Of a DNA stretch of 41,175 nt, positions 1 to 41,175 are shown piece after piece. Where the stretch lies: assembly GCA_016875025.1 (NCBI GenBank), contig VGSH01000015.1, positions 1-41,175 of the forward strand. The letters are read 5' to 3'. A program made the translations under genes and the position numbers. Source of the DNA: Deltaproteobacteria bacterium (lineage in GTDB: Bacteria > Desulfobacterota > WTBG01 > CAIYCZ01 > CAIRTM01). Within the stretch, counting starts at the first letter, position 1, and the number at the start of each line of letters is the position of its first letter. Below the pieces are notes generated by a model. That model saw nothing but the letters and a program-made list of their open reading frames with translations. It was not told the DNA's origin and made no database searches.

Positions 1-827
1 CCTCGGCCGATATGGTCTGAGGCAGCGCTGTCGTCACGGGATGCAAGGAATTCGCGCACGCTGTCAACATCAAAACCGGGACCTTCGTCAATGACGCTCA
101 CCCGGGTTTCATCGTTTTCGCACTGGTAGCGTATGGTGACGGTGCGGTCGGCATAGCGCGCGGTGCGCAGCCGCTCAGCGCTTTCGTCGGAGACCGATTC
201 TCTGATTTCACCGTCCGGGTTCTCCAGGAAATAATTAACCGGCAGCTCAAGGTTGCCGTGCTCCACTGCGTTGGCGATGACTTCGTTAAAGGCCAGCGCT
301 ACCGTGCTGATGCGGTGGCCCTCGATAAAGCCCATTTCGCCCAGGTGAGTGGCGAGGTAGAGCGACATTTTATCCGGCTCGACCGCGTCGGTCTTGAATA
401 CGAACTCCATGCTGCCTTTTTTCAGGAATGGTATGATGGGGCCCAGTTCCTTTTTGCTCCGGGAGGCCTGCAGCACAAGACGCATGTTTTTGAGCACGTC
501 CTTGAGACTGAACGGTTTTTTGATAAAGCCGATCGCGCCCAGCCTGAGGGCTTCGAGCGTGTTTTCGCGGGTGCGGTAGCCGCTGATCATCATCACGGGC
601 AGTCTGGGGTTGATGTCGCGCACAGCGGCCAGAAATTCAAGTCCGTTCATTCTGGGCATAACAAAATCGAGCAGAACCATGTCGTATGAATTACCTTTGC
701 GTACCCGCTCGAGGGCTTCAAGACCGTTATCTGCGGTTTCGCACAGATAGCCTTCGTCATCGAGGAAATCATATAGGAGAAGGGATATATACTTGTCGTC
801 ATCGACGATCAGGATTTTTTCTTTCAT
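1..827 (-). CDS. Response regulator with C-terminal RsbW-like HATPase domain (partial)
   Basis: The gene reads leftward from ATG at 825-827 and leaves the window without a stop, so only about 275 residues are visible. Residues 1-120 form a receiver domain: acidic pocket VDDD at 8-11, phospho-acceptor D54 in LLDF, and the conserved lysine in IKKPF. After a linker, the second half is a HATPase domain of the anti-sigma/serine kinase type: N-box AFNEVIANAVEHGN, then DEGPGFD. There is no HisKA dimerisation domain. A GAGAGGA Shine-Dalgarno lies upstream. A receiver joined directly to an RsbW-like ATPase suggests a phosphorylation-controlled switch in a partner-switching pathway; that role is inferred. 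It diverges from plsX. Confidence 0.85.
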   Translation of the reverse strand, partial: MKEKILIVDDDKYISLLLYDFLDDEGYLCETADNGLEALERVRKGNSYDMVLLDFVMPRMNGLEFLAAVRDINPRLPVMMISGYRTRENTLEALRLGAIGFIKKPFSLKDVLKNMRLVLQASRSKKELGPIIPFLKKGSMEFVFKTDAVEPDKMSLYLATHLGEMGFIEGHRISTVALAFNEVIANAVEHGNLELPVNYFLENPDGEIRESVSDESAERLRTARYADRTVTIRYQCENDETRVSVIDEGPGFDVDSVREFLASRDDSAASDHIGR

Positions 828-868
828 GCGACAGCCGTCCTCTCATATGGTTTTGGGCAAATTAAGAA

Positions 869-897
869 TTGACAGACCACGGCAAACGCTATATATA
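869..897 (+). promoter_or_regulatory. Sigma70-type promoter of plsX
   Basis: TTGACA at 869-874, a 17-base spacer and TATATA at 892-897. Transcription would begin near 904, giving a leader of about 74 bases before the ATG at 978. Confidence 0.75.
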
Positions 898-977
898 ACG
901 CGGATACGGATACTTTTTATAACACAGTATTTTTGCCTTGGAAACGATTAATTGAAGTTGCACACGTAATTATTGCT

Positions 978-2036
978 ATGACAAAAAAACTGCGTATTAT
1001 TGTCGATGCCATGGGCGGCGACCATGCCCCGCATGCAACGGTTGAGGGTGCTGTGGCGGCCTGCCGCGATTTCGGTGCTGATGTGGTGCTGGTCGGGAAT
1101 GAAGGTATTATCACCCGTGAACTCGAGCGGCACGACACACAGGGGCTGCATCTCAGCCTGAAACATGCCACGCAGGTTGTCGGCATGGGGGACAACCCCC
1201 TTGATGTCGTCAGGAAAAAGAAGGATTCCTCGATCAGTGTCGGCATGAAGCTTCTGGCCGAGGGGCAGGGCGAGTCCTTTGTGAGCGCCGGCAATTCGGG
1301 CGCCATGGTGTCGGCCGCGCTGTTTATAGTCAAGCGCATGCCGGGCATTGACCGCCCGGCCATAGGCACGTTTCTGCCGAGCCTTACCGGACAGGCGCTG
1401 GTGGTCGATGCGGGTGCTAACAATCTGTGCAAGCCGCATAATATCACCCAGTTCGCCCTGATGGGCGCGGTGTATTACCGGGCGCTGATGAAATGCAAAA
1501 ATCCGCGGGTCGGCTTATTGAGCAACGGCGAGGAGGAATCCAAGGGCACCGATGTGCTTAAACAGGTGCATGCCCATTTGAAGAAAAGCAGCCTGAACTA
1601 TATCGGCTTTGTCGAAGGCAAGGATCTTTTCCGCGGTAACGTTGATGTTGTGGCCTGCGACGGATTCACCGGCAACATCGTTTTGAAAACCGCCGAAGGA
1701 GTCGCCGAAAGCATGGGAGCGGCGATTAAACAGGAGCTCAAGCGCGGGTTGTCATCGAAGATCGGCTATCTGTTTTCGCGCAGAGCTTTTCAGCGACTTA
1801 AGAAACGCTTCGATTATGCCGAGTACGGCGGCGCTCCGCTGCTGGGAGTTAACGCTCCGGTATTGATCGCGCACGGCCGCTCAAGCGCCTATGCTGTCAG
1901 GAATATGATCCGCGCGGCTCTGGAGTTCAGCCGTCAGCGGGTTGTCGAGCATATCCTGAACGACCCCGATATACACCACGACATCGAAACCGTGGGCCGC
2001 AAGCCCGGCCTGCTTGAGCGTATTATACATCGTTAG
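978..2036 (+). CDS. plsX: Phosphate acyltransferase PlsX
   Basis: PlsX converts acyl-ACP to acyl-phosphate, the acyl donor for PlsY in membrane phospholipid synthesis. The N-terminus carries the family signature VDAMGGDHAP, and later blocks include SAGNSGA and CDGFTGNIVLK. From ATG 978 the protein is 352 residues, normal for the family. A TTG at 933 would add 15 residues, but these precede the usual PlsX start, so I prefer the ATG; neither start has a strong Shine-Dalgarno. It is alone here: rpmF and fabH, its common neighbours, are absent. Confidence 0.93.
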   Translation: MTKKLRIIVDAMGGDHAPHATVEGAVAACRDFGADVVLVGNEGIITRELERHDTQGLHLSLKHATQVVGMGDNPLDVVRKKKDSSISVGMKLLAEGQGESFVSAGNSGAMVSAALFIVKRMPGIDRPAIGTFLPSLTGQALVVDAGANNLCKPHNITQFALMGAVYYRALMKCKNPRVGLLSNGEEESKGTDVLKQVHAHLKKSSLNYIGFVEGKDLFRGNVDVVACDGFTGNIVLKTAEGVAESMGAAIKQELKRGLSSKIGYLFSRRAFQRLKKRFDYAEYGGAPLLGVNAPVLIAHGRSSAYAVRNMIRAALEFSRQRVVEHILNDPDIHHDIETVGRKPGLLERIIHR

Positions 2037-2052
2037 CCGGGTCGTTTTAGGG

Positions 2053-2086
2053 GTGGACGCTGTGGACACAGGTGGACTTTGTGGAC
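2053..2086. repeat. GTCCACNNN nonamer array (site 1)
   Basis: GTGGAC (GTCCAC on the other strand) occurs at 2053, 2062, 2072 and 2081, so four copies are spaced 9, 10 and 9 bases apart. The array lies between the convergent plsX and glgA. Related arrays lie at 10567-10599 and 13208-13240. Confidence 0.8.
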
Positions 2087-2104
2087 CGGCAATAGTAAGT
2101 TGCC

Positions 2105-2122
2105 AACTCCGAACTCCGAACT
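2105..2122. repeat. AACTCCG heptamer array (site 1)
   Basis: Two exact copies of AACTCCG followed by AACT, abutting the glgA stop codon. A complementary array lies at 10526-10553. Confidence 0.7.
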
Positions 2123-3590
2123 AATCCCCGAGCCCCATTTTTTTATCCCGCGCCCTGCGGTAGAGATCCAGATAGGCCCGTGCCGAAACATCCCATGAAA
2201 AATTACATGCCATGCAGCGCTGCATAAGCGCCTTCCAGCGCTCCTTCTGCCCGTAGCACGCTATCGCCCGCACGAGTGCGTCCAGCAGGGCGCTGCCAGC
2301 ATAGTCCGCAAAGGCAAAACCGTTGCCGCGTTCCGGGTCGCGCTCACAATCGCTGATGGTGTCGGCCAGGCCGCCGGTTGAGCGCACGACCGGAACGGTG
2401 CCGTATTTGAGGCTGTAGATCTGCGTGAGACCGCAGGGCTCGAAGCGTGAGGGCATGAGGAACAGGTCGCAGCCCGCTTCGATCTTGTGCGCTGCACGGT
2501 TATCGTAGGCAAGCAGCACGCCCACGCGACTCGGATGCTGGGCAGCCATGCGGGTAAAAAAATCATGATAGCGCTGCTCGCCCGTGCCCAGCAGCACGAA
2601 ACCGGCATCGGTTCTCATAATATCATCGAAAATTTCTTCAATCAGGTCAAAACCCTTCTGGTCGACAAGCCGGGAAATACAGCCGATGAGCGGGCGCTGC
2701 ATCAGGGAACGTGCAAGGCTGAAGCGCTCCAGAAGCTCGCGTTTGCAGTCCTGCTTGCCCGCCAGGTCGTCTATGCTGTAGCGCGCCCTGATCAGCGGGT
2801 CGCTCTCCGGGTTCCAGACGGTATAGTCAGCTCCGTTGAGAATGCCGACCAGATCCTGCGCGCGCGTTGCCAGCACGCCCTCAAGGCCGCAGCCGAATTC
2901 AGGTGTTGTTATCTCGCGCGCATAGGTGGGGCTGACGGTCGAGACCATGTCGGCGTTGACGATGCCGGCCTTGAGGAAGTTGACCTGCCCCCAGAACTCG
3001 AGTTGCCCCGGGTGCCAGAATTGCTGGCGTGCAAGTTCTGTCAGATCGAATACTTCCGGGGGAAACATGCCCTGATAGGCCATGTTGTGAATAGTCATCA
3101 CTGAAGAGCAGCGGTGCAGCAGCGGGTCTTGTGCGGCCCGGCCAAGCATGAACGCCGGTATCAGGGCGGTCTGCCAGTCGTTGAGATGCAGGATCTCGGG
3201 CTGCATCCCGGAAGTACGGCAAAAGGCGAGTACCGCTTTGCTGAAGCAGATAAAACGCAGGTGGTTGTCGGTGAATGCTTTGCCGCCTGCTTCGTAGAGT
3301 CCGTCGCGGTCAAAGAGCTCATCGCAGCGCACGAAATGTACAGGCACGTCAGCGGGCCCTCTGCTGGTCAGTACCTGCATGGCGAACGTGCGCGGCCCGA
3401 CGGTAACGGAAAATTTCGCTTCGCAGGCAGTTGTTTGCAGTCGGCTGCGTGTTTCGCGGTACAACGGGGTGATCACTGATATTCGCCCACCGAGCCGGGC
3501 AATATGGAGGGGCAGGGCGCCGCACACATCAGCCAGCCCGCCTGTTTTGGCGAAAGGCTCAACTTCTGAAGAAACAAATAGTATTTCCAT
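2121..3590 (-). CDS. glgA: Glycogen synthase (ADP-glucose type, GT5)
   Basis: GlgA elongates alpha-1,4-glucan from ADP-glucose. The 489-residue length is typical. The start shows SSEVEPFAKTGGLADV, containing the KTGG nucleotide-sugar-binding motif (K15). The C-terminal half has the GT-B motifs ISRLVDQKGFDL, LGTGEQ and PSRFEPCGLTQIYSLKYG with the catalytic E in FEPCG. The ATG at 3588-3590 is preceded by a very A/T-rich stretch without a Shine-Dalgarno, so initiation may rely on an unstructured leader. No other glycogen gene is nearby. Confidence 0.95.
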   Translation of the reverse strand: MEILFVSSEVEPFAKTGGLADVCGALPLHIARLGGRISVITPLYRETRSRLQTTACEAKFSVTVGPRTFAMQVLTSRGPADVPVHFVRCDELFDRDGLYEAGGKAFTDNHLRFICFSKAVLAFCRTSGMQPEILHLNDWQTALIPAFMLGRAAQDPLLHRCSSVMTIHNMAYQGMFPPEVFDLTELARQQFWHPGQLEFWGQVNFLKAGIVNADMVSTVSPTYAREITTPEFGCGLEGVLATRAQDLVGILNGADYTVWNPESDPLIRARYSIDDLAGKQDCKRELLERFSLARSLMQRPLIGCISRLVDQKGFDLIEEIFDDIMRTDAGFVLLGTGEQRYHDFFTRMAAQHPSRVGVLLAYDNRAAHKIEAGCDLFLMPSRFEPCGLTQIYSLKYGTVPVVRSTGGLADTISDCERDPERGNGFAFADYAGSALLDALVRAIACYGQKERWKALMQRCMACNFSWDVSARAYLDLYRRARDKKMGLGD

Positions 3591-3674
3591 TATTTTTTAT
3601 TTTTTTAATATATTTAATATAATAAAATTGCTGTACCCCTGAAGCCGCTTTCCTGTGTTCTGAATCGTTCGATC

Positions 3675-3703
3675 ACTCTAATATAAGCGTGCCGGCAAGT
3701 CAA
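3675..3703 (-). promoter_or_regulatory. Probable promoter of glgA
   Basis: On the minus strand, TTGACT (3698-3703), 17 bases and TAGAGT (3675-3680). It diverges from the redox operon promoter at 3741. Apart from these two promoters and an A/T-rich tract at 3595-3630, I see nothing in the 313-base gap 3591-3903. Confidence 0.5.
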
Positions 3704-3740
3704 CCATGTGTCCGATCCGGCATAAAGTTCAGCATAGTGC

Positions 3741-3769
3741 TTGACTCCATTGGCCAAACTGTATATAAT
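3741..3769 (+). promoter_or_regulatory. Promoter of the redox operon
   Basis: TTGACT at 3741-3746, a 17-base spacer and a perfect TATAAT at 3764-3769. Transcription would start near 3776, leaving about 128 bases of leader before the ferredoxin gene. The next strong terminator on this strand is at 10470-10507, so seven genes probably form one transcript. Confidence 0.8.
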
Positions 3770-3903
3770 TACGAGTCTGCAAAAAGTTAGCAGCCAAATT
3801 ATTAAGGTTGTTAACTCTTTTGGGTGTATATTCGGTAATTGCGTTAGATAATGGCTATTTCAATAATACGGCAATGCTATTTTATTACTCAAGGAGGCAT
3901 ACC

Positions 3904-4074
3904 ATGGTACGAGTAGCACGTGAAACATGTGTCGGCTGCGGCGGATGCGTTGATCTATGCCCGCGAACAGCAATTCGCTTCATTAAAGATCGCGCTTTTA
4001 TCGACTCCGCGCTGTGCCTGGAATGTAAAACATGCGTCAAGGTCTGCCCGGTTAAGGCTCCCCAGGAGATTTAA
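3904..4074 (+). CDS. 2[4Fe-4S] ferredoxin
   Basis: A 56-residue bacterial-type ferredoxin with two cluster motifs, CVGCGGCVDLCP and CLECKTCVKVCP. The start is ATG 3904, preceded by AGGAGG at 3892-3897; longer in-frame extensions lack cysteines and a ribosome site. As first gene of the operon it is the likely soluble electron carrier or a small subunit of the complex encoded downstream. A small hairpin at 4111-4127 (CTCTGT/ACAGAG) lies in the gap after it and could tune expression of the rest. Confidence 0.9.
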   Translation: MVRVARETCVGCGGCVDLCPRTAIRFIKDRAFIDSALCLECKTCVKVCPVKAPQEI

Positions 4075-4151
4075 CGGGCCTGTTGTAAAACGCTTAACCA
4101 CCCATGTGCACTCTGTGCTTTACAGAGATGCAGACGTGAAAGGAGCAGGTT

Positions 4152-4433
4152 TTGGAATCCAAGGCTAAAGTATCCAATAAAACATTACGGTGCATAGCTG
4201 TACAGGCAGGCGCTGCCAAAGCGTTTAAGCCCGGCAACCGCGTAGTGGCGCGGCCGGTGTGGGACAAGGACCGCTGCGTTCGCTGCGGGGTTTGCTATAT
4301 CTACTGTCCGCATGGCGCCGTTGTCCGTCAGGATGACGGCTTTTTTGATGCTAATACTGACAGATGTTCCGGCTGCGGGGTCTGTCATCGTGAATGCTGG
4401 TTTGGTGTTATCGGCATGGCTCAGGAGGCATAA
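4152..4433 (+). CDS. PorD-like 4Fe-4S delta subunit
   Basis: A 93-residue protein resembling the delta subunit of pyruvate/2-oxoacid:ferredoxin oxidoreductases. After about 35 residues it has the PorD pattern PVWDKDRCVRCGVCYIYCP and then DRCSGCGVCHREC, enough cysteines for two [4Fe-4S] clusters. The proline after the last cysteine is replaced by tryptophan (ECWFG). The start is a TTG at 4152, supported by AGGAG at 4141-4145 with correct spacing and by the lack of any in-frame ATG before the Fe-S domain. The stop lies two bases before the next start, so translation is probably coupled to the PorB-like gene. Confidence 0.8.
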   Translation: MESKAKVSNKTLRCIAVQAGAAKAFKPGNRVVARPVWDKDRCVRCGVCYIYCPHGAVVRQDDGFFDANTDRCSGCGVCHRECWFGVIGMAQEA

Positions 4434-4435
4434 CG

Positions 4436-5122
4436 ATGGATAAATTCAGCTTGATGGTCCCCAATTTCATCCCTGCGCAGGAATACTTCGATCCTCAACA
4501 CGGCGAGACCTGCATCGGCTGCGGTGTGTCGCTTGCCGCCCGCCTTGTCGGCAAGGCGCTGGAAAAGGCGTGTGCCGGAGCAGTGTGCGAGCGCCGCAGC
4601 GGCGCCGACCTGTTCGGCGTGAAGACCGATGCCGCCTTTATGCGCATTAAGAAAGGCAAAGCCGAGCTCATCATCTGCTTTGACGACGAGCCCTCCAATG
4701 CACTGCAGGACGCGCTGGTGAAAAAGCTCCCGGCCGTGGCCGTTGCCGAAGGCATCGCCTATGTCGCCACCGCCTGCCCCAGCTATCCGTTCGACCTGAT
4801 GGAAAAAGTAAAGCGCGCCATGGATGCCGATGGCAGCGCCTATATTCATATTCTGACCCCCTGCCCGTCAGCCTGGCAGTATCCGACCGAGAACACCGTG
4901 AAGGTCGGTTTCAAGGCGGTTGAGTCCTGTGCGTTTCCGCTCTATGAAGTTGCAAGCGGGTTCTACAACCTGACCAACACAACCCTGAAGCCCCGGTCCG
5001 TCGAAGAATACATCCGCGCGCAGGGCCGCTTCGAGAAGGCGACCGACGCGCAGGTGAAAAGCGCCGCGGCAACGGTGGAGAAAGAATATAAAAAACTGCT
5101 TGAGAAGGCTCAGCCCGAATAA
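4436..5122 (+). CDS. Shortened PorB-like protein lacking the thiamine-diphosphate motif
   Basis: 228 residues, against roughly 300 or more for PorB. Both ends are recognisably PorB: ETCIGCGVSLAARL near residue 25 (the CxGCG cluster motif), and in the C-terminal half YVATACPSYPFDLMEKV, ILTPCPSAW, PLYEVASGFYNLT and VEEYIRAQGRF. The middle, where PorB has the thiamine-binding GDGG...N segment, is replaced by a shorter unrelated stretch, so thiamine-dependent catalysis is unlikely. No PorA or PorG is present. I infer a structural or electron-transfer role. ATG 4436 has AGGAGG at 4423-4428. Confidence 0.75.
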   Translation: MDKFSLMVPNFIPAQEYFDPQHGETCIGCGVSLAARLVGKALEKACAGAVCERRSGADLFGVKTDAAFMRIKKGKAELIICFDDEPSNALQDALVKKLPAVAVAEGIAYVATACPSYPFDLMEKVKRAMDADGSAYIHILTPCPSAWQYPTENTVKVGFKAVESCAFPLYEVASGFYNLTNTTLKPRSVEEYIRAQGRFEKATDAQVKSAAATVEKEYKKLLEKAQPE

Positions 5123-5141
5123 CGGCGGCCTTGAGGCGAGC

Positions 5142-5388
5142 ATCCCTGAAAGGAGAACGGGAACATGTCAGATATAAAATGGTTACCTGATGGACAGAAA
5201 ACGTTTGATAAGCTCATGGCCGCGGTTCCGGAAGCGATGCGCGATGCCATTAAGCCCAAGCTGCTGCAGATGCTGGCCGGCAAGGCTGCCGGACAGCCGG
5301 TAAGCGGCGACCTGGTTAAAACCTGGGTCAAAGAGGACCTGCCTGAGCCGCAGAGAAGCGCTCTGATGGCGGCCCTCGGCATGAAACC
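5142..5388 (+). repeat. Duplicated ribosome site plus first domain, copy 1 (copy 2 at 6085-6333)
   Basis: The Shine-Dalgarno region and the first ~75 codons of the NuoE-like gene closely resemble those of the NuoF-like gene at 6085-6333. Both begin ATCCCTGAAAGGAGA, and a near-identical stretch runs through AGATATAAAATGGTTACC into the coding region. The similarity covers the non-coding ribosome site too, so this is duplication of DNA rather than protein convergence. Confidence 0.8.
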
Positions 5389-6085
5389 CGACGGCGACCA
5401 GAAGCCGGCCGCTCCTGTTGCGGCTGCTGCCGGGTGGCAGGGCAACGCCGAGGTCATGTTCGAGCGCATGCTGCAGGAAGTGCCCGATATGATGCGCGAG
5501 GTGTTCCGCGGCAAGCTCATGGGTATTGCCAATGAGAAGGCCAAGGGCGGCCCGATCGCCGAGGATCACATTCTGTCGATCGTGAAGGAGATCGTGCCCG
5601 ATCCCTTCAAGACCAATATTTTGAAAGCCTTCGCCACCATGGGCGGCGTTGATTTGAGCAACCTTGAGAAGCTGATCGAAAGCACCCCCGGCGGTCAGGA
5701 AACGGTTATCGGACTTCTGCATGCGGTGCAGGCCGAATTCGGCTATTGCCCCCGTGAGGCCGTCACCATGATAAGCCAGCGCAAGTGTGTGCCCATGGCC
5801 GTCATGTACCGTCTGCTGACCTGCTACAGCGCCTTCCGGCTGCAAAAGCCCGGCAAGCACGTTGTCACCGTGTGCACCTCCACGGGTGCCTATGTTAACG
5901 GCGGCGGCGCGCTCCTGAAGCAGATTAAGGACAAAATCGCCAAAACCGGCGCGAACATCACGGTTGAAACCGCGCGCGATCTGGGCTGCGCTAACGTGGC
6001 ACCGGCCATCATGGTCGACGGTGAGATTTTCAGCGGTGTGCAGGCCCAGGCAAAGCTTGAGCAGATTTTCAGCGAATCGAACTAA
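5165..6085 (+). CDS. NuoE-like protein with two N-terminal PCP_red-like domains
   Basis: 306 residues in three parts. Residues ~5-72 and ~97-165 are two helical domains resembling PCP_red (the C-terminal domain of protochlorophyllide reductase BchB). Residues ~170-306 resemble NuoE/HydC, the thioredoxin-like [2Fe-2S] subunit of NADH dehydrogenases: an early ETVIGLLHAVQAEFGYCP, VTVCTSTGAYVNGG, and RDLGCANVAPAIMVDG. Of the four canonical ligands only C237 is in place; the second (VCTGTAC in NuoE) is alanine, and the later CLGAC pair reads DLGCA, with one shifted cysteine, C275. A normal [2Fe-2S] cluster is therefore doubtful. Start ATG 5165 with AGGAG at 5151-5155. Confidence 0.75.
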   Translation: MSDIKWLPDGQKTFDKLMAAVPEAMRDAIKPKLLQMLAGKAAGQPVSGDLVKTWVKEDLPEPQRSALMAALGMKPDGDQKPAAPVAAAAGWQGNAEVMFERMLQEVPDMMREVFRGKLMGIANEKAKGGPIAEDHILSIVKEIVPDPFKTNILKAFATMGGVDLSNLEKLIESTPGGQETVIGLLHAVQAEFGYCPREAVTMISQRKCVPMAVMYRLLTCYSAFRLQKPGKHVVTVCTSTGAYVNGGGALLKQIKDKIAKTGANITVETARDLGCANVAPAIMVDGEIFSGVQAQAKLEQIFSESN

Positions 6086-6108
6086 TCCCTGAAAGGAGAG
6101 ACGGGAAA

Positions 6109-8103
6109 ATGGCAGATATAAAATGGTTACCCGATGGACAGGAAACATTTGATAAAGTGATTGCCGCCGTGCCTGAAGGGATGCGGGCTGCGATGAAGCC
6201 CAAGCTCATCGAGATGCTGGCCGCCAAGGCCGGCGGTAAAAAAATAAGCCGGAAAATCGTAGAGGCCTGGGTGAAGGAAGACCTGCCCGAGCCGCAGCGC
6301 AGCGTTTTGATGGCAGCGCTGGGCCTTGACAGGCCCGCGGCGAAGGCCGATGCGGCTGCCGTGAAAAAGGCTGCCTGGAAGGTAAAGGGCGCGGTGAAGA
6401 ATGCCGCTGACCTAGCGAAAATGAAGGCCGCTGGCCAGGAACTGCTTGCGCCCAAGACGCTCCGGATCACGGTGAGCAGTGCTTCCTGCGGACTTGCCAA
6501 AGGCGCCGAGACAGTGGCGGCCGCTTTGCAGGACGCAGTCAAGAAGCAGAAAGTTAACGCTGACGTTGTCCTGGTCGGCTCCAACGGCATGAGCTGGGCC
6601 GAGCCCATGGTGAGCGTTATCAAGGCCGGCAAACCCTGCATAGTCTACGGCAATGTCACGGCCGATGCGGCTGCCGGAATCGTCAAGGCCGCTGCTGCCG
6701 GCAAGATTGTAGAAGACCTTGCCCTGATGCGCGTTGACAGCATTAAGGTCGATGTTACCGGCGAGAAAATCAAATACGCCGCTGATAAGGCCCCTGCCGC
6801 AGCACTTGCGAAGGTCAAGGACGGCAGCAAAATAGATTTTTTCAAAAAGCAGCTCAAAATCGTATCGCGCAACGCGGGCATTATCGCCCCGGACCGCATC
6901 GAGGAATATATCGGCCTTGGCGGCTATCAGGCCCTTGCAAAGGCGCTTGGGAGCATGAAGCCCGCTGATGTTATCAAAGAGGTCAAGGAATCCAAACTGC
7001 GCGGCCGCGGCGGCGCGGGATTTCCCGCAGGCATCAAGTGGGAGGCCTGCAGCAAGGCAGCCGGCGACAAAAAATACATTGTCTGCAACGGCTCTGAAGG
7101 CGACCCTGAAATCGGTCTGCATAAGAGTTTCCTGGAGTCCGACCCGCACATGCTGATTGAAGGCATGCTGCTGGCCGGGTATGCCGTGGGCGCTGATGAA
7201 GGCTATGTGTACCTGAACGACCGCTACGTGCTGGCAGTCGAGCGGGTCCAGACCGCCATTGAGCAGGCCGAGAAGGTCGGGCTGCTCGGCAAGAATATCC
7301 TCGGCAGCGGCTTTTCATTTACTTTGAAGGTCAAACGCGGCGGCGGCGCTTATGTATGCGGTGAGGAAACCGCGCTCTTGAACGCGCTGGAAGGCTCATT
7401 TGCCGAACCGCGCCCGCGTCCCCCGCTGCCTGTGCATCAGGGCTTGAACGGCAAGCCCACCGTGGTCAACAACCTTGAAACCCTTTCCACAGTTTCGGCT
7501 ATCGTGCTCAAGGGCGGCAAATGGTTTGCCGGTATCGGCACACCTGCCAGCAAGGGAACCAAGATCGTGGCCCTGTCCGGCAATGTGGCCCGGCCCTGCT
7601 GGGTTGAAGTCGCCATGGGTACGGTCATCGGCGATATCATTACAGCGTTTGCCGGCGGCACTGCCAGCGGTAAGAAGGTGAAAGCCTTCCAGACCGGCGG
7701 CCCCTCGGGCGGCATTCTGCCTGCCTCCCAGCTGAAGCTGAAGCTCGACTATGACGCGCTCGGCAAGGCCGGCAGCCTGCTGGGCTCCGGCGGTCTGCTG
7801 GTGATGGACGAGGACTGCGATGTCGTTGATGTGGCCCGCTTCCTGACAGAGTTTTTCCTGGAAGAGTCCTGCGGCAAATGCACCCCGTGCCGTGAAGGCG
7901 TCAAGCGTCTTAACGAGATCGTGAGCTGTATCGCCGACGGGCGCGGCACAAAAGCGCAGCTGGCCCTGGTGAAGACCATGGGCGAGGCCATGAGCGCGGC
8001 CTGCTTCTGTGCGCTGGGTAAAACCGCGGCCGCCCCGATTCTGACGGTGATGAAGCACTTCCCCAAAGACGTGAACGGGAAGATGTTGAAGACTATTAAC
8101 TAA
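6109..8103 (+). CDS. NuoF-like NADH/FMN subunit with PCP_red-like and thioredoxin-like N-terminal domains
   Basis: 664 residues. Residues 1-70 are a third PCP_red-like domain. Residues ~118-200 form a thioredoxin-like domain as in HydB/HndC, but only the cysteine in ASCGLAKGAE remains; the second ligand pair is serine (VGSNGMSWAEP). From ~250 it is a NuoF core: GRGGAGFPAGIKW (FMN/NADH site, ~299), CNGSEGDP (~326), AYVCGEETALL (~417), PPLPVHQGLNGKPTVVNN. The N3-type [4Fe-4S] site is complete: ESCGKCTPCREG (~587-593) plus the distant cysteine in CFCALG (~631). There is no C-terminal ferredoxin domain. It should oxidise or reduce NAD(P)H through FMN. ATG 6109 has GAAAGGAG upstream. Confidence 0.88.
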   Translation: MADIKWLPDGQETFDKVIAAVPEGMRAAMKPKLIEMLAAKAGGKKISRKIVEAWVKEDLPEPQRSVLMAALGLDRPAAKADAAAVKKAAWKVKGAVKNAADLAKMKAAGQELLAPKTLRITVSSASCGLAKGAETVAAALQDAVKKQKVNADVVLVGSNGMSWAEPMVSVIKAGKPCIVYGNVTADAAAGIVKAAAAGKIVEDLALMRVDSIKVDVTGEKIKYAADKAPAAALAKVKDGSKIDFFKKQLKIVSRNAGIIAPDRIEEYIGLGGYQALAKALGSMKPADVIKEVKESKLRGRGGAGFPAGIKWEACSKAAGDKKYIVCNGSEGDPEIGLHKSFLESDPHMLIEGMLLAGYAVGADEGYVYLNDRYVLAVERVQTAIEQAEKVGLLGKNILGSGFSFTLKVKRGGGAYVCGEETALLNALEGSFAEPRPRPPLPVHQGLNGKPTVVNNLETLSTVSAIVLKGGKWFAGIGTPASKGTKIVALSGNVARPCWVEVAMGTVIGDIITAFAGGTASGKKVKAFQTGGPSGGILPASQLKLKLDYDALGKAGSLLGSGGLLVMDEDCDVVDVARFLTEFFLEESCGKCTPCREGVKRLNEIVSCIADGRGTKAQLALVKTMGEAMSAACFCALGKTAAAPILTVMKHFPKDVNGKMLKTIN

Positions 8104-8137
8104 CGCTTACTCCGATAGTGGAATAGAGGAAAGGACC

Positions 8138-9076
8138 ATGCTTAAATTAAAAATCAACGGCAAGAACATCAAGGCAAAGGAAGGCATGAGCGTGCTTGAA
8201 GCTGCGCGCGCCAATGGAATCGATATTCCGACCCTGTGCTCCAATGATGCGCTCAAGCCCTACGGGGCCTGCCGCATGTGCATCGTAGAGATCGAGCAGG
8301 GCAGCCGCACCACGATTGAGGCTTCCTGCACCTACCCGGCAGCCGAGGGTATGGCAGTGAAGACCGACAGCCCCCGGGTCATCGCCGGCCGCAAGCTCGT
8401 GGTTGAGCTGCTCATGGCGCGCTGCCCCAATGTGAAGGCGGTGCAGGATCTGGCACGCGAATACGGCATTGCCGACAGCAGCGTCGACTGGGGTAAGGAC
8501 AATGAATACTGCATTCTGTGCGGTCTGTGCGTACGGGCCTGCAACGAGGTGGTCGGCGCCAACGCAATCCAGTTCGCCGGCCGCGGAGCAGGCAAAGTGG
8601 TCGACAGCCCGTTCCACCAGTCGGCTGAGGACTGTGTGGCCTGCGGATCGTGTGCCTATGTGTGCCCGACCGGCATCATCAAGAAAAACGATCTTGCAGC
8701 ATCGGCAACCTGTTCGCCTGAGGGCGCCAAGCAGGAAGGCCCCAAGCGTGAAATTCTTAACTGGCAGGTTGAATACGCCCTGAAAATCTGCACCAAGTGC
8801 GGCAATCCGTTTGCTCCGGTTCAGCATCTTGACAAGCTTTCAAAACAGTTCAATGCGCTGCCCCAGTTTTTTAACCTGTGCCCATCCTGCCGCGAATATA
8901 TTGTGATCGACCGCGACAAGTGCCTGGGCTGCGGTTCCTGCATGGAAAACTGTCCCGTGGGCGCCCTCGAGCTTGATGACAAGGGCGGCTACGACAAGCA
9001 CGCGCAGGTCTTTGAGCAGAACTGCATGGCCTGCCACACATGCCAAATCTACTGCCCGGTCGGGGCTATCAGCTGA
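8138..9076 (+). CDS. NuoG/HydA-N-like multi-cluster iron-sulfur protein
   Basis: 312 residues. N-terminal plant-type [2Fe-2S] domain with ligands C34, C45, C48 and C64. The His/Cys [4Fe-4S] segment usual in NuoG and HydA (HxxxCxxCxxxxxC) is reduced to LLMARCPNVKAVQDLAREYG, so that cluster is absent. Then two [4Fe-4S] motifs (C125-C135 and C166-C176), a CxxC...CxxC pair at 218/221 and 248/251 (zinc ribbon or extra cluster), and a C-terminal ferredoxin-like pair (C262-C272, C296-C306). There is no hydrogenase or molybdopterin domain. It probably wires the NuoF-like flavin to a partner such as the flavoprotein encoded next. Confidence 0.85.
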   Translation: MLKLKINGKNIKAKEGMSVLEAARANGIDIPTLCSNDALKPYGACRMCIVEIEQGSRTTIEASCTYPAAEGMAVKTDSPRVIAGRKLVVELLMARCPNVKAVQDLAREYGIADSSVDWGKDNEYCILCGLCVRACNEVVGANAIQFAGRGAGKVVDSPFHQSAEDCVACGSCAYVCPTGIIKKNDLAASATCSPEGAKQEGPKREILNWQVEYALKICTKCGNPFAPVQHLDKLSKQFNALPQFFNLCPSCREYIVIDRDKCLGCGSCMENCPVGALELDDKGGYDKHAQVFEQNCMACHTCQIYCPVGAIS

Positions 9077-9092
9077 GAGAAGGAGAACATAC

Positions 9093-10433
9093 ATGGCTAC
9101 TAAATATATTTATGATCTTGCAATCGTCGGCGCAGGGCCGGGCGGGCTCTACACCGCCATCTGCGCCGCTAAAAAGGGCATGAAGGTCGTGCTCATTGAA
9201 AAGCGCAAGGATATCTCCAAAATGACCCGCTACTGCAGCGAGCACATCATCCTGGAGGAAAACTATAACGGCGACACCATGTTGCTCGATATCGGCAAAG
9301 AGCTCAACAGCAATGGCTGGGTTGATGCCGACAGCGTCAACAAGCTGCGCTCGAAGAACAACGGCTGGGAAATCACCTTCAAGGGGGCCCTGTGTCCGGT
9401 GCGCGACAAGTTTTACTATTCGCGCAACCTGAAGCACAATGCCCACTATGCCTGGGAAGACCGGCACCCTTTTGCCTGGAAATACGACAAGGCCTATTTC
9501 CTGCAGCAGCTGCTCGACCAGGTGCTTGCTCTGGGCGTAGAGTATATCCCTGAGACAACCTGCTATGAAGCCGTCGACAGTGCCGAAGGCGTGACCCTGA
9601 AGTGCGTAACCAAGGGTAAACGCTTCCTGATGTTCGCTAAAAAGCTCGTGGCCGCCGATGGCGCCAGCGCGCAGGTGCCTCAGTCACTCGGCATGAATGA
9701 AGATCGCATCTACTTTGCTTCGGCTTTGACGCTTGCCGTGTATATGTCCAATGTCAAGGACTACAGCCCGGCGAACTGGTGCGGTTTCTGGGGTCTGTGC
9801 TACGGTTCAAATTTCGCGCCGCTGCTGGGCACCGGTCCTGCAGGTCATTTTGACTGGGCCGACGTCATCCTGATCGGTCATCCCAAGCAGATGCCCGGTG
9901 AGCTGTTTGAGTTCTTTACCAAAAAGAGCCCGGTCGCTTACATGTTCAAGAATGCCAAGGTCGAACAGATGCACTCCTGCATGACCAAGGCCTACGCGCC
10001 CATGAAGAAGCCGTACAAGGGCAACACGCTCGTGATCGGCGACTCGGCCGCATTTGTTGAAACCCAGATGCAGGGCGCCATCAACTGCGGACTCTGGGCT
10101 GCCGATGCCATTGAGAAAGAGTTCAACGGCCAGCCCGGCTTTGCGGAGTATACGAAAAAATGGCTCGACAGTTTTGAGTTCAACGACGACGGCATGCTGC
10201 AGGTGCAGGCCGGCTATGCGCTTATTCCGTTCTACACTGATGAAGAGGTGGAGTACCTGTTCTCGTTGCTTGACGGGGTGACCATGCCGGGCAACTGGAG
10301 TCAGTACGCGTCCCCGCGCATGATGTGGCATGAAATCCATAAGCATGACAACCGCATCCAGTCCGAGCGTCCCGAGATCTGGAAGAAGATCAACATGCAG
10401 CAGTCCAAGACCCTGAGCGACAGTATGTCGTAA
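9093..10433 (+). CDS. FAD oxidoreductase of the geranylgeranyl reductase/FixC-like family
   Basis: 446 residues. The Rossmann FAD motif is at the N-terminus (DLAIVGAGPGGLYTA, then VVLIEKRKD), and the second FAD contact GNTLVIGDSAAFVETQMQGAINCG sits at ~310-335, as in geranylgeranyl reductases and FixC-like proteins. No membrane segment or extra Fe-S motif is evident, so electrons must come from a partner. As last gene before a strong terminator it is the best candidate for the substrate-reducing (or oxidising) end of the operon's electron chain. Substrates in this family include isoprenoid double bonds and quinones; which applies here cannot be read from sequence. Start ATG 9093 after AGAAGGAGAA. 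Confidence 0.75.
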   Translation: MATKYIYDLAIVGAGPGGLYTAICAAKKGMKVVLIEKRKDISKMTRYCSEHIILEENYNGDTMLLDIGKELNSNGWVDADSVNKLRSKNNGWEITFKGALCPVRDKFYYSRNLKHNAHYAWEDRHPFAWKYDKAYFLQQLLDQVLALGVEYIPETTCYEAVDSAEGVTLKCVTKGKRFLMFAKKLVAADGASAQVPQSLGMNEDRIYFASALTLAVYMSNVKDYSPANWCGFWGLCYGSNFAPLLGTGPAGHFDWADVILIGHPKQMPGELFEFFTKKSPVAYMFKNAKVEQMHSCMTKAYAPMKKPYKGNTLVIGDSAAFVETQMQGAINCGLWAADAIEKEFNGQPGFAEYTKKWLDSFEFNDDGMLQVQAGYALIPFYTDEEVEYLFSLLDGVTMPGNWSQYASPRMMWHEIHKHDNRIQSERPEIWKKINMQQSKTLSDSMS

Positions 10434-10469
10434 GCGGCAGCTCTGCATGCATGGCATGCACTACCCGAA

Positions 10470-10507
10470 GCCGGCCGGAACAGTGTTTGATTCCGGCCGG
10501 CTTTTTT
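10470..10507 (+). terminator. Rho-independent terminator of the redox operon
   Basis: A perfect 11-base-pair stem (GCCGGCCGGAA with its complement at 10491-10501), a 10-base loop, then six T residues. Confidence 0.95.
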
Positions 10508-10525
10508 ATTACAATGGCTCGGGTG

Positions 10526-10553
10526 AGTTCGGAGTGTTGAGTTGGGAGTTCGG
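10526..10553. repeat. Heptamer array (site 2)
   Basis: AGTTCGG, AGTGTTG, AGTTGGG and AGTTCGG follow each other without gaps, giving a 7-base period; the sequence is complementary to the AACTCCG array at 2105-2122. A weaker relative is visible around 37016-37036. Confidence 0.65.
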
Positions 10554-10566
10554 GGCAGAACGCCTG

Positions 10567-10599
10567 GTCCACAATGTCCACCCCGTCCACTTAGTCCAT
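10567..10599. repeat. GTCCACNNN nonamer array (site 2)
   Basis: GTCCAC at 10567, 10576 and 10585, and GTCCAT at 10594: exact 9-base spacing. It is in the gap before the LhgO-like gene and 14 bases after the heptamer array. Confidence 0.8.
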
Positions 10600-10625
10600 C
10601 TGATAAAACCCGCAGGGTAAGGTGA

Positions 10626-11771
10626 ATGGACACCTTCGATACCATGATCATCGGCGCCGGCGTGGTCGGGCTGGCAGTTGCGCGGGAGGTTGCCGGGCGT
10701 TGGCCCGGCAGCAGTATTGTCGTGCTTGAACAGCACGCCCGCTTCGGGCAGGAAACCTCCAGCCGCAACAGCGAGGTTATTCACGCGGGGATGTATTATC
10801 CGACAGGCAGCCTGAAGGCGCGCCTGTGCGTGGAAGGCAACCGGCTGCTGTATGATTACTGCCGGGATCATGGCGTAGCCCATGCTCGCATGGGCAAGCT
10901 GATCGTAGCGCGTGATGAGTCTGAAACCAGCATGCTTGAGACTATCCTGGAGCAGGGCAGGATAAACGGTGTTGCGGGTCTGCGCATGCTTGGCGAACGG
11001 GATGTGCGTCGCATGGAGCCTGAGGTCAACGCATGCGCTGCGATTTATTCGGAAACAACCGGCGTTGTCGACAGCCATGGCCTGATGGCCAGCCTTGAGG
11101 CTGAGGCCGTCAGCGGCGGAGCCGTTATTGCCTACAATCACTGCCTTGAGCGCATTGAACCCTGTAATGGCGGCTACCGTGTGTGCTACCGCACCGTGCG
11201 CGACATCGCTGCCGGAGAGTGCCGTGCTCGGCGTATTATCAACTGCGCGGGCCTGGGTTGCGAACAGGTGGCAGCCGGCATGGGAATCGATACGCACGCA
11301 GCAGGCTACAGGCTGCACTATTGCAAGGGCGAGTATTTTCGCCTTGCGCAAACGCAGGCGCACCGCATACGTCATCTCATCTACCCGCCGCCGTTTCATG
11401 ATCTGCGCGGGCTGGGCATACACGTTGTCAGGCGCATGGACGGCTCGGTTGCGCTTGGTCCCAGCGCCGAATATGTCGATACTCTTGACTATACGGTCGA
11501 TCCCACACGCGCCCGCGAGTTTTTTGAAAGCGCACGCAGGTATCTGCCGTTCATCAGATTGCAGGATGTGCAGCCTGATATGGCCGGGATACGGCCCAAG
11601 CTGCAGGAGCCTGGAGGCCCCATTCGCGATTTTGTAATAGCCGATGAAGCCGGGCGCGGCCTGCCGGGCGTGATTAACCTGATGGGCATCGAGTCGCCGG
11701 GCCTGACAGCGTGCTTAAGTATTGCGCGCATGGTTGCCGCCATTCTCAGGGGCGAAAGGAGCAGAACATGA
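10626..11771 (+). CDS. LhgO-like FAD-dependent oxidoreductase (DAO family)
   Basis: 381 residues resembling L-2-hydroxyglutarate oxidase/dehydrogenase and related D-amino-acid-oxidase-fold enzymes. N-terminal FAD motif MIIGAGVVGLAVAREVA; family blocks SSRNSEVIHAGMYYPTGSLK and, later, GPSAEYVDTLDYTVD; and a C-terminal GIESPGLTACLSIARMVA closing the FAD site. The substrate is inferred from overall resemblance only. ATG 10626 follows TAAGGTGA. It overlaps the next gene by 4 bases (ATGA), so the two are translationally coupled. Confidence 0.8.
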   Translation: MDTFDTMIIGAGVVGLAVAREVAGRWPGSSIVVLEQHARFGQETSSRNSEVIHAGMYYPTGSLKARLCVEGNRLLYDYCRDHGVAHARMGKLIVARDESETSMLETILEQGRINGVAGLRMLGERDVRRMEPEVNACAAIYSETTGVVDSHGLMASLEAEAVSGGAVIAYNHCLERIEPCNGGYRVCYRTVRDIAAGECRARRIINCAGLGCEQVAAGMGIDTHAAGYRLHYCKGEYFRLAQTQAHRIRHLIYPPPFHDLRGLGIHVVRRMDGSVALGPSAEYVDTLDYTVDPTRAREFFESARRYLPFIRLQDVQPDMAGIRPKLQEPGGPIRDFVIADEAGRGLPGVINLMGIESPGLTACLSIARMVAAILRGERSRT

Positions 11772-12592
11772 TCGACGTGCCGTCGGGTTTTGAGGTCATC
11801 ACGCGGGGAGCGCTCACGCTGGTGCAGCGCCTGGATATGCACGGCCAGCTGCTGCGCTGCGGCATTAACGAGCCCGAACTCCTGTGCCGGCAGCAGGCGG
11901 GTGCCGCGCATGCAGGCCGTGGACCTGTGCTGAGCGTTGGGCACTGGCCCGGATCAACGGAGAGCATCGTTGTCAGGAAATACCGCCGGGGCGGGCTGCT
12001 GCGTTTCCTGATCGCGGACTTGTTCTACGGCAGGCGGCGCTCTCTTGACGAGCTTGCGGTCACGCTGGCGGCGGCCCGCGCGGGCATTCCGGTCGCGGAC
12101 GCGTTGGCAGCGGCCTGTCTGCGGGTATGGGGTCCGCTGTACCGGCACTATTTTGTAACGCGCGAGCTGCGCGGCTGCTGCGACCTGCCGGCCTGGTTTC
12201 AGACGGGCGCTGCCGAACAGGACGTTGCGTCACTGGCCCGCTCTGCTGCAGATCTGGTCCGGCGTATGCACGACAGCGGCCTGTATCATGCCGACTTGAA
12301 CCTGAAAAATATCCTCGTCAGCCGCGACGACGCGCGCCGGCTGTTTATTATCGACTGGGACAAGTCAACGCACGCCCGAGGCCCTCTCGGCCATGAGGCG
12401 CGCGAGCGCAATGTGCTGCGCTTGTGCCGGTCGGCCGCGAAGCTGCGTCTGCGGGGCGTACCCGTTCCCGCACGGTTTGCCGACATGTTCCTTGAACACT
12501 ACTGGCAGGACCCCGCGGATGCTGATGCATGCCGCCGGGCCCTGCAGCGCGTGTTGAGGCGCCGAAGTTTTTTTTGGCGTTTTGGTGGATAA
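11768..12592 (+). CDS. Lipopolysaccharide kinase (Kdo/WaaP family)-like protein
   Basis: 274 residues with a bacterial protein-kinase-like fold. The catalytic loop is YHADLNLKNILV (H-x-D-L-xxxx-N) and the metal-binding segment is FIIDWDKS, as in KdkA/WaaP kinases that phosphorylate Kdo or heptose of the lipopolysaccharide core at the inner membrane. The C-terminus is rich in arginine. ATG 11768 has AAAGGAG upstream and overlaps the preceding stop. Pairing with an LhgO-like oxidase is not an arrangement I recognise. It supports an LPS-bearing outer membrane. Confidence 0.78.
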   Translation: MIDVPSGFEVITRGALTLVQRLDMHGQLLRCGINEPELLCRQQAGAAHAGRGPVLSVGHWPGSTESIVVRKYRRGGLLRFLIADLFYGRRRSLDELAVTLAAARAGIPVADALAAACLRVWGPLYRHYFVTRELRGCCDLPAWFQTGAAEQDVASLARSAADLVRRMHDSGLYHADLNLKNILVSRDDARRLFIIDWDKSTHARGPLGHEARERNVLRLCRSAAKLRLRGVPVPARFADMFLEHYWQDPADADACRRALQRVLRRRSFFWRFGG

Positions 12593-12726
12593 TAATCATT
12601 GCAATTTAATAAAGCATATTGTTTTGCAGATAATGCTTGATTTCATTCAGCAGACATAGTTTATTGTTAAAGGGCAATGCTTCGCAGGCTGTTACACAAA
12701 CCGTGCTTTCACAGGGGAGTGCAGCG

Positions 12727-13146
12727 ATGAGCGATACAGGGATAAGCTCTCTGTTCGGGATGTATCTGGTCAATAATAACCTGGCCACTCCTGACGATAT
12801 TGTGCGCGCGCTTGACCGGCAGCGCGAACTGCAGACACCGCTGGGCACGACTGCGCTGCGCAATCGCTACCTGAACATGAAACAGGTTTTTACCACCTTG
12901 AATCTGCAGGCACAAACCGGCAGGCGCTTCGGTGATATTGCTGTTGAGCTCGGCTATCTCACGCGGGATCAGCTGCAGGAGCTGCTGATCATGCAGGCGC
13001 TGGAGCGGCCCAAGCTGGGGCAGCTGCTGGTTGAGATGGGCGTTTTTGATGAGGTCACCATGCAGTCCCATCATGAGGCCTATGTCCGTCAGCTGCAATT
13101 CGGCCCCAACAAGGAGGCGGCGGCTTCCTATCCCGGATTGGGGTGA
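12727..13146 (+). CDS. Small protein with GspE-N/MshEN-like repeats
   Basis: 139 residues from ATG 12727 (GGGGAG upstream). It contains helical segments of the kind found at the N-terminus of GspE/PilB ATPases: LFGMYLVNNNLATPDDIVRAL, RFGDIAVELGYLTRDQLQELL and LGQLLVEMGVFDEVTM. No ATPase domain follows. Such domains can bind cyclic di-GMP or partner proteins; no function is shown for this orphan form. An in-frame extension to 12637 exists but has no ribosome site. The region 12593-12726 is A/T-rich and may hold its promoter. Confidence 0.65.
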   Translation: MSDTGISSLFGMYLVNNNLATPDDIVRALDRQRELQTPLGTTALRNRYLNMKQVFTTLNLQAQTGRRFGDIAVELGYLTRDQLQELLIMQALERPKLGQLLVEMGVFDEVTMQSHHEAYVRQLQFGPNKEAAASYPGLG

Positions 13147-13207
13147 CCGGGGCACGGGGCTGGAAAAATTGCCCGTGTAAGTGTTTAAGCTTTCAGGCTG
13201 GATGTTC

Positions 13208-13240
13208 GTCCATCGTGTCCACCACGTCCACACGGTGCCA
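13208..13240. repeat. GTCCACNNN nonamer array (site 3)
   Basis: GTCCAT at 13208, GTCCAC at 13217 and 13226, and a degenerate GTGCCA at 13235: again a 9-base period. It argues that the MFS gene starts downstream of this point. Confidence 0.7.
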
Positions 13241-13285
13241 TGGCAGTCGTTGCTGAAATTTTCTTCAGTGCGTTGGGAATGTGCG

Positions 13286-14632
13286 TTGGATAAAAAAACG
13301 TTCGCCGGCATACGGGTCCTGCCGGGTATCACCCGGCTGCATTACTGCTCGCTGTATTTCACTACGCTTCTGATCGGTATCGCCATGGTCATGCCGGCCG
13401 TACTGCAGCCGGCATTCCTGAAGGAAGTCATCGGCGTTTCCCCCGACTACTTCGGCTCCATCAACAGCTTTTTGTCCATTATCAGCCAGGTTGCCACGTT
13501 GGCCCTTGCCGGGGTGTTGGGGGTCTTTTCGGACCGCGTTGGACGCAGGCCGCTGGCCGTGCTTGGATTCGCGGTGACGGCGGTTTTTTTCGTGCTCTAT
13601 TATCATGCGGGCCCGATCGCCGCTTTCGTGCAAGTACCTGAAGGTATCAGCGCTGATGTGTGCGCGCTGATCAGCTTCGTGCCCGGCAGGTCCTCTGAGT
13701 TCTACGGATTTGCACCCGGGCTTTTAACCGTGTACTGCCTGCGCTTCGGTCTGGGTGTCGGGTTCGTCATGGTGCTGCAGCAGCTGGTGACCATGGCGGC
13801 CGACTATTCCAGCGAAGACGACCGCGGCAGGGCAATGGCACTGAACGGCATGATGATCGGAATCGCCAGCGCCGTAGTGTTCGGGCTGGCCGCCCCGTTC
13901 GTTAAAAACCGTGGCGTTGAGGCGGCGTTTTATCTTGCTGCGGCTCTGGCGTGCACCGGCATGCTGGGCTGCCTTGTGTGTTTGAAGGATCATGTGCAGG
14001 CGCGCAGGAGCGCTGTGCCGCGCCTGCGCGATATCATCCCGGTTGTGCGCCGCAGCCCGCTCCTGCAGGCGGGGTACCTGTGCGCGCTGGTTACGCGAGC
14101 CGACGTGGTGGTAGCCTCAACGTTCATTACCACCTGGGGCGTGATGCTGTCTGCCGAACACGGTTTTACCTCCGAGCAGGCAACAGCGCGTATCGCGCTG
14201 CCCATGGTGGTGTTCACGATCGTGTCGCTACTGGCATTCCCGCTGGTTGGCATCCTGCTTGACCGCTGGGGCCGCATGCCGACTATTATCGCCTCGCTTT
14301 TGATGGGCGGCATCGGCATGCTGCTGCTTGCCGCGAGCAGCGGGCCGTTTTCGGGTTGGGTGTACGCAGCGATGGTCATGGTTGCCCTGGGCATGCCGGG
14401 CACGATGGCGGGCGCCAACACGTTGACCGCTGACGGCGCTCCGCCGGGCATGGTCGGCTCGGTCATGGGCGGCATGACTACCATGCAGCCGATCGGCATT
14501 ATATTTTTCCTGGTAGCGGGAGGGTACGCTTTTGATGCGCTCGGCCCGGGCTGGGCGTTCGGCCTGAAAGGGACGGCAACACTGATTTTGGGCCTTGGCC
14601 TGTTGCTGACATGCCGCCGGATCAGGAAATAA
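13286..14632 (+). CDS. Major facilitator superfamily transporter
   Basis: About 448 residues with some 12 hydrophobic segments, starting near LHYCSLYFTTLLIGIAMVM. The MFS signature between helices 2 and 3 is visible as GVFSDRVGRRPLAVLG, with a second-half counterpart LLDRWGRMPTIIASLL. A cytoplasmic charged loop (CLKDHVQARRSAVPRL) separates the halves. The substrate is unknown. The start is uncertain: TTG 13286 is used here because it leaves a normal ~20-residue cytoplasmic tail; GTG 13268 is possible, and longer versions would read through the nonamer repeat. Confidence 0.85.
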   Translation: MDKKTFAGIRVLPGITRLHYCSLYFTTLLIGIAMVMPAVLQPAFLKEVIGVSPDYFGSINSFLSIISQVATLALAGVLGVFSDRVGRRPLAVLGFAVTAVFFVLYYHAGPIAAFVQVPEGISADVCALISFVPGRSSEFYGFAPGLLTVYCLRFGLGVGFVMVLQQLVTMAADYSSEDDRGRAMALNGMMIGIASAVVFGLAAPFVKNRGVEAAFYLAAALACTGMLGCLVCLKDHVQARRSAVPRLRDIIPVVRRSPLLQAGYLCALVTRADVVVASTFITTWGVMLSAEHGFTSEQATARIALPMVVFTIVSLLAFPLVGILLDRWGRMPTIIASLLMGGIGMLLLAASSGPFSGWVYAAMVMVALGMPGTMAGANTLTADGAPPGMVGSVMGGMTTMQPIGIIFFLVAGGYAFDALGPGWAFGLKGTATLILGLGLLLTCRRIRK

Positions 14633-14711
14633 ATCCGTGAGTCGCAGCCGCTGAGAGGTGACGGCCGGTGTGCGGACTCTGGCAGCATTCTGAGACGTAT
14701 TGAGCACAAAC

Positions 14712-14741
14712 GGCCTGCGTCTGATACGCTGCAGGCCTTTT
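14712..14741 (+). terminator. Terminator after the MFS gene
   Basis: GGCCTGC (14712-14718), a 12-base loop, GCAGGCC (14731-14737) and a T-rich tail TTTTGTTT. Confidence 0.75.
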
Positions 14742-14750
14742 GTTTGCGTG

Positions 14751-14834
14751 TGCCCGGGACGAGAATCGAACTCGTACAGCCTTGCGGCCGAGGGATTTTA
14801 AGTCCCTTGCGTCTACCAGTTCCGCCACCCGGGC
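14751..14834 (-). tRNA. tRNA-Leu (anticodon TAA)
   Basis: An 84-base cloverleaf with acceptor stem GCCCGGG/CCCGGGC, a D-arm GGCGGAACTGGTAGACGC typical of tRNA-Leu, anticodon loop CTTAAAA giving TAA, a long variable arm and T-loop TTCGATT. The 3' CCA is not encoded, unlike the other three tRNAs here. Confidence 0.96.
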
Positions 14835-14865
14835 GAGCTTTCAAAGTCGTCGTTTCAGCCTAAAA

Positions 14866-14894
14866 GATATAGCGGCTTTCCCGGCTCATGTCAA
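14866..14894 (-). promoter_or_regulatory. Promoter of tRNA-Leu
   Basis: Minus strand: TTGACA (14889-14894), a 17-base spacer and TATATC (14866-14871), ending about 32 bases before the tRNA. Confidence 0.75.
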
Positions 14895-14915
14895 ACGATG
14901 ATTTGAGCGAAAAGG

Positions 14916-14944
14916 TTGTATTTACAGGGTATTACTGCTATGAT
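14916..14944 (+). promoter_or_regulatory. Promoter of pyrE
   Basis: TTGTAT (14916-14921), a 17-base spacer and TATGAT (14939-14944); it diverges from the tRNA-Leu promoter. Confidence 0.6.
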
Positions 14945-15034
14945 GCCCGCTGGTTTCATGGGGAGCTCCGGTCAGCCCCGATCAGCGGTTTATGACTATA
15001 CACTTTTACGGAGTAACAGGAGTTTTGAGAATCT

Positions 15035-15604
15035 ATGAACGCGGACCTGAAACAGAAACTGACGGCGCTGCTGCTTGAAAAATCATTTCGCTATAACCCC
15101 GAGCCGGTTTTTAAACTGGCATCCGGCCGGATGAGCAATTATTACATTGACTGCCGCAAAACCACCCACTCCTGCGCGGGCAAGCACATTATCGGCAATT
15201 TGATCCTTGGACTGATCGCGGACACGGGCGTGCAGGCCGTGGGCGGCCTGACCATGGGCGCCGACCCGATCGCCTGCGCGGTGTCGTATGCTGCCCACGA
15301 GCGCGGACTGAGTATTGCCTCGTTCTCCATTCGCAAGGAACCCAAGGCGCACGGAATGCAGCAGCAGGTCGAGGGTGACGTGAAGGCAGGCGACCGCGTT
15401 TTTATACTTGAGGACGTGGTGACGACCGGCGGCTCGACCATCAAAGCAATCGAGGCAGCGCGCCGCGAGGGCCTTGAAGTGCTGGGCGTGGTCGCGCTGG
15501 TTGACCGCGAGGAGGGCGGCAGAGAGGAAATTCTCAAGCATGTTTCGAGCCTGACTGCTTTGTGCACCGCCTCCGAGCTGCAGAAGGCCTGCGGGGCGGC
15601 ATGA
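15035..15604 (+). CDS. pyrE: Orotate phosphoribosyltransferase
   Basis: 189 residues. Joins orotate and PRPP to form OMP in de novo pyrimidine synthesis. The PRPP-binding motif VFILEDVVTTGGST is at ~125-138; other OPRTase blocks are FKLASGRMSNYYIDCRK, GGLTMGADPIACAV and SIRKEPKAHGMQQQVEG. Length is normal for the short bacterial class. It has its own promoter at 14916 and stands apart from other pyr genes. Confidence 0.95.
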   Translation: MNADLKQKLTALLLEKSFRYNPEPVFKLASGRMSNYYIDCRKTTHSCAGKHIIGNLILGLIADTGVQAVGGLTMGADPIACAVSYAAHERGLSIASFSIRKEPKAHGMQQQVEGDVKAGDRVFILEDVVTTGGSTIKAIEAARREGLEVLGVVALVDREEGGREEILKHVSSLTALCTASELQKACGAA

Positions 15605-15722
15605 GATCCAGTATGGGGTGCAGTGTCAGCCGCAACGCGGGCGGCCTGCCAGGTGTTCCTGCTCAAGTCCCGTGTTGCCTGTCCGATGTATAGTGTGCCT
15701 CATCATACCGGCATGCGGGGGA

Positions 15723-15759
15723 AACCGGCTCGGGCCGTAACCGGTTGAGGATTTTTTTT
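15723..15759 (+). terminator. Weak terminator-like hairpin after pyrE
   Basis: AACCGG (15723-15728) pairs with CCGGTT (15741-15746), followed after five bases by eight T residues. The stem is short. Confidence 0.4.
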
Positions 15760-15768
15760 GTAATTTTT

Positions 15769-15797
15769 TTGACAGACCCGGTTTTTGAACTTATAGT
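15769..15797 (+). promoter_or_regulatory. Promoter of the 95-residue hypothetical gene
   Basis: TTGACA (15769-15774), a 17-base spacer and TATAGT (15792-15797). Confidence 0.75.
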
Positions 15798-15819
15798 TTA
15801 GATAGAAGCGGCAACCATA

Positions 15820-16107
15820 ATGAGAGAGAACGCAGATATGCAACCATTCGACCGAGCACAGCGCGACATTATAGACCAGATACGCAAAACCGGACGCTGC
15901 AACAATACCCAGATTGCCATACTGCTGCCGTCGCTTGTGAACTATATTTTAAAAAACGATACCGGTATGGGGGAAAAACTCGCCCTGCGCTACGGCCAGG
16001 ATCTGCCATCCATGCTTGAGGGGCTGGGCTCCGAGCTGCTCAACGGCAGGCAGGATGCGCTCAGTTTTTTTGAGATCATGGTGTCTAAAACGCAAAAGGA
16101 TAACTGA
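15820..16107 (+). CDS. Hypothetical protein
   Basis: 95 residues, not recognised. It looks soluble and mostly helical: no signal peptide, no membrane segment, no cysteine motif (one cysteine). A strong promoter lies directly upstream, supporting expression. A second in-frame ATG at 15838, with GAGAGA 10 bases before it, may be the real start and would give 89 residues. The middle reads IAILLPSLVNYILKND and the end LNGRQDALSFFEIMVSK. It stands alone between pyrE and a convergent gene. Confidence 0.65.
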   Translation: MRENADMQPFDRAQRDIIDQIRKTGRCNNTQIAILLPSLVNYILKNDTGMGEKLALRYGQDLPSMLEGLGSELLNGRQDALSFFEIMVSKTQKDN

Positions 16108-16166
16108 AGTCCACGGTTGACGTTCCGCTTTCTGCCTACCGCTCTATAAGCCTTCGTTTTTTCGAT

Positions 16167-16658
16167 TCATCTGCGCTGTGTTTTGGCGGATATTTCCCGA
16201 AACAGTTTTTCTAACAGCTTCCGCGCCCGGTCATACAGGCCCGGAAAGCGTGATTCGCGCGGTCCGGCAACGTTGAGCACGGCCGGGTCATTGGCCTCAA
16301 TCCAGGCGCGTATCAGCTTGATGGCTGATCCGTTTGTCTCGCAGTCAAGATCGATAACCAGTACGGGTTTTTCGTGCGAGCTGGCAAGGCGTTGGGTCAG
16401 GGCGGTGCCGCCTTCGGGAGGACCCGGGCACAGGATCAAGGTCGCATCTGCGTCAAGCACGTTGCGCCGGGTGCGTGCGGCATACACGTTTGTTTTCAGC
16501 TCCACCAGTGCGGTATAGCGCTTCGAAACCGGGCCGTCCTCGGACAGGCGTCCGCACGGGATTGCGCCTCCGTAGACAAGGCCGCAGGCGATGGCTGCGT
16601 CAAGGGCTGCGCGGTCAACGCCGGTCTGCGCACCGGATATAATCGTAATTCGCCTCAT
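16167..16658 (-). CDS. SLOG-fold protein (YpsA-related, putative molybdenum carrier family)
   Basis: 163 residues. The N-terminus IISGAQTGVDRAALDAAIACG is the nucleotide-binding glycine-rich motif of the SLOG superfamily, and YGGAIPCGRLSEDGPV plus LDADATLILCPGPPEGGTALT follow the pattern of proteins annotated as putative molybdenum carriers or cpYpsA. In established SLOG proteins the fold binds nucleotides or nucleotide-derived ligands. No molybdenum gene is nearby, so the family name should not be read as function. Confidence 0.75.
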   Translation of the reverse strand: MRRITIISGAQTGVDRAALDAAIACGLVYGGAIPCGRLSEDGPVSKRYTALVELKTNVYAARTRRNVLDADATLILCPGPPEGGTALTQRLASSHEKPVLVIDLDCETNGSAIKLIRAWIEANDPAVLNVAGPRESRFPGLYDRARKLLEKLFREISAKTQRR

Positions 16659-16765
16659 CGTGATGGTTTATTCGGTCGTATGCTCATGTTCTGCAATGAC
16701 CAGTGCATCCGGGTTTCTCTATCAGGTATCCTTGCCCACGGGCCCTTTTAGAATTAAGTTGTAAG

Positions 16766-16800
16766 CCCGTTCGTGGTGAGCTTGTCGAACCATGAACGGG
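16766..16800. repeat. Palindromic REP-like element, copy A
   Basis: The ends CCCGTTCGTGGT and ACCATGAACGGG form a near-perfect hairpin over 35 bases around a central AGCTTGTCGA-type loop. A related element follows at 16820-16855. Confidence 0.8.
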
Positions 16801-16819
16801 CCTGCTGTGTGCTACCTGA

Positions 16820-16855
16820 TCCGTTCTACCCTTCGACGGGCTCAGGGTGAACGGA
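16820..16855. repeat. Palindromic REP-like element, copy B
   Basis: TCCGTTCTACCCT and AGGGTGAACGGA pair around TCGACGGGCTC. It shares the CCGTTC...GAACGG ends and the TTCGAC core with copy A but has a different inner stem. Confidence 0.8.
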
Positions 16856-16909
16856 CGGTGTTGTAACGCGAGCTATAGTATTTAGATCCATGCTCTACAA
16901 CGGTGCGTA

Positions 16910-18637
16910 CTATGTCAGTAATTTTTCAAACTGTTTTTTGTACTGCCGTGTGTACAGGCTCAGGCCCATTTTTTCCTGCTTCGCCAGTATTTCTTCAAGG
17001 ATGGAACGCGTGGTGAGCGGGTTGACCGTGACCGAGCGCAGCACCACGATAGGCTGGGGCGCGTAGCGGGTGGTGGTAAGCGTGGTGCGCGAGACAAAGG
17101 TCGAGTCCTCGGCCCGGATGGCGCGATGCAGCTCGGTATTGAGCGTGTTCAGGAGCACGTTGAGCTCTTTTTGCTTTTTCCTGGCTGCAGCCGAATGACC
17201 GTTCTTGCCGATCAGGGCGCGCAGGCGCTCAAGGCCTTCCTGCACATCGCGGGGTACAAAACGGAACACATGAATGAAGAGCTGAGGATTGTTCATGACC
17301 TCGAAATTCGGCGAGGCGCTGATGAGCTGGTTCAAATCCGCCGTCAGGGTGAAGGCATGGTCGAACAGGATCTGAAATCCGTCTGTGCCGAACACTTTCA
17401 GTGAAGCCCAGGGCTTGAGCACGTCGAATTTGCGCGAGCCCTCGAGCGTGAAGCGGCCCTGGTCAACCGAACTTTTACGGATGACATAACTGGCAGTATA
17501 TTTGACGCGCATGAGGTCGCGCTCGTTGCGGAACAGCACGAGGCCCATGGACATGGGCGTGTAAAACAGCTTGTGCGTGTCGATGGTGACTGAATCGGCG
17601 CGGTCTATGCCGTCAAGCAGGTGGCGGTAGCGGTGCGTCAGCAGCGTCGCGCCGCCCCAGGCCGCGTCAACATGGTAGTGCGCACTGCATTCGCTTGCGA
17701 TATCGCGCAGCTGCTTGAGGTCGTCGATGTTGCCGGTTTCAGTAGTGCCGGCAATACCCACCACAGCCATTATTTTTACTTTCTTTTTCTGCAGCTCGGC
17801 TATCTTGCGGCGCAGTTTTACGCAGTCAACCTGGTTTTCGGCATTAACCGGAATGCGGATCAGGGAGCGGCTCCCAAGCCCGAGAACGTCCATCGACTTA
17901 TCAAGGGAATAATGCGCCAGTTTCGAGACCAGCACTGCGGCGCCGCTGCAGCTGTAGTGCTTGAGCGCTGCGGCCATGCCGTCCCTGCGCACGCCCGCAA
18001 ATGAGCGCCGTGGGGGAAAAGCCTTTTCGCGCGCGACCCACAAAGCGGTCAGATTGGCAAGCGTGCCGTCAACCGCGACATTGCCCAGCGCGATCTCGGG
18101 GTTTTGAATTGTACGTTTGTAAAATGCCTTGCCGCGGCGGAAGACCAGTTGATGCATCCAGGCAAGAAATTCGCGCTCAACGAATGTCGATGCTTTAGCG
18201 GTTTCAATTTTTACCTGGTTCTGGTTCAGCGCGGCGATGATCATTTCAATCAGGATCATGAAATACGGCACTGCGCTGGTCATGTGGCCGATATAGAAGG
18301 GGTTGCCTACCTTGACCGAGTGGCGGATGATCTTTTCCTTGATGTCGTAGAGAACGTCGACGATCAGCTCTGGGTCGGTGGGCGGATCAATATCGGAGAA
18401 CAGTCTGGAGAGATCAGGCAGGCTGATAGAGGAGTGAATACCGCCCTGTTCCTGAAAAAATTCGCGGATCATGACCAGCAGCGCATCGCCGAATTCCAGG
18501 AACTTATCCGGCGTTTCCGGCATGATGAACAGCTTGGACAGGTACTGTATCGAAGCGATTATCTTTTTGTTGGATTTGCGGCTCGGCGCGAGCACGTGAT
18601 CGCTGATATCAATGGCAAGCTCTCTGCGGCGTTTCAT
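16910..18637 (-). CDS. Group II PLP-dependent decarboxylase (PanP/glutamate-decarboxylase-like)
   Basis: 575 residues. The PLP lysine is in DSVTIDTHKLFYTP, the aspartate that contacts the pyridine ring is in HVDAAWGGATLL, and GIAGTTETGNIDDL is a conserved cofactor-side block. The overall pattern best fits the PanP-type aspartate 1-decarboxylases, which supply beta-alanine for pantothenate in some bacteria lacking PanD, but glutamate or aromatic amino acid decarboxylation cannot be excluded. Start ATG 18635-18637 has AAGGGG upstream and its own promoter. No pantothenate gene is adjacent. Confidence 0.82.
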   Translation of the reverse strand: MKRRRELAIDISDHVLAPSRKSNKKIIASIQYLSKLFIMPETPDKFLEFGDALLVMIREFFQEQGGIHSSISLPDLSRLFSDIDPPTDPELIVDVLYDIKEKIIRHSVKVGNPFYIGHMTSAVPYFMILIEMIIAALNQNQVKIETAKASTFVEREFLAWMHQLVFRRGKAFYKRTIQNPEIALGNVAVDGTLANLTALWVAREKAFPPRRSFAGVRRDGMAAALKHYSCSGAAVLVSKLAHYSLDKSMDVLGLGSRSLIRIPVNAENQVDCVKLRRKIAELQKKKVKIMAVVGIAGTTETGNIDDLKQLRDIASECSAHYHVDAAWGGATLLTHRYRHLLDGIDRADSVTIDTHKLFYTPMSMGLVLFRNERDLMRVKYTASYVIRKSSVDQGRFTLEGSRKFDVLKPWASLKVFGTDGFQILFDHAFTLTADLNQLISASPNFEVMNNPQLFIHVFRFVPRDVQEGLERLRALIGKNGHSAAARKKQKELNVLLNTLNTELHRAIRAEDSTFVSRTTLTTTRYAPQPIVVLRSVTVNPLTTRSILEEILAKQEKMGLSLYTRQYKKQFEKLLT

Positions 18638-18673
18638 GCAACCCCTTTCCGGCGCAAAAAAACAATGTCAGGC

Positions 18674-18702
18674 AGTATATGCCATGGGGGGGCGGCTGTC
18701 AA
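18674..18702 (-). promoter_or_regulatory. Promoter of the PLP decarboxylase gene
   Basis: Minus strand: TTGACA (18697-18702), a 17-base spacer and TATACT (18674-18679), with a leader of about 30 bases. Confidence 0.8.
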
Positions 18703-18817
18703 TCGTATTTCTTGAGGAAAAACGATAGGTTTGGAGCATGCACGCGCCGCGGCAGCATCCCCGGATCCGTCGGGGATGCTGAGGCAATCGGGTCAAAATG
18801 CACAGCCGGCCGGCCTG

Positions 18818-19249
18818 CTAGCGCTGATACACGAAGATGCAGGCGCAGTCGCCGTCAGCCATGGTTGTGAGGATTTTAACGCTGAGACCCTCAAATGCCA
18901 GGGCCATGGCTTCCTGGTCAAGCTCGCAGATCACCGTGCAGGGCTTATCAAAATGGAACTCGCGGGCCATGTCCATGAACGGGCAGCGCATGTGCACTTC
19001 AAGCGCGGCGTCCCGTTCGTTGTTGGAAATGTCAACCGGATGCATTTCCATGCCGAATGAGCCGTATACAGGGGCTGCTTTTTTAAAGCCCTCGTAGAGC
19101 GAGCAGCCTTCGAAAAAAGGCCCCATGTTCTGTTTCTGCCGCTCAGGGTATCCTTCCATCATGGCAGCGCGGGCCTTTTTTTCGCCCTGCTCATCAATGA
19201 GGCGGCGGTAGTCTGCGAATTTTTTTCTGAACATGTCCATTACATTCAT
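18818..19249 (-). CDS. ATC-hydrolase-like protein
   Basis: 143 residues, similar in pattern to the L-2-amino-thiazoline-4-carboxylic acid hydrolase family: MRCPFMDMAREF, a cysteine about 20 residues on (CTVICELDQEAMALAFEGL), and a C-terminal MADGDCACIFVY. The spaced cysteines and the final GDxxCxF block are the main evidence; many members have no tested activity. ATG 19247-19249 is preceded by AGGAGG nine bases upstream. It diverges from slyD. The gap before the decarboxylase (18638-18817) holds a 9-base-pair hairpin at 18755-18779 without a T-tract. Confidence 0.6.
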   Translation of the reverse strand: MNVMDMFRKKFADYRRLIDEQGEKKARAAMMEGYPERQKQNMGPFFEGCSLYEGFKKAAPVYGSFGMEMHPVDISNNERDAALEVHMRCPFMDMAREFHFDKPCTVICELDQEAMALAFEGLSVKILTTMADGDCACIFVYQR

Positions 19250-19352
19250 GCTGCGATGCCTCCTGTGTTAAGGTGAAAAAAGTTGCTATCCAAACCATAT
19301 CAGAAAGAAGCTGTAAAAGAAATGGTTTTTCCGGAGTTTGATGTGTGCCGCA

Positions 19353-19381
19353 TTGACGAATACGCTTCTATCCGGTATAAT
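19353..19381 (+). promoter_or_regulatory. Promoter of slyD
   Basis: TTGACG (19353-19358), a 17-base spacer and a perfect TATAAT (19376-19381). The leader to the slyD start is about 175 bases and contains a hairpin (TGCGGGA/TCCCGCA, 19473-19489) and a perfect 12-base palindrome (19506-19517). Confidence 0.75.
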
Positions 19382-19564
19382 GCCTTGTAAAGTAGAGCGA
19401 CCCGCCTTGTACGCTGTTTTCGCGCTCATGCATCCGTTTGATCGGGTTATTCCTCCTCACAGTCCCACACGCTGCGGGATACTCCCGCACATGAGTGGTG
19501 GATATCCGCAGCTGCGGACGGGTCACAGAATGCAGTAATCATTGCACACATGAGAGGAATACAC

Positions 19565-20065
19565 ATGTCGGATCCAATTAAAGCAGGCGACACGATCAGT
19601 GTTGATTACACGGGAAAGTTTGACAGCGGCGAGGTGTTTGATACGTCCAGAAACCGGGCGCCGCTCAAGTTTACGGTCGGTGCCGGACAGCTTATTCCGG
19701 GGTTTGACGCTGCCGTGATCGGCATGCAGCCGGGTGATACGAAAACCGTCACTATTGCCCCTGAAGACGGCTACGGCACTCATGAGCCTGAACGCATTAT
19801 CAAGATGCCGCGCGCCGGCGTGCCGGAGGGGATGGAGGTCACTGTGGGCATGGCCGTTCATCTGGCAGATCAGGCCGGCAACCCGGTTCCGGCCGTTGTG
19901 CAGGGTTTGACCGACGAGGATGTCGTTCTGGACCTGAATCATCCGCTCGCAGGGAAAACCCTGACCTTTGATATTGAGATCCGTGAAACCGGGCTTGAGC
20001 CTGAACAGCAGTGCGGCTCGGGCAGCGCTTCCTGCGGCAGCTGCTGCGGCGGATGCGGATCCTGA
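19565..20065 (+). CDS. slyD: FKBP-type peptidyl-prolyl isomerase SlyD
   Basis: 166 residues. FKBP part: ISVDYTGKFDSGEVFDTS, LIPGFDAAVIGMQPGDTKTV and PEDGYG. The inserted chaperone (IF) domain runs from about residue 70 to 120, and the FKBP strand resumes at NHPLAGKTLTFDIEI. The tail is cysteine/glycine-rich (CGSGSASCGSCCGGCGS), fitting a metal-binding SlyD tail, which in enterobacteria delivers nickel to hydrogenase. The start is ATG 19565 with GAGAGG upstream; the ATG at 19550 contains that ribosome site and is less likely. Confidence 0.92.
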   Translation: MSDPIKAGDTISVDYTGKFDSGEVFDTSRNRAPLKFTVGAGQLIPGFDAAVIGMQPGDTKTVTIAPEDGYGTHEPERIIKMPRAGVPEGMEVTVGMAVHLADQAGNPVPAVVQGLTDEDVVLDLNHPLAGKTLTFDIEIRETGLEPEQQCGSGSASCGSCCGGCGS

Positions 20066-20095
20066 GAAGCTTTGTGACATTGAAGCTGATGGCGC

Positions 20096-20134
20096 TTGTA
20101 CACCGGACTGCCATGCGGGCTGTCCGGTGTACAA
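20096..20134. terminator. Perfect 13-bp inverted repeat between convergent genes
   Basis: TTGTACACCGGAC (20096-20108) and its exact complement (20122-20134) enclose a 13-base loop. It sits between slyD and the convergent rubredoxin gene, where a shared terminator would be expected, but neither strand has a T-tract directly after it. Confidence 0.5.
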
Positions 20135-20149
20135 CGCTGCCGTAAACCC

Positions 20150-20263
20150 TCAGTCCTTAATTTCCTCAAACTGTTCTTTTGAAGCCCCGCAGATCGGACA
20201 TTCGTCGGGTGGCGTGGCGCCTTCGTGAACATAGCCGCAGATTTTGCATCGCCATTTTTTCAT
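20150..20263 (-). CDS. Rubredoxin-like domain protein
   Basis: A 37-residue protein consisting almost only of a rubredoxin-type iron site: WRCKICGYVHEG and CPICGASKEQFEEI, two CxxCG knuckles that bind one Fe or Zn. It is shorter than classical rubredoxin (~52 residues) and resembles the C-terminal domain of rubrerythrin. ATG 20261-20263 has AAAGGA eight bases upstream, which favours it over the ATG six bases earlier. It could serve electron transfer in oxygen or peroxide detoxification. Confidence 0.8.
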   Translation of the reverse strand: MKKWRCKICGYVHEGATPPDECPICGASKEQFEEIKD

Positions 20264-20403
20264 GCACATGTTCCTTTCATGTAACGTTTGTTGAAGTGCA
20301 GGTGGTTATGTTTATACGGGTGTAACCTTACCCTGAATGAACATGCCGTGTCAAGCGCATCGGGTGTTCTATCGGTGGGGCGTGGCATGCAGCCTGAAAA
20401 TAC

Positions 20404-20919
20404 TCAGGGTGCGGCCGAGGAAGCTTTTGAGTCGTGCGCCATTGTCCATATCGCGGTCCGCAGCTCTTCTTTGCTGTGATAGCCCACAAGCTTTTTGATG
20501 ATTCCGCCGCTGCTGTCCACAATCATGGTCGCCGGAACCGTGGGCACGTCTGTCTTTGCCACGACGGTTACCACATCGCCGATATATACGGGATACGTTA
20601 TGTTGAGCCCGGCAACCTCGTCCTTGAGATGCTCGCGCTGGTAGGAATCAAGCAGTATTCCCACGATGTCAAAGCCCAGCTCGCGCAATTCATCCTGCAG
20701 CTCCAGCAGGTGCGCGATTTCTTTTTTGCAGGGTTGGCACCAGCTTGCCCAGAAATTCACAATCAGCATGCGCCCGGGCGCGCAGGACAGGCGCACCGGC
20801 TTACCGTCCAGATCATACAGGCGCACGCCGGTAGTCTGGTCAACGTCGTTTGAGTCGGTACATGCGGTCAGACATGGCAGGATAAGAAGGCAGACAAAAA
20901 GGACAATGTGTTTTTTCAT
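20404..20919 (-). CDS. TlpA/ResA-like thioredoxin-fold lipoprotein
   Basis: 171 residues. A lipoprotein signal peptide ends in LPCLTAC, so the mature protein is probably anchored by lipid on the periplasmic side. The thioredoxin active site is NFWASWCQPCKKE, with the cis-proline region VPTVPATMIVDSSGG, matching TlpA/ResA/AhpC-TSA-type thiol:disulfide oxidoreductases. A GTG further upstream (20944-20946) would precede the signal peptide without reason, so ATG 20917-20919 is chosen. Partner proteins such as cytochrome c maturation factors are not in the window. Confidence 0.85.
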   Translation of the reverse strand: MKKHIVLFVCLLILPCLTACTDSNDVDQTTGVRLYDLDGKPVRLSCAPGRMLIVNFWASWCQPCKKEIAHLLELQDELRELGFDIVGILLDSYQREHLKDEVAGLNITYPVYIGDVVTVVAKTDVPTVPATMIVDSSGGIIKKLVGYHSKEELRTAIWTMAHDSKASSAAP

Positions 20920-21462
20920 GGCAGGCAGCAGGTGGTTAACCCGCACGTGCGCCGGTATGGTATCGGCATCAGCATCAGCGCTTTGGGGTAACAGGTTGGT
21001 TCAGCGTATATCAGTATGTGCTGGCAGTATGATCGTAGGAATTTGCTTCCGGTTCATTGTTTTGGTAATTATAGCTCATAACTACCATGGCTTCGACTGT
21101 GTGCGCTGCGGTTCAATGTATCGCTGAATTGCGCTGAGCACAAGGTTTTTTAAGTGATAATTTGATTTGACAGTTGTTTTCCATCATGCTTTTTTTAATA
21201 CAATGGCAAAAAAGCATTTTATCTGGGCATGAGGTTTATTTCAGTATTGATTTTCAGCATGATTGGGTATATGTATACACAGTAGGCAGGCTGTGAATGC
21301 GTAAGTAATTATTATCCCAAGATATTTTCTGTGAGTAGTATTGTAACGGGTGCAAGGCTTACATGCTGTTGTTTTGGGGGCCTTGAACCCTGTCGCGTTG
21401 AACAGTTTTTTTAAGAGCAACATCGCATCTGGAAAAGGTATGTGACTGGAGAGATAAAGCCT
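20920..21462. other. Intergenic region between divergent genes
   Basis: 543 bases, A/T-rich in its right half. A possible promoter for the secreted protein is TTGATT (21247-21252), 17 bases, TATGTA (21270-21275). No convincing gene or structured RNA is seen. Confidence 0.35.
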
Positions 21463-22380
21463 ATGAAGCACAGCAGATTTGCAGCGGGAGCAATTGCAGT
21501 ATCGGCCGTGATAGTGGTATCGATCGTGCAGTGCCTGACATCGGCAGATGCGGCTGAGAACCGGGGGGGTGCAGCCGGGATATCTCATCAGGGTGCTGCA
21601 GGATCAGAGATTGCCGGAGACGTTTCAGTGCCTGGCGCAAAAGCCGTTGACAATGCCCCGGTTATTACGGGCGGTCCGTTCCTGGCAGAGGGTTCGTGGC
21701 CGCTGTTGCCGGTGTCGGTCGAAAATGATTTTTTATTACATAAAAATCATGACGTAGCATGGACGTTCAGTGATGATCATGCAACGTGCAGCGGGGCGTG
21801 TCTGGTTCAGGCCGAGTATCAGGCAGTCGGCAGCAACAGGTGGACTCGGCTTCCTGTACATGGCGGTACTAAGCCCGGGTTTGCGCGTGTCACCCTGCCG
21901 GTTGATATTCTTGAAAAAGACATGCAATATGCTTTCCGGTTTTCTGTGACTGATTGCGCCGGCCAGACTACACAGTCAGCCACCTATTATTTTGCGGTTG
22001 CACCTCCTGACAATCCCCCGGTAATCGGCGACGGCCCTTTTATTTCATCAGGGCCGTGGCCTGTGCTTCCCCTTTCGGAGACAGAGGCCCTTGTTATTAA
22101 TCATAATGTCAGCGTGCTCTGGAATTTCAGTGATGATTACGCATCATGCAGCGGCCCGTGCACGCACCGGGCCCGCTATCGCAAGGACGGAGAAGAACAG
22201 TGGGTATGGCTTGACACTGTTGAGACTGATCCAACGGGTAAACAATATGCGCGTGTTGAGCTGCCGGTGGAACAGATGCACAACGGCACCTACATGTTTC
22301 GTTTTGAGGTGCGCGATTGCGCCCGTCAACGCACAGACTCGAAGACATATTATTTCAAAGTCGATAAGCCGTCGATGTGA
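21463..22380 (+). CDS. Secreted protein with two tandem ~118-residue repeats
   Basis: 305 residues, not assigned to a known family. A signal peptide (hydrophobic stretch to ~27, likely cleavage after SADA) is followed by a ~30-residue linker and two homologous units, about 66-184 and 185-300. Each runs GPF-x4-WP(L/V)LP, then W-x-FSDD-x-A-x-CSG-x-C, a beta-rich stretch, and ends (Y/F)RF-x-V-x-DCA followed by a YYF strand. The spacing suggests extracellular beta-sandwich (Ig/Fn3-like) domains with conserved disulfides. ATG 21463 has GGAGAG upstream. It could be an exported binding or surface protein; no partner is evident. Confidence 0.75.
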   Translation: MKHSRFAAGAIAVSAVIVVSIVQCLTSADAAENRGGAAGISHQGAAGSEIAGDVSVPGAKAVDNAPVITGGPFLAEGSWPLLPVSVENDFLLHKNHDVAWTFSDDHATCSGACLVQAEYQAVGSNRWTRLPVHGGTKPGFARVTLPVDILEKDMQYAFRFSVTDCAGQTTQSATYYFAVAPPDNPPVIGDGPFISSGPWPVLPLSETEALVINHNVSVLWNFSDDYASCSGPCTHRARYRKDGEEQWVWLDTVETDPTGKQYARVELPVEQMHNGTYMFRFEVRDCARQRTDSKTYYFKVDKPSM

Positions 22381-22614
22381 TGCCTCCATCCGTACAGGCC
22401 GGCCCCGTGACTGAACGGGAAGGCAGCGTTCTTCTTCCGTGTTTTGGTGGCCGGCGCCTGTAGCGCTTTTCTCCGGCTCTCTTCCCGTTTGTTGCAGTAT
22501 GGTTGCTTTCGGATGCGCCCTCTGGTCAACAAGGAAAATGTCCGCTGAGATTGTAATCCGGGCTTTCGTCCCCTTCCGGCTCTGTGCGGCCGGCTGTGTA
22601 TCTGCGACTGCCGC

Positions 22615-24351
22615 ATGAGTCCATTCCACACCATCAAGCAGTATCTCGTTCAAAATCGCTGGTATATCGCAGCCGGATTTGCGGCACTTGTCATTGTTGA
22701 TGTGCTGCAGCTGCTGGTGCCGCGGGTGTTTAAATACGCCGTAGACGAGCTCGCACAGGGAACAGCCACTGCAGATACGCTGTACAGGGCCTTTTTGCTG
22801 CTTCTTGGGTTTGCCGGCGTCATCTGCGTGTTCAGGTTCTGCTGGCGCATCTGCCTGATCGGTACATCGCGCCGCATGGAGCTGCAGCTGCGCGACCGCC
22901 TGTTCTCACGTTTGATCCGCCTTCCCATGGCGACGATCAATGCCCGCTCAGCCGGTGACAGCATGGCCCGCATGACCAATGACCTTGAATCGGTCAGGAT
23001 GTGCTTCGGCATCGGCATGGTAGCCTTCTTTGACACGCTGTTTCTGGGAACAGCCGCGCTCGCCTTTCTGTGCTACATCAGCCCGGCCCTGACCATGCTT
23101 GCGCTGCTGCCCATGCTGCTGATCATGCTCATTACCTGGCGGCTCAGCCCGGCGCTTTTCCGCCGGTTCAAACAGGTGCAGGGCAGGTTTTCGGATATGA
23201 CTGAAAAGGTGCGCGAAGCTCTGAGCGCGATCTGGGTGGTCAAGGCCTACAGTATGGAAGGACATGTGGCCGGCTCGTTCGGCGCATTGAGCCGGACCTA
23301 TATTCAGGATAATCTCGCGCTGGTCAGGGTGATGGGCGTGTTTTTCCCCCTGATCATTGTCTGCGCCAATCTCAGCATCGCCATCCTGCTTGCTGCCGGC
23401 GGGCGCATGACGATTGCCGGTTCGATATCGACCGGCGATTTTGTGGCCTTCTCAAGCTATTTGTGGATCCTCACCTGGCCCATGATGGCCCTGGGCTGGG
23501 TGGTCAATCTGTTTCAGCGCGGCAGGGCCTCAATGCAGCGTATCAATGAGCTGCTGGACATGCCGATCGAAGACCTGGCCCCGGAAGATACGCCTGCGCC
23601 GGAGCGCCTCGACATCACCATGCGCGATCTCAGCTTTGCCTACGCGCCTGATATGCCCCCGGCGCTGCGCAGTGTTTCGGCCACGCTGCCGCAGGGCGCC
23701 GTGATCGGCATTACCGGTACGACCGCCTCAGGCAAAACAACACTGTGCAGCCTGCTGCTGCGTTTCTTTGACCCTCCGCCGGGAACCGTGTACATCGGCG
23801 GCCGGGATATCTGCAGCATTCCGCTGCAGAGCCTGCGAAGGTTTTTCTCTTACGTTCCCCAGGACAGTTTTTTGTTCTCGCAGTCGCTGGCGCGTAATAT
23901 AGCGTTCGGCTGTGACGGCTGCGATGATGAGGTCGAGCGCTGCGCAGCGGATGCGCAGATGCTGCACGATATTCAAAAGCTCAGCCGCGGTTTTGAAACC
24001 GTGGTCGGTGAAAGGGGCGTCACGCTTTCCGGCGGCCAGCGCCAGCGGGTCTGCATCGCGCGCGCACTGATAACCGATGCGCCGATTATGATTCTGGACG
24101 ACGCGGCCTCATCGCTCGATGTGGAAACGACCCGCTCGCTGACAGCGCGGCTGCGCACGGTCGGCGGCGGCAAAACAATGCTGATCATATCCAACCGGAT
24201 CGCGACCATCGAGCACGCGGATATGATCCTGGTGCTCGATGACGGCTGCCTTGTGGAAACCGGCACGCACGCGCAGCTGATCGCGCGCGACGGCCTGTAC
24301 CGGCGCCTGTTTTTGAAGCAGCAGCTCGAAGAATCATCGCGGGAGAACTGA
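22615..24351 (+). CDS. ABC exporter half-transporter A (degenerate catalytic site)
   Basis: 578 residues: six-helix type I exporter membrane domain (~15-310), then a nucleotide-binding domain. Walker A GTTASGKTT (~368), a standard signature LSGGQRQRV (~471), Walker B MILDDAASSLD (~492) in which the catalytic glutamate after the aspartate is itself aspartate. This is the pattern of the non-hydrolysing half of heterodimeric exporters such as MdlA or TM287. It is followed six bases later by the second half. The substrate is unknown; lipids or drugs are typical. Confidence 0.88.
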   Translation: MSPFHTIKQYLVQNRWYIAAGFAALVIVDVLQLLVPRVFKYAVDELAQGTATADTLYRAFLLLLGFAGVICVFRFCWRICLIGTSRRMELQLRDRLFSRLIRLPMATINARSAGDSMARMTNDLESVRMCFGIGMVAFFDTLFLGTAALAFLCYISPALTMLALLPMLLIMLITWRLSPALFRRFKQVQGRFSDMTEKVREALSAIWVVKAYSMEGHVAGSFGALSRTYIQDNLALVRVMGVFFPLIIVCANLSIAILLAAGGRMTIAGSISTGDFVAFSSYLWILTWPMMALGWVVNLFQRGRASMQRINELLDMPIEDLAPEDTPAPERLDITMRDLSFAYAPDMPPALRSVSATLPQGAVIGITGTTASGKTTLCSLLLRFFDPPPGTVYIGGRDICSIPLQSLRRFFSYVPQDSFLFSQSLARNIAFGCDGCDDEVERCAADAQMLHDIQKLSRGFETVVGERGVTLSGGQRQRVCIARALITDAPIMILDDAASSLDVETTRSLTARLRTVGGGKTMLIISNRIATIEHADMILVLDDGCLVETGTHAQLIARDGLYRRLFLKQQLEESSREN

Positions 24352-24357
24352 GCGCCC

Positions 24358-26469
24358 ATGCCGCCCTTTGACAGCGTTCATATCGAAGAGCACCATCAGA
24401 CGACCGTCGGCTTTGGGCGGCTGCTGGGCTATTTCCTGCGCTTTTTCAGACCGCGGCGCACGGTCATCGCGGCAACGCTGGTGCTGGCCGTGTGTGCTAC
24501 CGCGGCTGAGCTGACCCTGCCGTACCTCATGCGTACAGGCATTGACCGCTATATCGTGCCGACGGCCATGGGTGTCGATATGGCGCGTCTTCGGCAGCAT
24601 CCCGACCTGATGGCTGAATTTGAGGCCGACCTTATTCGTGTCGATGGAACTGACGCGGTTTTCCTGGGGTCTGCTGCCCTGCGGCGTACCGGGAGTGCAC
24701 GCGTGCAGCAGCTGCAGGCCCTGGGCGTGTGCGCGGCAGAGCGCTACTATATCGCCGCGCCATCAACGGGCGCTGCTGAGGTCGCACAAGCGCACCCTGA
24801 TTTTTTTGTGACGGACGGGCGCGTTGCGGTGATTGCGCAGGCGGATATGGCCCGGCTGTCTTCGGCCGAGCTGCTGCAGCTGCGCAGGGCTGATGTCAGC
24901 GGGCTGGCGCGCCTGAGCGCGATGTTCCTGGCCGTTCTCCTGACCGGTTTTGTGCTGAATGCGGCCCAGATTTTCTGGGTCGAACATGCCAGCCAGCACA
25001 TCATGCATGATGTGCGACAGACGGTTTTTCAACACCTTATCAGCCGGCAGCTGCGTTTTTTTACCGCGAGTCCCGTGGGCCGGCTGGTAACGCGCGCAAC
25101 CAATGATGTCCAGAATCTGCATGAGATGTTCAACGCGCTTTTTGCCGGCATGCTCAAAGATCTGCTCATGATCGTCGGCATCCTGGCCGTGCTGCTGACG
25201 CTTGATGTGCGGCTGGGCCTTGCCTGCTGTGCGGTCCTGCCGGTTGTGCTGCTTGCAACGGTGCTTTTCTCCACTTTTTCGCGCCGGGCCTTTCGTGAGG
25301 TCCGCATTAAAATCGCGGCGATCAACGCCATGATTCAGGAAAGCATCGCGGGTCTGGCGGTTCTGAAAGTGTTTTGCCGCGAGCACGAGCACGACCGCGA
25401 TTTTCAGCGCCTTAATTATGAGAATTATCAGGCCAATATGCGTCAGACCACTGTTTTTGCCTTATTCAGCCCGGTGATCGACCTGACGCAGCTGTGCGTG
25501 ATGGGCATTATCGTGTGGTATGGAGGAATGCGGACGCTCGATGGCGCGATGTCGCTGGGCACGCTCGTGATTTTCCTGTATTACATGCGCATGTTCTTCC
25601 GGCCTATTCAGGATATCGCCGAAAAGTACAACATCATTCAGTCGGCTTTTGCCTCGCTCGAGCGGCTGTATCTGCTGCTGGAGGACAGTGGATCCGGTGA
25701 GCAGTATGCCGGAGAGTCCCTGCCGGCAGTGACGGGCGGGGCTGTATCCTTCCGTAATGTCTGGTTCGCCTATAATGAAGATGAGCCGGTTTTGCGCGAT
25801 GTTTCCTTTGATGCCGCCCCCGGTCAAACCCTTGCAATCGTCGGGGTGACCGGGTCGGGCAAAACAACGCTTATCAATCTGCTGGAGCGTTTCTACGAGC
25901 CGCAGCAGGGCTCAATTTTTCTTGACGGCGTTGATATACGCCGGCTTGATGTGAGCCAGCTGCGCCGCAGCATGGGGCTTGTGCTGCAGGATGTGGGTAT
26001 GTTCTCGGGCAGCATCAGGGAGAATATTGTGCTCGGCAATCCAGGGATTTCAGAGCAGCAGCTGCAGCAGGCTTTGAGCATATCAAACCTTGCAAAGGTT
26101 GTAGCCCGGCTGCCGGGCGGCATTGACGAGCCGCTGATGGATGGCGCGCGCATGCTCTCAGCCGGCGAGCGCCAGCTTTTGGCTTTTGCGCGGGCGGTTG
26201 CTGCCGACCCGCCCGTGCTGGTACTCGATGAGGCTACTGCCAATATCGATCCGCTCACCGAAGACCTGATTCAAACAGCGCTGAAAAACATCACCACGCG
26301 GCGCACATCGATCATCATAGCCCATCGGCTCTCCACCATCCGCCATGCTGATAAAATTATCGTTTTGCACCGGGGCGCTGTCTGCGAGCAGGGCACGCAT
26401 GCCGAGCTTATGGCGCTGCAGGGGATGTATTACCGGATGTCGCAGCTGCAGTATCTGGCCGGCAGCTGA
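24358..26469 (+). CDS. ABC exporter half-transporter B with large periplasmic insertion
   Basis: 703 residues, over 100 longer than usual. Helix 1 is at ~35-55 and helix 2 at ~185-203; between them lies an extra ~115-residue soluble segment that would face the periplasm. The nucleotide-binding domain has Walker A GVTGSGKTT (~495), a non-standard signature LSAGERQLL in place of LSGGQ (~600), Walker B LVLDEATANID with the catalytic glutamate, and the switch histidine in IIAHRLST. With its partner this gives one complete and one degenerate ATP site. The start is ATG 24358; the Shine-Dalgarno is weak, so translation is likely coupled to the upstream gene. Confidence 0.88.
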   Translation: MPPFDSVHIEEHHQTTVGFGRLLGYFLRFFRPRRTVIAATLVLAVCATAAELTLPYLMRTGIDRYIVPTAMGVDMARLRQHPDLMAEFEADLIRVDGTDAVFLGSAALRRTGSARVQQLQALGVCAAERYYIAAPSTGAAEVAQAHPDFFVTDGRVAVIAQADMARLSSAELLQLRRADVSGLARLSAMFLAVLLTGFVLNAAQIFWVEHASQHIMHDVRQTVFQHLISRQLRFFTASPVGRLVTRATNDVQNLHEMFNALFAGMLKDLLMIVGILAVLLTLDVRLGLACCAVLPVVLLATVLFSTFSRRAFREVRIKIAAINAMIQESIAGLAVLKVFCREHEHDRDFQRLNYENYQANMRQTTVFALFSPVIDLTQLCVMGIIVWYGGMRTLDGAMSLGTLVIFLYYMRMFFRPIQDIAEKYNIIQSAFASLERLYLLLEDSGSGEQYAGESLPAVTGGAVSFRNVWFAYNEDEPVLRDVSFDAAPGQTLAIVGVTGSGKTTLINLLERFYEPQQGSIFLDGVDIRRLDVSQLRRSMGLVLQDVGMFSGSIRENIVLGNPGISEQQLQQALSISNLAKVVARLPGGIDEPLMDGARMLSAGERQLLAFARAVAADPPVLVLDEATANIDPLTEDLIQTALKNITTRRTSIIIAHRLSTIRHADKIIVLHRGAVCEQGTHAELMALQGMYYRMSQLQYLAGS

Positions 26470-26944
26470 AAGCGGCGTCGAAATATCGGTATCGTTATCG
26501 GGTCTATTATCACAATCAGGCTTTAATGACTGTATCCATTGCCGCCATTTGAGGCGACCCCGTCAATTGCCCCTGCATCCCCGGTATCACGTGGTATAAA
26601 ATAACGGTCATACGCACTGTCAGGGGAACTCTCAAGGGCTGTCTTGTTTGCGGTTATATCTGGATGTATCAGAATGAAAATTGTAAAAAATTATAATCTT
26701 AAAGCATTATTAATTATTCTTTATAAAAAAATGATATCAGGCAAGGTGTTCTGTTACTGAACCTTGAGATTATTTTGAAAAACAGGAGGTCGTATTTAAG
26801 AAAAATATTTTTTAACCTATGATTTAACTGTTACCGGTGTTGGTGAAAGCTTTTTTCCTGTACTATCCGGAAACACCGGGGACCCGTGAAAAATAAATTA
26901 CACCTGAAATTGATAGGTTACATACTTTGATGAAGGGATTAGCG
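26470..26944. other. Intergenic region before the kelch gene
   Basis: 475 bases, strongly A/T-rich from about 26670 to 26830. It holds the hexamer array at 26485-26502 and an 8-base inverted repeat (CCGGTGTT at 26834 with AACACCGG at 26872, 30 bases apart). No gene is convincing. Confidence 0.4.
26485..26502. repeat. ATCGNN hexamer array (site 1)
   Basis: ATCGGT, ATCGTT and ATCGGG in direct succession. Related arrays lie at 32643-32666, 32738-32755 and 38524-38541. Confidence 0.6.
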
Positions 26945-28896
26945 ATGAGCACACAAAAGACCATGCTGCGCGCTGCGGCAACATCCATGTGTATTATTGC
27001 ATGTCTGGTGATGCCTGGTACATGTCCGGCACAATCCGCGATGTGGACCTGGATGAGCGGATCTGACCAGATAGAAGAGGCCGGCGTTTACGGGACCAAG
27101 GGTGTCGCAGATGCTGCCAATGTGCCCGGCGCCCGTACAGGAGCTGTTTCCTGGATTGACACATCCGGCGACCTGTGGATGTTTGGGGGCAGAAATTTCA
27201 AAGCTGCCGGATTCGGCCTTTTCAACGACCTGTGGCACTTTGATAATGTCATAGGGCAGTGGACCTGGATGAGCGGATCTAACCTGACAGATCAGGACGG
27301 CATCTACGGCACCATAGGTATCCCGGATGCCGCCAATGTGCCCGGAGCCCGTACAGGAGCCGTTTCCTGGATTGACAGATCCGGTGATTTGTGGATGTTT
27401 GGGGGGATAGGTTTTGATGGCGATGGAAACTATGGCTGGCTGAACGACTTGTGGAGTTATGATACTGATACAAGTCAGTGGACCTGGAGGAACGGACTAT
27501 CCTTTATCAGTATATTTTATGAGAAAGGGTTTCATGATGACAAGGGTTATCCTCAGCCCTACGTCAGGCCCGGGGCGCGTGAAGGAGCCATTTCGTGGAC
27601 AGCTTCGGGTTTATGTGGATGTTTGGCGGGTTTGGTTATCAGGATATTTCTTACTTCGACTATCGGGAATCCGATAGCACATACTGTTGGGACAGAGACC
27701 CCCGTTCGTGCCCGTCCCCAGGCGTGTTGAATGATCTGTGGGTCTATAATAAAGCCACAAATGAGTGGGCCTGGGTAAGCGGCTCGAGCGACAAGGGCGC
27801 GCTGGGCTCCTATGGCACAATGGGTGAAGAGGACTGCGCCAACGTGCCCGGGGCGCGTGAAGCCGCTGTTTCCTGGATAGACAGAGCCAACAACCTGTGG
27901 CTGTTTGGAGGTGTCGGTAAAGACAGTCAGGTCAGCGAAGGCTTCGTCATTCGCATGAACGACTTGTGGCGCTATAATCCTGTTACAAAGAAGTGGACCT
28001 GGGTAAGCGGCTCGGACGTAGGAGGCCAGATAGGCGTCTATGATGTAAGTAACGGCGATCTCGTTCCCGGATGCCGCGAAGAGAGCATTTCCTGGATAGA
28101 TAACGCCGGCAAACTATGGCTGTCGGGGGGGTTCGGTCAGGCCAGCACATACTCTCCCATTGGCGGCCTCCTGAACGATTTGTGGACTTTTGATAATGAA
28201 ACAAAAACCTGGGACTGGGTAAGCGGTTCAGACGAAATCTCGAATCCAGACGACACTATCATCGTCGGGGTTTATGGTACCAGGAGGATCCCGGATGAAG
28301 ATAACGTTCCCGGGGCGCGTGAAGGCGCTATTCCCTGGATAGACAGCCTGGGAAGCCTGTGGCTGTTTGGGGGCTATGGTTTCGACGGCGACGGAGCCTA
28401 TGGTTACCTGAACGACCTGTGGCTGTTCGGTTTTTCCAAGTGTGAATTTGATGTCGACTGCGACGACGGCCTGTTCTGCAACGGTGAAGAAAGCTGTGCG
28501 TCCGGGGCCTGCCTGGCCGGAACGAATCCCTGTGGCGGCGATACACCGGTCTGTGATGAGGCAGGCGATATTTGTGTTACAGGCTGCGTTGATGACAGCG
28601 ATTGCAGAGATGCGTACAAATGCCAAAACGGCATATGTGTCCCGAGGTGCCGGGTTTCAATCAAGTATAAACAACTGATCTCGGCAAAGCTGCTCAAGGA
28701 TAAGAAAGCCACTTTTAAAATCATCACCGGCTCTTTCGGCGACGTTGACCTTGGGCCGGATCTTCAGATACTTGGAATAAAGACCAACACGAAAAAGGGT
28801 TTGGTAAATGTTAAGGCGCTTGTGCCTGCCGGACTTGCACCCCAGATCATCCCGGTCTGGGTGGGCGACTGCTATGGAGAGATCGTGATCCAGTAG
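26945..28896 (+). pseudogene. Secreted kelch-repeat protein, broken by a frameshift at ~27598
   Basis: The gene begins at ATG 26945 (AAGGGA at 26933-26938) with a signal peptide ending near CPAQSA. Six kelch-like units follow, each with W-x-W-x-SGS, VPGAR-x-GA-x-SWID and LW-(M/L)-FGG, then LNDLW. In the third unit the expected SWID reads SW followed by a shifted frame; comparison with the sister units (TGGATAGACAGC) indicates a 4-base deletion after 27598. The first frame ends at 27730; the second continues in register to 28896. After the kelch part come a cysteine-rich segment (CDDGLFCNGEESC, CVDDSDC) and a ~75-residue C-terminal domain. It was probably a surface or extracellular protein. 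Confidence 0.85.
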
Positions 28897-28929
28897 ACGT
28901 TCATTGTCCATGCGAATCGTATGACGAAA

Positions 28930-28960
28930 GGCAGGGCCTGCAAACGGCTCTGCCTTTTTT
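28930..28960 (+). terminator. Rho-independent terminator after the kelch gene
   Basis: GGCAGGGCC (28930-28938) pairs with GGCTCTGCC (28946-28954) with one G-U, 7-base loop, followed by six T residues. Confidence 0.9.
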
Positions 28961-28964
28961 GTTT

Positions 28965-29040
28965 GTGCGCCCCCCCCGGCATGGGCCACTCTTGCGGGTG
29001 TAAGTTCCGCCGTACAATGGACACGAGACTGAGTGAGCCT
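28965..29040 (+). mobile_element. 5' fragment of a group IIC intron (remnant)
   Basis: Starting with GTGCGC at 28965, five bases after the terminator's T-tract, the sequence matches the intron start at 41027, sharing CATGGGC and CTCTTGCGGGTGTAAGT. Similarity fades after about 29015 and no reverse transcriptase frame follows before the tRNA genes, so it is a stub. The right edge is approximate. Between here and 29362 I see nothing else. Confidence 0.7.
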
Positions 29041-29362
29041 GAGGGGGCAGAAGAACAATGTTTCTTCCTCACAGATATCGCCGGTTTACGGGGTATGAAA
29101 ATACGATACCTTGCGCAGTATTAAGGTAGATGCTCCAAAATTGAGCAATCTGCTAAACACCCGCTGTTTATGCTTGCGACAGGCGATTTCCCCAGGGTTT
29201 TCAACAGGCTGTAAACAGGTGCTGTGTATTACTTCAAAGCCCTAGATATAGTGCCCCGGGGGACATGCATCCACAATATATCAACAACAGGCCTGCTGCT
29301 TGGTTACTGACGGGAATGGTTAAGCCCGAACACTATCCGGAAGGTTCTTTGGTAAGGGATTC

Positions 29363-29410
29363 ACAATACACGGCTGCTGCCGCACAACAATACACGGCTG
29401 CTGCCGCACA
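29363..29410. repeat. Perfect 24-bp tandem duplication
   Basis: Two identical adjacent 24-base units (29363-29386 and 29387-29410), each containing TACACGGCTGCTGCCGCACA, directly next to the tRNA terminator. Confidence 0.9.
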
Positions 29411-29412
29411 AT

Positions 29413-29443
29413 AAAAAAGCACCCAGCCGGTATAGCTGGGTGC
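29413..29443 (-). terminator. Terminator of the tRNA-Val/tRNA-Asp unit
   Basis: GCACCCAGC (29419-29427) and its complement GCTGGGTGC (29435-29443) around a 7-base loop. On the minus strand the stem is followed by six T residues. Confidence 0.85.
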
Positions 29444-29453
29444 TTTTGTGTGT

Positions 29454-29530
29454 TGGCGGGGACGACGGGACTCGAACCCGCGACCTTCGGCGTGACAGGC
29501 CGACGTACTAACCAACTGTACTACGCCCCC
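29454..29530 (-). tRNA. tRNA-Asp (anticodon GTC)
   Basis: 77 bases with encoded CCA: acceptor GGGGGCG/CGTCCCC, discriminator G as expected for Asp, anticodon loop CTGTCAC, T-loop TTCGAGT. Confidence 0.97.
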
Positions 29531-29584
29531 GTAAATCTTTCTGCAATGCTTTCGAGCTGTGCTGCCAACCGTGTCTGTAAAGTG

Positions 29585-29660
29585 TGGTGGGCGGTACTGG
29601 GCTCGAACCAGTGACCCCCGGCTTGTAAGGCCGGTGCTCTCCCAATTGAGCTAACCGCCC
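29585..29660 (-). tRNA. tRNA-Val (anticodon TAC)
   Basis: 76 bases with encoded CCA: acceptor GGGCGGT/ACCGCCC, anticodon loop CTTACAA, T-loop TTCGAGC. It is transcribed first, with tRNA-Asp 54 bases downstream. Confidence 0.97.
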
Positions 29661-29684
29661 GAGCCCGTCAGCTTAATCGAAAAG

Positions 29685-29713
29685 TTTATACACTACTCCC
29701 CCGGCAATGTCAA
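29685..29713 (-). promoter_or_regulatory. Promoter of the tRNA-Val/tRNA-Asp unit
   Basis: Minus strand: TTGACA (29708-29713), a 17-base spacer and TATAAA (29685-29690), in the gap after the trkH stop. Confidence 0.85.
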
Positions 29714-29742
29714 TCAGGAAAAACAGCACATGCGAAAAATGA

Positions 29743-31191
29743 TTATTTTCTCCAGAATGCAGGCACCAGCAAAATCAGCAGGGTGTAAATTTCAAGGCGT
29801 CCCAGCAGCATCAGCATGATGAGCACCCATTTGCCGAATGCGGGTATAAAGGCGAAGTTCCCATAGGGGCCGACCGAGCCCAGCCCGGGTCCGACGTTTC
29901 CGAGGCAGGCGGCGGAAGCGGAGAGGGCCGATACCGGATCAAGGCCGCATTGTGCCATGAAAAGGGCGCCGATGAAGAAGATGATGATATAGAGCACGAC
30001 AAAGACGACGACCGAGCGCAGGATAGGCTCGGCCACGGGTTTGCCCGCGACTTTCACCGAGGAGACCGCGTGGGAGTGCACGGTATAGAACAGCTCGCGG
30101 TAGCCGACCTTGCAGACCAGCAGGCCTCTGATGCATTTTATGCCGCCTGCGGTTGATCCGGCGCAGGCGCCGATGAACATCAGCAGCAGCAGGATCAACT
30201 TTGAGAAATGAGGCCAGGTGTCGAAGTTAACCGAGCTGTAGCCGGTGGTGGTTAGGATCGAAACCACCTGGAAGGCACTGTGGCGCAGGGCAGTCAGCAT
30301 GCTTGTGAAGGTGCCGCTGCCGTACAGGCTGAGGCTGATCAGCAGGGTGGCTGCAGCCGTAATCGCAAGGTAGACAAGAAATTCGCGGTCCGTGCGCAGA
30401 TGTTTGAATTTCCCATGGAGCGACCGGTAGTGCAGAACGAAATTCATGCCGGCCGCAAACATGAAAAAAAGAATGACCATTTCGATCATGGGATTGCCGA
30501 ATGCTTCAATACTTATATCGCGTGTGGAAAATCCCCCGGTTGCCATTGTAGTAAAGGTGTGGCACAGGGCTTCAAACAGATCCATGCCGCACAGCATCAG
30601 CAGCAGGGTCATGGCCGCCGACAGCATCGCATATACCTTCCACAGCGATCGCGCCGTTTCGGCGATGCGCGGCTTGATTTTTTCAACCACGGGCCCCGGC
30701 ACCTCGGCCTTGAAGAGCTGCATGCCGCCGATGCCCAGCACAGGCAGGATCGCGATCGAAAACACGATAATTCCCATGCCTCCCAGCCACTGGATCATGC
30801 TGCGCCAGAACAGCGTTGACAGAGGCAGCCCCTCGATTTTTTTCAGGATCGTCGAGCCCGTGGTGGTGAACCCGGATACGGTTTCAAAGTAGGCGTCGGT
30901 CAGGGTTGCGCAGGTGCCGTCAAACAAAAACGGCAGGCACCCGAACAGGGAGGCCAGCATCCAGCCCAGTGAAACGATCAGGAATCCCTCGCGCTGGCTG
31001 ATGTTTTTCCGGGTGCGGGGCAGGCAAACCGCCAGTGAAAGGCCGCACAGCAGGGTGATGGCGATGGAGAGCACGAAGTGCTGCTGGCCGTGCTGCCCGT
31101 AGGCCAGTCCGACCAGCGGCGGGGCGCACATGCTCAGGCCCAGCATGATGAGCAGAAAACCCTGGATTCTGAAAACAAGAGCAAATGACAT
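29743..31191 (-). CDS. trkH: Trk-type potassium uptake membrane subunit
   Basis: 482 residues, strongly hydrophobic. The four pore-loop segments of the TrkH/KtrB/HKT family are visible: SGFTTTGSTIL, TTMATGGFSTRD, STTGYS-like (LTTTGYSSVN) and ACLGNVGPGLGSVG. In this family a dimer conducts K+ (or Na+) under control of the cytoplasmic TrkA ring. The gene starts 20 bases after trkA ends, giving a trkA-trkH operon. Confidence 0.92.
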   Translation of the reverse strand: MSFALVFRIQGFLLIMLGLSMCAPPLVGLAYGQHGQQHFVLSIAITLLCGLSLAVCLPRTRKNISQREGFLIVSLGWMLASLFGCLPFLFDGTCATLTDAYFETVSGFTTTGSTILKKIEGLPLSTLFWRSMIQWLGGMGIIVFSIAILPVLGIGGMQLFKAEVPGPVVEKIKPRIAETARSLWKVYAMLSAAMTLLLMLCGMDLFEALCHTFTTMATGGFSTRDISIEAFGNPMIEMVILFFMFAAGMNFVLHYRSLHGKFKHLRTDREFLVYLAITAAATLLISLSLYGSGTFTSMLTALRHSAFQVVSILTTTGYSSVNFDTWPHFSKLILLLLMFIGACAGSTAGGIKCIRGLLVCKVGYRELFYTVHSHAVSSVKVAGKPVAEPILRSVVVFVVLYIIIFFIGALFMAQCGLDPVSALSASAACLGNVGPGLGSVGPYGNFAFIPAFGKWVLIMLMLLGRLEIYTLLILLVPAFWRK

Positions 31192-31211
31192 GGCGCGCCT
31201 GTGCGATATTG

Positions 31212-32576
31212 TTACCAGTATTCAAGCTTGACCGTGAGCAGCTTTTCAACCTGATGAATTGTGTTTGAAAATGCGAAAATAATCACGCGGTCCTGCGGCT
31301 CGATTATGCTGTCGCCCTGCGGCACGATCAGGATATCGTTGCGGATAATAGCGCCGATAATGGCGCCGCGGGGGAATTTGAGCTTCTTGAGCGGCTTGCC
31401 GACAATGTCGGACGTCTCAAGGGCCAGGGCCTCAATGGCCTCGGCGTTTTTTTCATAGAACGAAGCGACGGAGAGTATCTTGCCCCTGCGGATAAACTGC
31501 AGGATGCGGTTGATGGCGCACAGGTTCGGGTTGATGACGAGGTCGATGCCGAGGCTTGAGACCAGCTGGGTGTAGGTCATGTTCTGGATCAGGGCGGCGG
31601 CTTTTTTAGCACCCTTCTGCTTGGCGACCAGCGCCAGCAGAACGTTGTCCTCGTCATCATCGGTAACCGCGAAAAAAATATCGGTGGTATCGATGTTTTC
31701 TTCCGAGATGATATCCTCCAGTTCGCCGCTGTGGTGCAGCACGATGGTCTTGTTGAGCTGTTCGGCGATTACGGCGCAGCGGTCCTCATCGGTTTCAAGG
31801 ATTTTGCACAATATTTTCATTTTTTCAAGTTCACGGGCGAGCATCAGGCCGATAGTGCCGCCCCCCACGATCATGGCCTTTTTGATCTCCTGGGACGGTT
31901 GACCGAAAAAATCCATCATCGCATCGATGTTGTGGTCGTCTGTGATAGCATAGATGAAGTCGTGCAAATACACCCGGTCATCGCCGTGGGGTATGATTGT
32001 TTCACCGCTGCGGTAGACGGCCGCAACAACGAAGCCGTCGATTCCGGAGCGGGCCTGCAGATCGCGCAGCTTAACGCCGTCCCTGAGATCGGGATTTTCA
32101 ACGCGCATGCCGACCAGTTTGACGCGTCCGTTGCTGAAATTGACGACATCGGTCGCGCCGGGCACCTGCAGGCGCTCGACGATCGAGCATACGGCCTCGT
32201 AATCAGGATTGATCGCCAGATCGATTTTCAGGGCGGAACTGTTGAGGATGTCAGGGTTTTCAATGAATTCCGGGTTGCGCACGCGGGCAACGCTGGTGAC
32301 GGAGCGGGACTGCGTACCCGCCACCAGGCAGGACACCAGGTTGACCTCGTCGCTGTTGGTGACAGCGATAATCATCTCCGCGTCGGAGATGCCGGCTTGC
32401 CGGAGCGCCAAAGGCGAACTGCCCCCGGCCCGGATGGCCTCAACATCCAGATTGTCGAGGACCTTCTTTACCTTTTCCGCGTCGCAGTCGATCACCGTGA
32501 CATCTTTTTTTTCAAGCGACAGGCGGCGCGCGACGTGATAGCCGATTTCACCGGCACCGACAACAAGAATGCTCAT
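31212..32576 (-). CDS. trkA: Trk potassium channel regulatory subunit
   Basis: 454 residues with two tandem RCK modules. RCK-N domains start at residues 1 (ILVVGAGEIGYHVARRL) and ~234 (AMIVGGGTIGLMLAREL), each with the GxGxxG nucleotide loop and an acidic residue ending the second strand (VIDCD, ILETD); each is followed by an RCK-C domain. NAD(H)/ATP binding by this protein gates TrkH. A good ribosome site (GAAGGAG) precedes the ATG. A minus-strand TATAAT at 32634-32639 may be its -10 box, but no clear -35 is present. Confidence 0.93.
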   Translation of the reverse strand: MSILVVGAGEIGYHVARRLSLEKKDVTVIDCDAEKVKKVLDNLDVEAIRAGGSSPLALRQAGISDAEMIIAVTNSDEVNLVSCLVAGTQSRSVTSVARVRNPEFIENPDILNSSALKIDLAINPDYEAVCSIVERLQVPGATDVVNFSNGRVKLVGMRVENPDLRDGVKLRDLQARSGIDGFVVAAVYRSGETIIPHGDDRVYLHDFIYAITDDHNIDAMMDFFGQPSQEIKKAMIVGGGTIGLMLARELEKMKILCKILETDEDRCAVIAEQLNKTIVLHHSGELEDIISEENIDTTDIFFAVTDDDEDNVLLALVAKQKGAKKAAALIQNMTYTQLVSSLGIDLVINPNLCAINRILQFIRRGKILSVASFYEKNAEAIEALALETSDIVGKPLKKLKFPRGAIIGAIIRNDILIVPQGDSIIEPQDRVIIFAFSNTIHQVEKLLTVKLEYW

Positions 32577-32642
32577 GTATGAGTAACTCCTTCAAGTAAA
32601 TGGGGCTGCCGCTGTGTGCGGCGCGGGGTATGTATTATATAA

Positions 32643-32666
32643 ATCGCTATCGTAATCGCTGTCGGC
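32643..32666. repeat. ATCGNN hexamer array (site 2)
   Basis: ATCGCT, ATCGTA, ATCGCT and GTCGGC in succession in the region upstream of trkA. Confidence 0.6.
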
Positions 32667-32737
32667 AGTATATAAGCGCAAATATGTATCAGGATTTTCG
32701 TCGCAGCAACGCATTGGGATCATGAAAACGATTTTCG

Positions 32738-32755
32738 ATCCCGATTCCGATACCG
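32738..32755. repeat. ATNCCG hexamer array (site 3)
   Basis: ATCCCG, ATTCCG and ATACCG in direct succession, just before the small gene at 32765. Confidence 0.6.
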
Positions 32756-32764
32756 ATAAAAACG

Positions 32765-32932
32765 TCAGTCTTCTTTTTGTTGTTCGCGCTGCAGGCGTTC
32801 ATATTCGCTCAGCGGATCAATGCCGGCACGACGCAGCATGTTTAACATCGTTTCCGGCGGCAGGGTGCTGTGCTGCAGCAGCTCTTCCAGCCGTCTGGTG
32901 ATGCGCTCTGCGGTATCCTCAGGTGCATCCAT
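32765..32932 (-). CDS. Small hypothetical protein (55 residues)
   Basis: The frame from ATG 32930-32932 gives a charged, probably helical protein beginning MDAPEDTAERITRRLEELLQ and ending in a Glu/Lys/Gln-rich tail. GGGA lies about eight bases upstream of the start. There are no cysteines and no membrane segment. Amino acid composition looks protein-like, and nothing else explains this stretch of the 581-base gap 32577-33157. It is not recognised. Confidence 0.5.
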   Translation of the reverse strand: MDAPEDTAERITRRLEELLQHSTLPPETMLNMLRRAGIDPLSEYERLQREQQKED

Positions 32933-33036
32933 ACATATGTTCCCGACAGATAACAGGGGTTACAAAATTTTTCTATAGTATCGCGCGATATCTTTTTGTC
33001 AAATCAATTTTGACAACTTCGTAAAAAGTCCAGAAC

Positions 33037-33110
33037 TGTCACCCTGAGGGAAGCGAAGGGTCTCCTAACGCATTGAATAGACGAGATTCTTCGCTTCGCT
33101 CAGAATGACA
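33037..33110. repeat. 74-bp inverted-repeat element
   Basis: The ends TGTCACCCTGAG and CTCAGAATGACA are inverted copies with two mismatches; the inner parts (GGAAGCGAAGGGTCTC and GAGATTCTTCGCTTCG) continue the palindrome. Located between the small gene and the response regulator, it could also end transcription of the latter. Confidence 0.8.
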
Positions 33111-33157
33111 AAACAGCCTGATTATGATTTTCTACGACCTCATCAATTTTATATGGA

Positions 33158-34512
<1,355 letters not shown>

Positions 34513-34516
<4 letters not shown>

Positions 34517-36000
34517 GTTTGCGGCTGCTCCGTGCCTATCGGAAATGTTATGGTAAACCTCGTTCCCCGGCCGTGTTCGCTTTCAACCTGGATTGATCCC
34601 CCGTGCAGCTCGACAATACGGTGCGCGTTGCTGAGTCCCAGCCCGGTTCCCTTGCCCGGCTCCTTGGTGGTGAAGAACGGATCGAAAATAAGAGGCAGAT
34701 GCTCGGGCGCGATGCCGCAGCCGGTATCCGCGATCGTGAGCTCAATCGTCGAGCCGCCCGGCAGCAGGCGCGTGCTGATGCGCAGGGTGCCGCCCTGCGG
34801 CATGGCGTCGCGGGCATTGAGCATAAGGTTGATAATGAGCTGCTGCAGCATGCGCGCGTTGCCGTACATCTCAGGCAGCGCGTCTGCAGGTTCGAAGGCG
34901 ATTGTGCAGGCGAGCATGTCGCGTTGATAGCTGAAAAGCCTGCAGCATTCGCTGATACTGTCGTTGAGCTGCACCGGGGCGGCCTGTTCGGACGCAGGCT
35001 GCGCGAAATCAAGCAGTTCACGGATGGTCGTACTGATCCGCTCGGCCTCGCGCTCCATGCGCGCAAGTATATCGGCCTGCTGCTCCGGGCTGATACCGCC
35101 CTCCTTGAGCATGTGTATATACCCGGTCAGAATGCCGGCCGGGTTGCCGATTTCATGCGCGACGCCGGCGGCCAGGCGCCCGACCGAGGCCATTTTCTCC
35201 GATTGCAGGATTTCATGGCGCACCTGCTCAAGCTGCCGGTTCTTGGCGGTGATTTCCGCAAGCTGCGCTGCGGTGTTGTGCTGCTCCTGTTTGAGCTCAG
35301 CGTACAGGGCTTTGATGGTGGCGGCGAGTGTATCGATCTCATTGCCTGATTGCGGCGCTTCCACACGGGGCAGCACGCCGCCGGCCAGAGCCTGCATGTC
35401 GCGGCTGAGGCGGCGCACGGGCCTCACCACATAGCGCGAGAGAAGAAACACGCCGAAAAAAAAGATGATCACGCCGTTGATGATCATATAGGCTACGATC
35501 ATACGCGCGGCGGCGCTGATGCGCGCGTTGGTCTGCGCGGCCGGAAAGCCGAGCGTCAGATAGCCCAGGACCTGTGTTCCGGCCATGACCGGTCCTGAGC
35601 ACACATGTCTGATCGCGGTGCGGCTGCTGTCGCGCTGCAGGCTGTGGGTGAGCGTGCGCGACGCAGCCGGGACAGCCGGTCCCAGCGTTTCCGCAGGCCC
35701 GGCGCTTGCCAGCTTTCGGTTGTTGCGGTCGGTGAGCATAAGCATGTCGCAGTCCATGACTGCTGCCAGCCGGTTCAAGTAGCTGTGCAGGCTTTCGGCA
35801 TCGCCCGGCTTGTTCTGGTCGCGCAGCATCGACTCCAGTGTCGTCTCGATCGAGATAAACGCCTGCTCGGCGGCATGCTGCTGCCGGCTGCGGATTTCAC
35901 GCTCGCTGACGCGGAAGACAACAAGGCTGATCAAACCGATAGCGGCGATCATCAGAATCAGCATATTGATGCAGATGGTAGTGCGCAGGTTGAGGGTCAT
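34513..36000 (-). CDS. Sensor histidine kinase
   Basis: 495 residues from ATG 35998-36000; a TTG seven codons upstream is possible but has no ribosome site. Helix 1 at ~13-33, a ~135-residue periplasmic sensor domain, helix 2 near 180 (IVAYMIINGVIIFFFGVFLL), HAMP, a HisKA with the phospho-histidine in VAHEIGNP, and a HATPase (NLMLNARDAM, ADTGCGIAPEHL, GTGLGLS). It is the cognate partner of the overlapping response regulator. The signal is unknown. Confidence 0.92.
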
Positions 36001-36046
36001 GTGTGTTGTGCCATAATGCAAACAGCAGCGCGTGAGCAGCCCGGTC

Positions 36047-36823
36047 TCAGCGCATGCCGATGCTCAGGTACCAGCTGATCAAAGAATCTCCGTACAGCAG
36101 CTCGCAGAATGCACCGACCGCCAGAAACGGGCCGAACGGTACGGCATATTTAAAATTTTTGCCCTTGAGCACCATCAGGATGATGCCGATCAGGCTGCCG
36201 GCGACGGCCGCCAGCATCAGGGTGGCAAGCGCGCCTTGCCATCCGAGAAACGCCCCGATCATGGCCAGCATCTTGATATCGCCGCCGCCCATTCCTTCTT
36301 TTTTAGTGAGCAGGTAATACCCCAGAGCGAATGCATACAAAACCCCGCCTCCGACCAAAATGCCCAGCAAAGAATCAATCCAGCTGTTCCACGGCAGCAC
36401 AAACGAGCACAGGAAACCAAGGGGGATACCCGGCAGGCTGATTCGGTCGGGGATAATCTGATGCTGCAAATCAATGAACGTAATGACCACGAGTGCGGCC
36501 GTAAAAACAAAACACAGAATGAAAACAAGCGAAAATCCGAAGTGAACAAACAAAACAGCTGTCAGCCCGCCCATGAGCAGCTCGACGATGAAGTACCTGA
36601 GCGAGATCGGGGCTTTGCAGGCCCGGCAGCGCCCGGAGAGCAGGATATAGCTCACAAGCGGTATGTTATCGTAGAAGCGAATGCCGGCGCCGCAGCCGGG
36701 GCAGTGCGAGGCCGGGAACACGATCGATGTGTTGTGCGGCATGCGCACAATGCACACATTGAGAAAGCTGCCGATGATGGCTCCGAATATAAACAGGGCA
36801 ATGATAATCATGGTTGCTGACAT
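36047..36823 (-). CDS. pilD: Type IV prepilin peptidase/N-methyltransferase
   Basis: 258 residues, multi-pass membrane enzyme that cleaves and N-methylates type IV pilins and type II secretion pseudopilins. Zinc-binding CPGCG and CRACKAP motifs near residues 41 and 66; the aspartate protease residues are in ITFIDLQHQIIPD and in the GxGD-like motif MGGGDIKMLA. It lies just upstream of the kinase/regulator pair on the same strand (46 bases), so the three may form one operon; NtrC-type PilR control of pili is a known parallel. Confidence 0.93.
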   Translation of the reverse strand: MSATMIIIALFIFGAIIGSFLNVCIVRMPHNTSIVFPASHCPGCGAGIRFYDNIPLVSYILLSGRCRACKAPISLRYFIVELLMGGLTAVLFVHFGFSLVFILCFVFTAALVVITFIDLQHQIIPDRISLPGIPLGFLCSFVLPWNSWIDSLLGILVGGGVLYAFALGYYLLTKKEGMGGGDIKMLAMIGAFLGWQGALATLMLAAVAGSLIGIILMVLKGKNFKYAVPFGPFLAVGAFCELLYGDSLISWYLSIGMR

Positions 36824-37195
36824 ACACGGTCCGTATAAAACTGTTTTTAAAACCTGCTTGTGCCGAATGCAGGGGGGATCACCATGGTCCGTGTGTGCGT
36901 CGTGAGCTTTTCGGCCGGCGCATACGTATGTATTCGGAAAAGGGTTGCTGTGAGCTTAGCACAAATCAGCACGCAGAAAAATAAAAAAACCTCCGGTTGC
37001 AGGGGCCGGACGGGGGGATTGGAGTTGGGAGATGGCAGCAAGTATCGAAAGAGTTATCGTGAAGGGCCGTAGGGACAGGTCCCTGTGCCTGCACCGCAGT
37101 TCTGAGTGGGAGAAACCGCAGGTGCAAAGTTTACGGTATGCGGTCAGAGTGTCCTGCCGATCCGGTCGGGTGCATGCGGAAAGAGTCAATAAAAA
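36824..37195. other. Intergenic region between pilD and tRNA-Ser
   Basis: 372 bases without a credible gene. It contains a weak heptamer-like stretch (GGATTGG, AGTTGGG, AGATGGC) around 37016-37036 and a short palindrome AGGGACAGGTCCCT near 37071-37085. No promoter for tRNA-Ser is in this gap, because that gene is read leftward from 37290. Confidence 0.4.
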
Positions 37196-37290
37196 TGGCG
37201 GAGAGAGAGGGATTCGAACCCTCGGTACACTTTAACGGTGTACACTCGCTTAGCAGGCGAGCGCCTTCAGCCTTACTCGGCCATCTCTCC
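37196..37290 (-). tRNA. tRNA-Ser (anticodon GCT)
   Basis: 95 bases with encoded CCA: acceptor GGAGAGA, anticodon loop CTGCTAA, a long variable arm (GTGTACACC...) as in serine tRNAs, T-loop TTCGAAT. Confidence 0.97.
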
Positions 37291-37452
37291 GTAGAGGCGT
37301 GTTCTGTGAAACAGGGCTGCCCTGCACGGGGCGCGCCCTTTCTCGAAGCGCTGCAGGTGCTGCTGTCAGTCTGCAGTACCGCTTCGGTTGCATGAGCGTG
37401 AACAATACAATAAAACCGATGATTCGTCAATTATAACTTCTGCGCGGGGTGT

Positions 37453-38460
37453 TCAGCGTGACGCGCGCGCCATGGCAGCGGCGGTTCTGATCGCGCTCAG
37501 CAGGCTTGCAGGGCTGGCAATCCCCCGGCCGGCAATGTCGTAGGCGGTGCCGTGATCAACGGAGGTGCGGATTATGGGCAGGCCCAGGGTTATGTTGACG
37601 CCGTCCTCAAAATGCAGCAGTTTGAGAGGAATCAGGCCCTGGTCGTGATACATGCACACCACCGCATCATACTTCCCGCGGGAGGCTGCGTAGAAAACAG
37701 TATCAGGCGGATGCGGGCCGCTCACATCAAGGCCCAGAGCTCGCAGCCGTTCAACTGCCGGAGCGATGATGGTCTGCTCCTCGCGGCCGAACAGCGCGCC
37801 TTCGCCGGCGTGCGGGTTGAGCGCTGCAACTGCAAGGCGCGGCACGGATCCAGGAATAAAGAACCTCTGCAGACCGTCGCTGGTGATCGTTGCTGTTTTG
37901 ACGATTTTCTCGATGCTGAGCCGGCCCGGCACCTCGGCCAGGGCGCAGTGGATCGTGACCAGCACAACGCGCAGCCGCTCTCCGGCCAGCATCATGACCA
38001 CATCGCCCGTATTGGTGAGGCTGGCAAGCATTTCGGTGTGGCCGGGATAGTCATAGCCGGCCTGGTTCAGGGCTTGTTTGTTGATCGGCGCGGTTACGAT
38101 GGCGTCGAGTCCGCCTGAACGGGCATGGCGGACCGCTTCAATGATGGCAGCGGCCATGGCGGCTGAGGTTGCCGGGGTGGGGCGCCCCGGGATCAGTTCG
38201 GCCGGGACAAGGTCGGAGATGGAGATCAGCTCCGGGTTCGGGCCGAGGCTGTTGCGTGAAAACGTTTCCCGCGCCGGGAGTTCCGCGGCAATACCGAGCT
38301 TGTGCATTTCATGCGCGATCACGCGCGGGTCGCCGAAGATGACCGGCCGGCATATGGTTTTCAGGTCGGGGTGGCCCAGCGTTTTAGCGATAATTTCCGG
38401 GCCGATTCCGACCGGATCGCCCATGGTGATGCCGATGACCGGTAGATCGTGATTGTTCAT
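37453..38460 (-). CDS. pdxA: 4-hydroxythreonine-4-phosphate dehydrogenase
   Basis: 335 residues. PdxA oxidises 4-phosphohydroxy-L-threonine in the DXP-dependent pyridoxal phosphate pathway. Motifs: IGITMGDPVGIGPEI at the N-terminus, TAPINKQALNQAGYDYPGHTEML containing one metal-ligand histidine, LNPHAGEGALFGREE, and VCMYHDQGLIPLK with another. Length is standard. It is on the same strand as hisI, 101 bases downstream, and may be read from the his promoter; PdxJ is not in the window. Confidence 0.95.
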   Translation of the reverse strand: MNNHDLPVIGITMGDPVGIGPEIIAKTLGHPDLKTICRPVIFGDPRVIAHEMHKLGIAAELPARETFSRNSLGPNPELISISDLVPAELIPGRPTPATSAAMAAAIIEAVRHARSGGLDAIVTAPINKQALNQAGYDYPGHTEMLASLTNTGDVVMMLAGERLRVVLVTIHCALAEVPGRLSIEKIVKTATITSDGLQRFFIPGSVPRLAVAALNPHAGEGALFGREEQTIIAPAVERLRALGLDVSGPHPPDTVFYAASRGKYDAVVCMYHDQGLIPLKLLHFEDGVNITLGLPIIRTSVDHGTAYDIAGRGIASPASLLSAIRTAAAMARASR

Positions 38461-38523
38461 GGTAGCCCTGCGTGTTTTTTCTTGCGGAGCGTTTTTTTGT
38501 GCCGGCTATACTATGCTATTATT

Positions 38524-38541
38524 ATCGCTATCCCGATCCCG
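38524..38541. repeat. ATCCCG hexamer array (site 4)
   Basis: ATCGCT, ATCCCG and ATCCCG in succession in the hisI-pdxA gap. Confidence 0.6.
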
Positions 38542-38561
38542 ATTGAACAATGTAGTACAGA

Positions 38562-38936
38562 TCAGGTTTTGTAGACGTCGTTTTCTTCGAAAATTTTTTC
38601 CGCGATCACGTTCCACGCGCCGTTTTCAAGCCTGCGGTAAAAGCAGGAGCGGTAGCCTTCATGGCAGGCGGCGACGTTCTGCTTGACCCTGATCAGAAGG
38701 CAGTCCTTGTCGCAGTCGGTGTGGATGGCGCGCACTTCCTGGGTGTGACCGGAGGACTCGCCCTTGAGCCAGTATTTTTTGCGCGAGCGGCTCCAAAAAT
38801 GGGTTTTGCCGGTTGCAACGGTCGAGGCGAGCGAGTCGCGGTTCATGTAGGCAACCATGAGCACCTCGCCGTTTTCATCGTCCTGGATGACCGCCGGGAT
38901 CAGGCCGTTTTCGTCGTACTTCAAATCATCAAACAT
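38562..38936 (-). CDS. hisI: Phosphoribosyl-AMP cyclohydrolase
   Basis: 124 residues, the stand-alone cyclohydrolase form without a HisE domain. It opens the adenine ring of PR-AMP, the third step of histidine synthesis. Motifs: [33 protein letters not shown] and [12 protein letters not shown], giving the zinc cysteines. The start is ATG 38934-38936 with AGGAGA upstream; the longer frame to 39017 overlaps hisA and adds non-homologous residues. Confidence 0.94.
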
Positions 38937-38992
38937 GCTTTCTCCTGTGTGCGCGCGGCCCGTATCCGTACGGTGCGGGCCGGCTGCGTTGG

Positions 38993-39718
38993 TTACTGTC
39001 CGGTTATGGCGATGCATTCAGCAAGGTCGAGATCGCCGGTGTAGAGCGCCCGTCCGGTTATCGCGCCCATAATGCCGCAGCTCTCAACCTCCTGGAGGCG
39101 GCGGATATCATCAAGCGATGAAATGCCGCCGGAGGCGATAACGGGTATCGAAACTGAGCGGGCCAGCGCGACCGTACTTTCAATGTTGGGTCCGGTGAGC
39201 ATGCCGTCGCGGCTGATATCGGTAAAAATAATGGCCGACACCGCTGCCGGGTCGAGCTCGCGGGCAAAGTCAACGGCGCTCGTTGCGGTCGTCTCGGTCC
39301 AGCCCTGCACGCTGACCATGCCGTCGCGCGCGTCAATGCCGATGATGATGCGGCCCGGATATCGCTCACAGGCCTCGTGCCGCAGAGCGGGGTCTTTAAT
39401 CGCTGCAGTACCGAGTATGACGCTGTCGATGCCGTCATCCAGATAGGCTGTGATCGTGTCCAGATCGCGGATGCCGCCGCCGAGCTCGATGTGCATGTCA
39501 ACCGCTGCGCGAATCCGGCGGATGGCCTCGCGGTTGTGCGGCTTGCCGCCCACGGCGCCGTCAAGATCGACGATGTGCAGCCTGCGTGCGCCAAGCGCGC
39601 GCCATTTCAGGGCGGTTTCAGCAGGGTCCAGGCTGTACACGGTTTCACGGTGCATTTCGCCCTGGCTGAGCCGCACACATTTGCCGTTTTTCAGGTCAAT
39701 TGCGGGTATAACAATCAC
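38993..39718 (-). CDS. hisA: ProFAR isomerase
   Basis: 241 residues, (beta/alpha)8 barrel isomerising ProFAR to PRFAR. The first strand holds the catalytic aspartate in [15 protein letters not shown] (D8), and the second is in [16 protein letters not shown]; phosphate-binding ELGGGIRD and IASGGI are present. The GTG start at 39716-39718 places D8 where the family has it; a TTG at 39749-39751 would add 11 residues and is less likely. It is 60 bases downstream of hisB. Confidence 0.93.
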
Positions 39719-39778
39719 GTTGCGTTCTTTCTTGAAATCGTCGGGTTGCAATGTGCGGAACTGCTCGCAGCGAGCCGG

Positions 39779-40369
39779 TTAGAGCGTTCCTTTGGTCGAA
39801 CGTATGCCGCCGCCGCGCGGATCGATCCGGGTCGCGCTGTCAAGGGCGCGGGCGAATGATTTGAACACGGCTTCAATGATATGGTGCGCGTTTTTACCTG
39901 AGAGCACGCGGATGTGCAGGTTGCAGGCGCTGTTGTTGACAAACGCCTGGAAAAATTCCCGCACCAGCTCCAGGTCGAAATCGCCCACCTTGTGCGGCAT
40001 GTCCGGCACCTGAAAGGCGAGATAGGGCCGACCGCCCAGGTCAATGACGGTCTGCGCGGCAGCATCATCCATGGGAATGGTCGCCTCGCCGTAGCGGAAG
40101 ATGTTTTTTTTATCCCCCAGCGCGGTTTTCAGTGCCTGTCCGAGACAGATGCCGATATCCTCAACCGTGTGATGATAGTCAACCGCAACATCGCCGATTG
40201 CCTTGAGGCTCAGGTCGAACATGCCGTGCCGGGCAAACAGCTCCAGCATATGCGTTAAAAAAGGGACCGGGGTGTCGATTGCGTACTCTCCGGTGCCGTC
40301 GACCGTGAGACTGAGTGTAATGTCGGTTTCAGTGGTTGTGCGCGTAACCGGTGCGTTCCGTTTTTCCAT
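39779..40369 (-). CDS. hisB: Imidazoleglycerol-phosphate dehydratase
   Basis: 196 residues, the monofunctional dehydratase without the phosphatase domain. The two manganese-binding motifs are [14 protein letters not shown] and [20 protein letters not shown] 40367-40369 has GGGAGA upstream; the longer frame to 40441 has no ribosome site and runs over the promoter. First gene of hisB-hisA-hisI. hisH and hisF, commonly between or beside these, are absent. Confidence 0.95.
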
Positions 40370-40412
40370 GATATTCTCCCAGGGATTTGGTGCGTTGTAC
40401 GCGTATTCTGCC

Positions 40413-40441
40413 ATGCTATCATCGGCCGCGGCTGCTGTCAA
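40413..40441 (-). promoter_or_regulatory. Promoter of hisB-hisA-hisI
   Basis: Minus strand: TTGACA (40436-40441), a 17-base spacer and TAGCAT (40413-40418). Confidence 0.6.
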
Positions 40442-40531
40442 TTACTGCATGCTCGCGCTCATAATTTTCCCGGATGCTTTGAGACGCTATGGTGTGCATG
40501 CGTCGGCGCTGATTGCGCCGCATTATTTCTG

Positions 40532-40560
40532 TTGACAATAATCCGACAATTGGATATATA
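40532..40560 (+). promoter_or_regulatory. Promoter of the HU/IHF gene
   Basis: TTGACA (40532-40537), a 17-base spacer and TATATA (40555-40560); start near 40567. It diverges from the his promoter. Confidence 0.82.
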
Positions 40561-40623
40561 ACACAATGTTTCAATTAGTTGTAATATCTTATGTTTTGAG
40601 AAACGGGGAGGTCGGGCGTTTTC

Positions 40624-40947
40624 ATGGTAAAATCAGAGCTCATACAGAAACTGTCTGAAGATGCCAGCATACCGCCGAAAATCGCGGAAATCGCAGTCAA
40701 CACCGTATTCAACGCGATGACCGATGCGCTGATGCGCGGCGAGGGCATTGAGATACGCGGATTCGGCAGCTTCAAGGTCCGGCAGTACCGGGGGCGGACC
40801 GGCAATCATCCGCGCACCGGTTCCTCTATAGAGATTGAACCGAAAAAAAGGCCTTTTTTCAAGGTCGGCAAGGAATTGCGCGAACGCATTAACGGGATAG
40901 CGCCTGATGCCATTGAGCGCGACCCGGAGGGGGCCGACGACGAATGA
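40624..40947 (+). CDS. HU/IHF family DNA-binding protein
   Basis: 107 residues. A small dimeric DNA-bending nucleoid protein. The N-terminal helices are MVKSELIQKLSEDASIPPKIA, the beta-arm is GFGSFKVRQYRGRTGNHPRTG with the intercalating proline, and the end is PFFKVGKELRERIN. The sequence looks more IHF-beta-like than HU-like, and about 15 acidic residues extend the C-terminus. GGGGAGG lies 12 bases before the ATG. HU versus IHF cannot be settled without comparison. Confidence 0.92.
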   Translation: MVKSELIQKLSEDASIPPKIAEIAVNTVFNAMTDALMRGEGIEIRGFGSFKVRQYRGRTGNHPRTGSSIEIEPKKRPFFKVGKELRERINGIAPDAIERDPEGADDE

Positions 40948-40989
40948 TGCGCGGCCCGGCAAGCCGGTCACATGCTGCGGACGACCAGA

Positions 40990-41023
40990 CCCTGAAAGCC
41001 TGCACAGGCTTCAGGGTTTTTTT
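40990..41023 (+). terminator. Rho-independent terminator after the HU/IHF gene
   Basis: CCCTGAAAGCC (40990-41000) pairs with GGCTTCAGGG (41007-41016) with one bulged A, then seven T residues. Confidence 0.93.
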
Positions 41024-41026
41024 ATG

Positions 41027-41175
41027 GTGCGCCCAGCATGGGCGCACTCTTGCGGGTGTAAGTCCCGCCGTAAGTTGATCACAGCGAACGAAGTGAAGCG
41101 CAACTGCGTGAGGGCGACCGAGCGTGGGGAGGAAGCGTGGAGCGAAGCTGCGAGCCGATGAACAAGAACCGGATA
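41027..41175 (+). mobile_element. Group IIC intron, 5' end (runs out of the window)
   Basis: GTGCGCCCAGCATGGGCG opens the element, followed by GGGTGTAAGTCCC, GGAGGAAGC and GAACAAGAACCGGATA, which follow the start of domain I in bacterial group IIC introns such as that of Oceanobacillus iheyensis. The insertion point is three bases after the T-tract of a terminator, the site preference known for this class. The reverse transcriptase/maturase and 3' end should lie beyond the window. Confidence 0.85.

Follow-up and report, generated by a model that had tools for sequence, protein, structure and literature searches.

Several described systems bear on the locus analysed here. In solved 2-oxoacid:ferredoxin oxidoreductases, a Gly-Asp-Gly motif together with an Asn binds the Mg of thiamine diphosphate, and a CxGC motif ligates the proximal cluster (PMC5020499). 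PorGDAB combined with BfuABC is predicted to form the Por-Bfu NAD/ferredoxin 2-oxoacid oxidoreductase (Schut et al., 2022, PMC9304861). The same work describes characterised non-bifurcating homologues without clusters B2-B5, and our definitions of clusters B1-B5 and C1 follow it. GGR-family proteins carry out FAD-dependent reduction of isoprenoids (PMC12004948). Thermococcus cotranscribes GGR with a dedicated ferredoxin, which seems to supply it with electrons, apparently as its sole donor (PMC6401487). In the part of the literature that we covered, we found no description of a thiamine-less PorB or of a GGR-linked Bfu complex.

The window (the whole 41,175-nucleotide stretch of DNA that was analysed) carries an operon of seven genes in the order Fd-PorD-short PorB-NuoE-NuoF-HoxU-GGR, all on the forward strand (+). 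No PorA or PorG gene lies within this operon, which for PorA agrees with the preliminary description of the locus. The first gene (3904-4074, +) encodes a 56-aa 2x[4Fe-4S] ferredoxin (Pfam Fer4, E = 2e-12) and the second (4152-4433, +) a PorD-like 2x[4Fe-4S] subunit with all eight cluster cysteines present (PorD_Arch, E = 6e-22; TIGR02179 above cut-off). The short PorB gene (4436-5122, +) is followed by a NuoE/BfuC-like subunit with N-terminal repeat domains (5165-6085, +; PF01257, E = 1e-22; alignment) and a NuoF/BfuB-like FMN/NAD(H) subunit (6109-8103, +; TIGR01959, E = 2.5e-138; PDB 7t2r_B, E = 5e-142; alignment). A HoxU/BfuA-like protein (8138-9076, +) comes next, with [2Fe-2S] and 2x[4Fe-4S] sites and a C-terminal 2x[4Fe-4S] extension. 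The last gene (9093-10433, +) encodes an FAD oxidoreductase of the geranylgeranyl-reductase superfamily, the presumed catalytic partner. It matches TIGR02032 over residues 7-338 with 68 bits (E = 8e-19), below the curated cut-off of 159; we therefore regard it as related to the superfamily rather than as a curated TIGR02032 member. A repeat of ~70 aa (WLPDG..TFDK..AAVPE.MR...) occurs N-terminally in the NuoE/NuoF region (5165-6600), twice in NuoE and once in NuoF; it is PCP_red-like by eye and gave no Pfam match at 0.01. Further along the window, a Kelch-like repeat protein at positions 26927-28896 is split between two frames that overlap, perhaps through a frameshift.

The short PorB gene is an intact open reading frame of 228 codons with no internal stop; it starts with ATG and is preceded by AGGAGG. 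The preliminary description had recognised PorB in its CxGCG start and C-terminal part, and profile and structure searches bear this out. The four best NCBIfam PorB models match residues 92-225 with E-values from 9e-40 (residues 95-222) to 1e-21, and the best solved relatives in a PDB search are the beta subunits of oxalate oxidoreductase and Methanosarcina PFOR. CxGCG stands at the N-terminal start and the C-terminal half is of PorB type; a Pfam search at 0.01 returned no match. The predicted structure (pLDDT 81, with residues 1-13 and 47-59 poor) compares to the OFOR beta subunits 5exd/5c4i with Z 18 at ~3 Å, so in the model the PorB fold is retained. The same description put the protein about 100 residues short: the shortness stands, the size does not, since relative to canonical relatives of 305-320 aa some 80 aa are absent, as three separate segments. 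When 27 short and 72 canonical PorB sequences are aligned, the junctions on the forward strand fall approximately at 4570/4571 (~16 aa with ATGC, which holds canonical cluster Cys 3), 4657/4658 (~34 aa with GDGGT...ERG) and 4693/4694 (~23 aa with YMNTG). The GDG and NTG thiamine/Mg motifs, invariant or nearly so in 74 canonical rows, are absent from the window protein and from 26/26 aligned short rows, and the GDGG...N region had rightly been reported missing. With six full-length rows added, the motifs are absent from all 32 PorA-less PorBs. Because the GDG and Asn that bind Mg-thiamine diphosphate are missing, the window protein is, to judge by its sequence, unable to bind thiamine diphosphate by the established mode.

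We think it fairly probable that the short PorB is a non-catalytic subunit of an NADH-driven complex feeding a GGR-family flavoenzyme. It would derive from the beta subunit of a Por-Bfu type 2-oxoacid oxidoreductase, minus thiamine binding and PorA, and would now act as a structural, probably iron-sulphur-carrying subunit. PorB, PorD, NuoE, NuoF and HoxU may form an NADH dehydrogenase-type complex in which electrons from NADH would enter at the FMN of NuoF and pass to cluster B1 and then to the HoxU clusters. From there, PorD and/or the small ferredoxin would hand them to the FAD of the GGR-family enzyme, which would reduce a probably isoprenoid double bond. We infer this chain (NADH-FMN-B1-HoxU-PorD/PorB/Fd-FAD) from gene content and from the wiring of Bfu and OFOR enzymes. 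In the window copy, which no longer has the clusters proposed as a requirement for bifurcation, the transfer would be simple and NADH-driven. The preliminary description had supposed that the PorB fold serves a role other than oxidising 2-oxoacids. The loss of the thiamine site throughout the short homologues, the absence of PorA and the retention of fold and constraint all support this view.

We examined the cysteines of the short PorB for a putative cluster. C26 and C29 (C26-x-x-C29, 4511-4522, +) correspond to ligands 1 and 2 of the canonical proximal cluster and are kept in 26/26 and 24/26 short rows, respectively, and in 100% of canonical rows. C143 (4862-4864, +), canonical ligand 4, is conserved without exception, in short and full-length thiamine-less rows as well as in canonical ones. 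The third canonical ligand is gone in 32/32 PorA-less PorBs, leaving three of the four proximal [4Fe-4S] ligands in the window protein (C26, C29 and C143). The idea that all four canonical cysteines were kept proved wrong; the apparent third, C51, is conserved in only 11%. C81 (4676-4678, +), the Cys of an (I/V)C(F/Y)DNE strand, occurs in 25/26 short rows, 6/6 full-length thiamine-less rows and 100% of canonical rows. From the OFOR structures we take it to be a non-ligand in canonical PorB, though invariant there, and it is therefore only a candidate replacement ligand. The loss of canonical Cys 3 and the conservation of C81 in canonical PorB too make the cluster itself uncertain. The short PorB could accordingly be a purely structural, cluster-less relic kept for the PorD-NuoEF interface, and besides the deleted third ligand, the C29 to Ser change in the second short paralogue of the window genome speaks for this. 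Against it, C26, C29, C81 and C143 are each kept in at least 30 of the 32 PorA-less forms (6/6 in the full-length, type-D rows) while neighbouring thiamine residues have drifted or been deleted, and we consider the relic unlikely, if a serious contender. We prefer a non-catalytic PorB that probably still carries iron and sulphur.

The search for the short form covered 395 genomes of the phylum, followed by 17 of the class, where 27 short copies came from 14 of the 17; family f3 of the class yielded none at the cut-off used. The hits listed elsewhere in the phylum cover the C-terminal half only, mostly in open reading frames of canonical length. In a pattern scan of genome contigs, by which other phyla were sampled, the only short copies seen (L033 and L034) were from uncultured delta proteobacteria. 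Wherever contigs allow, short PorBs sit in PorD-PorB-NuoE-NuoF cassettes; PorB homologues without GDG beside NuoF-like genes, which the preliminary description had suggested looking for, are found in 14 genomes, with full-length versions in six.

The cassettes fall into several types. Type A, that of the window, includes GGR in 8/8 complete contigs, with the ferredoxin gene first and GGR directly 3' of HoxU in all eight. Type B consists of PorD-PorB-NuoE-NuoF only, without HoxU or GGR, and includes a second copy in the window genome; GGR is therefore not an obligatory partner. Most type-B cassettes lie in divergent orientation to a gene of PanE (2-dehydropantoate reductase) type (L093, L099, L101, L102, L104, L105, L015), and a sigma-factor-like gene follows several of them. 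Type C comprises short PorBs in other arrangements (L094, L098, L103). Six genomes have type D, in which a PorB of full length (304-313 aa) has no adjoining PorA; in L174, L175, L193 and L195 this PorB is followed by NuoE, NuoF, HoxU, Fd and GGR. All six type-D PorBs have (I/F/V)xR in the position of GDG, and their third cluster Cys is replaced or gapped. Pairs of small proteins with probable twin-arginine signals lie after type-D cassettes (L174:9861-11228, L193:14417-15729, L195:8501-9829). Two half cassettes were also seen: L194 has PorD-PorB-Fd-GGR and no Nuo genes, and L176 has NuoE-NuoF-Fd-GGR and no Por genes. Together they suggest that the Por and Nuo modules are both tied to the Fd-GGR pair, and L176 indicates that GGR does not strictly require PorB. 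Three type-A cassettes (L129, L132, L136) lie a few kb from UbiD-like and UbiA-like genes that may belong to menaquinone synthesis, a weak hint at quinones. Within the class, a genome commonly carries several GGR-related genes.

Next, we compared the clusters of the NADH module. The window NuoF keeps the FMN domain and B1 and has lost the ligands of B2 (the His + Cys pair), B3/B4 and B5 (the cysteines). In the window NuoE, VCTSTGAY and DLGCAN replace CxxxxC and CLGxC, and most ligands of the [2Fe-2S] cluster C1 are lost; most paralogues keep them, the relative G071 being another that has lost most. Canonical Por-Bfu NuoFs keep B1, B2 (His + Cys) and B5, and B3/B4 in five of six examined. The type-D NuoFs of L174, L193 and L195 likewise keep B1, B2, B3/B4 and B5, as does that of L098, beside a short PorB (its B2 His + Cys pair, missed by the pattern search, was read by eye). 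L094 and L175 have B2 without B3/B4, NuoFs of types A and B are without B2-B4, and B5 is also lost in the NuoFs of the window and its relatives G071 and G185. As far as ligand residues tell, cluster loss is graded across relatives. Since the characterised non-bifurcating homologues are likewise without B2-B5, the window complex is predicted to be non-bifurcating. The FMN/NADH loop reads N-x-S-E-G in place of N-x-D-E-G in all short-PorB cassette NuoFs, the window included, and in L175 and L176; N-x-D-E-G is kept in the NuoFs of L174, L193 and L195 and in Por-Bfu. With this Asp to Ser change and the NuoE ligand loss, even NADH use by the window complex could be altered.

An alternative is continued bifurcation or confurcation, in which NADH would drive the GGR-type reaction jointly with reduced ferredoxin, and the place of the lost B3/B4 domain would be taken by the separate ferredoxin or by the extension of HoxU. 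The type-D cassettes and L098, which keep B2-B4 (and B5) beside Fd and GGR, would fit this alternative, as would the ferredoxin gene that opens the window operon and the 2x[4Fe-4S] extension gained by HoxU, not present in Por-Bfu HoxU. However, the window lacks the defining Bfu core in NuoF as well as most C1 ligands in NuoE, and we judge bifurcation there improbable. Simple NADH-driven transfer to the flavoenzyme is the reading we retain for the window complex.

A catalytic 2-oxoacid oxidoreductase formed by the short PorB with a PorA encoded elsewhere is very improbable. The window genome does have five POR_N genes (C46, C33, C31, C157 and C62), the first three of which were examined. The two stand-alone alpha genes inspected, C46 and C33, each adjoin a beta gene of their own that carries GDG, C31 has the length of a single-chain PFOR, and the Mg-TPP ligands are missing from the short PorB in any case; we rejected this candidate. 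An assembly error, which the preliminary description had named as a possible refutation, or a pseudogene has practically no likelihood left and was likewise rejected, nothing having been found in its favour: the form recurs as 27 copies in 14 genomes, the short PorBs make up one clade (support 99/97, and 100/98 in a second tree), and dN/dS, measured against the sister species, is 0.10 for the short PorB and lies at 0.05-0.10 for the other operon genes compared, by which measure the short PorB is under purifying selection.

As for origin, canonical PorB relatives often stand in PorG-PorD-PorA-PorB-NuoE-NuoF-HoxU operons, whose hosts are Chloroflexota, Spirochaetota, Latescibacterota and deltaproteobacterial genomes, and also members of this class (L197, L198). 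Deriving the whole cassette from one Por-Bfu operon minus PorA is too simple. In the NuoF tree, cassette NuoFs group with those of L174, L175 and L176, apart from Por-Bfu NuoFs, so the histories of PorB and NuoF may differ. The PorB tree gave no support (51/0) for uniting the short and the full-length thiamine-less PorBs in a single clade. A plausible intermediate is a full-length thiamine-less PorB with the Bfu core intact, Fd and GGR and no PorA (L174, L193, L195), and a possible next one is the short PorB with B2-B4 kept (L098). We tentatively propose, at less than even confidence, a new Bfu-derived class, 'GGR-Bfu', in which an NADH (ancestrally also ferredoxin) module would drive a GGR-type alkene reductase via a thiamine-less PorB with a re-ligated [4Fe-4S] cluster (C26, C29, C81, C143). 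The genomes of the class would then preserve a path that begins with a full-length thiamine-less PorB beside a bifurcating core and ends with a short PorB whose cassette has lost that core. PorB, Bfu and GGR are each already known; the cofactor-free PorB and its combination with GGR appear to be new. To our knowledge, thiamine enzymes rarely lose their cofactor yet stay under selection. Here an oxidoreductase beta subunit has parted from its catalytic half and been kept, probably as an electron relay or scaffold, with plausible intermediates preserved within one bacterial class. With a GGR-family flavoenzyme, the Bfu list would gain a further third-substrate type. Since close relatives differ from one another in individual clusters (B5, B2, B3/B4, C1), the cassettes form a natural series of losses in which to ask which clusters are required for bifurcation.

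We finally set the locus against the nearest known systems. Like Por-Bfu, itself predicted, the window operon has PorD, PorB, NuoE/BfuC, NuoF/BfuB and HoxU/BfuA in one operon and in the same gene order, and the short PorB shares ~37-46% identity with canonical members over aligned columns. Unlike Por-Bfu, it is without PorA and PorG, its PorB is without the thiamine site, BfuB has lost B2-B5, its NuoF groups apart, and a GGR-type flavoprotein and a ferredoxin are added. With the beta subunits of oxalate oxidoreductase (5c4i/5exd) and Methanosarcina PFOR (9bt4), the short PorB shares the fold, CxGC, the C-terminal PC cluster motif and the C-terminal half, but it is ~80 aa shorter and without the thiamine/Mg motifs and the third cluster Cys. 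The window NuoF resembles non-bifurcating Nqo1 and Syntrophus HydAB in having FMN and B1 without B2-B5 (PMC7311640, PMC9304861), whereas by tree it belongs to a cassette lineage whose relatives keep bifurcation-type clusters. As in Thermococcus kodakarensis TK1087-TK1088 (PMC6401487), genes for a ferredoxin and a GGR-family flavoenzyme share one operon, but in the window five more electron-transfer subunits, NuoEF-like and PorDB-like ones included, stand between the two.
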